Below are positions 1-64,000 of a DNA stretch of 64,000 bases, piece by piece (the first letter of the stretch is position 1; every line of letters starts with the position of its first letter). Under the pieces are notes generated by a model, which ran no database searches, was not told the origin of the DNA, and saw only the letters and a list, made by a program, of their open reading frames with translations. Origin of the DNA: Alphaproteobacteria bacterium (GTDB lineage Bacteria; Pseudomonadota; Alphaproteobacteria; Rhizobiales; Beijerinckiaceae); assembly GCA_016869595.1 (NCBI GenBank), contig VGDT01000003.1, positions 32,266 through 96,265 of the forward strand, read 5' to 3'. The translations under genes were made by a program, and so were the position numbers.

Positions 1-321
1 CACCTCGACAATGACGGTGATGACGTCGCCGATCTTCACCGGCGCGCGGAAATTCAAGGTCTGCGACAGATAGACGGCGCCGGGACCCGGCAAATACATG
101 CCGATGACCGTCGAGATCAGAGACGCCGTATAGAGGCCGTGCACGATGCGTTCGCCGAAGCGGGTCTTCGAGGCGAAGTGATCGGAGAGATGAATCGGAT
201 TGCGATCGCCGGAAAGATCGGCGAAGGCGATCACGTCGTCATCCATCACCGCCTTCATCAGCGTCTCGCGCATGCCGACGCTCAGATCTTCGAAATAGTA
301 GATTTTGAACGGCGTCGACAT
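1..321 (-). CDS. MaoC-family dehydratase, partial (C-terminus outside window)
   Basis: Reverse translation MSTPFKIYYFEDLSVGMRETLMKAVMDDDVIAFADLSGDRNPIHLSDHFASKTRFGERIVHG..., typical hotdog/MaoC hydratase motif; open to window edge. Confidence 0.85.
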   Translation of the reverse strand, partial: MSTPFKIYYFEDLSVGMRETLMKAVMDDDVIAFADLSGDRNPIHLSDHFASKTRFGERIVHGLYTASLISTVIGMYLPGPGAVYLSQTLNFRAPVKIGDVITVIVEV

Positions 322-381
322 GGAGGCACCGGAGAGTTGCGTCGCGGACGTGACCGCAGGAGAGGCCTGCGCAAGCCCCTT

Positions 382-1290
382 TTACCAGAAAAGCTCGCGA
401 GCCAAAGCCTTGGGACGCGCGCCGGCACGCGTAAAGAGCGATTCAAGCGCCGTTTCATCGAGCGCGCCCCCTTCGGGATGCAGCTCCTCACGATGCACGC
501 CATGGATAATGAAAAGGCAATCGAGCCCGGCGCGGCCCGCTCCGGCGAGGTCGGTGAAGGCGCCGTCGCCGATCGCTAGCGCGCGCGATTTGTCGACTTC
601 GCCGCCATGCAGAATTTTGAGCCGCTCCAAGGCGGCGGCGTAGATCGGCGCGCGCGGCTTGCCGAAGGTCAGGACGCGGCCGCCGATCGCCGCATAACGC
701 TCCGCCAGGGCGCCGGCGCAGTAAACGAGATCATTGCCGATCGCGACAACGATGTCGGGATTGGCGCAGAGCATGGTCAGATCGCGCGCTTTCAGCGTCG
801 CCAACTGTTCGTCGTAGTCCGCAGGCGTTTCGTTGCGCTCATCGAAGAGTCCGGTGCAGACGACGTAATCGGCGGATTCCGGCCCGACGCGCATGATCGG
901 CGCGCCGAGGCGGCGCGCCGCCTCGCGGAAGAGACCGTCGTCTCGCGCCGGGCCAAGGTGATAGACCGCCTGTCCGTCACGCGCCACGATCTCACGCAGC
1001 GCAAGCTCCCCGGCGGAAACGAGATCGTCGAAACAGTCCTGCGGCACGCCAAGGCCAAGGAGCTGTCGGCGCACCTCTTCATCCGGCCGCGAGGCGTTAG
1101 TGATCAGCACGACCGTCCCGCCTTTCGCGCGGAAACGCTTCAGCGCCTCGGCGGCTTCGGGGAAATGCCGCCGGCCGTCGATCAGCACGCCCCAGCCGTC
1201 GCAAAGAATCGCGTCATAATCCTCGGCGATCTCGCGCAGACCGGCGATGAACGGAACGTGGCTTGAGTCAGACGAGCCGCCCGGCGTCAA
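382..1290 (-). CDS. HAD superfamily (class IIA) hydrolase
   Basis: ORF with DAILCDGWGVLIDGRRHFPEA and LAIGDGAFTDLAGAGRAGLDCLFI motifs. Confidence 0.85.
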   Translation of the reverse strand: MTPGGSSDSSHVPFIAGLREIAEDYDAILCDGWGVLIDGRRHFPEAAEALKRFRAKGGTVVLITNASRPDEEVRRQLLGLGVPQDCFDDLVSAGELALREIVARDGQAVYHLGPARDDGLFREAARRLGAPIMRVGPESADYVVCTGLFDERNETPADYDEQLATLKARDLTMLCANPDIVVAIGNDLVYCAGALAERYAAIGGRVLTFGKPRAPIYAAALERLKILHGGEVDKSRALAIGDGAFTDLAGAGRAGLDCLFIIHGVHREELHPEGGALDETALESLFTRAGARPKALARELFW

Positions 1291-2003
1291 AAGCGCGCCT
1301 CGGCGAAAGCGGCGGCGTAGGCCTTCTCGCAGACGGTATTGAAAGCCCCGGTCGACTCGTCGAGCACGAACAGCCGGCCGTCCGTGATCCGGAACAGGGC
1401 CCCGTGCAGCTGCAGATGCCTATGATGTTCGAGCACCTGGATCATGGGAAAGGAGCGCAGATGGCGCAGCGTCTGCTTCACCGCCTCAAACTCAAGCCGT
1501 TCGATATAAAGGCTGTCTTTCGGATTGGGCGGAACCCCAAGGCGATCCGCTGCAGGGCCAAGCATCTTGATCCAGTCGCCGATGAAGTCGCTGTGGCTCA
1601 GCCGAGGCGTATCAGGATCGGCGGCGATTTCGGCATAGGCGCGAACGCCGCCGCATTGACCGTGGCCGAGCACGACGACGTCGGAAACTTTCAACGCCAT
1701 GACGGCATATTCGAGCGCCGCCGAAGCGCCGTGATAATGATCGTCGGGCTCAAAAGGCGGGACCAGCGCCGCGACGTTGCGCAAGACGAAAAGCTCGCCG
1801 GGTCCGGCGCTGAAGATCGCTTCAGGCGCGACGCGCGAGTCGCAGCAGCTAATGACCATGGTTCTGGGCGTCTGGCCCTTGACCGCCAATTCTTCGAACC
1901 GGTCATGCTCGGCGAGAAAACGCCCGCTGATGAAGGATTCATAGCCCTCCACGAGCGCCTGCGGCAGACCGGTCGCGCCGGGCGGCGCCTCGTCATCTGC
2001 CAT
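1287..2003 (-). CDS. Beta-type carbonic anhydrase
   Basis: CCDSRVAPE and VLGHGQCGGV zinc-site motifs. Confidence 0.93.
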   Translation of the reverse strand: MADDEAPPGATGLPQALVEGYESFISGRFLAEHDRFEELAVKGQTPRTMVISCCDSRVAPEAIFSAGPGELFVLRNVAALVPPFEPDDHYHGASAALEYAVMALKVSDVVVLGHGQCGGVRAYAEIAADPDTPRLSHSDFIGDWIKMLGPAADRLGVPPNPKDSLYIERLEFEAVKQTLRHLRSFPMIQVLEHHRHLQLHGALFRITDGRLFVLDESTGAFNTVCEKAYAAAFAEARF

Positions 2004-2117
2004 TTAACGCTCCCTTCGTGCGCCTTATGCCAGGCGGATAGCGGACCTCGCGGTTATTGTGTAGATCACGCGGCGGGGTCAAGAGATGGCCGAACCGTTT
2101 CGACATTGGGGCTTTGA

Positions 2118-2987
2118 ATGATTTCGCGACTGAAGCGCAGCGTGCTGGCCATGCCGGGCTCGAACGCCCGCGCGCTGGAAAAAGGCAAGACGCTTTCCGC
2201 CGATGTCCTGATGTTCGAACTCGAAGATGGGGTCGCCGAATCCGCCAAGGCGACGGCGCGCGAGCAGGTCGCGGCGGCGGTGGCGGGCGGCGGCTACGGA
2301 GCGCGCCAACTTGTCGTGCGCGTCAACGCCCGCGGCTCGGAGTGGTATCGGCCGGACGTCGCGGCAATCGCGCCGCTGGGCCCGGACGCCATCGTCATTC
2401 CGAAGGTCAATTCGCGCGACGAGGTCCTGAAGGCGGCGGCTGATCTCGTCGCCGCAGGCGCGCCGCATAAGACGCGACTTTGGGCGATGATCGAAACGCC
2501 GCGCGCCGTCTTCGATATCGAAAAGATCGCAAGCGCGGCCGACGATCACGCCGCGCGCCTCGAAGTTCTGGTGCTTGGTCCCAACGACATCGCCAAATCG
2601 ACCCGCGCGCGATTGACGCCGGGACGCCAAGCGCTGCTCTCCTGGCTGTCGGCCGGCGTGCTTGCGGCGCGGGTCCACAATATCGAGATCATCGACGGCA
2701 TCTACAACGACTTCAACGACCTGGACGGTCTGCGCCGCGAGGCGGAGCAGGGACGCGACTTCGGATTTGATGGCAAGATGCTCATTCATCCAAGCCAGAT
2801 CGGCCCAGTGAATGAAATTTTCGCCCCCAGTCTCGAAGAGGTCGATTTTGCGCGCCGGATCATCGCGGTGTTCGACGAACCGGAAAACGCCGACAAGGGC
2901 GTGGTGCAGATCGACGGCAAAATGGTCGAACGTCTGCATCTCGACATCGCCCGGCGCACCTTGCAGCTTGTCGAAGCGGCGAGTTGA
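2118..2987 (+). CDS. HpcH/HpaI aldolase / CitE-like CoA ester lyase
   Basis: RSVLAMPGSNARALEKGKTLSADVLMFELEDGVAESAK; GFDGKMLIHPSQIGPVNEIF. Confidence 0.85.
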   Translation: MISRLKRSVLAMPGSNARALEKGKTLSADVLMFELEDGVAESAKATAREQVAAAVAGGGYGARQLVVRVNARGSEWYRPDVAAIAPLGPDAIVIPKVNSRDEVLKAAADLVAAGAPHKTRLWAMIETPRAVFDIEKIASAADDHAARLEVLVLGPNDIAKSTRARLTPGRQALLSWLSAGVLAARVHNIEIIDGIYNDFNDLDGLRREAEQGRDFGFDGKMLIHPSQIGPVNEIFAPSLEEVDFARRIIAVFDEPENADKGVVQIDGKMVERLHLDIARRTLQLVEAAS

Positions 2988-3052
2988 CGCAGCCCATTTT
3001 GCGGGCGCCGGAGGCTTCAACTATAAAGGTGCGGGACAGCAAGGATTCGCCA

Positions 3053-4363
3053 ATGGTCTCGCCGGACGACGAAGAACCGAACCGCGTCGAATTTTCGGAA
3101 GCGCCGCTCGAACCGGCGGAAATCCCACCTGAACCGCCGCCGGCGCCCGTCATACGCAAGCGCCGCTCCGTTCTCCTCCCGCTGCTGTCGACGTTGCTGC
3201 TGCTCGTCGTCCTTGCAGGGGCCGCTCTTTATGCGGCGATCGCCTTCAAGGACAAGGACGAGCGGTTAAAAGCCGTCGCCGACTATGCGGAGCCTTACGT
3301 CGATCAGGCGGGCGGCGCCTTCAGCGAACTGAAGGACAGGGTCCGTTCGCTCTTTGGCGACGCCAGCCCCACGCGCACGACGGAAATAGCGCCCGAGGCT
3401 CAGCCGAGCGCGCCGCCTGCGGCTCAGCAAGTCGCGCCCGCGAAACCCGCCGACATGGCGGCCGAACCCATTCCGCAAGAACCGCGCTCGGCGCCTGTGA
3501 CGAATGCAGCGGCAGAATCGCAGAAGGCGGCAATCGCGGCGTTGCAGGGCCGCATCGATTCGGCCGAAGACACGGCGCAACGCGCGTTGCGCGCGGCGGA
3601 AGCCGCGGAAGCGGCCGCCAACGCCGCTCGTGTGGCGGCCGAAGCGGCGACGAAAACGAGCCTGGCGACCACTCCCGCTGAAGGCGGCCAGGAAGGCGCG
3701 CTGACCGCCGGCGAGCAGGTGATAGCGCTCGAAGGCCGGATCGACGAACTCGGCAACGAAATTAAGGCGCTGCGCGAGCGGCTTGAGGCTCCGAAAAGCG
3801 AAACCCGCGCGGCGCCGGAAGCCTCCGCGGCCAAGACGGCGGAAGGGCCGGCGTCGGTCGTCGTCATCGCCTATGCGCTGCAGCGCGAGCTCGAAGCAGG
3901 GCGGCCCTACGCCGTGGAGGTCAAGGCGCTAACGCGGCTCAGCGGGGACCAGGCGGCGTTGGCCGCGCTTACGCCCTTCGCCGAGAAAGGCGCGCCAACC
4001 GCCGCGCAACTAAAGGCTGACTTCGCGCCGGCCGCCAAACGCATTCGCGCGCTTGAAGCCGGCTCCGGCGATCTCACCGAACATTTGATGAAAGGCGCGA
4101 GCAAACTCGTGCGCGTGCGGCCCTCCGGCCAGGCGCCGACGACAGAGGCGCAGACCGTCGAAGAAAAGGTCGCTCACATCGAAGCGGCGCTCGACCACGG
4201 CGACTTGGCGCAGGCCAACGCGCTCTTCTCGGCGCTCCCGGAAGCGGCGCAGAACGAGGCCAAGAACTTCGGCGCGACGCTGCGCGCCCGCATAGACGCG
4301 GGGAAGGCAGCCGACGATCTGCTGCATGGCGCGATCGCCGCGCTCGGCGCAACGAAGGAATAA
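3053..4363 (+). CDS. Mitofilin-like / coiled-coil inner-membrane protein upstream of hemY
   Basis: Single TM helix followed by Ala/Glu-rich coiled coil; position immediately before HemY. Start chosen at internal ATG (MVSPDDEEPN). Confidence 0.65.
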   Translation: MVSPDDEEPNRVEFSEAPLEPAEIPPEPPPAPVIRKRRSVLLPLLSTLLLLVVLAGAALYAAIAFKDKDERLKAVADYAEPYVDQAGGAFSELKDRVRSLFGDASPTRTTEIAPEAQPSAPPAAQQVAPAKPADMAAEPIPQEPRSAPVTNAAAESQKAAIAALQGRIDSAEDTAQRALRAAEAAEAAANAARVAAEAATKTSLATTPAEGGQEGALTAGEQVIALEGRIDELGNEIKALRERLEAPKSETRAAPEASAAKTAEGPASVVVIAYALQRELEAGRPYAVEVKALTRLSGDQAALAALTPFAEKGAPTAAQLKADFAPAAKRIRALEAGSGDLTEHLMKGASKLVRVRPSGQAPTTEAQTVEEKVAHIEAALDHGDLAQANALFSALPEAAQNEAKNFGATLRARIDAGKAADDLLHGAIAALGATKE

Positions 4364-4378
4364 GCAGGACCAATCGCC

Positions 4379-5779
4379 ATGCTATTTCTCCTCTTTTTCA
4401 TCATTGCGCTTGCGGCCGTCGCTTACGGGCTCGAATGGCTGATCGAACAGCCGGGTTCGCTGACGCTCGATTTCGCGGGCTATCAGTTCGAGGCCTCTAT
4501 ACCAGTTGCTGTCGCGGGCCTGCTGCTGATCATCGCCGCGACGATCCTGCTTTGGGCGATCGCTACTGCAGTCGTGCGTCTGCCGGGCCGCTGGACCGGC
4601 GGCTCGCGGATGAAGCGCCGCGATAAGGGCTTTGACGCCCTTTCGCAGGGCCTCATCGCGGTCGGCTCCGGCGACGCCGCCCGCGCCCGCAAGGCCGCAT
4701 ATGTCGCCGAACGGCTGCTGCCGAACGAGCCGCTTACGCAGTTTCTGAAGGCGCAGGCCGCGCAGCTTGCGGGCGACCGGCGGGTCGCGGAAGAGACTTT
4801 CCACAAGATGACCTTGAAGCCCGAGACGAAACTTCTCGGGTTGCGCGGGCTGCATATTGAAGCGCGCCGGCGCGAGGACACGGAAGCGGCGCATCATTTC
4901 GCCAAGGAGGCGCATGACATCGCGCCGTTGCCCTGGGCCGGCTCCGCGATGCTCGAACATCTCGCCGCGCAGGGCGACTGGGAAAAGGCGCGCGAGGCGA
5001 TCGAGGCAAGCCTCCTCGCCAAGGCCATCGACGCGCAAACGGCGCAAAATATGCGCGCGGTGGTCGAAACCGCGATGGCGATGGAGAAGGAGCGCGACCA
5101 TCCGCATGACGCGCTGCATCTCGCGCGCCAGGCGTTGAAGCGCCGGCCGGGCTTCGCGCCCGCCGCCGTCGCCGCGGCGCGGGTGCTCGTTCGCCATGGC
5201 GACCGCAAAAGCGCATTGAAATTGATCGAAACAGTGTGGGCGACGAAGCCGCATCCCGACCTCGCGGCGGCCTATCTCGAGGCGCTATCGGGCGAATCCA
5301 ACCCCGCAAAGCTCGCCCGGGCGGAGAAGCTGGCGCGGGCTGCGCCCAACGCGCCCGAGAGCCGGCATGTTGTCGCCGAGGTCGCGCTGTCGACGCGCAA
5401 TTTCGCCAAGGCGCGCGAAGTGCTCGCGCCGCTTGTCGCTGACGGACGACACCCGACCGCGCATACCTGCCTGTTGATGGCCGAGATCGAAGACGCCGAG
5501 CATGGACCGTCGGGTCCGGTGCGCGAATGGCTCGCCCGCGGCTCGCGCGCGCCGCGCGATCCGGTCTGGATCGCCGATGGAGTCGTTTCGAAGAGCTGGC
5601 TGCCGATTTCGCCCGTCACCGGCCGGCTCGACGCCTTCGAATGGAAGCCGCCGCCGGACTCGGCGCAACATTTGACCGAAGAAGGCAAGCCCAATATTCC
5701 GGCCGCCTTTTTGACGCGCCCCGCCGAAGCCGTCGCTTTGCCTTCGTCCGATGTCTCAGGGGAAGCGACGGCGGGCTAG
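4379..5779 (+). CDS. hemY: HemY-family TPR membrane protein
   Basis: N-terminal two TM helices, HemY_N-like region, TPR C-terminus; partner of mitofilin-like gene. Confidence 0.8.
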   Translation: MLFLLFFIIALAAVAYGLEWLIEQPGSLTLDFAGYQFEASIPVAVAGLLLIIAATILLWAIATAVVRLPGRWTGGSRMKRRDKGFDALSQGLIAVGSGDAARARKAAYVAERLLPNEPLTQFLKAQAAQLAGDRRVAEETFHKMTLKPETKLLGLRGLHIEARRREDTEAAHHFAKEAHDIAPLPWAGSAMLEHLAAQGDWEKAREAIEASLLAKAIDAQTAQNMRAVVETAMAMEKERDHPHDALHLARQALKRRPGFAPAAVAAARVLVRHGDRKSALKLIETVWATKPHPDLAAAYLEALSGESNPAKLARAEKLARAAPNAPESRHVVAEVALSTRNFAKAREVLAPLVADGRHPTAHTCLLMAEIEDAEHGPSGPVREWLARGSRAPRDPVWIADGVVSKSWLPISPVTGRLDAFEWKPPPDSAQHLTEEGKPNIPAAFLTRPAEAVALPSSDVSGEATAG

Positions 5780-6318
5780 CGTGCACGGTCGGCGCGGCGG
5801 ATGCGCACATAAAGCGCGCCTTCGCCGCCATGATGGCGCGCGGCTTCGCCAAAGCCCACGACCACGTCGCGTAAATTCGGCGCTTCGAGCCACATCGGCA
5901 CCACGCGGCGCAGCACGCCGCCCTCTTCGCGCGTCAGCCCTTTCCCCGTCACGACAATAGCGATGCGCGCGCCATTCCCTTGGCACCTACGCAGGAAGGC
6001 CGTTAAGGCGCGCTGCGCCTCAGACTGTCGCATGCCGTGAAGATCGAGCTTGGCGTCGACTTCGAGCCGACCGCGCTTGATCTTCGTGAAAGTGCGCGAG
6101 TCGATGTCGACCGGCCCTGAGGGAGGCTTTGGCGCCGGCGGCCGGTCGTGAGCGATAGAGGCCGCGGGAGGTGGCGCGCCCGTCTCGACGGAAGGCGAGG
6201 GCGCCGGCTTTTTCGGACGCGCGCGCGAAGGCCGGACGTCGGCCGTCACCGTCGTCCAGAGCTCGCTTTCGGCCTGCGAAAGCCGGCGCGCATAGCGGCG
6301 AGTATTTTCCTCGCTCAC
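5776..6318 (-). CDS. Smr/MutS2 C-terminal domain protein
   Basis: DLHGMRQSEAQRALTAFLRRCQGNGARIAIVVTGKG Smr motif. Confidence 0.88.
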   Translation of the reverse strand: MSEENTRRYARRLSQAESELWTTVTADVRPSRARPKKPAPSPSVETGAPPPAASIAHDRPPAPKPPSGPVDIDSRTFTKIKRGRLEVDAKLDLHGMRQSEAQRALTAFLRRCQGNGARIAIVVTGKGLTREEGGVLRRVVPMWLEAPNLRDVVVGFGEAARHHGGEGALYVRIRRADRAR

Positions 6319-7433
6319 GGACCGTCCCCAACGTCCTTCGGCAGCAGCACGATCATATGGGCGGCGTGACGCACGTCGCCAGCGCGCCGGCCTGCCGCTT
6401 CGCCTGCGCCGAAGAAAAGATCGGCGCGCGCAGGACCAATTATGGCAGATCCGGTGTCCTGCGCGATCATCAAGCGACGAAATTGCGTTTCCGTTTCTTC
6501 CTGCCAGGGAATTCGCGCATCAATCCAGAAAGGGAGGCCGTAGCACCAGATAGAACGGTCCACGGCGATCGATCGAAGCGGCGTCAACGGCGCGCCCTGA
6601 CCCCCGATTGGGCCAATCCTTCGTCGTTCCGATTTGTCGATCTGAAAGAACACGTAGGAGCGATTTTCCTGCATCAGCCGCCGACCCGGCTCTCCAGGAG
6701 CGGTTCCGAGCCTTCGCAACGTCTCCTTCATCACATCGAGCGACATCTCGGTTTGCGCCACCAACCCGCGCTCGATCATCAGCCGACCAATGGACGTGTA
6801 GGGCCATCCGTTGCGCCCGTCATAGGTGAGCGCCAGGACGGCGCCGCCCGGCAGACGCAAGCGCGCCGAACCTTGCACCTGAATGAGAAACAATTCGACG
6901 GGATCACGGACATAAGCGAGCGGATGCGCGCTCGGCGCCGCGCCTTCCTCTTCGATCGCACGCCGGCCTGGATAGGGCGCCAGCGCGCCATCAGCCCGGC
7001 GTCGCGCGCTTGTCAGCTTCTCGCCGGAAGACAACACAAGAGGCCCGTCATTCAACGTTATGAGATCAAGGGGACGCGATAGGACGGGCGTCACGAAGCC
7101 CGGCTCTGGCGACAGTCTCGCGTCGACCTCAACCTCATAGTAAGCGGTGACAAAGCCTTGCGTCTTGATGACGTGAGGACGAAACCAGTTCTGAAAGAAA
7201 GCAACGGGATCGCTGTCGGCGTCGAGCGCCGCGCGCGCGGCTGCAAGGAGCGATCGCGGCGGCGGGACCGCGCTACGCTGCTCTTGCGCGCCGGCGACGA
7301 TGATTTCGGCGGAACGCCGGAAGGCTTGGAAAGCGGCGGCGAGATCGTCGGCCGAAAAGCCGTCGATCTCGTCGAATTCTATTTTCTGCAGCAGTTTGGA
7401 AGCGGAAAACTGCGGCGCGTTTTCCGGCGACAT
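6315..7433 (-). CDS. mltA: Membrane-bound lytic murein transglycosylase A (MltA)
   Basis: VTAYYEVEVDARLSPEPGF..., YVRDPVELFLIQVQGSARLRLPGG, AQDTGSAIIGPARADLFFGAG. Confidence 0.92.
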   Translation of the reverse strand: MSPENAPQFSASKLLQKIEFDEIDGFSADDLAAAFQAFRRSAEIIVAGAQEQRSAVPPPRSLLAAARAALDADSDPVAFFQNWFRPHVIKTQGFVTAYYEVEVDARLSPEPGFVTPVLSRPLDLITLNDGPLVLSSGEKLTSARRRADGALAPYPGRRAIEEEGAAPSAHPLAYVRDPVELFLIQVQGSARLRLPGGAVLALTYDGRNGWPYTSIGRLMIERGLVAQTEMSLDVMKETLRRLGTAPGEPGRRLMQENRSYVFFQIDKSERRRIGPIGGQGAPLTPLRSIAVDRSIWCYGLPFWIDARIPWQEETETQFRRLMIAQDTGSAIIGPARADLFFGAGEAAGRRAGDVRHAAHMIVLLPKDVGDGP

Positions 7434-7435
7434 TC

Positions 7436-8173
7436 TCAGTCTTCGGCTTGCGTCGCGACGAGCTTCCAGTTCGGATCGCCGGCCTTAGGATCGCGCGCGA
7501 AGGTCCAGCGTTCGACGATCTTGCGCGTCTGCCCGCCATCGATCGTTTCGCCGGCCTTGTCGCGGCGCACGTTCATCAGCCGGACGACGAAACGCACCGT
7601 CACCTCATTGCGGCCGGCGACCGCCTGGGCGGCGTCGACCGTCGCCGAGTCGATCGCGACGACAGCGGTCTCCATCGTTTCGCCCTCCTGCTCACGCCGC
7701 GCGATTTCCGAGGAGAATCCATCGAAAACGTCCTGCGACAGGAGCGGCTTCAAGGTCTCCCGGTCGCCCTTGGCGAAAGCGGTGACAATGAGGTCGTAAG
7801 CGCGGCGCGCGCCGCTGAGGAAAGCTTTGCCGTCGAAGCTGGGATCGGAGGCCGCCACGGCGTCGAGGCCGCTCCAAGCGGAAGCGACGCCTTTCTCGGC
7901 GACGCCTTCCCAGCGCTCGGCGCCGCTTGGACGCGCCGGCGTTTCTGCGACGGGCGCAGCGCCCGGCATGGGCGCGAGGGTGGCGGGAGCGGGCGGCCGC
8001 GGCGCAAAGCGCGCGGGCGGCGGGGTTTCGCGATCCACCCGCATTCCGAGCACCGAGCGCAGCTTCCAGATGACGAAAACCGCGAGCGCAGCGAAAGCGA
8101 TAAGGGTCGGATCGAAGAGATCGCCGGAGCCCGGCATTAGCAACTCCCGAATAAATCTGTGGTCGGCTATCAT
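7436..8173 (-). CDS. Tim44/TimA-like domain protein
   Basis: N-terminal TM followed by AFAKGDRETLKPLLSQDVFDGFSSEI Tim44-like domain; neighbours mltA and fxsA. Confidence 0.83.
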   Translation of the reverse strand: MIADHRFIRELLMPGSGDLFDPTLIAFAALAVFVIWKLRSVLGMRVDRETPPPARFAPRPPAPATLAPMPGAAPVAETPARPSGAERWEGVAEKGVASAWSGLDAVAASDPSFDGKAFLSGARRAYDLIVTAFAKGDRETLKPLLSQDVFDGFSSEIARREQEGETMETAVVAIDSATVDAAQAVAGRNEVTVRFVVRLMNVRRDKAGETIDGGQTRKIVERWTFARDPKAGDPNWKLVATQAED

Positions 8174-8257
8174 GTCGCTGCGAACATGTCACGAATCAAG
8201 GGGCGGGCGTATTGCCGCGGACGGAGCGCGCGTAGAAGGCAAGACACGGGTGAATCA

Positions 8258-8710
8258 GTGAATTCGAAGCTTATCGGCGCAGCGCTTGCAGCGTGGATCG
8301 TGCTGGAGATTCTCTCCTTCGCGCTCGTCGTGCGCGCCGTGGGGCTTCTCGTGGCGATTGCTCTCGCCATTGGCGCGTCGCTTCTCGGCCTTTCCGACGT
8401 CAAGCGCCTCCTCGACTTCCTTCGCGCGCGGGTCGCCGCCAAGGCGAAAGGCGGAGGCGGCGTCATGGCTGACGGCGCGATGCTCGACGGCGCGATGCAG
8501 GCGCTCGCCTCGATTCTTCTCATTCTGCCGGGTTTCGCCTCCGATTTCGTCGGACTGGCGCTGAAATCCCCTTCGGTGCGGGAGAACGTCGCGCGGCGAT
8601 TACGGGCTCGATCGGGCGTCGCCGACCCCCGCCTCATCGATCTCGACCCTCGCGAATGGCGCCGCGAAGCGCGCCGACCGCGGCGAAGCGCGGCGAAACA
8701 GGAGCAATGA
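8258..8710 (+). CDS. fxsA: FxsA family membrane protein
   Basis: Hydrophobic protein with LASILLILPGFASDFVGLAL; GTG start. Confidence 0.75.
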   Translation: MNSKLIGAALAAWIVLEILSFALVVRAVGLLVAIALAIGASLLGLSDVKRLLDFLRARVAAKAKGGGGVMADGAMLDGAMQALASILLILPGFASDFVGLALKSPSVRENVARRLRARSGVADPRLIDLDPREWRREARRPRRSAAKQEQ

Positions 8711-8790
8711 GGACGCGCCTTGTTCGCATCTAATAGACGTGTTAGGCGGGCGCGAATTCTTGTTGCAACGGCTCTGCTGGAGACCCTTAC

Positions 8791-9279
8791 ATGACCGATA
8801 CGAATGGCAACGGCGCGGAAGGGGCGCCGGGCGGCGCTCCGGCTCTCAACTCGCTCGCTCAATATTTGAAGGATTTCTCCTTCGAGAATCCCAATGCGCC
8901 GCGTTCGCTCGGTCCGCAGGAGAAGGCGCCCAACATTGCGATCCAGGTCAACGTCAACGCCAAGCAACTGGCGCCGACGGACTTCGAAGTAGGGCTGACG
9001 CTCGACTGCAAGGCTGGCGAGGGAGATGGACTCCTCTTCAAGCTCGATCTCGAATATGGCGGGGTGTTCCGGCTCGTGAACATTCCCGAAGAGCAAATTC
9101 ATCCGATCGTGATGATCGAATGCCCGCGCATGCTGTTTCCCTTCGTAAGACAGATCGTGGCGGACGCGACCAGCAAAGGCGGCTATCCGCCGCTCTACAT
9201 CGACCCGATCGACTTCGTCGCGCTGTATCAGCAAAAGACGGCCGAAGCCGCGGGCCAGGCTAAAACTCAGCCGAATTAA
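8791..9279 (+). CDS. secB: Protein-export chaperone SecB
   Basis: [48 protein letters not shown]. Confidence 0.95.
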
Positions 9280-9989
9280 CCAGCGACGCTCGCCTCAGCT
9301 TCGTCGCTGGCGAGATAGCGATCCCAGATCGGCGATTTCATCGTTGCGACGAAAATAACGTGGGCCGCCTCTTCGGCCGCGCTCAACCGCGGCGGGAGAG
9401 GTTCGGCGCGGCGCGTCAGCAAATCGCCTGACGCGGCGATGCGCACGGCGTGGACCGTCCGAAGCGACAGCGCCGCCTGCCGCCCGCCGCAAAGCTCGGC
9501 ATAGACCTCAGCCAGTAGATTGGCGTCGAGCAAAGCGCCGTGTTTGTCGCGACGGGAAAGATCGATCGCGTAGCGCTGGCACAGAGCGTCGAGAGAGTTG
9601 GGGCCGCCAGGGTGGCGGCGGCGCGCCATGGCGAGCGTGTCGACAATGCGCGCGCCGCCCAATGGGGGCAAATTCATGAGCGCGAATTCGGCGTTGAGAA
9701 AGCGCGTGTCGAATTCGGCGTTATGAATGACAAGCGGCGCATCCTCGATAAAATCGAGAAATGCGCCCGCGATCTCCTTGAAAACCTTGTGCTGCGCGAG
9801 GAATTCGCGAGAGAGCCCATGCACGCGAAACGCCTCTTCCGGCATGTCGCGCTCTGGATCGACGTAGGAATGAAAATAGCGGCCGGTCGGGATGAGATTG
9901 GAGATCTCGACCGCCCCGATCTCGACGACGCGATGGCCGCTCGATGGATCGAGTCCCGTCGTTTCAGTATCGAGAACGATCTCGCGCAT
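9276..9989 (-). CDS. dnaQ: DNA polymerase III epsilon subunit
   Basis: [39 protein letters not shown]; exonuclease motifs. Confidence 0.94.
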
Positions 9990-10026
9990 GCTAAGCAAAC
10001 CCTGGCTGGCGCATTGGCTTAAGCCA

Positions 10027-10137
10027 TGTCATTCCCGGCAGGCCAAAGGCCTGACCGGGAATCCAGAGTAACACCAAAACGCGTATTGCGATTCTGGATT
10101 CCCGATCGCTCGCTTGGCGAGCGTCGGGAAATCCACG
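10027..10137. repeat. Palindromic intergenic repeat, family A (CATTCCCG... core)
   Basis: gtcattcccggcaggccaaaggcctgaccgggaatccaga ... tctggattcccgatcgctcgcttggcgagcgtcgggaaatcc; shares core with the element in rsmA at 29382-29489. Confidence 0.8.
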
Positions 10138-10156
10138 CCGCTCAACAAGTACCGCA

Positions 10157-10765
10157 TCATGTCTCCAGCTGCGCTTCAAGCGCCTTTATGATGTTTCGCA
10201 CCTCTTGGCGCGCCGCGTCCAGACCCTTGTCGGTATGCACCACGAAATCGGCGCGCGCGCGCTTTTCTGAATCAGGCGTCTGCTTCGACAGAATGGACGC
10301 AAATTTCTCGGCCGTCATGCCTTCACGCGCGAGAACCCGCTCCTTTTGCACATTTTCCGGCGCGGTGACGACGACGATGGCGTCAAACTCATTTTCGGCG
10401 CCGGTTTCAAAGAGCAGCGGAATATCGAAGACGATAATGCGGTCGCCGATCTTTCGGCGCTCTTCGATCAAGGCGTCGCGCGCCTTCCACACCATCGGAT
10501 GAACGATGTCTTCGAGACGTTTGAGCGCCACAGGATCGCTGAGAACGCGCTGGGCGAGCCGCTGACGGTCGACAACGCCATCGATGACGACGCCAGGAAA
10601 GGCGCGGTCGATCTCAGCTGCGGCGGGGCCTTTGTAGAGATCGTGCACGAGCCGATCCGAATCGAGCACCTCTATGCCTTCAGCGCGGAACATGTCGGCG
10701 GTCGTCGACTTGCCCATGCCGATCGAGCCTGTGAGCCCGACGCGCAGTATCTTTTGTCCGCTCAC
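10157..10765 (-). CDS. coaE: Dephospho-CoA kinase
   Basis: LRVGLTGSIGMGKSTTADMF. Confidence 0.94.
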   Translation of the reverse strand: MSGQKILRVGLTGSIGMGKSTTADMFRAEGIEVLDSDRLVHDLYKGPAAAEIDRAFPGVVIDGVVDRQRLAQRVLSDPVALKRLEDIVHPMVWKARDALIEERRKIGDRIIVFDIPLLFETGAENEFDAIVVVTAPENVQKERVLAREGMTAEKFASILSKQTPDSEKRARADFVVHTDKGLDAARQEVRNIIKALEAQLET

Positions 10766-11388
10766 GAGAGAAGCGCTCCCTCACGTCGAAGCGCCTCGAG
10801 AAGCGCCAGCAAGGGGAGCCCCATGATCGTCCAATGATCGCCTTCGACCTTCGAGAAGACTTGCGCGCCCAGGCCTTCGATCTGATAAGCGCCGGCCGAT
10901 GCCAGCGCATGATCTCCAACCGCCGTGAGATAAGCGGCGATGAATTCGTCAGTAAGCTTGCGCATTGTGAGATCCGCGATCCCGACCGTCTCGAAGATGA
11001 TCGCGCCGTCGCGAGCAAGCGCAATCGCCGAATGCAGCCGATGTCGCCGCCCGGAAAGAAACTGCAGGAGCGCTTCAGCCTCCTGCATATTTGCGGGCTT
11101 GCCGAAAATCTTGCCTTCGCAGCTTGCGACCTGATCGGCTCCAAGCACGAACCGCGCTGGAGCGGAAATCGCGAGCGCTTTGGCGCGCGCCAGAGCTAGA
11201 GCAATCGCATCGGCGTCAGCGCCTCCAAGACTCGATTCGATTGCGCGTTCGTCAACGTCAGCGGGAATCGACTCGAAAGGCACGCCCGAATGCAGTAGCG
11301 CCTGCCGCCGCCCGACGCTTTTCGAGGCGAGAATCAGCGGCGCCGATTCGCGCCAGAAGGGAGACGTCTGCCGGTCGGTCACGTCCAC
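10762..11388 (-). CDS. maf: Maf-like nucleotide pyrophosphatase
   Basis: LILASKSVGRRQALLHSGVPFESIPADVDE. Confidence 0.92.
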   Translation of the reverse strand: MDVTDRQTSPFWRESAPLILASKSVGRRQALLHSGVPFESIPADVDERAIESSLGGADADAIALALARAKALAISAPARFVLGADQVASCEGKIFGKPANMQEAEALLQFLSGRRHRLHSAIALARDGAIIFETVGIADLTMRKLTDEFIAAYLTAVGDHALASAGAYQIEGLGAQVFSKVEGDHWTIMGLPLLALLEALRREGALLS

Positions 11389-11785
11389 AGCCCCCGCGCA
11401 TAAGCCGAAGAGCGGGGATAAAGCGCCGCCGAAATTTGCCGCGCTTCGGTCAACGGGAAAAGCTCGGCCAAGCGCTCAACAGGCAAAGTCCTGTCGAACG
11501 GAATTTGCAAGGAGCCAGCACTCCAGGAATTCACAGGCCGTCCACAATCATCTGCCCCGAGAACTTCCGATATAGTGATGATTTCATTTGCCGTCCGGAT
11601 TTTTCCCGCGTTTCTCTAGGCTGCTGGGCGTTCGCCGATCGCCTGTGAGCGACTGGTTAATGAAAATTAACCTTCGTGCTTTCAGAGATACAAATAAAGA
11701 ATCAATTCCTTTTAAAATGAATTTTCTTTTAACGCCGATTCACGCTACGCCGACTCCAACGAACGATACGGAGGGATTGAACGGG
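11389..11785. other. oriC: Candidate chromosomal origin region (oriC) upstream of hemE
   Basis: Non-coding 0.4-kb gap before hemE with a visibly AT-rich stretch (~11655-11735), a perfect 7-bp inverted repeat GGTTAAT-GAAA-ATTAACC (11655-11672) and GTCCACA-type possible DnaA half-matches; parS sites and parAB nearby; oriC next to hemE is known in Caulobacter and Sinorhizobium. Confidence 0.45.
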
Positions 11786-12817
11786 ATGGCGGAAGAGAAG
11801 GCGCTTCTTTCGGTTCTACGTGGAGAAGAGCGAAAAATTCCGCCCTTGTGGCTGATGCGTCAGGCCGGCCGATACCTTCCCGAATACCGCGAGGTGCGGG
11901 CGACCGCGAAAAGCTTTCTCGATTTCTGCTATTCGCCGAAAAAGGCTGCGGAAGTGACGCTGCAGCCGATCCGGCGTTTCCACTTCGACGCGGCGATCCT
12001 CTTCTCCGACATTCTCGTCGTGCCCGACGCCATGGGCCAGCTTGTGTCATTCGAGACCGGCGCTGGGCCGCGGCTCGAACCGATCGAAACGCCGGAGCAG
12101 GCGGAGCGGCTCGGGAAGTTCAAGATTGAACATCTTTCACCCGTCTTCGAGACGATCGATCTGGTGAAAACGGCGCTGCCGTCCGATGTCGCTTTTATCG
12201 GCTTTTGCGGCGCGCCCTTCACCGTGGCGAGTTACATGATCGCTGGACAGGGAACGCCGGATCAGGGGCCGGCGCGTCTCTTCGCTTATCGCTACCCTGA
12301 TGCATTTGCGAAGCTGATCGAGCGCTTGGTTGAGGCTTCGATCGACTATCTGGCGCGCCAGATCGATGCGGGCGTCGAGATCGTCCAGATCTTCGACAGT
12401 TGGGCCGGCGTCTTGCCGGCCCATGAATTCCAGCGTTGGTCGGCGGAGCCGGTTCGCCGCATCGTTGAAGGCGTCAAGGCGCGTCATCCGCGAACGCCTG
12501 TGGTCGCCTTTGTGCGCGGCGCAGACGCGCATTTGCCGAAACTCACGCAAACGATTGGCGCCGATTGCTATGGGATCGATACGGCGCTCGATCCTGCATG
12601 GGCTGTCGCCCAAACCGCGCGCAACGTTCCGCTGCAAGGCAATCTCGATCCGCTGGCGCTTGTTGCTGGCGCAGATGCGCTCGACCGCGAAGTCGATTCC
12701 ATTCTCGCGGCATTCAAAGGCCGGCCGCATATTTTCAATCTTGGTCACGGAATCTTGCAGCAAACGCCGGTTGAAAATGTCGAACGGCTTGTCGCTCGCG
12801 TGCGACAGGGGGCCTGA
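11786..12817 (+). CDS. hemE: Uroporphyrinogen decarboxylase
   Basis: PPLWLMRQAGRYLPEYR; FCGAPFTVASYMI; NLGHGILQQTPVENV. Confidence 0.95.
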   Translation: MAEEKALLSVLRGEERKIPPLWLMRQAGRYLPEYREVRATAKSFLDFCYSPKKAAEVTLQPIRRFHFDAAILFSDILVVPDAMGQLVSFETGAGPRLEPIETPEQAERLGKFKIEHLSPVFETIDLVKTALPSDVAFIGFCGAPFTVASYMIAGQGTPDQGPARLFAYRYPDAFAKLIERLVEASIDYLARQIDAGVEIVQIFDSWAGVLPAHEFQRWSAEPVRRIVEGVKARHPRTPVVAFVRGADAHLPKLTQTIGADCYGIDTALDPAWAVAQTARNVPLQGNLDPLALVAGADALDREVDSILAAFKGRPHIFNLGHGILQQTPVENVERLVARVRQGA

Positions 12818-12819
12818 CC

Positions 12820-13239
12820 ATGTACGCATGGATCAAGGCGCTGCATGTCATCGCCATCATCTCCTGGATGGCGGGGCTTCTCTATCTGCCGCGGCTCTTC
12901 GTCTATCACGCGGAAATCGGCAAAGGCCCGCAGGCCGACACCTTTAAGATCATGGAGCGGCGGCTTTATCGCTACATTATGACGCCGGCGATGCTCGTCG
13001 CCTGGATAACGGGACTCTATCTCGCGATTGAGGGAGGGGCGCTGTCGTCAGGCTGGTTTCACGCGAAAGCGACGCTCGTCGTGCTTCTCACCGCCGCGCA
13101 TATCCATGATGGCGTGCTACTGCGTCGTTTCGCGGAAGACGCCAATGTTCATTCGCCGCGCTACTATCGCATCGTTAATGAACTGCCGACCTTGCTGATG
13201 ATCGGCATCGTCATCCTGGTGATCGTCAAGCCGTTCTGA
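12820..13239 (+). CDS. hemJ: Protoporphyrinogen oxidase HemJ
   Basis: Four-TM protein MYAWIKALHVIAIISWMAGLLYLPRLFVYHAE, between hemE and rho. Confidence 0.9.
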   Translation: MYAWIKALHVIAIISWMAGLLYLPRLFVYHAEIGKGPQADTFKIMERRLYRYIMTPAMLVAWITGLYLAIEGGALSSGWFHAKATLVVLLTAAHIHDGVLLRRFAEDANVHSPRYYRIVNELPTLLMIGIVILVIVKPF

Positions 13240-13480
13240 ATCTTGTGAAGCGACCGAGAGGGACGGCCGGCCTGGTCGGGTCGGCTTTTTCAAGGGCTAA
13301 AGCGCGCTCTTGATTCATGTCTGGAAATTGTCTAAGGGAGCTTATCCCTCTGAGGCCCGTGTCTGCTTGTAGCGGCATCGCCGGAATTTCCGCCGGCGCT
13401 CGGGAAGGCCATATTCCCCGCCCCACCGCTTATCCCCGGCTTCTCTCCACCTGCGCCCAAATACCCAAGGTTCATCCTGA

Positions 13481-14746
13481 ATGCGGGAAATTAAACTTTC
13501 GGACTTGAAGGCCAAGTCCGCCGCCGAACTCCTCGCTTTCGCCGAAGAGCATGAAGTCGAGAACGCCTCTCTCCTGCGCAAGCAGGAGCTCCTCTTCGCT
13601 ATCCTGAAGCAATTCGGGAGCCGGGACGTCGAAATCGTCGGCGAAGGCGTCGTCGAAGTGTTGCAGGACGGCTTCGGCTTTCTGCGCTCGCCCGACGCCA
13701 ATTATCTCGCCGGTCCCGACGACATTTACGTCTCGCCCTCGCAGATTAGAAAGTTCGGCCTGCGCACCGGCGACACGGTCGAGGGCATGATCCGAAGCCC
13801 TAAGGAGGGCGAGCGCTATTTCGCGCTGTTGAAGGTCAACAGCATCAATTTCGAAGATCCGGAGAAGGTGCGCCATAAGGTGCCCTTCGACAATCTGACG
13901 CCGCTCTATCCGGATGAGCGGCTCAAGCTCGAAATCGAAGATCCGACCAAGAAGGATCTCTCTTCGCGCGTCATCGATCTCGTTGCGCCGATCGGCAAAG
14001 GCCAGCGTGCGCTGGTCGTGGCGCCGCCGCGCACCGGCAAGACCGTGCTTTTGCAGAATGTCGCGCAATCGATCACGACCAATCATCCGGAATGCTATCT
14101 CATCGTTCTTCTCATCGACGAGCGGCCTGAAGAAGTGACCGACATGCAGCGCAGCGTGCGCGGCGAAGTCGTGTCGTCGACTTTCGACGAGCCGGCCGTG
14201 CGTCACGTGCAAGTCGCCGAAATGGTGATCGAGAAAGCGAAGCGCCTCGTCGAACATCGCCGCGACGTGGTGATCCTGCTCGACTCGATCACGCGGCTCG
14301 GGCGCGCCTACAACACTGTCGTGCCGTCGTCCGGCAAGGTGTTGACCGGCGGCGTCGACGCCAACGCTCTGCAGCGGCCGAAGCGCTTCTTCGGCGCGGC
14401 GCGCAATATCGAGGAAGGCGGTTCGCTCACGATCATCGCGACGGCCTTGATCGACACCGGCTCTCGCATGGACGAAGTCATTTTTGAGGAGTTCAAGGGC
14501 ACCGGCAACAGCGAGATCATTCTCGACCGCAAGGTCGCCGATAAGCGCGTCTTTCCGTCGATCGACATCACGCGCTCAGGCACCCGCAAGGAGGAGCTGC
14601 TTGTTGCAAGCGACATCTTGAAGAAGATGTATGTGCTGCGCCGTATCCTCAATCCGATGGGCACGGTCGACGCGATCGAATTCTTGCTCGGAAAGCTGCG
14701 CGAGACGAAGAACAATCAGGGCTTCTTCGATTCGATGAATACGTAG
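13481..14746 (+). CDS. rho: Transcription termination factor Rho
   Basis: [59 protein letters not shown]. Confidence 0.97.
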
Positions 14747-14792
14747 TCGCCCTGAGCGTCCTTAATCTTCGGCGAGCAAACGGCGCTTGTCG

Positions 14793-15806
14793 TTATTGCT
14801 CCGGCTTCTTCGTTCGATCCGGCGCTGGTTCATGCGTTGGCGGCGTGAGGTCGACCGGCGGAGCCTTTGCATCGACAAGCGAGAAGCCGATCGTCTTGCG
14901 GCGGCTGACCGCTGTTTCGCCTTCCGGGGTTGGCGTCTGGAGCGAATAGGACACGACGTAAAGCGGCTCTACTAAGGATGAGCGCTCCTTTTCCGGCATG
15001 ACATACATGATCCTGGACCAGGCGACGTTCGCTTTGCCCTTTTGGGCTGCGACGATGTCGCGTTCGAACCGGCCGCGTAGCGCATCGATGGACTGTTTTG
15101 GCTCGAGCCAACGGCCACGACCGGTTGGCTCTTCCGTTTGGCCTGCTTGTTTTGACGCAACGGTCACGCCGCCCAATCGCAGACCGGATACGCGTCCGCT
15201 GGCGTGCACCGCTATACGCAGACCGGCGTTCGCCAATTCGATGCCATTGATCGCGCGCCGCAAGGTGATGCGATATTCAACACGCTTGCGCTCGCTCGCT
15301 TTTGCCGCGCGCGAAGCGCCGCCGACCCAGGTGAAGCCGACATCGGCTTTCTGCCAATCGTACTGCGCTGGATCGATCAGCTTTCGTTGCGCAAGCGCAT
15401 CAAACGCACTGTGGGCAATTTTCATTGCATCGCCCTGAGCGAGATCGCGCTCAGGCGCTCGCGCGGAAGCAAGCTCAGTGTCGACGATCCTCAGTTCATC
15501 GTAATCGGGCAGATAGGTCATTTCGAGCGAAGGCGCGTCAGGAATGGCGACTTGCATGCGACGCGCTTGAATATTCTTCAGGGGTTCGACGATGGGAGCC
15601 GCCGCTCGAAGTTCGCGCCCGGTGAGGGATTCGGCAGCCGAGCGGGCCAAATCCGAGATCGCTGATCTATCGCGTTCCTTCCAGCTCATTTCAAAAGTCG
15701 CGACGCGCTGCGGAATGTCCGATTTGCTGGGTTCCTGTGCGCGCGCGTCAATCGTTCCAAGCGACATTGAACTTGCGAGGACTGCGGCGAGAGAAAGATT
15801 TTTCAT
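14793..15806 (-). CDS. Secreted protein of unknown function, possibly PepSY/FTP propeptide-like
   Basis: N-terminal signal peptide MKNLSLAAVLASSMSLGTIDARAQ; VEYRITLRRAINGIELANAGLRIAVHASGRVSGLRLGGVTV resembles a peptidase propeptide strand pattern (weak). Confidence 0.5.
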   Translation of the reverse strand: MKNLSLAAVLASSMSLGTIDARAQEPSKSDIPQRVATFEMSWKERDRSAISDLARSAAESLTGRELRAAAPIVEPLKNIQARRMQVAIPDAPSLEMTYLPDYDELRIVDTELASARAPERDLAQGDAMKIAHSAFDALAQRKLIDPAQYDWQKADVGFTWVGGASRAAKASERKRVEYRITLRRAINGIELANAGLRIAVHASGRVSGLRLGGVTVASKQAGQTEEPTGRGRWLEPKQSIDALRGRFERDIVAAQKGKANVAWSRIMYVMPEKERSSLVEPLYVVSYSLQTPTPEGETAVSRRKTIGFSLVDAKAPPVDLTPPTHEPAPDRTKKPEQ

Positions 15807-15827
15807 AATAGCCTCCACGAAAATATT

Positions 15828-16652
15828 TCAGCAGCCGCTGGCGCCGTGGTCGTACATAATCCAGCAGAACCAGCCCCAAGGTTCCGGCGGCGTGAAAAGC
15901 AACGAATCGCCGCGCAACTTCGCTGTGTCGCGAACCCAGTCGCAGTGGCTTGAGTCGAGCCCGTGCGTCAGCGCGATCGGAGAATTGTCGCCGGTAAACC
16001 AGCCAGGACGATCTTCCATCTCGTCGATCCAAGCTCTCGCATTCGTCTTGGAGTTCGTCTCCTCGAAGAAATCGCGCGGCTGGTCGTCCTTGACCGAGGG
16101 AGAATTATGATAGCCGAACTGTTGGCGAACTTCGTGATTGAAGTTGCGTGAAAGCGAATCGAGGTTCAGCGTGCAGCTCGTGACATACATTGCGTACACG
16201 GCCTTGTTTCCACCTTGTAGACCGAGCCGCGCCTGTGTTTCGAGATTGACCGTGCAGCGTCCATTGCGCATGAATCCGAACTGCACCAGCGCGCGATTGC
16301 CATGGCCAGCGTAAACCGTGAGTAGAAAGTTATCGCCATACAAATTGTCGACGCCAGATAATCCAGCCATCGTGGATTCGAAATAATCCTGCGGCCAGGC
16401 GTTCGAATTGGTCCATCGCTGGCCGGTCCAGCCATTGGCGTTGAGAGAGCTTTGGAGGCTTGACGTCACGTCGTTGAGATCGGCGTTTTCGCAGCCGTTG
16501 CCCGAAAAGTCGGTCGATTCGTCGAGATAATATGTCTTGTCGGCCCATGCAGGTTGCGCGGCCAAAATTAGAAAGAGCAATGCGGCGAGATAGCTCTTCT
16601 CCCGTGTGCTTGCGACGTTTTGCGCAATGGGTTTTTCATCGATGGCAAACAT
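15828..16652 (-). CDS. Secreted protein with candidate caspase-like (clan CD-type) His/Cys arrangement
   Basis: Signal peptide ...AALLFLILAAQPAWA; NFLLTVYAGHGN and AVYAMYVTSCTLN match the strand-GHG ... strand-C pattern of caspase/gingipain folds. Confidence 0.5.
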   Translation of the reverse strand: MFAIDEKPIAQNVASTREKSYLAALLFLILAAQPAWADKTYYLDESTDFSGNGCENADLNDVTSSLQSSLNANGWTGQRWTNSNAWPQDYFESTMAGLSGVDNLYGDNFLLTVYAGHGNRALVQFGFMRNGRCTVNLETQARLGLQGGNKAVYAMYVTSCTLNLDSLSRNFNHEVRQQFGYHNSPSVKDDQPRDFFEETNSKTNARAWIDEMEDRPGWFTGDNSPIALTHGLDSSHCDWVRDTAKLRGDSLLFTPPEPWGWFCWIMYDHGASGC

Positions 16653-16702
16653 TTTCGTCTCCTTGATATTGCCTGCAAGAAAAGACTGGCGCTTAACGAT
16701 AG

Positions 16703-17074
16703 TCAGTTGGAAACAACCTCCGCCGCGCAACGACCGTCGTTGCAATGCGGCGCGCGCAGCGGCGGACAGTAAAGCCGTTCAATCTGCGGACATGCGGCGC
16801 CTTGCGCCGCCGCGGATACACGTTGTGCTTCGCTGGCGCGCACGGAGGTCGGACACCGGCAACCTTTGACGCCGCCGGCGACTGCGCATGGCTCCTCCGG
16901 CGTACATCGCGTTGCATCGGCGACGATGCGATCGTAGTCGGCAATCGTGCTTTGCGCGCGCGCTGTTTCGAAACATGGATGAATGACGAAGCCGACGGCG
17001 AAAAGAATTGTCGCGTAAGCTTGCGTTTTAACGGACGCGAAAATTCTAAAGCACAATGCGCGAAGCACGGACAT
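16703..17074 (-). CDS. Small secreted cysteine-rich protein
   Basis: Hydrophobic N-terminus then CTPEEPCAVAGGVKGCRC...CPQIERLYCPPLRAPHCNDGRCAAE; same strand as the two genes downstream. Confidence 0.5.
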   Translation of the reverse strand: MSVLRALCFRIFASVKTQAYATILFAVGFVIHPCFETARAQSTIADYDRIVADATRCTPEEPCAVAGGVKGCRCPTSVRASEAQRVSAAAQGAACPQIERLYCPPLRAPHCNDGRCAAEVVSN

Positions 17075-17357
17075 GGAGATTCTCCGATGCTTACGTCACG
17101 AAGCGTGAACTTTAAAAGAACGCTTGAAAAGACTCGCCAACGAGAAACGGCCAATGCGTCGAATGGTTCCTGCGAAGGCTGACTTTTAAAAACAACTGCT
17201 GCGTTCTAGCGCTTCAGAATATGAAAAGAGTAGTCGCTAGGATTGGCCCGTGGCATGAGTCGCGTGAAGCTCATCGAAGCGTTGGGCAAATGTTCTCGAA
17301 CTTCACCAATGTATGGACGATTGTCGACCTTGCGCGCGATTTGAAGCGCGCCGCGCC

Positions 17358-18659
17358 GTGACCTCGCGCGACACAATTTTTGCGCTTGGCACTGGCGCCG
17401 GACGCGCTGCGATCGCGGTCATCCGAATATCCGGTCCGGGAGCGGGCGTCGCGCTTGAGACGTTGGCCGGGAAGCTTCCCGAGCCCCGGCAGGCGAGTTT
17501 TGCGATTTTGCGCGACCCAGCGACCGATGAAATGCTCGACCGTGGCGTCGCGCTTTTCTTTCCAGGGCCTGCCTCCTCGACGGGGGAGGACTACGCCGAG
17601 CTGCAGCTCCATGGCGGCCGCGCGGTCGTGGAGAGCACGCTTGCCGCTTTGCATCGGCTCTCTGGTCTGCGGCCTGCTGAACCCGGCGAATTCGCCCGGC
17701 GCGGCTTCGCCAATGGCAAGCTTGACCTGTCTCAGGCCGAAGCGCTCGCCGATCTCGTCGACGCGCAGACAGAGGCGCAGCGCCGGCAGGCGCTTCGGAT
17801 CGCGGGCGGGGCCTTGCGGCGCAAAGTTGAAGGCTGGCGGGGGGTTCTGGTCGATGCTTTGGCGCTTCTTGAAGCCGAACTCGACTTCAGCGACGAGGCG
17901 GACGTCGGCGGATTTTCACAGGCGCGGCTCGCTGAAATGCTTTCTCGCGTCGCCGAAGACATGCGGGCGGCGCTACAGCTCGCGCCGGCGTCCGAGCGCA
18001 TGCGCGACGGCTTCACGGTCATCATACTGGGGCAGCCAAACGTAGGAAAATCAACGCTGATCAACGCTCTGACCCAGCGCGATCTCGCGATCGTTTCGGC
18101 GATTCCCGGCACGACCCGAGACATGATCGAGGCTCACCTCGATATTGGCGGACTTCCGGTCACGCTGATCGACACCGCGGGGCTACGCGAGGCGGCGGAC
18201 GAGATTGAGCGTATCGGCGTCGATCGGACGCTGGCGCGCGTCGAGACCGCAGATCTGGCGCTGTGGCTATCGGATGCGGCGGAGCCGCCGCCGCCTGCGA
18301 GCGACGTCGAAATGATTCGCGTCGCCACCAAGATCGACCTGAGACCAGCGCCGGAAGACGCAATCGCGGTCTGCGCCTTGAGCGGCGAGGGGCTCGAAAC
18401 TCTCGCCGCCGCGATCGAAGCGCGCGCCCGCGCCCGGCTGGGCGACGGCGCGGCGGCGCTGATCGTCAGGGACAGGCATCGCTTGGCCTTGGAGCAGGCA
18501 GTGGAGAGCATCGAAACGGTCATCGGCGGCGGCGGAGCGCTCGAACTTCATGCCGAAGAGCTGCGTCGCGCGAGTCGTGCGCTCGGCCGGATTGTCGGCG
18601 CCGTCGATGTGGAGGAGGTGCTGGACGCGGTTTTCTCGCGATTCTGTATTGGCAAATGA
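17358..18659 (+). CDS. mnmE: tRNA modification GTPase MnmE
   Basis: GTG start; DTIFALGTGAGRAAIAVIRISGP; GQPNVGKSTLINALTQRDLAIVSAIPGTTRD; C-terminal FCIGK. Confidence 0.96.
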   Translation: MTSRDTIFALGTGAGRAAIAVIRISGPGAGVALETLAGKLPEPRQASFAILRDPATDEMLDRGVALFFPGPASSTGEDYAELQLHGGRAVVESTLAALHRLSGLRPAEPGEFARRGFANGKLDLSQAEALADLVDAQTEAQRRQALRIAGGALRRKVEGWRGVLVDALALLEAELDFSDEADVGGFSQARLAEMLSRVAEDMRAALQLAPASERMRDGFTVIILGQPNVGKSTLINALTQRDLAIVSAIPGTTRDMIEAHLDIGGLPVTLIDTAGLREAADEIERIGVDRTLARVETADLALWLSDAAEPPPPASDVEMIRVATKIDLRPAPEDAIAVCALSGEGLETLAAAIEARARARLGDGAAALIVRDRHRLALEQAVESIETVIGGGGALELHAEELRRASRALGRIVGAVDVEEVLDAVFSRFCIGK

Positions 18660-18661
18660 TA

Positions 18662-18677
18662 TGTTTCACGTGAAACA
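18662..18677. promoter_or_regulatory. parS: parS centromere site
   Basis: Perfect 16-bp palindrome TGTTTCACGTGAAACA between mnmE and mnmG. Confidence 0.92.
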
Positions 18678-18686
18678 GACCCAAGC

Positions 18687-20528
18687 ATGAAGAGTTTCGA
18701 TGTCATTGTGATCGGCGGCGGGCACGCCGGCTGCGAGGCGGCGGCCGCGGCGGCGCGCCTTGGCGCGCGCACCGCGCTCGTCACGCAAAATCGCGCTCGA
18801 ATCGGTGAAATGTCCTGCAACCCAGCGATCGGCGGCCTTGGAAAGGGCCAGCTGGTTCGGGAGATCGATGCGCTCGACGGCCTGATGGGGCGCGTCGCCG
18901 ACGCCGCCGGCATCCAGTTCCGGGTTCTCAATCGGTCCAAGGGCCCGGCGGTGCGCGGCCCGCGCGCCCAAGCCGACCGCAAGCTCTATCGCGCGGCGAT
19001 GCAGGCGGCGCTCGACGAGACCGAAAATCTGACGATCGTCGAAGCTTCCGTCGAAGACCTGCTGCTCGAAGGCGAAAGCGTTCGGGGCGTCGTGACGGCG
19101 GCGGGCGAAATTCGGGCCTGCGCCGTCGTCGTCGCCACCGGCACCTTTCTTGGCGGCGTCATCCATATCGGCGACGAACGCACGCCGGCCGGCCGTATGG
19201 GCGACGCGCCTTCGAACACGTTGAGCCGACGATTGCGGGCGGCGGGCTTTGCGGCAGCGCGTCTCAAGACCGGCACGCCGCCGCGGCTCGACGGGGGCGC
19301 CATCCGCTGGGAAGCGCTCGAGGAACAATGGGGCGATCCGACGCCCGAGCCCTTCTCCTATCTGACGACGAAGATTGAAAACCGTCAGATCGCCTGCGGC
19401 GTCACCCGCACGACGCCGGCCGCGCACCGGATCATTCTCGACGATCTGCATCGCTCGCCCTTGCGCACGGGGGCGATTTCTGGCCCCGGACCGCGCTACT
19501 GCCCCTCGATCGAGGACAAGGTCACGCGCTTCGCCGATCGCGACGCGCATCAGATTTTTCTCGAACCCGAGGGGCTCGACGACGACACCGTCTATCCGAA
19601 CGGCGTCTCGACCTCGCTTCCGCTGGCGACCCAGCAGGCCTTCATCAACGCGATTCCTGGGCTGGAAGAAGCGCGCATCCTGCGGCCCGGCTATGCGATC
19701 GAATATGATTATGTCGATCCGCGGGAGCTTTCCGCGACGCTCGAAACCAAGCGCATTCGCGGGCTTTTCTTCGCCGGGCAGATCAACGGCACGACCGGCT
19801 ATGAGGAGGCCGCTGCGCAAGGGCTACTCGCGGGGATCAACGCGGCCCGCCACGCGGCGGGAAAGAGCGCAGTCGTCCTCGATCGCGCCGAGGCCTATCT
19901 CGGCGTCATGATCGACGATCTCGTCACCCGCGGGGTCAGCGAGCCCTATCGCATGTTCACCTCGCGGGCGGAATATCGCTTGTCGCTGCGCGCCGATAAC
20001 GCCGATGAGCGCCTGACGCCGCGCGGGCTCGAGATCGGTAGCGTCGGGGTGGGCCGCGCGTCGCATTATGCCGCCCGCGCCGCCAGTCTCGAGGCTGCGC
20101 GAAAGATGCTGCAGACGCGGGAACTGACATCGGCGGCGGCGCGCCGGCATGGGCTGCCGGTCAATCAGGACGGTTTGCGTCGCAGCGCCTATGCGCTGCT
20201 CTCCTTTCCGGACATTACGCTGGATCGGCTGGCGTCGATCTGGCCTGAGTTCAACGGGATCGCGCCTGAAACGACGGAGCGGCTGGAGACAGAGGCGCGC
20301 TATGCCGTCTATCTCGACCGGCAGCAGGCCGATATTGACGCGTATCGACGCGACGAACGCTTAGCTTTGCCGGGGGGACTGGACTATGCGTCGATAGCTG
20401 GCCTGTCGGCCGAGCTGCGCGGTAAGCTGAGCTATCTTCGGCCGCGCACGATTGGCCAGGCGCAGCGCATCGACGGCATGACTCCTTCGGCGCTGACGCT
20501 GCTGGCGGCGCGGGCGCGCCGCGCGTGA
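18687..20528 (+). CDS. mnmG: tRNA uridine-5-carboxymethylaminomethyl modification enzyme MnmG
   Basis: [47 protein letters not shown]. Confidence 0.97.
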
Positions 20529-21163
20529 AAGCAGACGCCGGCCGGGAAGAGGCGCTGGATCTCTTCCCGGAACTCATGCCAATCGAAGCGGAGCTTGAAG
20601 TCTACGCGGCGCTGGTGCGGCGCTGGCAGGCGAAGATCAATCTCGTGTCCTCTGGGACTCTCGACGACGTCTGGTTGCGGCATTTTGCCGATTCGGCGCA
20701 GGTGCAAGCCGCGGCGCCTCGTGTCAGGCGCTGGGTGGATATGGGGTCCGGCGCCGGCTTTCCGGGGCTGGTGACCGCTCTCCTCCTCAAGGGCCAGCCC
20801 AACGCTGTCGTCCACCTTATCGAGAGCGATCAGCGCAAGGCCGGCTTCCTGCGGGCTGTTTCACGTGAAACAGCGGCGCCGGCAATCATTCACCCCGAGC
20901 GCATTGAAAATGTGATGCCAAGGCTGGCCGGCCAAATCGACGGCGTGAGCGCGCGTGCGCTCGCGCCGCTGACGCGCCTGGTCCAGCTTGCCGAAGAGAC
21001 TCTTCAGGAGGGCGCTATTGGCTTTTTTTTAAAGGGGGAAGAGTGGCGAGATGAATTGACCGCAGTCGAAGCGCTGGGTAGCTTTAGCTGCGAATCGACG
21101 GCAAGCCGCACCCGCAAGGGCGCGCGTATCGTCGTCGTCAAGCGCAAGGCTTCCCCATCGTGA
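20525..21163 (+). CDS. rsmG: 16S rRNA (guanine527-N7)-methyltransferase RsmG
   Basis: [42 protein letters not shown]. Confidence 0.95.
20857..20872. promoter_or_regulatory. parS: parS centromere site inside rsmG
   Basis: Second perfect TGTTTCACGTGAAACA. Confidence 0.92.
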
Positions 21164-21972
21164 CCGCTTCCTCTTCGCCGCGCATTCTTGTGCTGGCCAA
21201 TCAAAAGGGCGGCGTGGGCAAGACGACCACCGCCATTAATCTCGGCACGGCGCTCGCTGCGGTCGGCGAGGAAGTTCTCGTCATCGACCTTGATCCGCAG
21301 GGCAATGCCTCGACAGGCCTCGGAATTGATCGTCAGCACCGGCCGATCTCGACTTATGACGTGCTGCTCGGCGAGTCGAGCCTCGCGGAAGCGATCGTCG
21401 CAACGGCGGTGCCGCGTCTCTCGATCGCGCCTTCAACTCTCGATCTTCTGGGGGTCGAGCTTGAGATCGCCAATGATAAGGATCGCGCCTTTCGGTTGAA
21501 GCGGGCGCTCGCCGAGCTTGCGGTAGAACACGATGAGGAGCGGCGCTACAGCTACATTCTTATCGACTGCCCGCCGTCGCTGAACTTATTAACAATCAAT
21601 GCGTTAGCCGGCAGTGACGCCGTCGTGGTACCGCTGCAATGCGAGTTTTTCGCGCTGGAGGGCCTGTCCCAGCTTCTCTCGACCGTCGATCAGGTCAAGC
21701 AAACTCTCAACCAAAAGTTGTCAATCCACGGCGTCGTTCTGACCATGTATGACCCACGCAACAATCTGGCGAATCAGGTCGCCGCCGATGTGCGCCGCTT
21801 CATGGGCGAGAAGGTCTATGACACCATGATACCGCGAAACGTCAGGGTCTCCGAGGCGCCATCGCATGGCAAGCCGGTGCTGCTCTACGACCTCAAATGC
21901 TCCGGCAGTCAGGCCTATTTGAAACTCGCCTCGGAGGTGATCCAGCGCGAGAAGCGGCTGCGCGCGGCTTAG
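21160..21972 (+). CDS. parA: Chromosome partitioning ATPase ParA
   Basis: LANQKGGVGKTTTAINLGTALAA; LIDCPPSLNLLTINAL. Confidence 0.96.
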   Translation: MTASSSPRILVLANQKGGVGKTTTAINLGTALAAVGEEVLVIDLDPQGNASTGLGIDRQHRPISTYDVLLGESSLAEAIVATAVPRLSIAPSTLDLLGVELEIANDKDRAFRLKRALAELAVEHDEERRYSYILIDCPPSLNLLTINALAGSDAVVVPLQCEFFALEGLSQLLSTVDQVKQTLNQKLSIHGVVLTMYDPRNNLANQVAADVRRFMGEKVYDTMIPRNVRVSEAPSHGKPVLLYDLKCSGSQAYLKLASEVIQREKRLRAA

Positions 21973-21996
21973 GAAAGAAAAAGGAGCTTCTTGCTA

Positions 21997-22866
21997 ATGG
22001 CGGAGGAATCGCGGCGCCGGCTCGGCCGGGGATTGGCGGCGCTGCTCGGCGACGCCGCCGCGGACGTCGCCACGAGGGAGCGGCCCCGCGGCCCCCGCAA
22101 GGCGCCGATCGAGTTTTTGCGGCCGAACCCGCGCAATCCGCGTCTTTCCTTTCGCGAGGAAGATCTCGCCGAACTTACCGCCTCCATCCGTCAGAAGGGC
22201 GTCATTCAGCCGATCGTCGTTCGCGCCCTCGCCGGCGTCGCCGACGCTTATGAAATTATCGCCGGCGAGCGGCGCTGGCGCGCCGCGCAGATGGCGGGCC
22301 TCTCCGACGTTCCAGTCGTCATCCACGAAGCTGATGACAAGGAGGCGCTTGAACTCGCCATCATCGAGAATGTGCAGCGCGCCGATTTGAACGCCATCGA
22401 AGAGGCGAAGGGTTACGAACGGCTCGGCGAAGAGTTCGGCTACTCTCATGGCGAGATCGCCAAGATCATCGGCAAGAGCCGGCCCCATATCGCCAATACG
22501 ATTCGCCTGCTGAATTTGCCGGAAGAGGCGAAAAAGCTCGTCGGCGAAGGCGCGATTTCAGCCGGTCACGCCCGCGCGCTTCTTGCCGTTGCTGACCCGG
22601 CGGCGGTGGCGCGGCGCATTGTCGAAAAAGGAATGACGGTCCGCGACGTCGAACGGCTTGCTCAGGACGAAACCGAAAATGTTCGGCCTGCGAAACGTTC
22701 TGCTCGTTCCGCCAAGGACGCCGATACGCGCGCCATTGAAAAAACCCTGAGCGACGCGCTCGGGATGCGCGTTGAACTTCGTCCTGACGGAGAAAAAGGC
22801 GAGCTGCGTATCCGCTATGGCTCGTTGGAGCAGCTTGAGTCGATTTGCCGGCTGCTAAGCGGATAA
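21997..22866 (+). CDS. parB: Chromosome partitioning protein ParB
   Basis: RRLGRGLAALLGD; IIAGERRWRAAQMAGL; NVQRADLNAIEEAKGY. Confidence 0.96.
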   Translation: MAEESRRRLGRGLAALLGDAAADVATRERPRGPRKAPIEFLRPNPRNPRLSFREEDLAELTASIRQKGVIQPIVVRALAGVADAYEIIAGERRWRAAQMAGLSDVPVVIHEADDKEALELAIIENVQRADLNAIEEAKGYERLGEEFGYSHGEIAKIIGKSRPHIANTIRLLNLPEEAKKLVGEGAISAGHARALLAVADPAAVARRIVEKGMTVRDVERLAQDETENVRPAKRSARSAKDADTRAIEKTLSDALGMRVELRPDGEKGELRIRYGSLEQLESICRLLSG

Positions 22867-22930
22867 ATTTTTTTGCGTCGCACCCGCTGGGTGCGGGGCC
22901 AGGCCTTATTATGCGACGCCCAAGTGAATC

Positions 22931-22963
22931 AAAAAACCCCCGGCTCGCGCCGGGGGTTTTTTT
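22931..22963 (+). terminator. Rho-independent terminator downstream of parB
   Basis: CCCCCGGC TCGC GCCGGGGG followed by TTTTTTT. Confidence 0.9.
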
Positions 22964-22970
22964 GCGATCT

Positions 22971-23003
22971 GAAACCGGCCCATCATGGGCCGGTTTCTTT
23001 TAA
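22971..23003 (+). terminator. Second hairpin/terminator (GAAACCGGCCCAT-C-ATGGGCCGGTTTC-TTTT)
   Basis: 13-bp perfect stem followed by short T tract. Confidence 0.7.
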
Positions 23004-23015
23004 CTGTGCCTATGG

Positions 23016-24698
23016 TCAGAACAGCGGAGACAGGAGGCTGCCGCCGAAGCGATAGGTCAGACCCGCCGAGACGACGATCGGATTGATCGGCAGAGACACT
23101 TTGACCGGGATGAAGATCGCTCCAACTGCGGGCACTGCCGGCGAGAAAGCGACGACGGTGGAGTGAACCGTCGGATGCAGCCCGACATATTTGAAGTCGA
23201 CGTTTATGCCCCAATGTTCGTTGAGCATATAATCGACGCCGACCTGTCCAACCGGGCCCCATGAAGGGGTAACCGTGGCATATTGGAAGGTGCTGAGGAC
23301 GCCCCCCGTACCAGCAAGCGGAGCGCCAGGGGTGAAGGGAATCGACCAGGTGTCGTTGTTGACGCGGGTATTCCAGAAGGTGGTGAAGTTAACGCCGACG
23401 CCGAGGTAGGGTTGGACGGCGCCGAAATTGGTGAAGTGATATTGCGCCATGACGGATGGCGGGAACAGCCAGGCGCGAGCGAAGTCGCTAGAGATTGTGC
23501 CGGTGCCCTGGATGTGATGCGGCGTAACGCAGCAAATCGCCTCGATCGCCCAGTTCTTGGTGAGGTAATAGGCCGCATCAAGCATTGGGATAATTGACTT
23601 AGAGGTGTTCGTGCTCGCGCCAGCAATCACGCCGTTTAGGGTGGTCAGGCCTGTCTGTCTGCCAATGGATCCCAAAAGAGGGTGTCCGGCGCCCGAGTCG
23701 AACACCGTGCCATGGCCGGCGAGCGGCATGACGCCGGCAATCTTCAGGCGAACCTGAAACGGCTGATAGCTATCCACGAAAACCGCCGGCGGGGGCGGTC
23801 CTTTGATCGACGGCAGAGCGCCGCCGGCAGTCGAAGGCGCTATAGCCGCGAAGGGGTCGAAGTGCCAGTTCACGCCCGCGCGAACTGTATGAAAGCGGGT
23901 CGGCGAGCTATGGGCCGCGGCAAAGAGAGGTCCTCCCGTGCCGAAGCCAGGCAAGGCATTGAGCGGAACGGAATTAGCCGTTGTCGTGCCGAGATCGACA
24001 TAGAGATATTCGGCCTTGAGCGACCATGACGGGAATGCCGAGGGCGACCACTCGACGCCGCCGCCCGCCGTCCAGCCGACTTTGGTGTTGTCGTAATAGC
24101 CGTGTCCGATGGCGCTTATTCCAGCAGTAGCGAGGAAGTTGTCGGCGAACCCGACGTTGTTGATGACCTGGCCATAGGCGAAACCGCCGGTGCCGTAGGC
24201 CATCAGATTGGGCATGGAAGGCAGGGTGAGGCCGACTCGGCCGCGCACCGTGCCGAACCAATCGACGTTCTTCGTCGAATTCATGGTCAGTATGTGGGGC
24301 CCTGCGCCGTCAACGATGCCAACCGCGGTGTTGCTGTGGGACACCGCGTCAGTGGCCTGAATGTCCGCCTCGACGCCCAGGACGAGCCACGGGTTGAACT
24401 GATAGTTGTAACCGAGCTGTCCGCCGCCGGCGACGCCATGCAGATTCTGGTCGACGCTCCAGGCCGAGCCAAACGGCGCCGCCGCCAGACCGGCCGCGCT
24501 AAGATAGCCGAGGCCGCCTGTTTCCCGAGTGCTGTCGCCGAAGGCATAACCGATGTTCACGCCGCCGTAGAGGCCGGTCCAGGTGAATACGGGCGGCGCA
24601 GGCGGCGGAGCTTTATAAACGGGCAGATCAGCGGCAAACGCGGCGCCGGCGCTCCCGACCATAAGAGCGGCCAACGTGCTGCGGACAAAATTCTTCAT
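23016..24698 (-). CDS. Outer-membrane protein, apparent fusion of Omp25/31-like barrel and OmpW-like barrel
   Basis: N-half: signal peptide, ADLPVYKAPPPAPPVFTWTGLYGGVNIGYAFGD ... RFHTVRAGVNWHFDPF; C-half: NWAIEAICCVTPHHI..., LFPPSVMAQYHFTNFGAVQPYLGVGVNFTTFWN, terminal SAGLTYRFG typical of OmpW. Confidence 0.8.
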   Translation of the reverse strand: MKNFVRSTLAALMVGSAGAAFAADLPVYKAPPPAPPVFTWTGLYGGVNIGYAFGDSTRETGGLGYLSAAGLAAAPFGSAWSVDQNLHGVAGGGQLGYNYQFNPWLVLGVEADIQATDAVSHSNTAVGIVDGAGPHILTMNSTKNVDWFGTVRGRVGLTLPSMPNLMAYGTGGFAYGQVINNVGFADNFLATAGISAIGHGYYDNTKVGWTAGGGVEWSPSAFPSWSLKAEYLYVDLGTTTANSVPLNALPGFGTGGPLFAAAHSSPTRFHTVRAGVNWHFDPFAAIAPSTAGGALPSIKGPPPPAVFVDSYQPFQVRLKIAGVMPLAGHGTVFDSGAGHPLLGSIGRQTGLTTLNGVIAGASTNTSKSIIPMLDAAYYLTKNWAIEAICCVTPHHIQGTGTISSDFARAWLFPPSVMAQYHFTNFGAVQPYLGVGVNFTTFWNTRVNNDTWSIPFTPGAPLAGTGGVLSTFQYATVTPSWGPVGQVGVDYMLNEHWGINVDFKYVGLHPTVHSTVVAFSPAVPAVGAIFIPVKVSLPINPIVVSAGLTYRFGGSLLSPLF

Positions 24699-25038
24699 CG
24701 GAACCCCCGGATTAAATTCTGCGATGACGGTCGACGACAAAAGCGCCGAAGTCACTGTCACGTTGCTCTAAAATTTTGGTAATGCAACCGCATCTGATGC
24801 AAAATTAGGCTGTGAGCTGCTCATTCTTGGCGGCTGTGGCTGTGCGGCAACAATCCTTGTAATCCATGTGAGATAGCTGGCGCCGCTTTGCTGCAGTCGC
24901 TGCCATGGACAGGACCGTAAGTTTGACTTTAGGCAGCCTCACGGCTTGCCGCGTCAGACGCTGCGCAGTAATCCTTTCGCCGCCGCAGCGCGGCGAAAAA
25001 TAGAGAACCGCGCAGAGATTCCACCAATGCGAGGATAA

Positions 25039-27282
25039 GTGAGCGCGACTGAACCCGCCGTCACGCCGGAGCTCGCCGCCGCTCACGGCCTCAAGCCTGA
25101 TGAATACGCACGCATCCTAAAGCTCATCGGCCGCACGCCGAGCTTCACCGAGCTCGGCATTTTCTCGGCCATGTGGAACGAGCACTGTTCCTACAAATCG
25201 TCGCGCATTCATTTGCGCAAGCTCCCGACCAAGGCGTCCTGGGTGATTCGCGGTCCGGGCGAAAACGCCGGCGTGATCGATATCGGCGACGGCGACGCCT
25301 GCGTTTTCAAAATGGAGAGCCACAACCACCCGTCCTTCATCGAGCCCTATCAAGGCGCGGCCACGGGCGTCGGCGGCATTCTTCGCGACGTGTTCACAAT
25401 GGGCGCGCGGCCGATTGCATGCCTAAACCTTCTGCGCTTCGGCTGCCCCGCGCATCCCAAGACCAGGCGGCTGGTCGCGGGGGTCGTCGCCGGAATTGGC
25501 GGCTATGGCAATAGCTTCGGCGTGCCGACAGTCGGGGGTTCAACGGAATTCGACGCTTCCTATGACGGCAATATTCTCGTCAACGCGATGGCGGTCGGGC
25601 TGGCGCGCACCGACTCGATCTTCTACTCGGCCGCTGCGGGCGTCGGAAATCCGATCGTCTATCTCGGCTCCAAGACCGGGCGCGACGGCATTCACGGCGC
25701 CACCATGGCATCCGCCTCTTTCGAGGAGGACGCAGAGGAAAAACGCCCCACAGTTCAGGTGGGCGATCCTTTTTCGGAGAAGCTGCTGTTGGAGGCTTGC
25801 CTGGAGCTTATGGCGTCTGGCGCGGTCATCGCCATTCAGGACATGGGCGCCGCCGGCCTCACCTCTTCCGCGGTGGAGATGGGCGCCAAGGGCAATCTCG
25901 GCATTGAGCTGGACCTCGACGCGGTGCCTTGCCGCGAGGAGGGCATGACCGCCTATGAGATGATGCTCTCCGAAAGCCAGGAGCGCATGCTCATGGTCTT
26001 AAAGCCCGAACTCGAAGAGCAGGCCGAGGCGATCTTCCGGAAGTGGGGGCTCGATTTCGCGATCGTCGGCAAAACAACCGACACGCTTCGCTTCGTCGTC
26101 AAGCATAAGGGCGAGGTAAGGGCCGATCTGCCGATCAAGGAATTGGGCGACGAGGCGCCGGTCTATGATCGGCCTTGGACGCCGACGTCAAAACAGCCGG
26201 CGGTCGACGCCGCCGCGATCAAAGCGCCCTTCTCGAACCGCGATGCGCTGCTCAAACTCCTGGCGACGCCAAATCTCTGCTCCAAACGCTGGGTTTGGGA
26301 GCAATATGATCACCTCATTCTCGGCAATAGCGTGCGCCCCCCCGGCGGCGACGCCGCGGTCGTCCGGGTGAAGGCGGGGCCCAAAGGGTTGGCGCTCACG
26401 ACCGACGTTACCGCGCGCTATTGCGCGGCTGACCCTTATGAGGGCGGCAAGCAGGCGGTTGCGGAAAGCTGGCGCAACATCACCGTGCGCGGCGCGACGC
26501 CGCTGGCGCTCACGGACAATCTGAATTTCGGCAATCCTGAGCGGCCCGAATATATGGGCCAGTTCGTCGGCTGCCTGCAGGGCATCGGCGAGGCGGCGCG
26601 CGCCCTCGATTTCCCCATCGTTTCAGGCAATGTGTCGCTCTACAACGAGACGCAGGGCGCTGGCATTCTGCCGACTCCGGCGATCGGCGGCGTTGGCGTC
26701 ATCGCGGACGTCGCCAAGGCGGCGCAAACAGGCTTCGCGCGAAAGGGCGATACGATCCTGCAGATCGGCGAGACAAAGGGCTGGCTCGGCCAGTCGGCCT
26801 ATGCGCATGATCTTTGTGGACGCGCCGACGGCGCGCCGCCGCCCGTCGATCTCGCCACCGAGCGCAGGAACGGCGATTTCATTAGGCGATTGATCCTTTC
26901 TGGGCGCGTCAGCGCGGCGCATGATATTTCGGACGGCGGCCTCGCCGTCGCGCTCGCCGAAATGGCGTTGGCGGGCGACATGGGAGCCGAAATCACGCAT
27001 CTTCCCGAGGGCCTTCGACATGCGGCGCTCTTTGGGGAAGATCAGGCGCGCTATCTTGTGACGGTCGCGCAGGGCGACGCCGCTGCCGTTGCAAAGGAGT
27101 GCGCGGAGGCCGGCGTGCCCGTCCAGGCAGTTGGGCGCGTCGGGGGCGACGCCTTGATCCTTCCTGGAGAGGCGCCGATATTGCTGACCGAGCTGCGCAA
27201 GGGGCACGAGAGCCCGCTGCCGGCCTTCATGGGCGGCGACGATAATGCGTTTTCGGGCGCTTTCCCGACAGAGGTGTCATAA
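25039..27282 (+). CDS. purL: Phosphoribosylformylglycinamidine synthase subunit PurL
   Basis: [49 protein letters not shown] start. Confidence 0.96.
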
Positions 27283-27283
27283 A

Positions 27284-27514
27284 ATGCCCATGCCAGCCGT
27301 TGAAATTGAGCGTCTTATCAAGGCCGCCATTCCCGACGCGCAGGTGGAGCTCACCGCGCTCGTCAATGATGACGACCATTGGGCGGCGACGGTCGTCTCC
27401 GAGCGCTTTCGCGGCCTTACCCGTGTCAAGCAGCACCAGATGGTCAACGCTGCTTTCGGCGACCGATTGGGCGGTGAGTTGCACGCATTGCAGCTGACGA
27501 CGCGTGCGCCTTAG
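27284..27514 (+). CDS. BolA family protein
   Basis: In-frame ATG MPMPAVEIERLIKAAIPDAQVELTALVNDDDHWAATVVSERFRGLTRVKQHQMVNAAFGDRLGGELHALQLTT. Confidence 0.92.
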   Translation: MPMPAVEIERLIKAAIPDAQVELTALVNDDDHWAATVVSERFRGLTRVKQHQMVNAAFGDRLGGELHALQLTTRAP

Positions 27515-27562
27515 TTTTTTCCTCGACCGGCGCCTTGAACGCCGCAACAAAGGCAAATGAAA

Positions 27563-27907
27563 ATGTCCGACGACGCCAACGCCCGCATCAAGAATGAAAT
27601 TGAATCCTCCGACGTCGTGCTCTTCATGAAGGGCACGCCGCAGGCGCCGCAATGCGGCTTCTCCATGCAGGTGGTGCAAATCCTCAACCACCTCGGCGTG
27701 CCTTACAAGGCGATCAACGTGCTCGCCGACGGCGTCATACGCGAAGGCATCAAAGCCTATTCCAATTGGCCGACGATCCCGCAGCTTTACGTGAAGAATG
27801 AATTCATTGGCGGCTGCGACATCACGAAGGAAATGTTCCAGAGCGGCGAGCTTGTCGCTTTGTTGGACAAGGAAGGCGTGCCCCATGCGCAGATCGGAAA
27901 GGCTTAA
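27563..27907 (+). CDS. grxD: Monothiol glutaredoxin, Grx4 family
   Basis: VVLFMKGTPQAPQCGFSMQVVQIL; NWPTIPQLYVKNEFIGGCDI. Confidence 0.94.
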   Translation: MSDDANARIKNEIESSDVVLFMKGTPQAPQCGFSMQVVQILNHLGVPYKAINVLADGVIREGIKAYSNWPTIPQLYVKNEFIGGCDITKEMFQSGELVALLDKEGVPHAQIGKA

Positions 27908-27937
27908 GCCTTTCCGTCGACAGGTTACACGATTGCT

Positions 27938-27974
27938 GCGCGTCGCTTTAAAATGAGCGACGCGCATTTTTTAT
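27938..27974 (+). terminator. Rho-independent terminator after grxD
   Basis: GCGCGTCGCT-TTAAAATG-AGCGACGCGC followed by ATTTTTTAT. Confidence 0.85.
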
Positions 27975-28046
27975 GGATTTGATCGTTCTGCAAGCGCATA
28001 TGCAGCGTCGAGGAACATTCCCAAGCGCGGTTCAGAAAGTGGCGCC

Positions 28047-29039
28047 ATGGCCCCGCCCATCGCTCTGACACAAGGCGACCCTTCAGGGATTGGGCCGGAA
28101 CTCGCGCTCATGGCCTATGTCGCGCATCACTCATGCGATCTGCCGCCCTTCTTCCTGCTCAGCGATCCCGCGTTTATCGCACGCACTGCGGCCAATCTCG
28201 CGCTCGAGATTCAGATAGAGACTACGACGGCGGCGCACGCGGGCGACATATTCTCCCGCGCGCTGCCTGTCGTGGATACAGGCTCTAATGTCGTTGGCGT
28301 TCCCGGCAGTCCCGATCCTGCCGACGCCCCTTCAACGCTGAGCTCGATCGAGCGCGCGGTCGAATGCGTCGCCAAGGGCGAAGCGCGCGCCGTCGTCACT
28401 AATCCGATCGCAAAATCGATTCTGTATAAGGCCGGCTTCAAGCATCCTGGACACACTGAATTTTTGGCCGAGCTCGCGCATCGCCATTATGGCGGCGACT
28501 ATGGCGCGGTGATGATGTTGTGGTCGCAAGAACTCGCGGTCGTTCCGCTTACCATTCACATTCCGCTCGGTGATGTCGCCAAACAACTGACGCGCGAATT
28601 AATCATTGAGACAGGCGAGATCGTCGCGCATGATCTCGCCGCACGCTTTCACATTGCCAAGCCGCGCCTCGCCTTCGCAGGACTCAATCCTCATGCGGGC
28701 GAAGACGGCGCCATCGGTCGTGAGGAGATCGACGTCATCGCGCCGGCGATCATGGAATTACGGGCGCGTGGCGTCATTGCGTCTGGACCTTTTCCCGCCG
28801 ATACGATGTTCCACAAAGCCGCTCGCGCAAAATACGACGTGGCGCTATGTCCGACGCATGATCAGGCGCTGATCCCGATCAAGACGCTTGCTTTCGAGCG
28901 CGGGGTCAATGTCACGCTCGGTCTTCCCTTCGTGCGCACGTCGCCTGACCATGGCACAGCGTTTGATATCGCCGGCAAAGGCGTCGCCGATCCGACGAGT
29001 CTGATCGAAGCGATCAAACTTGCAGGACGCACGACGTAA
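28047..29039 (+). CDS. pdxA: 4-hydroxythreonine-4-phosphate dehydrogenase
   Basis: ALTQGDPSGIGPEL; FAGLNPHAGEDG; LPFVRTSPDHGTAFDIAGKG. Confidence 0.95.
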   Translation: MAPPIALTQGDPSGIGPELALMAYVAHHSCDLPPFFLLSDPAFIARTAANLALEIQIETTTAAHAGDIFSRALPVVDTGSNVVGVPGSPDPADAPSTLSSIERAVECVAKGEARAVVTNPIAKSILYKAGFKHPGHTEFLAELAHRHYGGDYGAVMMLWSQELAVVPLTIHIPLGDVAKQLTRELIIETGEIVAHDLAARFHIAKPRLAFAGLNPHAGEDGAIGREEIDVIAPAIMELRARGVIASGPFPADTMFHKAARAKYDVALCPTHDQALIPIKTLAFERGVNVTLGLPFVRTSPDHGTAFDIAGKGVADPTSLIEAIKLAGRTT

Positions 29040-29993
29040 GTGAGCGACTCGCTGCCGCCTCTGCGAGACGTCGTCGCCCGCTACGGACTCGACGCAAAGA
29101 AATCGCTCGGACAGAATTTTCTGTTCGATCTCAATCTCACTGCACGCATTGCTCGCGCTGCAGGGCCGTTCGATAACACGATCGTGGTTGAAATCGGTCC
29201 CGGGCCTGGGGGATTGACGCGCGCCCTGCTCGAGCAAGGCGCGCGCGTCATCGCGGTCGAACGCGATTCTCGTTGTCTAGCGGCGCTCGAAGAGATTGCG
29301 GCGCATTATCCCGGCAGGCTGACGATCGTCGAAGGCGACGCGCTAGAGATGGATGTTGCCGCGATCGTGCGGACTCACGCGCCTGTCATTCCCGACGCTC
29401 GTGAAACGAGCGATCGGGAATCCAGCGCCTCAGCGATGAGACCCGACATGGATTCCCGATCAGACCTTCGGTCTGTCGGGAATGACAGGTGTGGCGTCGC
29501 TCGTATCTGCGCCAATCTTCCTTACAACGTCGCCACAGCGCTGCTGACGAAATGGATCGAGGCGGAGCCCTGGCCCTCGGTCTTCGATCGCTATGTGTTG
29601 ATGTTTCAAAAAGAGGTCGCGCAGCGGATCGTCGCGACGCCAAAGGAGCGCGCCGATTATGGTCGGCTCGCGGTGCTTTGCGGCTGGCGAACGAAGGCGC
29701 GCATTCTTTTCGACGTGTCGCCGGCAGCTTTTACGCCGCCGCCGAAAGTGACCTCTTCCGTCGTCGAGCTTACGCCCAATCCCAATCCGCTTGAATGCGA
29801 TCCCCGCGCCTTGTCGCGCGTCACGCAGGCCGCCTTCGGACAACGCCGCAAAATGTTGCGGCAGAGTTTGAAGTCGCTCGGCGTCGACGCTTCAGCGCTC
29901 CTTGCAGCGGCTGGAATAGAGGAGACGAAGCGCGCGGAAGAAATCGACGTCGCCGGTTTTGTCGCGCTCGCCAACGCGCTTTCAGCTCAATGA
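29040..29993 (+). CDS. rsmA: 16S rRNA (adenine1518/1519-N6)-dimethyltransferase, with an inserted 36-codon repeat-derived segment
   Basis: [59 protein letters not shown] start; repeat element at 29382-29489 is read through in frame. Confidence 0.94.
29382..29489. repeat. Palindromic repeat (family A) inserted in frame within rsmA
   Basis: 15-bp perfect outer arms CCTGTCATTCCCGAC (29382-29396) / GTCGGGAATGACAGG (29475-29489), inner hairpins CGCTCGT-GAA-ACGAGCG and AGACC-TTC-GGTCT; 108 bp = 36 codons. Confidence 0.9.
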
Positions 29994-30346
29994 CGTTTGC
30001 GCAAATAATCGCGCAGCACGACCGCGTTGTTCATGGCCTCATCATGCGCCGCGTAAAGCAGCGTGACGTGATATTTACGAGCAAGAACGCGGATCGCGTC
30101 GATTTGCTGCTGCGACTCGGGCGCGGCAAGTTCGGCGCGATAGCGCTTCTCAAATTCTTTCTAACGCTCGGGCTTATGGCCGAACCAGCGCCGCAGCGCA
30201 TCGCTCGGCGCGACATCTTTCGCCCAAAGATCGATGTGCGCATTGTTTTTGCTTAGGCCGCGGGGCCAAAGACGATCGACGAGAACGCGCGTTCCATCTT
30301 CCGCCTTCGCGGACTCATAAACGCGTTTGAGAGCGATAGCCGCCAT
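29987..30346 (-). pseudogene. DUF488-like protein interrupted by one in-frame TAG
   Basis: [121 protein letters not shown] is complement of 30161-30163; frame intact on both sides. Confidence 0.85.
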
Positions 30347-30377
30347 GTGGAGAACATAGCGCGCTAAATGCGAAGAA

Positions 30378-31019
30378 CTATTCGCTTAAAAGCTTGGCGA
30401 CGAATTGTTCGATTTCCTTGTCGCGCCTTGGCCGTCGCTGTCGCTCGGCGCGCAGGATGGCGATAAGATCTTCAAAGGCGCGCTGCAGATCGTCGTTGAT
30501 GATCACGTAATCGTAGTCCTTCCAGCGCGCGATCTCTTTTCGTGCATTCTCCAGCCGTCGCTCTATCGCGTCCCGCGAATCTTCAGCGCGGCGCTCCAAT
30601 CGCGCGCGCAATTCGTCCATCGACGGCGGCAGGATGAAGACGGTGACGGCGTCAGGGCCCATCTTCTCGCGTACCTGGCGCGTGCCCTGATAGTCGATGT
30701 CGAAGAGACAATCGCGGCCTTGCGCAAGGATATCTTCGACGGGCGCGCGCGGGGTGCCGTAGAAATTGCCGTGAACCTCAGCCCATTCCAAAAGCTCGCC
30801 GGCGTCGCGCATGGCGGTGAAGCGACGTTCGGAGATGAAGCTGTAATGGATGCCGTCGACTTCGCTCGAGCGGCGCGCGCGCGTCGTCACAGAAATCGAC
30901 AACGTCAAATCGAGATCGCGATCCTGCAACAGCATTCGCGTCAGAGTCGTCTTCCCCGCGCCCGAGGGCGAGGAAAGGATTAGGACAATGCCGCGGCGGC
31001 TGGATTGGATCGGAGGCAT
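30378..31019 (-). CDS. gmk: Guanylate kinase
   Basis: [36 protein letters not shown]. Confidence 0.96.
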
Positions 31020-31032
31020 GTTTTTCGAGAGA

Positions 31033-31108
31033 GAGTAGCGAATAGCGAATAGTGAGTAGTGAGTAGCGGCCCTTGTGTCTACTCACTACTCACTACTCAC
31101 CACTCACT
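31033..31108. repeat. Heptad-repeat hairpin between yicC and gmk
   Basis: 15-bp perfect inverted arms GTGAGTAGTGAGTAG (31052-31066) / CTACTCACTACTCAC (31079-31093), extended by further AGCGAATA / ACTCACC repeats. Confidence 0.85.
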
Positions 31109-32006
31109 CGATATTTTGCGCCTGCTCGCGCAGCTGCTCGACCTCGATCTTGAGGTCAAGCCCAATCGCCGTGAGCCCGGCGTCGTTCGATTTGGCGCAG
31201 AGCGTATTGGTCTCCCGGCCGAGCTCCTGCGCGAGGAAATCCAGGCGGCGGCCGACCGGCCCGCCCGCTGTAAGAAGTTTGGAGGCGCTCTCGACATGCG
31301 CCTTCAACCGGTCGAGCTCCTCGCGAATATCGGTCCGAACCGCAAGCAGCGCCGCCTCCTGATGCAGCCGCACTGAATCGAATCCTTCGGCATTCTCCAG
31401 GAGTCGCGCGAGTTGCTGCTTCAGCCGCGCACGAATCGCTTCGGGCTGACGCGCCGGGGCCGCGTCGGCCTGCGCGGCGAGGATTGATATGCGATCGAGC
31501 CGTTGACGCAGAACCGTTGCAAGAGCGCCGCCTTCCGCTTTGCGCGCTGCGATCAGCGCGTCGAGCGCTTCGTCCAGCGATGCAAGAATTTGCGACTCGA
31601 TTTCCGCGCGCTCGGTCTCCGAGAGCTCCGGCTCGACGATCTCAACCACCCCGCGCACGGCGAGAAGACCATCGAGCGTGGCGGGTCCCACATTGGACGG
31701 CGGCAGTTTGGAAAGCCCGGCGAGAAGCGCTTCGAGAGCGGCGCGGTTCAGACGAGCGACCTGGCTTTCGTCTTCGCGTTTCGCGGCGAGATTGGCGAAG
31801 ACCGCTCCGCGCGCCAGCCGTGCGGCGATTTTTTCCCGCGCTTTGATTTCCACGGAGTCGAAATCAGGCGGCGTGCGCAGACGCAGATCGAGTCCCTTGG
31901 CGTTGACGCTTTTGAGTTCCCACGCATAGCGGAAAGAACCGACGGCGCTCTGGATGCGGGCGAATCCCGTCATGCTGAGAATGCTTGCTTGTTTGAGAAT
32001 GGTCAT
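31104..32006 (-). CDS. yicC: YicC family endoribonuclease-like protein
   Basis: SMTGFARIQSAVGSFRYAWELKSVNAKGLDLRLRTP; C-terminal FLAQELGRETNTLCAKSND. Confidence 0.94.
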   Translation of the reverse strand: MTILKQASILSMTGFARIQSAVGSFRYAWELKSVNAKGLDLRLRTPPDFDSVEIKAREKIAARLARGAVFANLAAKREDESQVARLNRAALEALLAGLSKLPPSNVGPATLDGLLAVRGVVEIVEPELSETERAEIESQILASLDEALDALIAARKAEGGALATVLRQRLDRISILAAQADAAPARQPEAIRARLKQQLARLLENAEGFDSVRLHQEAALLAVRTDIREELDRLKAHVESASKLLTAGGPVGRRLDFLAQELGRETNTLCAKSNDAGLTAIGLDLKIEVEQLREQAQNIE

Positions 32007-32081
32007 TTGCTGCGGCGGGTCCGAGAGGACGAATTGGCGTGCGGCTTGCCCGCGACGCGCTTCACTATCGCCGCGTCGGCG

Positions 32082-34604
32082 TTACCGCAAATCGGCAGTC
32101 GAAGGGACCGTCTTTGCTGAGGTGAGATCCCAGCTCTTGTCACGCAGCGGGTCGAGCGGCGTGCCTTCCGAGGCGTCGAAGGCGCGTGGACGAAGGGGTC
32201 GACCGCCAGCCGGGGCCAATGCCGTGGCCTCTGACGGCGGCGCGGCTTCCTGAGCGGCTCTTTGAGCGAGCGGTTCGCCGGGAAGCTCGTCGGAGCCCGC
32301 AGCAAGTCCAAGGCGCGCTGCGCGCGCTTTCTGCTCGGCGCGCTGCGCAGGCGGAATAGGATATGCCGCCATGTCGGAGCCGGCGTCAGGCTGCGCCTGC
32401 GGACTTTGGCGCGAGACGGTTGTCGTCGTCATATCCGGATTGAGCCGCTCCTCCTCTTCATCGGGGGGCGGCGGGCGGCGGGCGAGGAGCGATGGATCAA
32501 ACAATCGCTGGGCGCGCGGCTGCGTAGTTTCGTCGGTAAAGAACGGGCGCGCAGATCTCAAAGCGACGAATTCCGCCGTTAGAATTTGCGTACGGTCGCC
32601 ATGGCCGCCGAGAAGGAAATCGGCTTCGGCATAACCGAATTTGCCGAGGCGGTGGGTCGGACCGTCATCGGGCGCCATGGTTCGGCCCGGCGGATAATCT
32701 TCGTGACTCTCCGCGACATTGACGAGACGTCCAATGGGGGCCTGCGTGCGTTTTTCGGGTTTTGGCGTGGCCGGCGCGGGGACGCCCGGCGTCGCGCGAT
32801 CAATCGTTTCGTCGTTCTTTTCCTTCTCCAGTCGCCGCCAGTTCTGGACGTTGCGCGAATGCTGATCGAGGGATTCGGAGAAGACATGGCCGCCCGTGCC
32901 GTCAGCGACGAAATAGAGGTCGCGAGTCGGGGCGGGGTGCGCTGCGGCTTCGAGCGACGCGCGGCCCGGATTGGCGATCGGCCCCGGGGGCAGACCGTCG
33001 ATGGCGTAGGTGTTGTAGGGCGTCCATTTGTCGATCTCGGCGCGCATGATCGGGCGTCCAAGCGTCGCCTTGCCGGCGACGAGTCCGTAGATGATCGTCG
33101 GATCGGACTGAAGACGCATGCCCTTGCGCAGCCGGTTGAGGAAGACCGCGGCGACGTGCGGCCGCTCTTCGCTTTTTCCGGTCTCTTTTTCGACGATCGA
33201 GGCCAGCGTCACCAGTTCGTAAGGCGTGCGCAAAGGCAGATCGGGCGCGCGCTTCGCCCAGATTGCTTCGAGCGTCTTGCGCTGATCTTCCTGCATCTTC
33301 GCAATGAGACGCGCCCGCGGATAGTTGCGGGGGAATTTATAGGTCTCGGGTAGCAAAGCGCCTTCCTTGGGAAGGTCGTTGATGTCGCCCACGAGCAGAT
33401 CAGCCTCTTTCAACTTCTGCACGATCTGCTCCGAGGTCAGACCTTCCGGAATCGTCACGCTATGCATGATCTGACGGCCGGAGGCGATCTGATTGATCAC
33501 ATCGCGCAGGCTGATGTTTTTCTTGAAGCCATATTCGCCGGGTTTCAGTTTTCCGAGCTTGCCTTCGAGAAGCAGGCCGAGCTGCATGAGCGTTGGACTA
33601 GCGATGACCCCTTCGCGCTGGAGCTGAGAAATGATCTCAAGCAAGTCGCTGCGCGGCGGGATATAGACGACCTTGTCGGCTAGGAGCGGGCCCGGCTCCT
33701 TCAGCTTATGCGTTGCGGCGATGAGGCCGAAGACGCCGGCGACAAGCGCCACGAGCACGAAACTCAAGAAGCCGCTCGCCACCGAAAGCGTGCCTTCGCG
33801 GCGCTTTATTCGCTTTTTCGGCGGCGGCGCGGGCGCGGCCTGCGGCCGTTGGACCTGTTTGGCGCTTTGCGGGGTCGCGCGTCGTTCAAAAATGCTCGCG
33901 CCCGCGGGAGCGACGGTAGGCGGCGCCGTGGCGGGCGCTTCTGGCGGCGGCTTGACGGAGGGCGCTTCAGCCGCAGGCGCGGATGGCGACGCCGCCGTCT
34001 CAGGCTGAGGAGAAGGCGTTATTGGCTCCGCAGGCGCCGGAGCAGGTTTTGGCGGCGGAGCGTATATCCTCGCCGCCGCCGGCGCCTCTTCCTTTGGCGG
34101 CGGATTCGCGCGGAAGGGTGAAGGCGTCGTCGGCGTTGCGGAAGATGGCGGCGCGTAGCTTGGCCTCGATGGAGGCGGAACCTCCGCGGGCTTCACGGAG
34201 GAAGTTTCGGCCGGCTTCACGGCTGCAGAGGCGATGTCAGCGCCTGGCGTGACGGGAGCTTTGGGCGGCTCGGCGGGCTTGGCTGTGGGGGGCGGCGGGC
34301 TTGGCCATCTTGGCGCAGGCGTGGCCGCCAGGGGTTTGACGGGTCGCGCCAGCGGCGTGCTTCCAGACTCCGGCGCAGGCGGAGCCGCTAAAGGTTTTGC
34401 CGAGGGCGTCGGAGCGATATCTGCAGCTTCGCCCTGCGGCGCAGCGGAGCCTTCTGCCGAGGCGCTTTGCGGGGAGGCTGGGGCGGCGGCGGTGTCGTTA
34501 GGCGACGCGACCGTTTCCGCCTTTTCCGCGGCGGGATCGGCCGGCGGCGTCACGCCAGCATCTGCTTTTTTTTCGGGCGCGCCTTTTTCGTCCGCTTCGC
34601 TCAT
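32082..34604 (-). CDS. mltG: Endolytic transglycosylase MltG with long Pro/Ala-rich N-terminal extension
   Basis: VTIPEGLTSEQIVQKLKEADLLVG; LASIVEKETGKSEERPHVAAVFLNRLRKGMRLQSDPTIIYG; about 240 residues of P/A-rich sequence before the TM. Confidence 0.92.
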   Translation of the reverse strand: MSEADEKGAPEKKADAGVTPPADPAAEKAETVASPNDTAAAPASPQSASAEGSAAPQGEAADIAPTPSAKPLAAPPAPESGSTPLARPVKPLAATPAPRWPSPPPPTAKPAEPPKAPVTPGADIASAAVKPAETSSVKPAEVPPPSRPSYAPPSSATPTTPSPFRANPPPKEEAPAAARIYAPPPKPAPAPAEPITPSPQPETAASPSAPAAEAPSVKPPPEAPATAPPTVAPAGASIFERRATPQSAKQVQRPQAAPAPPPKKRIKRREGTLSVASGFLSFVLVALVAGVFGLIAATHKLKEPGPLLADKVVYIPPRSDLLEIISQLQREGVIASPTLMQLGLLLEGKLGKLKPGEYGFKKNISLRDVINQIASGRQIMHSVTIPEGLTSEQIVQKLKEADLLVGDINDLPKEGALLPETYKFPRNYPRARLIAKMQEDQRKTLEAIWAKRAPDLPLRTPYELVTLASIVEKETGKSEERPHVAAVFLNRLRKGMRLQSDPTIIYGLVAGKATLGRPIMRAEIDKWTPYNTYAIDGLPPGPIANPGRASLEAAAHPAPTRDLYFVADGTGGHVFSESLDQHSRNVQNWRRLEKEKNDETIDRATPGVPAPATPKPEKRTQAPIGRLVNVAESHEDYPPGRTMAPDDGPTHRLGKFGYAEADFLLGGHGDRTQILTAEFVALRSARPFFTDETTQPRAQRLFDPSLLARRPPPPDEEEERLNPDMTTTTVSRQSPQAQPDAGSDMAAYPIPPAQRAEQKARAARLGLAAGSDELPGEPLAQRAAQEAAPPSEATALAPAGGRPLRPRAFDASEGTPLDPLRDKSWDLTSAKTVPSTADLR

Positions 34605-34745
34605 CGCAATACGCCCACTACAAAGCTGAAGATGTCGCGCGGCCAACTAGCGCCGAGGACTTACACTATGCCTCATTGTGGCGAATTCAGGAACGCCCGG
34701 TCCGGCCAGCGATTCCTCAAAATGAGCTGACCGACTTTAGAGCGA

Positions 34746-36008
34746 TCAGGAGGCGCGGCGAAACAGCAGCGAGGCGTTCGTGCCGCCAAAGCCGAAGGAA
34801 TTCGACAGCGCGATATTGATTTCCTTTTCGCGCGCTTTGTGCGGCACGAGATCAATCGACGTTTCGACCGACGGATTGTCGAGGTTGCGAGTCGGCGGCG
34901 CGACATTGGCCTGCATCGCGAGGATCGAATAGATCGCCTCGACCGCGCCGGCGGCGCCGAGCAGATGACCGATCGCAGATTTCGTCGAGGACATGGCGAG
35001 TTTGGCTTCGACATTGCCGAGAAGACGTTCAACGGCCTTCAGTTCAATCTCGTCGCCGAGCGGCGTCGACGTGCCATGCGCGTTCACATAATCGATGTCC
35101 GCCACTGAAATGTTGGCGCGCTTCAGCGCGGCCTTCATGCAGCGATAGGCGCCGTCGCCATCGGGCGTCGGCGCGGTGATGTGATAGGCGTCGCCTGACA
35201 TGCCGTAGCCGATGAGCTCGGCATAGATTTTCGCGCCGCGCGCCTTCGCGTGCTCATACTCTTCGAGCACGACGCAGCCGGCGCCTTCGCCAAGCACAAA
35301 TCCGTCGCGATCCTTGTCGTAAGGCCGCGAGGCGGCTTCGGGACGATCGTTGAAACCGGTCGAAAGCGCTCGGCACGCGGCGAAGCCGGCGACGCCAATG
35401 CGATTGACAGGCGATTCGGCGCCGCCCGCGACCATCACGTCGGCGTCGCCCATCGCGATGATGCGGCCCGCGTCGCCGATGGCGTGCGTGCCGGTCGCGC
35501 AAGCCGTCACCACCGCATGGTTCGGTCCTTTGAGGCCATGCATGATCGAGACATAGCCCGCCGCGAGATTGATGATTCTGCCCGAGACGAAGAAGGGCGA
35601 CACGCGACGCGGTCCCTTCTCCCTCAAGGTGACGGAGGTTTCGTAAATGCCGCCCAGTCCGCCGATGCCGGAGCCGATCAGAACGCCGGTCGCCTCCTGC
35701 TTTTCCGGCGTGTCGGCAACCCAACCGGCGTCGTTTAAGGCCTGCGTCGCAGCGCTCGCGCCATAGATGATGAAGTCATCGACCTTGCGCTGCTCTTTGG
35801 GATCGAACCAGTGGTCAGGATTGAACGTGCCGTTCGAGCCATCGCCTCGCGGCACGACCGCAGCGATCTGACAGGCGAGGTCGGAGACTTCGAATGTATC
35901 GATACGCTTGAAGCCGCATTCGCCGGCGGCTAGACGGCGCCAGTTCGTCTCTACGCCGCAGCCCAAAGGAGATACGACGCCAAGACCGGTGACGACCACC
36001 CTGCGCAT
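34746..36008 (-). CDS. fabF: Beta-ketoacyl-ACP synthase II
   Basis: MRRVVVTGLGVVSPLG; VTACATGTHAIGDAG; NSFGFGGTNASLLF. Confidence 0.97.
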   Translation of the reverse strand: MRRVVVTGLGVVSPLGCGVETNWRRLAAGECGFKRIDTFEVSDLACQIAAVVPRGDGSNGTFNPDHWFDPKEQRKVDDFIIYGASAATQALNDAGWVADTPEKQEATGVLIGSGIGGLGGIYETSVTLREKGPRRVSPFFVSGRIINLAAGYVSIMHGLKGPNHAVVTACATGTHAIGDAGRIIAMGDADVMVAGGAESPVNRIGVAGFAACRALSTGFNDRPEAASRPYDKDRDGFVLGEGAGCVVLEEYEHAKARGAKIYAELIGYGMSGDAYHITAPTPDGDGAYRCMKAALKRANISVADIDYVNAHGTSTPLGDEIELKAVERLLGNVEAKLAMSSTKSAIGHLLGAAGAVEAIYSILAMQANVAPPTRNLDNPSVETSIDLVPHKAREKEINIALSNSFGFGGTNASLLFRRAS

Positions 36009-36102
36009 GGCTCAACTCTCATACTTTTTGTCGTTGTCGAAATAGCGATGGCGGCGAAGCCTCGCGAGAGGTTCGCCGCGCGCTTGGATCTTTTTTAGTC
36101 CG

Positions 36103-36342
36103 TCAGGCGGCCTTCGCCTTTTCCAGGAACTTCACGGCGTCGCCGACAGTGAGGATCGTCTCGGCGGCGTCGTCCGGAATCTCGACGCCGAATTCTTCTT
36201 CGAAAGCCATCACGAGTTCGACGGTATCAAGCGAATCGGCTCCCAGATCGTCGATGAAATTGGCTTTGTCGACGACCTTGTCGGCTTCGACGCCGAGGTG
36301 CTCGACAACAATCTTTTTCACGCGCTCGGCGACATCGCTCAT
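36103..36342 (-). CDS. acpP: Acyl carrier protein
   Basis: [52 protein letters not shown]. Confidence 0.97.
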
Positions 36343-36641
36343 CTTCTTTGATCCCTGTCTGCATTTGGCGCTTACTCGCGCCGTGTGACGACTTGAAGCA
36401 GGCCGGCTGGCGCGCTCCGCAATCGCCATTCATCCCTTTAACTTGCAATCGCTCGCCGACCGCCCTGATATGCGCAAGACGCATAGCGGCTTGCGCCCCG
36501 GGTTGAAATCGCGGCGACGCCGCCCCTCAGCGGCGAGGCTCTGGTAGCATACTTCCCCAAGCATGGCGAGAGGCGCGCCGCGCTCCCCGCGGACGCGGCG
36601 AAAGGTCGCCGCAGACGCGTTCCGCGCAGCGTTGGTCCTTG

Positions 36642-37379
36642 CTAGATCATCGCCATGCCGCCGTTGACATGCAAGGTCTGCCCGGTGACGTAGCCCGCCT
36701 CTTCGCTTGCGAGATAGACGCAGGCGGCGGCCACATCCGCGCCGGTTCCAAGCCTTCCGGTCGGGACCATCCGAAGGATCGACTCTTTCTGCGCGTCGGT
36801 CAGCGCATTGGTCATCGGGCTTTCGATGAAGCCTGGCGCAACGCAATTGACCGTTACGCCGCGTGAGGCGACTTCCGCCGCAAGCGATTTTGACATGCCG
36901 ATCATGCCCGCCTTGGCGGCGGCGTAATTGCCCTGTCCGGGATTGCCTGTCACGCCCACGACCGAGGTGATTTGAATAATGCGGCCAAAGCGCTTCTTCA
37001 TCATTCCGCGCAGCGCCGCGCGCGACAATCGGAAGGCCGACGTCAGATTGACGTTGATGACGGCGTCCCAATCCTCGTCCTTGAGTCGCATGAACAACAT
37101 GTCGCGCGTGATTCCGGCGTTGTTGACAAGGATGTCCAGCCCGCCCATTGCCGCTTCGGCGGCCGGCACGAGCTTCTCGGTCTCTTCTTTTTGAGAAAGA
37201 TTGCAAGGCAGGATGTGCGTGCGGCCGTTCAGTTCGCCGGCAAGCGCCTCAAGCGCCTCTTTCCTCGTGCCGGAAAGCGCCACGGTCGCGCCGGACGAAT
37301 GAAGCGCGCGCGCGATCGCTGCGCCGATTCCCCCGCTTGCGCCCGTCACCAGCGCGGTCTTGCCGTTTAGATCGAACAT
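36642..37379 (-). CDS. fabG: 3-oxoacyl-ACP reductase
   Basis: MFDLNGKTALVTGASGGIGAAIARAL; NNAGITRD; YAAAKAGMIGMSKSLA. Confidence 0.96.
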   Translation of the reverse strand: MFDLNGKTALVTGASGGIGAAIARALHSSGATVALSGTRKEALEALAGELNGRTHILPCNLSQKEETEKLVPAAEAAMGGLDILVNNAGITRDMLFMRLKDEDWDAVINVNLTSAFRLSRAALRGMMKKRFGRIIQITSVVGVTGNPGQGNYAAAKAGMIGMSKSLAAEVASRGVTVNCVAPGFIESPMTNALTDAQKESILRMVPTGRLGTGADVAAACVYLASEEAGYVTGQTLHVNGGMAMI

Positions 37380-37797
37380 TCCCTCTCCTCCCACCTGCCC
37401 ATGGCGTGAGCCTTATAGCTCAGTTTGGGGAGTGGCCTTTTTTCAGCCGCGGTTCAACGTCAGACGGCCGGCTTCGAAAAGGCGCTCGCATCGGCGCTTG
37501 GTCGAAGGCGGGAGAATGAACGAGCGCGATCTCGACTTTGTTTCGCAAACGACGGATTCGAGGCCGAATTGCTCAGTTCCTGCATCAGGATGGCCGCTAA
37601 ATCCCCATGTGACCCAAGTGCAACACTAAAAATCTTTTGGCCTTTTTGGGCCCGATTTTACCTTCTGTTTGTTGTTTCCCGCGTGAAATTTGACCACACT
37701 CCGCCGTGCTTGAGGTCAGCGTCAACGAACGTCCGAGAGAGTCACGGGACTGGCGCACCTATTAAATTTAAGTTGGCTCGAACTGAAGGATAGAGAG

Positions 37798-38604
37798 ATG
37801 AAGACAGCGATTTCGGCTCTGGCTCTGGCGACGGCGCTTTTCGCCGGCGCTGCGAGCGCCGCCGACCTCCCCTCCCACAAGGCGCCCCCGCCTTACATTC
37901 CCCCGCCGCCGGTCATGACCTGGACCGGCTTCTACGCCGGTCTTAACCTCGGTGGCGGCTTCCAGGATCGCTCCTCCTCCAACGTCATCAACTTTGGTTG
38001 GGGCGGCGGCAGCGGCGGTCGCGGCGGCGTCGTCGGCGGCGGCCAGATCGGCTACAACTTCCAGGTCACGCCGATGTTCGTCGTGGGCGTGGAGACCGAC
38101 TTCCAGGGCACGAGCATCGGCTCGGGCGGCGGCGGCAACAACTTGTTCCCGTTCCTGGTCGGTCCGGTGTTCTTCCCCGCCCTGAACCCCTTCTTGGCGG
38201 CCGGCTTCTTCGGCGGATCGGTCGACACCGCTCGCATCAACTGGTTCGGCACGGTTCGCGGCCGCGTGGGCATCACGCTGCTGAGCCCGCAGCTGCTCCT
38301 CTACGGCACGGGCGGCTTCGCCTATGGCGAAGTGCAGCGCAACGGCTGGTGGAACCAGAACAGCGCGGTGCAGACCGGCTGGACCGTTGGCGGCGGCGCC
38401 GAATACATGTTCATGCCGAACTGGTCCGCCAAGGCCGAGTATCTGTATACGCAGATCAGCGGCCAGGGCAACGGCGGCGGCTGGTGGGGCGGCGGCTTCG
38501 GCCTCAACAGCACCAACAACCGCACGCGCTTCCACACGATCCGCGCTGGCGTGAACTATCACTTCAACTTCGCCTCGCCGGCGCCGGTGTTGGCCAAGTA
38601 CTAA
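37798..38604 (+). CDS. Outer-membrane beta-barrel protein (Omp25/31-like)
   Basis: Signal peptide, ADLPSHKAPPPYIPPPPVMTWTGFYAGLNLGGGFQD, terminal RFHTIRAGVNYHFNF. Confidence 0.88.
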   Translation: MKTAISALALATALFAGAASAADLPSHKAPPPYIPPPPVMTWTGFYAGLNLGGGFQDRSSSNVINFGWGGGSGGRGGVVGGGQIGYNFQVTPMFVVGVETDFQGTSIGSGGGGNNLFPFLVGPVFFPALNPFLAAGFFGGSVDTARINWFGTVRGRVGITLLSPQLLLYGTGGFAYGEVQRNGWWNQNSAVQTGWTVGGGAEYMFMPNWSAKAEYLYTQISGQGNGGGWWGGGFGLNSTNNRTRFHTIRAGVNYHFNFASPAPVLAKY

Positions 38605-38637
38605 TTCCGACTGATCGGCCTTACGGTCGAGAGAAGG

Positions 38638-38669
38638 GGCCCGGTCTTCGCGACCGGGCCTTTTCTTTT
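38638..38669 (+). terminator. Rho-independent terminator after OMP gene
   Basis: GGCCCGGTC-TTCGC-GACCGGGCC-TTTTCTTTT. Confidence 0.9.
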
Positions 38670-38690
38670 GTCTGTCTCTCCGCGTCGCTA

Positions 38691-38804
38691 GATCACGCTG
38701 CGTTTGGGCGGAATCGCCCAAATGCAGATAACGTGATCGATTCTAAAAGATTAGAGCGCGCTTTACGCGAAAAACCGGATTCCACTTTTTCGCGGCGCGC
38801 TCTA
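38691..38804. repeat. Composite palindromic repeat (family D) abutting the fabD stop codon
   Basis: gatcacgctgcgtttgggcggaatcgcccaaatgcag..acgtgatcgattctaaaagattagagcgcgc...gcgcgctct; two nested inverted repeats, typical of Rhizobiales intergenic elements. Confidence 0.65.
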
Positions 38805-39749
38805 TGCGAAGGCGCGATAGGCGTCGAAATCGGCCGGCGCGCCGACTGAAATGCCCGCAGCTTGCGGCGCGATTCGCTTCAATAGCCCCGCGAGAACCTT
38901 GCCAGATCCGCATTCGACGAATTTCGTCACGCCGTGATCGGCCATATAGGCCACGCATTCGCGCCAGCGCACCGCGCCGGTGACTTGCTCGACAAGCAGA
39001 CGGCGGATCGCCTCCGGGTCCTGCATCGGCTCCGCCGTCACATTGGCGACGACCGGGACGAGCGGCGCGCTGATCGCCGCACCCGCAAGCGCATCGCGCA
39101 TGGCGTCGGCGGCGGGCTGCATCAGCGCGCAATGGAAAGGCGCCGAGACCGGCAGCAGCACTGCACGCTTGATTCCCTTCTCCTTGGAAATGTCGATCGC
39201 TTTCTCGACCGCTGTCTTGGCCCCCGAAATCACCACCTGTCCGCCGCCATTGTCATTGGCGACCTGGCAGACGCCGTTCGCCACCGCCGCGGCCTCTTCA
39301 GCAATGGCGCGCGCCTGATCGAGGTCAGCGCCGAGCAGCGCCGCCATTGCGCCCTCTCCGACCGGAACCGCCTTCTGCATGGCGTCGCCGCGAATGCGCA
39401 AAAGCCGCGCCGTGTCGGAAATGGTCAGCGCGCCGGCGGCCGCGAGCGCTGAATATTCGCCGAGCGAATGTCCGGCGACAAAGGCCGCGTCGCGCGTAAG
39501 ATCAAGGCCGCATTCGGCCTCGAGCGCACGGATCGCGGCGAGCGAGACCGCCATCAGGGCGGGCTGGGCGTTGGCGGTCAGGGTCAGCTCGTTTTCCGGT
39601 CCTTCGAACATCAGCTTCGAGAGCGGCTGCGACAGCGCCTCGTCGACCTCGGCGAAAACCGCGCGCGCCGGCGCAAAAGCATCGAACAGCGCCTTGCCCA
39701 TGCCGACCGCCTGAGATCCCTGACCCGGAAAAATGAAAGCCTTCGCCAT
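38802..39749 (-). CDS. fabD: Malonyl-CoA:ACP transacylase
   Basis: AKAFIFPGQGSQAVGMGKAL; VAGHSLGEYSALAAAG. Confidence 0.96.
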   Translation of the reverse strand: MAKAFIFPGQGSQAVGMGKALFDAFAPARAVFAEVDEALSQPLSKLMFEGPENELTLTANAQPALMAVSLAAIRALEAECGLDLTRDAAFVAGHSLGEYSALAAAGALTISDTARLLRIRGDAMQKAVPVGEGAMAALLGADLDQARAIAEEAAAVANGVCQVANDNGGGQVVISGAKTAVEKAIDISKEKGIKRAVLLPVSAPFHCALMQPAADAMRDALAGAAISAPLVPVVANVTAEPMQDPEAIRRLLVEQVTGAVRWRECVAYMADHGVTKFVECGSGKVLAGLLKRIAPQAAGISVGAPADFDAYRAFA

Positions 39750-39902
39750 CTCCAACAGCCCCACTAGCACTTTCTGGCGCAACGACTGGTTTCCTCAGCA
39801 TGAGGGTTTGAGTCGCCCGCCGCTTCCTAAGCGTCGCGAGTGGCATTGCGCGGTTCGCCATGTCAAGTTGGCGCAAGGACGTTCGACGGGCTGGGGCGAG
39901 AG

Positions 39903-40469
39903 ATGAGCCATAAGACATGCGATTGCGGCGGCGGTCGTTTTGATCGGCGCGCCGCGCTGACGACAATGGGCGTCGGTCTCGCGGCTGCGATTGGCGCCAC
40001 GCCCGCGCTGGCGCATGCGAAGCGCTCGCCTGTCCGTCCGGAGGATGAGAAGTTCATGCGGCTCGCGATCGACGAAGCGGCGAAGGGCGACTTTCCCTTC
40101 GGCGCGGTGATCGTGCACGACGGCAAAGTCTTCTCGACCGGACGCAATCTCGGCGTGACGAACAATGATCCGACGGCGCATGGCGAGATGGTGGCGATCC
40201 GCCGCTTCGTCGCCGACAATCCGGCGAAGGACTTAAAAGGCGCGACGCTTTATACGTCGGGCGAGCCCTGCCCGATGTGCATGGGCGCGATCGTCTGGTG
40301 CGGCATGGGACGCGTCGTCTTCGCCGCGTCGATCGAGCAATTAGCGAAACGGCTCGGCCAGATCATGATTACGAGCCGCGCTGTCGCCGAGGCCGCGCCC
40401 TTTCTAACGGTCGAGATCACCGGCGGCGTGCTCGCGCCGGAAGCGCTCGCGCTCTTCGATAAGAAATAG
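39903..40469 (+). CDS. CMP/dCMP-type nucleoside deaminase with predicted N-terminal (Tat-like) signal
   Basis: RRAALTTMGVGLAAAIGATPALAHA then AHGEMVAIRRF ... TSGEPCPMCMGAIVWCGM zinc-deaminase motifs. Confidence 0.85.
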   Translation: MSHKTCDCGGGRFDRRAALTTMGVGLAAAIGATPALAHAKRSPVRPEDEKFMRLAIDEAAKGDFPFGAVIVHDGKVFSTGRNLGVTNNDPTAHGEMVAIRRFVADNPAKDLKGATLYTSGEPCPMCMGAIVWCGMGRVVFAASIEQLAKRLGQIMITSRAVAEAAPFLTVEITGGVLAPEALALFDKK

Positions 40470-40575
40470 GCGATTCTTCGACCTGCGCAGGAGCTTGACC
40501 GCTTCAGCGCTGCAGTTGCGGGCCGCCGAAACGACATCCCGTCAATAGGCGACGTCCGCTGCGGATGTGGCCAAC

Positions 40576-42387
40576 TCAACTACTCAGATGAACCTCTAGA
40601 CCGTTGGCCTTTCGTATGAAGCTAATCAGCTCAACAACTCGATTTCGAAGATCGAGGCATGAAAGATCTGCAGCGGTTTCGCATACCCGCTGGGCGACGC
40701 GCACCTTGTCGACCTCCTTGACGATCGCTTTACCCGGCTGACCGTCGTCTCCCAGCCGCTTAAAGTACAAAGCATGTTCGAATCGGCCATTCTTGTGGTG
40801 GGTGCCGTATACTTTAGAGTGAACGTTCTTCACCGCATCCTGCAGCATTTCGTACGGGATATAATTTTCAATTTCCCGCCCGGCTGTAACCCAGGCAGGT
40901 CCCCTCGATCTGGAAAACTCTTCGATAATGCGGGATTTAGTTTGATTCAAAGCGTCAGATGCGGAACGCTTGTCGCTATCGATCACAATAGCGCTATTTC
41001 GGTTTAAGGCCATTAGATTTACAAATTGCTTGACCTCTTCGTCTGATTCCATGTCGTCACCCGACAAATGGCTGAGCAGTCTACCGCCATAAAACATAAT
41101 CGAGTAATGGGTGCTTTCGATAAGTTCGTCGTCGAGCGACGCTATCCAGTGTTTCAGATAGATTCTGTCAGATGGCCCTTCAACCCAAATTACTGCGTTT
41201 GCTTGAAGCAGGTCTGAAGCCTTATACCCAAGATCCACGCATATTCCAAAGCGCTCACGCTTGAGAATTGTTTCTGTAATCTGCGTCTTGGCTCCATCGT
41301 TGCTGACATGAAACACGGCGGACCCAGGAGTATCGATGAAGCAGGCGGAGTGGGTAGCAATAAAATACTGATTTGAAGTATATTTTTGCAAATAGGAAAC
41401 GAGCTTTCTCTGTAAGATTGGATGAAGGTGAAGCTCCGGCTCTTCAATACATATTATCATATTTTCATGTGAGATGCAGGCAGCAGCGATGACAATTAGC
41501 TCGTGAATTCCCGTTCCGAGTGCGGAAAGAGGCAATTTCTTTCCATTCATTTCCACTACAATATGTTGGCGGTTGTGAGGTATCTGGATCTGCGCAGACT
41601 TTTCGCCACTCACATCCACCAACAATTTGTTAATTCTCTCAAACACCTCCTTGTCTTGTGGTCTATCGTAATCCGGGTTTTGAAGAGTGGCTAAGCGATC
41701 TATCAGACCCTGTCCGCTAAGATCAGAGTAGTCTTGATCCTTGGGACCGATTTGCCGGATTGCAGGAATAAGACCCGCTTGAGGCAATTGGATCTTGGCT
41801 CGCGATCTAAGTGCTTGGATGGATTCCGGGAACCAATGCGCTTGATAGGCGCCGCCGTTTCTTCCAGTTGAGAGTGACCAAAAAGATTCCCACTCATCGG
41901 GCCGCATAACAGTCAGTCCGGTCTGAGCGTCAATTCCTTTGTCGAAATCAAAAGAGGGAGGTGGAAAAGCTCCTCTTGCTGGAGGAATCGGAGTTCTGAA
42001 CCAAATCACCCCACCTTCGTCAAAATAAGCGATGAGTTTTGTAACGAGGTCTTTTGAATCGAAATTATGTCCATGTTGGACGCGCTGAGGGGGTAAGCCG
42101 GTAGTCGCCATTTCTAGGAAGTGCGTTGATGGAATCGCAAGGCACGCACTCAGCGTCCCTTGGCTTGAACCCAAATGTACATCAAGAGAATCGAGTTGAT
42201 TTGCTCTTTCACCTTCCCTTCCTGGATAATTTGACAAATGCCTTGAGATAAAATTCAGCACTGTTGATTTTCCAGAGTTATTTGATCCAATGAAAAAGTT
42301 AAAGCGCTTGAATGGACACAAGGACTGTATTTGATCGCCAATCCCTCGATAATATTGCAGTTTTAAGCCGTGTAAGAAAATGCCCAT
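40576..42387 (-). CDS. OLD-like AAA/ABC-type ATPase with C-terminal TOPRIM-like domain
   Basis: Walker A FIGSNNSGKSTVLNF; Walker B MIICIEEPELHLHPILQRKL; H-loop FIATHSACFID; TOPRIM-like WVEGPSDRIYLKHW ... AIVIDSDKRSASD. Confidence 0.82.
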   Translation of the reverse strand: MGIFLHGLKLQYYRGIGDQIQSLCPFKRFNFFIGSNNSGKSTVLNFISRHLSNYPGREGERANQLDSLDVHLGSSQGTLSACLAIPSTHFLEMATTGLPPQRVQHGHNFDSKDLVTKLIAYFDEGGVIWFRTPIPPARGAFPPPSFDFDKGIDAQTGLTVMRPDEWESFWSLSTGRNGGAYQAHWFPESIQALRSRAKIQLPQAGLIPAIRQIGPKDQDYSDLSGQGLIDRLATLQNPDYDRPQDKEVFERINKLLVDVSGEKSAQIQIPHNRQHIVVEMNGKKLPLSALGTGIHELIVIAAACISHENMIICIEEPELHLHPILQRKLVSYLQKYTSNQYFIATHSACFIDTPGSAVFHVSNDGAKTQITETILKRERFGICVDLGYKASDLLQANAVIWVEGPSDRIYLKHWIASLDDELIESTHYSIMFYGGRLLSHLSGDDMESDEEVKQFVNLMALNRNSAIVIDSDKRSASDALNQTKSRIIEEFSRSRGPAWVTAGREIENYIPYEMLQDAVKNVHSKVYGTHHKNGRFEHALYFKRLGDDGQPGKAIVKEVDKVRVAQRVCETAADLSCLDLRNRVVELISFIRKANGLEVHLSS

Positions 42388-42415
42388 GAGCAAATCCGTC
42401 AGTTGATTAGCGGGA

Positions 42416-44356
<1,941 letters not shown>

Positions 44357-44379
44357 TATTTTTCTGACGCCTTCGAGTT

Positions 44380-44541
44380 CGTCATGGCCGGGCTTGACCC
44401 GGCCATCCACGCCATGATGCTGCGCGATCCCTATTCAGCGGATCGTATTACAGTCTTTCAACTGCAGCCGATACGTCCGCGTGGATGCCCGCGACAAGCG
44501 CGGGCATGACGCGCCAAGGGACAAGCGCGGGCATGACGCGC
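44380..44541. repeat. Palindromic repeats (family C): CATGGCCGGGCTTGACCCGGCCATCCACG and GTGGATGCCCGCGACAAGCGCGGGCATGAC (second one partly duplicated)
   Basis: Inverted repeats directly visible upstream of acs; GACAAGCGCGGGCATGACGCG present twice. Confidence 0.8.
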
Positions 44542-44560
44542 ATGGGATTGAAGTTCGCGC

Positions 44561-45175
44561 TCATCCTTTGCCTGCGCGCGCCAACTCGACATTGTGCTGC
44601 ATGCGCCGAACCATGAGCCGCATCAGGTAAAAGCCGAATTGGGGGGTCTGCGCCGCGAGCTGCAAGAGATCGTCGTAGCGCACGCAGAGAAGCTCGACGT
44701 CCGTCGCGGCGACCGCGGTGGCGGTGCGGCGATTCTCATCGGTGAACATCCCCATCTCGCCAAAGAGCGCGCCGGGCTTCAGCGTCACGTCGGGCTCGCG
44801 CAGATGGATTTCGCCGCGCACCAAAAGATAGGCTTCCTCCGACAAATCGCCCTTGCGATGCAGGACGAAGCCTTCGGACAGTTTTAGCGGCTTCATATAG
44901 GGGCGCAGCCATTCGAAATCGAAATCCTCGGAGGCGGCGGCGCGAATGTCCTGGACAAGGCGCTGCATCTGCCGAAGCCGCAGCACATTGACCGGCACCA
45001 GAAAGGCGTTGAGCGCGAAGAGCGGGTAGAGACCCTTCAAGAAGAAATAAAGAGCGAACAGCGCATTGGCGAGGATCGCCGCGATGCGCAAGGGGATCAT
45101 GGTGTTCGACACATAGACGAACACGCTCGCCGCCGCGGCGAGATAGCCGATCGCTTCGATAACGAGAGCGTTCAT
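44561..45175 (-). CDS. Membrane protein with cyclic-nucleotide-binding domain (Popeye/YgjV-like architecture)
   Basis: Three N-terminal TM helices then [58 protein letters not shown] cNMP-binding fold. Confidence 0.75.
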
Positions 45176-45308
45176 CCGTAGATCTTTTTGGAGCGCGACA
45201 GGTCGGTCGCGGGCGATCTTAGATCAAAGGGCCGCGCCCCCGATAGGCTTCCTTTGCGCGCGGGCGGGGGATTTGATAAAGGGCGCGCTTGAACCCACAG
45301 GTCCCCAA

Positions 45309-45914
45309 ATGGAAAAATTCACCACGCTGACCGGCGTCGCCGCGCCGCTGCCGATCATGAACGTCGATACGGACATGATCATTCCCAAGCAGTATCTCAA
45401 AACCATTCAGCGCACCGGCCTCGGCAAGGGCCTCTTTTCGGAGATGCGCTATCGCGAGGACGGCTCGGAGAACCCCGATTTCGTGCTGAACCAGCCCGCC
45501 TACCGCAACGCCAGCATTCTCGTCGCCGGCGACAATTTCGGCTGCGGCTCGTCGCGCGAACATGCGCCCTGGGCGCTGCTCGATTTCGGCGTCCGTTGCA
45601 TCATTTCGACAAGCTTCGCCGACATTTTCTACAACAATTGCTTCAAGAACGGGATCTTGCCGATCACGGTCAGCCAGGCCGAGCTCGACAGACTGATGGA
45701 CGACGCCAAGCGCGGCGCGAACGCCACGCTGACCATCGATCTTGAGGCGCAGGAAATTCGCGGGCCCGACGGCGGCGTCATCAAATTCGACATCGATCCC
45801 TTTCGCAAGCATTGCCTGCTGAATGGACTCGATGACATCGGGCTGACGCTCCAAAAGGCCAAGAAGATCGATGATTATGAAAAGCAGGCCGCGGCGAAGC
45901 GCCCTTGGGCGTGA
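45309..45914 (+). CDS. leuD: 3-isopropylmalate dehydratase small subunit
   Basis: [50 protein letters not shown]. Confidence 0.96.
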
Positions 45915-46001
45915 CTGCGACTCGCAGCGCGGCGCCGCACACCACATATTTCAGATGCGGCGCTCATCGGATAGAGCACGGTTAACGCTTCCAAACCTTG
46001 G

Positions 46002-47012
46002 ATGCCCAGAGCGACGGACAAGGCGCGCTTGAGCTATCTTTCCGCACTTTCACTGCGTTTTCGCGCCGCCGGCCAGTCGCTGGCGCGGCTCGCGGAAGGC
46101 GTCAGGCGGTCCCGCAAGCCCGACGAAATCTTCGAAGGCCAGTGGATCGACGCCGGCGCCGAAAATTTAGGCGCCGACGCTGACGAAGAAGCGCGGGACA
46201 AGGCCTTTTGGGGACCAGCCCCCAGCGTGGATCAGCAGGCCGCATTTGAGCCGCGCTCGGCCTACCACGAGCCAGCCGGATTCGACGGCGAGGGCCTGCT
46301 GTCGGTTCACAACCTGGCGAAGTCTTATAAATCGCGCCGCGTCGTGGAAGACGTGAGCCTGCATGTCGCGCGCGGCGAAGCAGTCGGACTCCTCGGTCCC
46401 AACGGCGCCGGCAAAACCACCGTTTTTTATATGATCACCGGGCTGGTGAAGCCCGATAGGGGCGTCATTTCGCTCGACGGCTATGATGTGACGCCGCTGC
46501 CCATGTATCGCCGCGCTCGGCTCGGAATCGGCTATCTACCCCAGGAAGCCTCGGTATTTCGGGGCTTGTCGGTGGAGGATAATATCCGCGCCGTCCTCGA
46601 GATCACTCAACCGGACGCCAAAAAGCGCGAAGAAGAACTCGACGCCCTTCTCGAAGAATTCCGCCTCACCGGCCTGCGCCACACGCCCGCCGTGGCGCTT
46701 TCAGGCGGCGAAAGACGGCGCTGCGAAATCGCCCGGGCGCTCGCCGGCCATCCCTCCTTCATGCTGCTCGACGAGCCTTTCGCCGGCATCGATCCGATTG
46801 CCGTCGGCGGCATTCAGGACCTCGTGCGGCATTTAAAAGCGCGCGGGATCGGCGTGCTCATCACCGACCACAGCGTTCGCGAAACGCTAGGTCTCACTGA
46901 CCGCGCCTATATCATCTACAACGGCCATGTGCTGACCGAAGGCGCGCCTGAGGAAATCGTCGCCAATCCGGACGTGCGGCGGATCTATCTGGGCGAAGAT
47001 TTCCGCATGTAG
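46002..47012 (+). CDS. lptB: LPS export ABC transporter ATP-binding protein LptB
   Basis: VGLLGPNGAGKTTVFYMITGLVKPDRG; LSGGERRRCEIARAL; LLDEPFAGIDPIAV; about 100-residue N-terminal extension. Confidence 0.94.
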   Translation: MPRATDKARLSYLSALSLRFRAAGQSLARLAEGVRRSRKPDEIFEGQWIDAGAENLGADADEEARDKAFWGPAPSVDQQAAFEPRSAYHEPAGFDGEGLLSVHNLAKSYKSRRVVEDVSLHVARGEAVGLLGPNGAGKTTVFYMITGLVKPDRGVISLDGYDVTPLPMYRRARLGIGYLPQEASVFRGLSVEDNIRAVLEITQPDAKKREEELDALLEEFRLTGLRHTPAVALSGGERRRCEIARALAGHPSFMLLDEPFAGIDPIAVGGIQDLVRHLKARGIGVLITDHSVRETLGLTDRAYIIYNGHVLTEGAPEEIVANPDVRRIYLGEDFRM

Positions 47013-47186
47013 CGCCCGTATGGCGCTGTTTTCGCGCGCCGCCCGACTGTCCGTACCAATGATTAATGATTGGGCGTTTTGCTCGGCGCGGCGCTGTTTT
47101 TTTGGCCCTGCGCGCTCTTCCTTGAAATGCTATAAGCAAAAAACGGGCCGCAGAGAAGCGGTTGGCGTTCGAGTGGGTCGGGCGAA

Positions 47187-48752
47187 ATGGCGATTTCCAC
47201 CAAATTGATGATGCGTCAGGGCCAGGCCCTGGTGATGACCCCGCAGTTGCTCCAGGCGATCAAGCTGCTGCAATTCTCGAATTTAGAGCTCTCCGCTTAT
47301 TTGCATGACGAACTCGAGCGTAATCCGCTGCTCGAAGCTCAGGACGGCGACGGTCCTGTTGAGACCGCCGACCATTCCCAGGACGTCCAGTCGAGCGACG
47401 CCGACGCTTTCGAAGGGCCGCAGGAAGGCGACTGGGCGCGCCAAGATCTCGCCGTCGACTCGGCGACGCTTTCGGCTGATCTCGGCGCCGACATGAGCAA
47501 CGCCTTCGAAGCCGAAGGACCGACCATCGGCGAGCGCCCGCGGGACGAGGCTCCTGACGGCGCCGGACTTTCAGCGACGTCGTGGACCGGCGCCGCCGGC
47601 GGCGGACCGTCCGACGGCGAGGCTCCAAATCTCGAAGCCTATGTCGCCGAGCAACCCAATCTTCACGAGCATCTCGCACGACAGCTTGCGCTCGCTTGCC
47701 CCGATCCCCGTCATCGGATCATCGGCCAGGCGATCATCGACGGGATCGACGAGAGCGGCTATCTGCGCGAGGATCTCGCTGAGATCGCTGCGCGTCTGGA
47801 GACGGACATTGCCGAAGCCGAGCGGGTCCTGGCGACGATCCAGACCTTCGACCCGTCCGGCGTCGGAGCGCGCGATCTCGCCGAATGTCTCGCGATCCAG
47901 CTTAAGGAGCGCGATCGTTATGATCCGGCGATGCAGGCGTTCGTCGCCAATCTCCCGCTCGTCGCGCGCCGCGATTTCGCGCAGCTCGCCAAGCTTTGCC
48001 GCGTCGATGAAGAAGACATCGCCGATATGGCGGGTGAGTTGCGCCGGCTGGAGCCCAAGCCCGGCCGCGCTTTCGGCGGCGCGCCGATTCAACCGCTCGT
48101 CGCCGACGTGATCGTGCGCGCCGCAGCGGACGGCGGCTGGCGCGTCGAGCTCAATGCCGACGCGCTGCCGCGTGTGCTGGTCAACCACAGCTATGCGGCG
48201 CAGGTCAGCGCCGCCGCCGCAGGCCCCGCTGACAAAAGCTTCATCTCGAATTGTCTGCAGAACGCGAACTGGTTGACCAAGAGCCTCGAGCAAAGGGCCC
48301 GCACGATTTTGCGGGTCGCGTCGGAAATCGTGCGGTTGCAGGACGCCTTCCTGACGCATGGCGTGGAACATCTGCGTCCGTTGAATCTGCGCACGGTCGC
48401 AGACGCCATCGGCATGCATGAATCGACAGTGTCGCGGGTGACTTCGAACAAATACATGATGACCTCGCGCGGCGTCTTCGAACTCAAATATTTCTTCTCC
48501 GCTTCGATCGCGACGACGAGCGGCGGAGCGGCGCATTCGGCCGAAGCCGTGCGTTTCCGGATCAAGCAGATGATCGATCGCGAGACGCCCGACGACATTC
48601 TGTCGGACGACGCCATCGTCGCGCGGCTAAAGGCGAACGACATCGACATCGCTCGGCGCACGGTCGCCAAATATCGCGACAGTCTGCGCATTCCGTCGTC
48701 GGTCGATCGACGCCGCGCCAAGCTTACGCAGGTGCGTGCGGCAACCCATTAA
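47187..48752 (+). CDS. rpoN: RNA polymerase sigma-54 factor
   Basis: LMMRQGQALVMTPQLLQAIKLLQFSNLEL; ARRTVAKYRDSLRIPSSVDRR RpoN box. Confidence 0.96.
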   Translation: MAISTKLMMRQGQALVMTPQLLQAIKLLQFSNLELSAYLHDELERNPLLEAQDGDGPVETADHSQDVQSSDADAFEGPQEGDWARQDLAVDSATLSADLGADMSNAFEAEGPTIGERPRDEAPDGAGLSATSWTGAAGGGPSDGEAPNLEAYVAEQPNLHEHLARQLALACPDPRHRIIGQAIIDGIDESGYLREDLAEIAARLETDIAEAERVLATIQTFDPSGVGARDLAECLAIQLKERDRYDPAMQAFVANLPLVARRDFAQLAKLCRVDEEDIADMAGELRRLEPKPGRAFGGAPIQPLVADVIVRAAADGGWRVELNADALPRVLVNHSYAAQVSAAAAGPADKSFISNCLQNANWLTKSLEQRARTILRVASEIVRLQDAFLTHGVEHLRPLNLRTVADAIGMHESTVSRVTSNKYMMTSRGVFELKYFFSASIATTSGGAAHSAEAVRFRIKQMIDRETPDDILSDDAIVARLKANDIDIARRTVAKYRDSLRIPSSVDRRRAKLTQVRAATH

Positions 48753-49006
48753 TTGTCCGTGGTTGTTCACATCGGCGAGAAGCCTTGCCAGTGCTGAAGA
48801 ATCCATTGACTTCGGGCGCCGAGGCTTCTAACGCTGCGCGGAATTTCGGCTCATTGGCTAGACAGTCGGCGGTTCGCCGAAGCCTCGGGCGGAGTTCCAG
48901 GCGGATAAGGCGCATGATGTGGTTGGTCGGACGGCTCGCGGCGGTCGCGGCTGTCTCTTCCGTGCGGCAAGAACGTCTCTCGCCCAACAAAAGTTCGGAT
49001 CGAAAA

Positions 49007-49600
49007 ATGTCTCTCAGGGTCTCCGGCAAAAATCTCAACATCGGCGAATCTCTTCGCGCCCATGTGACGCAGAGACTTGAGACGGCGGCCGCAAAATATT
49101 TCGAGGGCCACGTCAGCGGTCACGTGACCATTTCTCCAGAGGGCTCCGGCTATCGGGCCGACTGCAGCCTGCATCTCGCCTCGGGCATCGTGTTGCAGGC
49201 CGACGGCCGCGCTCAGGAGCCTTACGCCTGTTTCGAACAAGCGGCGGACCGCCTCGAAAAGCGCCTCCGCCGCTATAAGAGCCGGCTCAGGAGCCACCAC
49301 GAACATGGCCAAGGCTCAGGCGATGGCGCTCAAGCGGAGGTCGTCGCCTATCACATCCTCGAGGCGCCCGATCAGGAGATCGAGGCCCCGGCGGAGTTCA
49401 GCCCCGCGATCATCGCAGAATCGACCACCAAACTGCGCCGGCTTTCGGTTTCGGCGGCGGTTCTCGATCTCGATCTGACCGGCGCGCCCGTCGTGGTGTT
49501 CCGGCACGCCAATACCGGCCGCGTGAACGTCGTCTATCGGCGAGGAGACGAGAATATCGGCTGGATCGACACTCCCGAGTCGGAGGGCGACGCGCGCTGA
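49007..49600 (+). CDS. hpf: Ribosome hibernation promoting factor (long form)
   Basis: MSLRVSGKNLNIGESLRAHVTQRLETAAAKYF; C-terminal VVVFRHANTGRVNVVYRRGDENIGWID. Confidence 0.94.
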   Translation: MSLRVSGKNLNIGESLRAHVTQRLETAAAKYFEGHVSGHVTISPEGSGYRADCSLHLASGIVLQADGRAQEPYACFEQAADRLEKRLRRYKSRLRSHHEHGQGSGDGAQAEVVAYHILEAPDQEIEAPAEFSPAIIAESTTKLRRLSVSAAVLDLDLTGAPVVVFRHANTGRVNVVYRRGDENIGWIDTPESEGDAR

Positions 49601-49786
49601 CGAAAAGAAGCGCGCTTGCGTAAAAAACGTCGTAGGACGGCCATAATGACGGCCGCCTCGGCATGTATCTTGCCATTTTCCCATGTCCCTTCGGGTTCTG
49701 GCGGAAATAGCGAGACGTTGAAATTTCAAGGAGGGTCGGAGTCTTCGTTGGCCCTAGACCTCCATGAGAAGCAGGATGATCGTCGC

Positions 49787-50251
49787 ATGCGACCAACGGA
49801 CTTGGTTTCGCCGGATTCGGTCTGCGCCTCACTAAAGGCTACGACGAAGAAGCAGCTCTTGCAGGAACTCAGCGACAGGGCCTCGAAGATTTGCGGGTTA
49901 CCCGCCCGCGAAATCTTCGATGCGCTTCTCCACCGCGAGCGGCTGGGTTCGACCGGCATCGGCGACGGCATCGCCATCCCGCACGGCAAGCTTTCGAAAT
50001 TGAAGGGAATTTGCGGTGTCTTCGGACGGTTGGACCGGCCTGTCGATTTCGGTTCGCTCGACGGCGCGCCGGTCGATCTCGTCTTTACGATTCTGACGCC
50101 CGAAAGTTCAGGGGCCGACCATCTCAAGGCGCTCGCCTGCGCCGCCAGAATGCTGAGGGATCCGGGTCTGGTGGCGACAATACGCGCCACGCGCGACGAT
50201 GATGCGCTCTATTCGCTCATCGCGCAGCGCTCAAAGCCCTTTGCGGCGTAA
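49787..50251 (+). CDS. ptsN: PTS IIA-like nitrogen regulatory protein
   Basis: RERLGSTGIGDGIAIPHGKLSKLKGICGVFGRL; downstream of rpoN-hpf. Confidence 0.94.
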   Translation: MRPTDLVSPDSVCASLKATTKKQLLQELSDRASKICGLPAREIFDALLHRERLGSTGIGDGIAIPHGKLSKLKGICGVFGRLDRPVDFGSLDGAPVDLVFTILTPESSGADHLKALACAARMLRDPGLVATIRATRDDDALYSLIAQRSKPFAA

Positions 50252-50265
50252 CGGTCGCGCCGCTC

Positions 50266-50544
50266 TTAGAGCGGCGCGCTACGTTTTTGGGCGCCGCCTC
50301 CATGCGAGGCATGTCCGCCCTTGCGGCCGGCCTCCGAAGCCAGCGCATGGTCGCGCGAGAAGCTCCGCTTAGCCGGATTGACGCTCTGACCGCCCTTACG
50401 CCCTGCGCGGGCCGCAAGATCCGGATTCTGCGAAAAACTGCGTTTTTCGTCAGGAACGCTCTGGCCGCCTTTACGCGCAATCGCGCGTTGCTTTTCGGGA
50501 TCCATAGACGCGAAGCCGCGACTGGATTTCTTCATCTCCTCCAT
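50266..50544 (-). CDS. KGG-repeat general stress protein
   Basis: RGFASMDPEKQRAIARKGGQSVPDEKRSFSQNPDLAARAGRKGGQSVNPAKRSFSRDHALASEAGRKGGHASHG. Confidence 0.88.
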   Translation of the reverse strand: MEEMKKSSRGFASMDPEKQRAIARKGGQSVPDEKRSFSQNPDLAARAGRKGGQSVNPAKRSFSRDHALASEAGRKGGHASHGGGAQKRSAPL

Positions 50545-50696
50545 GGGCCGCCTCTCAATTCCCCCAGCGCCTACGGCTATAACTCCTCTCGGGGGCCAAT
50601 GTTTCTTGGACGCTGCGATTTATCTTCGCAGTTCCAGACGCTGCTCTGAACGGGTATGAGACGGCTAAATCAAACTAATTGCAAGAGAATTAGTAA

Positions 50697-51512
50697 TTAC
50701 ATACCGATCCGCGGCTCTGTTCTTTCGCGTCGTCCGGCGCGTCGATCGAAAAACAGCGCCTGGCTGATGACGGCCTTGAGGCTCTCAACATTGAAGGGCT
50801 TTGCGATAAGAAAGGCGGGTTCCGGCGGTTCGCCGGTTAAAAACCGCTCCGGGTAGGCAGTGACGAAAATCACTGGGATAGACAAAGAGTTAAGGATTTC
50901 ATTGACGGCGTCGAGCCCCGAGCTGCCGTCCGCGAGCTGGATGTCGGCGAGGATCAGCCCCGGATTGCTTTCCTGAATGGCGGCGACCGCCTCGCCGTGG
51001 GTCCGCGGCATGCCGACGACGCGGTGGCCAAGCTCCTCGACGATGCTTCTGAGGTCATGCGCGATCAGCGGCTCGTCCTCGATGATCAGCACATCGGTGG
51101 CGATCTGGTCGGCGATCTCGCCATTTGCGGCTTCGATCAGCGCGCCCGCCTCGCGCTCCGAAACCTGCAGGGTCTGCCCAATCTGGTCGAGGTCGAATCC
51201 TTCGAGCGCCTGCAACAAAAAGGCGATTCTCGGCTTCAGCGAAATCGCCTCGAGGTTGCGCCGGCCGTTTTCCTCCAGCGCGCCGGAACGGTCGATGTGG
51301 GCATTAATCGGCGACGCCGCCCAGACGTTCAGGAACAGACGGTAAACAGCGACGCGCAGGTCATCTGCGTCGGAAATTCGCCCCGGTTCCGCGACGACGG
51401 TTTCGAGCGTGGTCAGCACATAGGCGTCGCCTCCCTCCCGATCGCCGACCAATGCGCGCGCAAAGCGTCTCAAATAGGGAATATGCGCAGAAATTTCCTT
51501 TGATGCCGACAT
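50697..51512 (-). CDS. phyR: General stress response regulator PhyR
   Basis: Sigma-like N-terminus plus receiver domain DVLIIEDEPLIAHDLRSIVEELGHRVVG ... PGLILADIQLADGSSGLDAV. Confidence 0.94.
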   Translation of the reverse strand: MSASKEISAHIPYLRRFARALVGDREGGDAYVLTTLETVVAEPGRISDADDLRVAVYRLFLNVWAASPINAHIDRSGALEENGRRNLEAISLKPRIAFLLQALEGFDLDQIGQTLQVSEREAGALIEAANGEIADQIATDVLIIEDEPLIAHDLRSIVEELGHRVVGMPRTHGEAVAAIQESNPGLILADIQLADGSSGLDAVNEILNSLSIPVIFVTAYPERFLTGEPPEPAFLIAKPFNVESLKAVISQALFFDRRAGRRERTEPRIGM

Positions 51513-51612
51513 GTCTTACAACTCCAGCAGCATCGAGCCCCCGAAGGGGATGAGTGCGGGCTAAGCTGATTCAGAACCTGGACAATGCGTCAAAACTGCT
51601 CAGCCTTTTTGG

Positions 51613-51637
51613 GGAACCAATCCTTTAGCGGTGCGTT
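51613..51637 (+). promoter_or_regulatory. EcfG-type sigma promoter upstream of nepR-ecfG
   Basis: GGAAC-N16-CGTT (ggaaccaatcctttagcggtgcgtt). Confidence 0.88.
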
Positions 51638-51709
51638 TTGCCTATCGTCCTTGCGGCGCACTATAACGCGGCGGCTCCAGAAATCATGCATATTAAAATA
51701 GAGGGCTCC

Positions 51710-52075
51710 ATGGTGAAAAAGAATCCGGAGAATATGGTTGCACGCGCGAAGGCAGACGACGAAGCTTTCGCGGGCGACGGGCGGTATTCTCCGAGACCTG
51801 GCCCGCGCAGGATGGAGACGTTTGCAGGATGGGTGATGACTCGTGACGAATTCGGCGATCCTCGCCGAGGGGGGGAGGCGCGCTGCGGCGCAAAGCCGGC
51901 GCAGCGCCAGCGGTCGGTGGAATTCCAAGACGCGATCGGAAGGGAGCTCCGCAACCTTTACGACGACGTCGTGGCTCAGCCTGTTCCCGATCGGTTTCTG
52001 AAACTCTTGAACCAACTCGAAACAAATGTGCTATCCTCGTCGGCGACATCAGGCGCCTCGAGGAAGAGTGAGTGA
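51710..52075 (+). CDS. nepR: NepR anti-sigma factor
   Basis: IGRELRNLYDDVVAQPVPDRFLKLLNQLE core; between phyR and ecfG. Confidence 0.88.
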   Translation: MVKKNPENMVARAKADDEAFAGDGRYSPRPGPRRMETFAGWVMTRDEFGDPRRGGEARCGAKPAQRQRSVEFQDAIGRELRNLYDDVVAQPVPDRFLKLLNQLETNVLSSSATSGASRKSE

Positions 52076-52641
52076 CGGCAAGCGAAGAAGCGCATTTTGC
52101 GGGTGAGGGATTAAGGACTGAGTTGATCTCAGCCATCCCGAGTTTGCGCGCTTTCGCAGTGTCGATCTGCGGCAATTCCGATCGCGCTGACGACCTCGTT
52201 CAGGAAACGCTGGTAAAGGCCTGGGGGAGTCTCGCGACCTTTTCGGAAGGCACCAATCTCACCGCGTGGCTCTTCACAATTCTGCGCAACATTTACTACA
52301 GCGAATATCGCAAGCGCCGACGTGAGGCGCCCGATCCCGACGGCGTGATCGCCGCACGATTGGTCGCGCCGGAATCCCAGCACGCGCATATGGACTTTCT
52401 CGACTTTCGAGAGGCGATGCAGAAGCTGCCGCTCGATCAGCGCGAAGCGCTGATCCTCGTCGCCGCTTCCGGCCTGTCCTATGAAGAAGCTGCTGAAATC
52501 TGCGGCTGCGCGCCCGGCACGATGAAAAGCCGGGTGAACCGCGCGCGCAATCGGCTCTCCGAACTGATGTCGGCGCCCCCGACCGCGGAGCGGCGCGAAT
52601 GGTCATCCGCCGAGCAGTGGACTGAAGCCCCACACGATTGA
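52072..52641 (+). CDS. ecfG: RNA polymerase sigma factor EcfG (ECF15)
   Basis: ELISAIPSLRAFAVSICGNSDRADDLVQETLVKAWG; LILVAASGLSYEEAAEICGCAPGTMKSRVNRAR. Confidence 0.93.
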   Translation: MTASEEAHFAGEGLRTELISAIPSLRAFAVSICGNSDRADDLVQETLVKAWGSLATFSEGTNLTAWLFTILRNIYYSEYRKRRREAPDPDGVIAARLVAPESQHAHMDFLDFREAMQKLPLDQREALILVAASGLSYEEAAEICGCAPGTMKSRVNRARNRLSELMSAPPTAERREWSSAEQWTEAPHD

Positions 52642-52704
52642 ACGGTCATCCGAAATGCCGCATAGGAAAGCGCGCGAAATGCGCCTTTCCATGCGAGCGA
52701 GCCG

Positions 52705-54102
52705 ATGACCGAAGATCAGAGAATTGAACGCGACTCCTTTGGCGACATCGCCGTGCCGGCCTGGGCCTATTGGGGCGCGCAGACGGAACGTTCGCGCGAA
52801 AATTTTCCGATCGGCGGCGATCTCATGCCGATCGAGATCGTTCATGCGCTGGCCCGCATCAAGCTCGCGGCCGCAAAGGTCAACGCCAGAAAGGGTCTGC
52901 TAGACCCTAAAATCGCCGACGCGATTGCAGCCGCCGCGCGCGAAGTGATCGGCGGCAAGCTCGACGATCATTTTCCGCTCGTCGTCTGGCAGACCGGCTC
53001 CGGCACCCAGACGAACATGAACGTCAACGAGGTCATCGCCAATCGCGCCAATGAAATGCTTGGCGCGCCGCGCGGGTCGAAATCGCCGGTTCATCCGAAT
53101 GATCACGTCAATCTCGGCCAATCTTCGAACGACAGTTTTCCCACCGCCATTCACATCGCCGGCGCGACGACGATTTCCGGTCGGCTCATTCCCGCCGTCG
53201 AGCGGCTGCACATCGCGCTCAACGCCAAGGCGGTGAAATTCGCCAATATCATCAAGATCGGCCGCACCCATCTGCAGGACGCGACGCCCGTAACGCTCGG
53301 TCAGGAATTTTCCGGCTATGCGGCGCAGGCCGAATGCGCGGAGAAGCGCATCAGAACGACGCTTGGCGATCTTCTGCAACTTGCTCAGGGCGGCACGGCG
53401 GTCGGCACCGGCGTCAACACCTTCAAAGGCTTTGGCGAAGAGGTCGCCGCCGACATCGCCGAGCAGACCGGACTGCCTTTCGTCTCTGCGCCCAACAAAT
53501 TCGAGGCGCTCGCGAGTCATGACGCGATCGTCTTCGCGCATGGCGCGCTTAACGCGTTGGCGGCGGGCCTCTATAAAATCGCGAGCGACATTCGCCTGCT
53601 CGGCTCGGGGCCGCGCGCCGGCTTTGCCGAAATAAGGCTTCCGGAGAACGAGCCCGGCTCGTCGATCATGCCAGGCAAGGTCAATCCGACTCAGGTCGAG
53701 TCGCTGACGATGGTGTGCACGCGCGTCTTCGGCAATAATGCGACGATCACCTTCGCCGCATCGCAAGGCCATCTCGAACTCAATGTTTTAAAGCCCGTCG
53801 TCGGCTTCGCGCTGCTGGAGTCGACCATCCTGCTCGCCGACGGCATCAACAGTTTCGTCGCGCGCTGTGTCGACGGCATCGAGGCGGATGAGGCCAATAT
53901 CAAGCGCTTCCTCGATCGATCGCTGATGCTTGTCACAGCGCTCGCGCCGAAGATCGGCTATGACGCGGCCTCGAAGATTGCGCGCGCTGCGCATAAGAAC
54001 GGCACGAGCCTCAAGGAAGAGGCGCTCGCTTCCGGAAAGGTCACCGAAGTCGAATTCGATGAAATCGTGCGGCCGGAGAAGATGCTCGCGCCGAATGATT
54101 GA
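52705..54102 (+). CDS. fumC: Class II fumarate hydratase
   Basis: [38 protein letters not shown]. Confidence 0.96.
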
Positions 54103-54112
54103 AGTCGGATTT

Positions 54113-54234
54113 CCTCGTCCTTCGAGACGACCGCTTCGCGGTCTCCTCAGGATGAGGAAACCCGTTGCTCCTGTGACCTCATCCTGAGGAGCCGCCTTTG
54201 GCGGCGTCTCGAAGGACGAGGTCACAGGAGCAAC
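54113..54234. repeat. Palindromic repeat pair (family B: CCTCRTCCTTCGAGACG...CTCCTCAGGATGAGG)
   Basis: Two inverted units; second nested in a 17-bp palindrome GTTGCTCCTGTGACCTC (54164-54180)/GAGGTCACAGGAGCAAC (54218-54234). Confidence 0.88.
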
Positions 54235-54308
54235 GTTTCAATTGCGCCATGCCTTTCCCTCGTCACGCATAGGCACTAGGTTCGGCTCCTGACCGAGGAG
54301 CTCACTTC

Positions 54309-55697
54309 ATGGCCGCGCTCGACGCCGTCCTCTCTACGATAGACGCCAATCTCGACGCCTCGAGAGAACGCCTGTTCGATCTCTTGCGCATTCCCTCGGT
54401 TTCGACCGACCCTGCCTACACAGCGCAATGTCTGCGCGCGGCGAACTGGCTCAAGGATCAGCTCAACGGGCTCGGCTACGAGGCCGAAGTGCGCGAGACG
54501 CCAGGCCACCCAATTGTCGTCGGCCACGCCAAGGCGAAGCGCAAGGATGCGCCGCATGTGCTGTTCTACGGCCACTACGACGTGCAGCCGCCGGATCCCG
54601 TGGAACTGTGGGAGACCGAGCCCTTCGCGCCGCGGCTCGCTGACGGCAAGGATGGCAAGGACATCGTCGCGCGCGGCGCCTCTGATGACAAAGGCCAGCT
54701 GATGACGTTTCTCGAAGCGTGTCGCGCCTTCGAGGCGAATGGCGGGCTTCCGTGCAACGTCACCTTTCTGTTCGAGGGCGAAGAGGAGACGGGATCGCCT
54801 TCGCTTCCCGGATTTCTCGCCGCGAACAAGGACGAACTCTCGGCGGCCGATCTCGCGCTCGTCTGCGACACCAGCATGTGGAACGCATCGACGCCGGCGA
54901 TCACGGTGATGTTGCGCGGGCTGGCGCTTGAAGAGGTGATCATCAAAGGTCCGAGCCGCGATCTGCATTCCGGCATGTTCGGCGGGCCGGTGCTGAATCC
55001 GATTCATGTGCTGGCGAAGATCATCGCCGATCTGCACGATTTGGAAGGCAAGGTGACGCTGCCGGGCTTTTATGCCGGCGTGCCGGAGATTCCCGAAGAC
55101 ATCGCCGAACAATGGCGCGAGATCGATTTCGATGAGGCCAAATGGCTCTCGGAAATCGGCTTAACACGCGTCGGCGGCGAAAGGGGACGCGGAATCATGG
55201 AGCAAATCTGGGCGCGCCCGACCTGCGACGTGAATGGAATCATCGGCGGTTATACCGGCGCGGGATCGAAGACGGTGTTGCCGGCGCAGGCTTCGGCGAA
55301 ATTTTCATTTCGCCTCGTCGGCAAGCAGGACGCTAAAGCAATTCTCGAAAGCTTCCGCAGCTTCGTGCGCGAGCGTCTGCCAGCGGACGCCAAGGCTGAA
55401 TTTCTTTCGCATGGCGCGTCAAACGCGTTGCAACTTCCCTTCGGCTCGGAGGCGCTCAATCGCGCGCGCCGCGCGCTCGCGGAAGAATGGGGCAAGGAAG
55501 CTGTGCTCGCCGGCTGCGGCGGCTCGATCCCGATCGTCGGCAGCTTCAAGCGCGATCTCAATATGGACTCGCTGATGATCGGCTTCGCGCTTGACGACGA
55601 CCGCATTCATTCGCCGAACGAGAAATATTCCTATGCGTCGTTCTATAAGGGCGCGCGCTCCTGGGCGCGGGTGCTGCATGCGCTCGCTGCGGCATAG
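54309..55697 (+). CDS. M20 family dipeptidase
   Basis: VLFYGHYDVQPPDPVELWETEPF; GASDDKGQLMTFLEACRAF; FEGEEETGSPSL. Confidence 0.94.
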   Translation: MAALDAVLSTIDANLDASRERLFDLLRIPSVSTDPAYTAQCLRAANWLKDQLNGLGYEAEVRETPGHPIVVGHAKAKRKDAPHVLFYGHYDVQPPDPVELWETEPFAPRLADGKDGKDIVARGASDDKGQLMTFLEACRAFEANGGLPCNVTFLFEGEEETGSPSLPGFLAANKDELSAADLALVCDTSMWNASTPAITVMLRGLALEEVIIKGPSRDLHSGMFGGPVLNPIHVLAKIIADLHDLEGKVTLPGFYAGVPEIPEDIAEQWREIDFDEAKWLSEIGLTRVGGERGRGIMEQIWARPTCDVNGIIGGYTGAGSKTVLPAQASAKFSFRLVGKQDAKAILESFRSFVRERLPADAKAEFLSHGASNALQLPFGSEALNRARRALAEEWGKEAVLAGCGGSIPIVGSFKRDLNMDSLMIGFALDDDRIHSPNEKYSYASFYKGARSWARVLHALAAA

Positions 55698-55763
55698 TCG
55701 CATTAAAGGAGAGAGATCGGCTTCGGCGTCGCTCTTGACTCGAAGAGCGATCGGCATTCTATT

Positions 55764-55948
55764 TTGCGGCAGACGGTTCCCAACGGGATCAAAATGGGAA
55801 TGCGGTGAACGCGCTCCTTCGCGCGCAATTCCGCGGCTGCCCCCGCAACTGTAAGCGGCGAGCCGAAGACCATTAAGCCACTGGAGCGAAAAGCTCTGGG
55901 AAGGCGGTCTTAAGGCGACAACCCGCGAGCCAGGAGACCTGCCGTCGC
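55764..55948 (+). ncRNA. Cobalamin riboswitch 1
   Basis: GACGGTTCCC...GGGAATGCGGTGAACGC...GCTGCCCCCGCAACTGTAAGCGGCGAGC...AAGCCACTGG...GGGAAGGCGG...CCCGCGAGCCAGGAGACCTGCC. Confidence 0.95.
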
Positions 55949-55950
55949 TT

Positions 55951-55993
55951 CGTGGTCACGCGCGAAAGCGTCGGGCGGGGTGCACCGATGCGG
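55951..55993 (+). repeat. 43-bp sequence identical in inverted orientation to 63617-63659
   Basis: CGTGGTCACGCGCGAAAGCGTCGGGCGGGGTGCACCGATGCGG. Confidence 0.95.
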
Positions 55994-56069
55994 CCGATGC
56001 CCCTCGCCTTATCGGCGTATGGGCGGAGACCTTTCGCAGTGACGGCCCACGTTCGCTGCGAGTCCAGCT

Positions 56070-58148
56070 ATGCCTTCCCACATTCCAACGACCGCCTTGC
56101 GCGGCGCGCTTCTGCTGTCCCTCTCCCTCTCCGCTTCCACTGCTTTCGCGCAGCAATCATTGCCCACCATTGAGGTCGGCCCATTGAGCCCGGCGCAACC
56201 AGGCTCTCCCGGCGCCGCGCTTGAGGATCAAACCGTCGTCACGCCGACGCGCGTCGAGCAGCCGGTTGCGAGCACTGGCGCTTCCGTCAGCGTCATTCAC
56301 GCCCATGACATTCAGAAACGCGGATCGCTCAGCTTCAACGACGTGCTGCGCGGCGTTCCCGGGCTGGACGTTTTTTCCAATGGCGGGCCCGGAACGCAGA
56401 CCTCCGTCGTATTGCGCGGCTCGACGCCGGGCCAGACTCTCGTGCTGATCGACGGCATTCGCATCGGCGATCCGACGAGCACCGACGGTTCGGTCGATTT
56501 CGGCCGGCTCCTTCCAACCGATATCGAGCGGATCGAAGTGCTGCGCGGCCCGCAATCGGCGCTTTACGGCTCGGACGCGATGGGCGGCGTGATCAATATC
56601 ATCACGCGCCGCGGCAAAGGCGCGCCGCAAGGCTGGATCATGACGGAAGGCGGCTCCTATGGAACGTCGTCGTCGCGGGCCTCCATCTCCGGCGCCGATG
56701 CGCAGGGTTCCTACGCGCTGTCGATCTCAGGCCTCCATGCCGATGGTTTCCCGCGCTACGGCTATCGTCAGCAGCGTCCGATCTTCATCGGCGATCAGAC
56801 GACGCCGCTGCCGCCGCTCCCTGCCGACGATCCGACGAACAATGTCGGCGTCACGGGGCGCATCGGCTATGAATTTACCGACCGGGCGCGCATCGAAGCG
56901 GGCCTCGCCGGCTATGACAGCGCCATCCGCTACGACAATCCTTACGCCTTCAACGCGTGGAGCGTGTTCGATCCATTCAATCATCATCACGCGACCTTCA
57001 TGCAGGGCTATGTGCGGCTCGGCGCCGAGATGTTCGACAAGACGCTGCGCAACAGGCTCACGCTCTACGCCAATCGAGGAAACCGCGACGTCTGGTCGAC
57101 GGAAGCCTGTTTCGACAATTTAACCTTCACCTCGCAGAACTGCCGCTTCGGCTATCTCGGCGGGCGCAGGGGCGTCGAATATCAAAGCGACATCGTGCTT
57201 GGACCGTTCGGTCTCGCGACGCTCGGCTCGCGTGTCGAAACCGAGACGGCGCAGAATTCGCGCGAAGCCTGGATCGTCGATGACTTCACGCCGACGCGCG
57301 CCGTCCAGACGACATGGTCCGGCTATGCGCAGCATCAATTCACTCTGCTCGATCGTCTCGACATTTCCTATGGCGGGCGCATCGATGCGGTGAGTCAAAA
57401 CAAGACCTTCATGACCTGGCGGACCACGGCGAATTTCCGCATCGACGAGATCGGCATGCGCCTGCGCGGCTCTGCCGCGACGGGCGCCAAAACCGCTTCG
57501 CTCTATCAGCGATTCAGCCAATATGGCGATCCGACGCTCGCGCCCGAGCGCGTGCTCGGCTTTGACGCCGGAATAGATCAGAGCTTTTTCGGCGGCCTCG
57601 CCACCGCCTCAGTCTCCGTCTTCACCAACCGCTACACGAACCTTGTGCAGTTCGGGAAGGCCGAGAGTTGCGCATCGACGCAGATCTTCGGCTGCTATTT
57701 CAATGTCGGGCGGGCGGATACGCGCGGCGTCGAATTCTCCGGCGAAGCGGCTCTCGTGCCTAGCGCCCTGCTCGCGCGAGGAAGCTACACATTCCTCTCC
57801 GCGCGCAATCTCGATCACGACGAGGACAGCATCTACGCGGGCCGCACGCTGCTGCGCCATCCGCGTCACAAGGGGATGTGGTCGCTCATCTACACGGGCC
57901 TGCCGGGCCTTGAAGTCGAAGCGCGGGCCAATATCGTCGGCCCCGCGCATGACGTGGATTTCATCTTCAACAAGCGCGTGATGCTCGCGCCTTATGTGCG
58001 GCTCGATCTCTTCGCGAATTACAGGCTTACCGACCAGCTGACGCTTCATGCGCGTATCGAGAACCTCAACAATGCGCTCTACGAGGAGGTCTACAATTAT
58101 TCGACGACGGCGCGCGCCTTTTATGGCGGCGTGAAATACGCCTGGTGA
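56070..58148 (+). CDS. btuB: TonB-dependent receptor, BtuB-like
   Basis: VVTPTRVEQPVASTGASVSVIHAHDIQKRGSLSFNDVLRGVPGLDVFSNGGPGTQTSVVLRG; downstream of cobalamin riboswitch; C-terminal aromatic strand KYAW. Confidence 0.9.
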   Translation: MPSHIPTTALRGALLLSLSLSASTAFAQQSLPTIEVGPLSPAQPGSPGAALEDQTVVTPTRVEQPVASTGASVSVIHAHDIQKRGSLSFNDVLRGVPGLDVFSNGGPGTQTSVVLRGSTPGQTLVLIDGIRIGDPTSTDGSVDFGRLLPTDIERIEVLRGPQSALYGSDAMGGVINIITRRGKGAPQGWIMTEGGSYGTSSSRASISGADAQGSYALSISGLHADGFPRYGYRQQRPIFIGDQTTPLPPLPADDPTNNVGVTGRIGYEFTDRARIEAGLAGYDSAIRYDNPYAFNAWSVFDPFNHHHATFMQGYVRLGAEMFDKTLRNRLTLYANRGNRDVWSTEACFDNLTFTSQNCRFGYLGGRRGVEYQSDIVLGPFGLATLGSRVETETAQNSREAWIVDDFTPTRAVQTTWSGYAQHQFTLLDRLDISYGGRIDAVSQNKTFMTWRTTANFRIDEIGMRLRGSAATGAKTASLYQRFSQYGDPTLAPERVLGFDAGIDQSFFGGLATASVSVFTNRYTNLVQFGKAESCASTQIFGCYFNVGRADTRGVEFSGEAALVPSALLARGSYTFLSARNLDHDEDSIYAGRTLLRHPRHKGMWSLIYTGLPGLEVEARANIVGPAHDVDFIFNKRVMLAPYVRLDLFANYRLTDQLTLHARIENLNNALYEEVYNYSTTARAFYGGVKYAW

Positions 58149-58158
58149 GGAGATCGAC

Positions 58159-58746
58159 ATGCAAACGAATGCAGACGTAACGCCAACGCGAGTTGTCGAG
58201 CCCGATGGCGCGGCGCTCGATGTCTTCTCTCTGCCGACCGACCCGGCGAGTCTCGAAGAACTCATTCGCGACCTTTTCGAGAATCATTGGGACGAGATCG
58301 TCTTCGGGCCGATCATTCAGGGCGCGGCGTGGGAAATCCACGCCGATCGTCCGCCGACTCGCATTGGGGTGCTCGACGGCTATCTCACGGTCGCCTTCGG
58401 CGTCACGCATTTTCACGTCTGCATCGGCGAGAACAAGGGACCGCGCAGTCGGCCGACGTCTCCCGAACTCGCGAAGCGCCGGCGCACGTCGCGCGCCGAA
58501 CTCTATCGCCGGCTCGGGTCGACATGCGTGCCGATGTCATGGGGATTGCAGCTCTTCAACGGCGCCGACGAACAGCAGATCACTGTGCTGCTTCCAAACC
58601 CGTTTCTTGAGCCGAAGACCGACAGGTTTCTCAAAGAGCCTGATTGGTCGCGTCTCGCACTCTGGGACAAATTGCGCGCGCGCTGGTTCGGCCTGCACGA
58701 GCCTGATCCGATCGATCGCTCGGCGAGCCGCTTCAAACATGAATGA
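58159..58746 (+). CDS. Conserved hypothetical protein in B12-riboswitch operon
   Basis: Uninterrupted ORF 10 bp after btuB, no recognised domain. Confidence 0.7.
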   Translation: MQTNADVTPTRVVEPDGAALDVFSLPTDPASLEELIRDLFENHWDEIVFGPIIQGAAWEIHADRPPTRIGVLDGYLTVAFGVTHFHVCIGENKGPRSRPTSPELAKRRRTSRAELYRRLGSTCVPMSWGLQLFNGADEQQITVLLPNPFLEPKTDRFLKEPDWSRLALWDKLRARWFGLHEPDPIDRSASRFKHE

Positions 58747-58778
58747 AGCTTAAGGGGATTCGTCTGAAAGATGGTTTT

Positions 58779-58823
58779 CCTCACCCTTCGAGACGCGTGC
58801 TGCGCACGCTCCTCAGGATGAGG
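58779..58823. repeat. Palindromic repeat (family B)
   Basis: CCTCACCCTTCGAGACGCGTGCTGCGCACGCTCCTCAGGATGAGG; same core as 54113-54234. Confidence 0.85.
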
Positions 58824-58886
58824 AAGCCCTTCACCCGATCGCCCTGCGTGAGATCTAAGTCGACGTCAAACTCAAAGGAGACTGAT

Positions 58887-59441
58887 ATGACAACTATGCT
58901 TTCCGCCGTCTCAAACGATCGTCGCTTCGCGCTATGGGCGGCGACGCTTATTGCAGCGACCATTCTTTCCAGCTTCGCGCTCGCCTGCGCCGTTCCGCTC
59001 GCGGGCTTCGCCGCTGTGGCGGCGCTCACCGCTTCGCGCCGCGAGGCCCTGCTGCTGACAAGCGCGATCTGGCTCACGAACCAAGCGGTCGGCTTCCTCT
59101 TCCTGAATTATCCCACCGATCCGATGACGCTCTTTTGGGGCGGCGCGCTCGGCGTCATCGCTCTGCTGTCTTGTGAAAGCGCCGGCCTGCTCGCGCGCCG
59201 CTTTCATGGGTTTGCCGGAGGGCTCGCCGCTTTCCTCGCTTCCTTTGTCGTCTATGAGAGCCTGGTTCTGGCCGTCACGGCGGCGACCGGACCCGGCGTC
59301 GATCATTTCACCGCGCCGGTCGTGTCGCGGATCTTTTTCGTCAATCTTTTCGCGTTTGCGGGGCTGTTGATGTTGAAGGCCGTAGGCGCCGCGGCGGCGA
59401 CTCGCAGTGCCGCGAAGACTTTCGCCTCGCGTCCGACTTAG
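58887..59441 (+). CDS. Polytopic membrane protein in B12-regulated cluster (candidate corrinoid/cobalt transport component)
   Basis: About 184 aa with ~5-6 hydrophobic segments; co-directional with btuB. Confidence 0.6.
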   Translation: MTTMLSAVSNDRRFALWAATLIAATILSSFALACAVPLAGFAAVAALTASRREALLLTSAIWLTNQAVGFLFLNYPTDPMTLFWGGALGVIALLSCESAGLLARRFHGFAGGLAAFLASFVVYESLVLAVTAATGPGVDHFTAPVVSRIFFVNLFAFAGLLMLKAVGAAAATRSAAKTFASRPT

Positions 59442-59581
59442 ACGCGAGGGAGCCGTTGATGAAGGGGGGTCGTGACCCAAAGCCGCCACTTGCCGCGTCC
59501 ACTTGCCGCATCGGCCATGCTCATCACCAATGTCGATGGCGCAATGCATATCCTGTCACCGTAATGCTCGGACGCTTATTT

Positions 59582-60169
59582 TCAGCGGCACACCCTTGCG
59601 CGTTGCGCCGCACAATTAAACGAGGCGTTTTCGTCCACGGAGTGCCAGCTTCCGCCTTGTTCCTGAAATTGCCCTGCCTTTGGCTTGCTGATGCATCCGG
59701 TCTCGCCGATCACGACTACCCAAAGCTGCGCCGGGACCGGGCTTGCGACGCTGTTGAACTTGCAGCACACGGCCCGGCGACTGCGATCGAGCACATGTCC
59801 CGAAGGTAGAGACGGAAAGATCCCTTCCAAAGTCGCGCGGGCGAAGTTCGACTGGCCCGGTTGCTGAAAGCACGATGCGGGCATAACTCCCGTGTTGCGC
59901 GTCGCCCACATTTCCCGCGCGCAACGTATGATCGCGTCAGCGGCCCGCTTGCGGCATTTCCTCTTCTCGGTACGATTGCAACTGCCACGCCCTTCAATGC
60001 TGGCCAGAAGCTCCTTTTGCACGTTGCTGCTGTCTCGCGCGCGGTCGAATATCCACATTTGGCCTGCGCAGCCCCGGGAAATATCGGCGCGCGCCTCCCG
60101 TAAATTCGTCGTGATCAAACCCGTCGCGAGCATCAGGGCAATCAAAAGCGATCGGCGTCCAGCGCTCAT
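59582..60169 (-). CDS. Secreted cysteine-rich hypothetical protein
   Basis: Signal peptide MSAGRRSLLIALMLATGLITTNLREARA, then about 10 Cys. Confidence 0.45.
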   Translation of the reverse strand: MSAGRRSLLIALMLATGLITTNLREARADISRGCAGQMWIFDRARDSSNVQKELLASIEGRGSCNRTEKRKCRKRAADAIIRCAREMWATRNTGVMPASCFQQPGQSNFARATLEGIFPSLPSGHVLDRSRRAVCCKFNSVASPVPAQLWVVVIGETGCISKPKAGQFQEQGGSWHSVDENASFNCAAQRARVCR

Positions 60170-60430
60170 CACGGCAATTCTCCCTGCGGCAATCGGCCAT
60201 GGACTTCGTCCCGTGGCCGGTTTCGGCAAAAAATTTCAGCTTCGCATCCCAATAAGTCTTCGCTCTCTCCGGTTAACGAGTAAGCGGGCGCTTTAGTTCC
60301 GACGAGACAATGACAGCCTGCCGCCTTTGCTTGGGGGCTGGCTTTCTGCAGGTTTCTCCGCGCGTTTTTCGGCGGGACCGGCAGGAAGGGCACGCAGAGA
60401 GTGGACACGAGGCGCGTAGATATTTGAAAG

Positions 60431-60916
60431 CTATTCCCATTCAAGCCGGACCACTTCGCCCACGGCTAATTGGCCCCATTCTGCTTTAAAGGATAACAAC
60501 TGCGCCCACGTCGCAGGCGCCAGAGAGCCTTCAAATTTTCTTCCGCTCGTTCGCAAAAGCCGCCAGAGCCCTTCTTCGTGCGGCGCCACGCTGTGCAGGG
60601 CTGTCTGGAATGCACCGACAATCGCCTCTGCTTCCGATAGAGAGCGTTCATTTGCCTTGATGATTTGTCTCGATCTCTCGTTTGCTCTGCGCTTTTGTCG
60701 TCCGTCGATGATCTCCATGCTGGAAAATTTCGCTCCGGCGGCAATCGATCCCCAGAAGCCCCGTTTAAGGCCCATCCCTTTTTCTACGATGAAATGAATT
60801 AGATCATGTGGAGGTGAGAACTTTCGATCAGGTGTGAGCACGCGCAGCCTGACGCCGTCATCGCGGATGGCGATGACGATTGGACGCCCCGATGTCTTCT
60901 CTACGTTTACGTGCAT
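60431..60916 (-). CDS. Conserved hypothetical protein
   Basis: MHVNVEKTSGRPIVIAIRDDGVRLRVLTPDRKFSPPHDLIHFIVEKGMGLKRGFWGSIAAGAKFSSMEI; compact, charged, protein-like composition. Confidence 0.6.
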   Translation of the reverse strand: MHVNVEKTSGRPIVIAIRDDGVRLRVLTPDRKFSPPHDLIHFIVEKGMGLKRGFWGSIAAGAKFSSMEIIDGRQKRRANERSRQIIKANERSLSEAEAIVGAFQTALHSVAPHEEGLWRLLRTSGRKFEGSLAPATWAQLLSFKAEWGQLAVGEVVRLEWE

Positions 60917-60992
60917 TGCCGCGTGGGTACTGTGAATGGAGAGTTCCCGCAACTTCCGCAGCTGGCGCCAATCCACCGCCGCTTGAAAAGCC

Positions 60993-61136
60993 TCAGTCTC
61001 CCAACCTCCGGTCCGCGTGGCCGCTCTGCTGATCCGTGAGGCGCGCAAGCGCGAACAACAAATCGCTCAGGCGATTGAGATAGGCGAGAACATTCACTGG
61101 ACCCGCGGCGGTCAGTTCGATTGTCGCGAGAAAGGC
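60993..61136 (-). pseudogene. C-terminal remnant of PduO-type cob(I)alamin adenosyltransferase
   Basis: Start-less reading frame AFLATIELTAAGPVNVLAYLNRLSDLLFALARLTDQQSGHADRRLGD*, matching the FLNRLSDYLFTLAR C-terminal signature; preceded by TGA. Confidence 0.7.
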
Positions 61137-63535
61137 TCAGAGAGATCAGGCAGTCGCGCGATCGGTTGTTCGAAGTTCAGCGGCCCAGCCAGCGTCACGC
61201 GCAAGGCTGCAGGCTCGAGCGGCTTGAAGTGGCGATCCATCACGCCGACGCCGCAGACTTGGGAGGGAGCGACGCCAGCAGCGCACTGCAGGTAAAGCGG
61301 ATCGCTCGGCAAGAGCGAGCCATATGCAAAGGTGATCTGGTCGGAGCGAGAGTTGAAAACATTGAAGGCGTCGAACTGCAGCCGCCAGCCATCCGCCCAT
61401 CGATAGCCCAGTCGCGCGTTCAACGTGCCGGTCGCCGGGGACTTAAAATATCCGTCCTCGGTCAGCGCCCTCGCGCCAAAGTAGCGATATTTCAGCGCGC
61501 CGAACCATCCGGTCGCCTCGCCAAGCTCCAATCCGCCCATCGCCGTCACCGCTATCGCGTTCGACAGATAGTTGCCGGGCGCATTGCCGAGGAATGTCCC
61601 ATAAGGCAATGCATCAGGCGTGATCAGATCGAGCCACGCCAGCGTCTGCGGAACGTCGACGCCCCGGTAGCGGGCATGAACGAGCGCCACGTCGCCGTCA
61701 AATCTGATCCAGGAATTCGGACTGTATCGGTTGGCGAACTCAAGCCCATATCTGCGACTGGGGCGACCGAAGATGGTCGTGCCGCTGTCGCCAACGAACT
61801 GGTTTTCTGATTCGAGATTGAGCCAAAATAGGCTGATGCTGGAATCGAGCCCCTCGATGAATTTGGTGCGGGCGCCGATCTCAGCGCCGCGCGACTTTAC
61901 GAGCAATGGAATTGAAGCGGTCTGAACGAAGCCGTCGTCAACGCCGAGTTCGGCTGTGGAGAACTGTAGCACCGTTCCCCGTGCGTCGGTCGAGTGGAAG
62001 CCTTCACCGTAATTGGCGAAGAACTCCGTTTTGTAGAAAGGCCCGACGATGATCGACGCTTTGGGACTGAACAGCGCCGCATTCTTTACGCCTTGATTGA
62101 ACGGCCCTGTGAGCAGAAACGCCGGTAGACCAGTGCTCGCCGCGATTTTTGGCGCGTCCAATAGCGTCTGGAGCGAGCTTACCGCCGCGTTGTAATAGTC
62201 AAAGCGCGCGCCTGTTACGGTCTTTAGCCACGGCGTCCAGCGCACGGCGGTGTCGGTCCAGACGCCGATGCTGCCTTCGCCAACGGCATTGTTGCTGAGC
62301 GTGTCATAGAGCTGTCGACGGACGCTCTCCTGCAATCCGAGACGAATGTCGTCGTAGCGTCCTTGAAAGCCGATGCGCGTCTCGACCGGCGCGCCATTGA
62401 TGTCGATCCATCTGATCCCATGCTGGGCGTTTACGCCCACGATGGTGCGGTAGTCGAATTGACGGATCTGGTCGCCCAAATCCTGATGCCCCAGGAAATA
62501 GGTGTAATTGCTATAGAGATCCAAGGTCGAATGGACAACGTACCCTTCCACGCGCGTGGCGTGATTGCCTTCCATCTGACTCCAGCGCGTTGAAAGCGAA
62601 AAGCGCGAGGTCGCGCCGCCGTCAGTGGGGTCCATCGTGCCCCAACGCGACAAGATACCAGAGCTGACGGCGCGAAGCGGAATTTGATCGGTCGAGTACC
62701 ATTTGTTGGCGTAGCCCATGAAGGTCACCGACGCGCCGTCCTCTTGCGTGCCGCGCGACAAGCGCAACACGCTGTTGAGGCGCCGCATATTATCCCCGCG
62801 CTCCCACGGACCGTTGTAGTATTGCGCTTCGACGGCTCCATAGGCGGAGCCGCCGGCGAAATCCTTGTAAGGGGCGACGGCGAGAGCTCTCGCGTAGGCG
62901 AAGCTGCCGCCAGTGACTTGGAAGAAGCCTTTGTCGATCGTGTCCTTGTATTGCATGTAAATCGAGCCGGCTGACGAGAAGTCGCCGTCTTGCGCGTCGT
63001 AGGGACCTTTGCGGGCAAGGACGTAAGACAAGAGTTCGGGAATCAAGAAATTGCTGTCCGCATAACCCTGGGCATGGCCATGCGTGCGCATATTGAGCGG
63101 CATGCCGTCGAGATAGAGCGCCAGATCGGTGCCGTGGTCGAGATTGAAGCCGCGCAGGAAATACTGATTCGCCTTGCCTTCGCCGCTGTGCTGCGTGACG
63201 ACGAGTCCTGGCACAATCTCAAGCGCATCGCCGGGGCGAGCGAAAGGAAGCGCATTGACTTCCTTGCCGGTGAAGAACTGCTCGCTTGCGGCGGTGATCG
63301 GCGGCGGTTTGGGTCCGGGCTCGCCGACTGCGGCGATAACCGGTGAAGCGCGCGGCGGTTGCGGCGACGCATGAGCGCGTGCTGGTTCCCGCGCGGGCGC
63401 ATGAGAGTGAGCCGTAGGGGCGGCACGATGCGCGCCGACTTGTATTGTGGGGAGCGCGGTCTGCGCTAGCGCAGTTAACGGAGAGAGCGCCGCGAGTATC
63501 GAAATAAGGCGCACCCCGGCTGAATGAACTGGCAT
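61112..63535 (-). CDS. TonB-dependent receptor under B12 riboswitch control
   Basis: ALEIVPGLVVTQHSGEGKANQYFLRGFNLDHGTDLALYLDGMPLNMRTHGHAQGYADSNFLIPELL; signal peptide, His/Pro/Ala-rich linker. Confidence 0.88.
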   Translation of the reverse strand: MPVHSAGVRLISILAALSPLTALAQTALPTIQVGAHRAAPTAHSHAPAREPARAHASPQPPRASPVIAAVGEPGPKPPPITAASEQFFTGKEVNALPFARPGDALEIVPGLVVTQHSGEGKANQYFLRGFNLDHGTDLALYLDGMPLNMRTHGHAQGYADSNFLIPELLSYVLARKGPYDAQDGDFSSAGSIYMQYKDTIDKGFFQVTGGSFAYARALAVAPYKDFAGGSAYGAVEAQYYNGPWERGDNMRRLNSVLRLSRGTQEDGASVTFMGYANKWYSTDQIPLRAVSSGILSRWGTMDPTDGGATSRFSLSTRWSQMEGNHATRVEGYVVHSTLDLYSNYTYFLGHQDLGDQIRQFDYRTIVGVNAQHGIRWIDINGAPVETRIGFQGRYDDIRLGLQESVRRQLYDTLSNNAVGEGSIGVWTDTAVRWTPWLKTVTGARFDYYNAAVSSLQTLLDAPKIAASTGLPAFLLTGPFNQGVKNAALFSPKASIIVGPFYKTEFFANYGEGFHSTDARGTVLQFSTAELGVDDGFVQTASIPLLVKSRGAEIGARTKFIEGLDSSISLFWLNLESENQFVGDSGTTIFGRPSRRYGLEFANRYSPNSWIRFDGDVALVHARYRGVDVPQTLAWLDLITPDALPYGTFLGNAPGNYLSNAIAVTAMGGLELGEATGWFGALKYRYFGARALTEDGYFKSPATGTLNARLGYRWADGWRLQFDAFNVFNSRSDQITFAYGSLLPSDPLYLQCAAGVAPSQVCGVGVMDRHFKPLEPAALRVTLAGPLNFEQPIARLPDLSEPFSRQSN

Positions 63536-63616
63536 TGCAAAGCTCGCAGCAACCTTCGACCGTCACTGCAACGGGCCACGCCCATTTAAGCGCGCAAGCG
63601 CCAAGATGGGCTTCAC

Positions 63617-63659
63617 CCGCATCGGTGCACCCCGCCCGACGCTTTCGCGCGTGACCACG
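63617..63659 (-). repeat. 43-bp sequence identical in inverted orientation to 55951-55993
   Basis: CCGCATCGGTGCACCCCGCCCGACGCTTTCGCGCGTGACCACG. Confidence 0.95.
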
Positions 63660-63660
63660 A

Positions 63661-63850
63661 ATGACGGCAGGTCTCCTGGCTCGCGGGTCCTCGCTCAAAG
63701 GCCGCCTTCCCGGAACATTGGCTCCAGTGGCTTTTTTGGTCTTTGACTCGCCGCTCACAGTTGCGGGGGCAGCAGCGGCATTGCGCGACGATGCGCTCAC
63801 CGCATTCCCTATTGATCCCTTGCGGGAACCGTCGCTAACAGTAAGCGCAA
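63661..63850 (-). ncRNA. Cobalamin riboswitch 2
   Basis: Reverse complement contains GACGGTTCCC...GGGAATGCGGTGAGCGC...GCTGCCCCCGCAACTGTGAGCGGCGAG...AAGCCACTGG...GGGAAGGCGG...CCCGCGAGCCAGGAGACCTGCC. Confidence 0.95.
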
Positions 63851-64000
63851 AATGCGATTTTTAAGTCAATACGATTGGATGGAGCTCTATTCGTCATGCG
63901 TGCTTTTCTCGACAGTGATGCAGAAACATCACAGCTCGTCTCTAAGGGTTCGATGTCAGCTTTTGGCGCGGAGCAGCCTCCACTGCTCGAATAAGCCTCA

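Follow-up and report, generated by a model that had tools for sequence, protein, structure and literature searches.

A DUF6345 protein and its recurrent exported partner: a candidate clan CD-like cysteine peptidase encoded between rho and mnmE

The recurrent pairing of DUF6345 proteins with a partner protein, either encoded separately or fused to them, is well shown by the loci compared here. The member studied is encoded in a cassette of three genes in the window, i.e., the whole stretch of 64,000 nucleotides that was analysed. We give an even chance to the reading that this member is a secreted, clan CD-like cysteine peptidase restrained in trans by a PepSY/FTP-like partner. The cassette, its candidate catalytic codons and its neighbours are located as follows (window coordinates):

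16703-17074, minus strand: small secreted Cys-rich protein, 123 aa with 10 Cys, first gene of the cassette (open reading frame and translation)
15828-16652, minus strand: DUF6345 protein, 274 aa, predicted to be exported, candidate clan CD-like cysteine peptidase (PF19872 match)
16542-16652, minus strand: N-terminal signal segment of the DUF6345 protein, residues 1-37, site AWA/DK (sequence and hydropathy peak)
16302-16304, minus strand: codon of the candidate catalytic His117 (YAGHGN; His in 34/34 DUF6345 domains)
16173-16175, minus strand: codon of the candidate nucleophile Cys160 (VTSCTL; Cys in 31/34, Ser in 3/34)
14793-15806, minus strand: predicted exported partner, 337 aa, PepSY/FTP-like core motif at about residues 170-210 (position, size and core motif as in other DUF6345 loci)
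13481-14746, plus strand: rho
17313-18659, plus strand: mnmE

The original prediction described three same-strand reading frames with signal-like N-termini, forming an island between rho and mnmE, and it was right on both points. In each of the three proteins an AxA-type site (AWA/DK, ARA/QE and ARA/QS) follows a hydrophobic N-terminal segment, and all are predicted to carry export signals. The intergenic gaps are only 50 and 21 bp, which suggests that the genes form an operon read as one transcript; no promoter or terminator signal of the cassette stood clearly above shuffled sequence. The open reading frames of rho and mnmE lie about 2.6 kb apart in the window versus about 160 bp in Methylobacterium bullatum (L159), so the cassette is an insertion relative to the latter. 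The L159 record (NZ_LR743510.1, 2.8 Mb) is labelled a plasmid, has a rho-mnmE-parA region and looks chromosomal. With 54-60% GC, the cassette lies below the mnmE side (65%) and near the rho side, which says little on recent transfer.

The source genome of the window holds a single copy of the cassette, and another genome of the same genus (G134, loci L002 and L008) possesses the corresponding three-gene set at the equivalent site. Measured against this second cassette, the mature DUF6345 protein has a dN/dS of 0.019, the partner one of 0.17 and the Cys-rich gene one of 0.42, which establishes the three reading frames as real genes. The signal segment of the DUF6345 protein is less constrained than its mature part (0.41 vs 0.019).

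By its profile match the middle protein is a member of DUF6345. Residues 63-214 match Pfam PF19872 with E=9.4e-9 and 35.5 bits, above the curated cut-off of 26.9 bits, and the protein retains the family-conserved residues D107, H117, G118, G148, C160, G180 and W208. A search for DUF6345-type families had been proposed from the sequence and thus found its target; the same proposal had suggested that the module might be undescribed, which is not wholly so: Pfam has no model of the partner family but already lists that of the middle protein. PF19872 is an uncharacterised family without recorded function, and no mention of DUF6345 was found in the literature searched. The middle protein has no match in NCBIfam. 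An origin from phages, plasmids or anti-phage defence was considered and rejected, as tblastn matched the protein to nothing among phages or plasmids and PADLOC offered no model for it.

Among the sampled genomes DUF6345 is rare in Pseudomonadota, being present in 2 of 298 of the host's own order and in 3 of 399 of the phylum. It is more frequent in the phylum to which L015, a metagenome-assembled genome titled Deltaproteobacteria, belongs (13/284), occurs in 7 of 248 Planctomycetota, and is likewise found in one archaeal control genome, that of Methanosarcina acetivorans. A search of the genome contigs with the L003 protein gave no matches; a second search used a DUF6345 consensus together with a Deinococcus protein. 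The consensus, which scores 198 bits against PF19872, was a search query alone, and we draw no evidence from it. Two genomes, G1180 (L051, L056, L057) and G1185 (L052, L058), contain two to three DUF6345 paralogues, each with its own partner gene.

A partner accompanies the DUF6345 domain in 33 of 34 cases, 26 times as a downstream gene and 7 times in fusion, with L032 as the sole exception. In 25 of the 34 it follows immediately on the same strand, and in one more (L051) after an intervening gene. The latter (L051:3637-4386) resembles by eye a gene for a protein like the formylglycine-generating enzyme. Separate partners usually possess a signal or lipoprotein segment and are mostly 270-375 aa long as read here. 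Among the fusions the partner is C-terminal in L009, L010, L061 and L068, and N-terminal in L014, L045 and L046. A hidden Markov model built from the separate partners finds the fused partner domains, which were outside its training set, at E=6e-11 to 6e-3; L010 gave no match at the 0.05 limit of this search and is called a fusion through its homology to L009. Partner groups left out of the model were recovered at E=1e-17 to 1e-2, apart from L005/L059 and L062, which were missed, and the window pair, which was marginal (0.05-0.08). Loci L054 and L055 carry an identical DUF6345 and partner pair in two genomes, in which the partner starts in another frame and is perhaps frame-shifted.

Co-occurrence of the three genes, which the original prediction had asked to be checked, is borne out for the DUF6345 protein and its partner, fusions included, but not for the Cys-rich gene, which among the fetched loci is seen in the genus only. 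Outside the genus it is only the pair that recurs, reaching into distant phyla of bacteria, and not the three-gene set.

The likeness of the downstream gene to PepSY/FTP propeptides, noted from the sequence, is retained in part. The core motif of the partners (V.F.R..DG.PV.GPGSK..V....G) resembles that of the PepSY/FTP propeptides of M4 peptidases and of YcdB/YcdC (DUF4901), but the Pfam matches among 22 partners are weak and fall below the Pfam cut-offs (FTP in 3/22, best E=0.05; DUF4901 in 4/22). The printed positions of these matches lie mostly on the core motif (window partner, L048, L054), and elsewhere in L063.

The fold, the enzymatic activity, the role of the partner as inhibitor or foldase and the substrate are the parts of the proposed mechanism that we infer. 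The DUF6345 protein would be exported to the periplasm or to the outside of the cell and would probably adopt a caspase/gingipain-type fold. There, His117 and Cys160, placed behind successive core strands, would act together as the catalytic dyad, and the enzyme would be a cysteine endopeptidase. The PepSY/FTP-like domain of the exported partner may bind the peptidase, aiding its folding and/or holding it inactive, until displacement or degradation of the partner would release the peptidase from this state. In other genomes both parts form one polypeptide, which would be zymogen-like; in the window they are encoded by separate genes, and the partner would act in trans. This interpretation of the fused proteins as zymogens, and of the split pair as an enzyme on which an inhibitor or foldase acts in trans, is drawn by analogy with PepSY domains, YpeB and the gingipain propeptides. 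PepSY domains are inhibitors of peptidases in the same polypeptide, and SleB is under the control of a separate PepSY protein, YpeB (PMC4282423). Gingipain propeptides are inhibitors of their cognate enzymes (PMC3677877).

Like the M4 propeptides, the DUF6345 partner is fused to or adjoins a hydrolase, here a candidate one; the M4 propeptides, however, serve zinc metallopeptidases, whereas the enzyme here is a candidate cysteine peptidase. PepSY/FTP-like inhibitor domains are known so far mainly from zinc metallopeptidases, and the fold of the gingipain propeptide differs from PepSY. SleB and YpeB likewise represent a secreted hydrolase under a separately encoded PepSY protein, as proposed for the DUF6345 pair, but SleB is a peptidoglycan hydrolase. 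High-scoring members of PF19872 from Deinococcus, a deltaproteobacterial metagenome-assembled genome and a third genome are single proteins with the partner part at the N-terminus, in contrast to the separate genes of the window.

We extend this interpretation to the whole family more tentatively, at somewhat short of even odds: DUF6345 may represent a new clan CD family of secreted cysteine peptidases under the control of a PepSY/FTP-like inhibitor domain, the two parts being joined in a zymogen in certain phyla and split into a trans-acting pair elsewhere, as in the window. The proposal gives a testable identity to DUF6345, a domain spread over several phyla of bacteria, and to its partners, for which Pfam has no model. 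If true, a PepSY-like inhibitor would be seen to work with a caspase-type enzyme, in fused as well as in split form, and the evolution of such restraint in bacteria would become testable.

Instead of inhibiting the DUF6345 protein, the partner might serve to secrete it, localise it or anchor it to the surface. This we consider unlikely, if the strongest of the alternatives. The signal segment of the partners in L049, L051, L052, L053 and L058 ends in a lipobox-like Cys, which may fix the pair to the membrane; against this stand the N-terminal, propeptide-like position of the partner in Deinococcus and two more genomes and the resemblance of its core motif to FTP.

The candidate active-site residues are strongly conserved. 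Both NFLLTVYAGHGN and AVYAMYVTSCTLN are found in the window DUF6345 protein, with 43 residues from His117 to Cys160. In an alignment of 34 domains from several phyla, 29 of them below 80% identity, the His of the H-G motif is present in all 34, the following Gly in 32 and the Cys in 31. An Asp located 12 alignment columns before the His (10 residues in the window protein) is kept in 32 of 34, as is a Trp in a later part of the alignment, and no further His or Cys of the alignment is equally conserved. Some bias is expected in these counts, as members were found through a profile containing the conserved columns; the search did not force the Cys, since variants with Ser turned up. The row of L062 is misaligned, and its printed spacing of 30 is wrong, the true Cys probably lying further downstream (VSCGVL). 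The suggestion made from the sequence, that His and Cys form a clan CD-like layout, is thus upheld as a candidate, both in the spacing of the motifs and in their conservation among homologues.

The three domains with Ser in place of Cys belong to G540 and to the two Paracoccus copies used, and because of this substitution some DUF6345 members may be inactive. On Paracoccus plasmids (L009:4680-6359, L010:2899-4500 and L011:2929-4692) the DUF6345 domain and the partner are fused, no signal peptide is evident and Ser replaces the conserved Cys. The L010 fusion gene has bhcR of a beta-hydroxyaspartate cluster on one side and purM on the other. L068 has the fusion layout of the Paracoccus type and keeps the Cys. 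It is possible that the Paracoccus-type fusions form a cytosolic branch that is either inactive or of a Ser type.

Such variants could be taken to mean that DUF6345 as a whole is a degenerate, non-catalytic caspase-like domain for extracellular binding or signalling, with the partner as its ligand or anchor. The loss of Cys in two unrelated lineages is in line with this, as is the lack of an evident signal peptide in the Paracoccus copies and L068, and many CHAT-like domains are thought to be inactive. Such a reading nevertheless appears improbable given the His in every domain and the Cys in 31 of 34, the very low dN/dS of the mature protein (0.019) and the presence of both residues in the window protein.

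The likely assignment of the candidate peptidase to clan CD is based on the order, spacing and profile alignment of these residues. In DUF6345 a hydrophobic stretch precedes HG and another precedes the Cys, both read as strands from sequence only. The same order of His before Cys after strand-like stretches, with a Gly following the His, characterizes clan CD (C14 caspases, C25 gingipains, C11, C13 and CHAT). The spacing of 43 in the window protein compares with 42-49 in clan CD, namely 42 in caspase-7, 46 in PmC11 and 49 in MARTX-CPD, and the Gly beside the catalytic His is conserved throughout the clan CD families with known structure (PMC4357240). In hhalign comparisons DUF6345 matches CHAT with E=0.002 (0.018 in the other direction) and C25 with E=0.016-0.019, both weak matches in which the two His residues are aligned with each other, as are the two Cys. 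Reversed decoys gave E of at least 0.5; C25 against CHAT gave 8e-5, and for CHAT against C11, two families placed in clan CD, E was 0.63. Scored one by one, members of CHAT, C25 and C11 rank above 292 background reading frames, some of which are spurious, with AUC values of 0.89, 0.83 and 0.78.

The family searches suggested in the original prediction gave a different result: with HMMER, DUF6345 matched neither a Pfam clan CD family nor a solved structure, and in this it differs from the clan, to no family of which it has a family-level sequence match. A profile search of solved structures returned matches only to repeat proteins (Pizza), which we judged to be chance. AlphaFold runs with four sequences each, for the window DUF6345 protein and the high-scoring L015 domain, reached pLDDT values of 31 and 34, too low for use. 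The conserved Asp and Trp could also be compatible with another fold.

DUF6345 might then be a His/Cys enzyme outside clan CD, e.g., a transferase or amidase, under a PepSY-like regulator as in SleB/YpeB. To this the low model confidence and the lack of a sequence match to any known peptidase family would lend themselves, and PepSY proteins are known to regulate non-proteolytic enzymes too (PMC4282423). His stands before Cys in DUF6345, however, with strand-like hydrophobic stretches ahead of each and some 40-50 residues between them, and its best profile matches are CHAT and C25 with the residues in register. In papain and NlpC/P60 folds the Cys precedes the His. We therefore regard an enzyme of another clan as a poor prospect, and retain the clan CD-like peptidase with its PepSY/FTP-like partner as the preferred reading.

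The window partner itself is assigned to the partner family mainly by position and motif, its sequence match being marginal. Against Pfam it matches only DUF4901, on the core motif, with E=0.065 and 13.8 bits (cut-off 27). Partner models built with it left out score it at E=0.05-0.09, which is marginal and not clearly above background, and with the partner model it ranks top of 605 reading frames of the window. In hhalign its segment VEYRITLRRAINGIELANAGLRIAVHASGRVSGLR is aligned to the core V.F.RtldG.pViGpgSk..V.l..dG.v, with a score of 26.0 vs a maximum of 24.4 among 120 decoys. It resembles partner genes elsewhere in position, size, strand, export signal and motif, and is conserved in the sister genome. 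That the gene is unrelated to the partner family and adjoins DUF6345 by coincidence, as its left-out E-values might suggest, is very unlikely in view of its rank in the window, its hhalign score above all decoys exactly on the core motif, its fitting position, length, export signal and strand, and its conservation in the sister genome.

The Cys-rich protein (16703-17074) belongs to no family in Pfam, NCBIfam or PADLOC. Among the fetched loci its orthologue is found only in the same genus (L002/L008), with no relative in the other DUF6345 loci fetched or in the plasmid collection; our guess is that it represents a lineage-specific accessory or substrate. Elsewhere in the window, a reading frame of 581 aa on the minus strand (23016-24761) reads like a tandem of two outer-membrane beta-barrel proteins.
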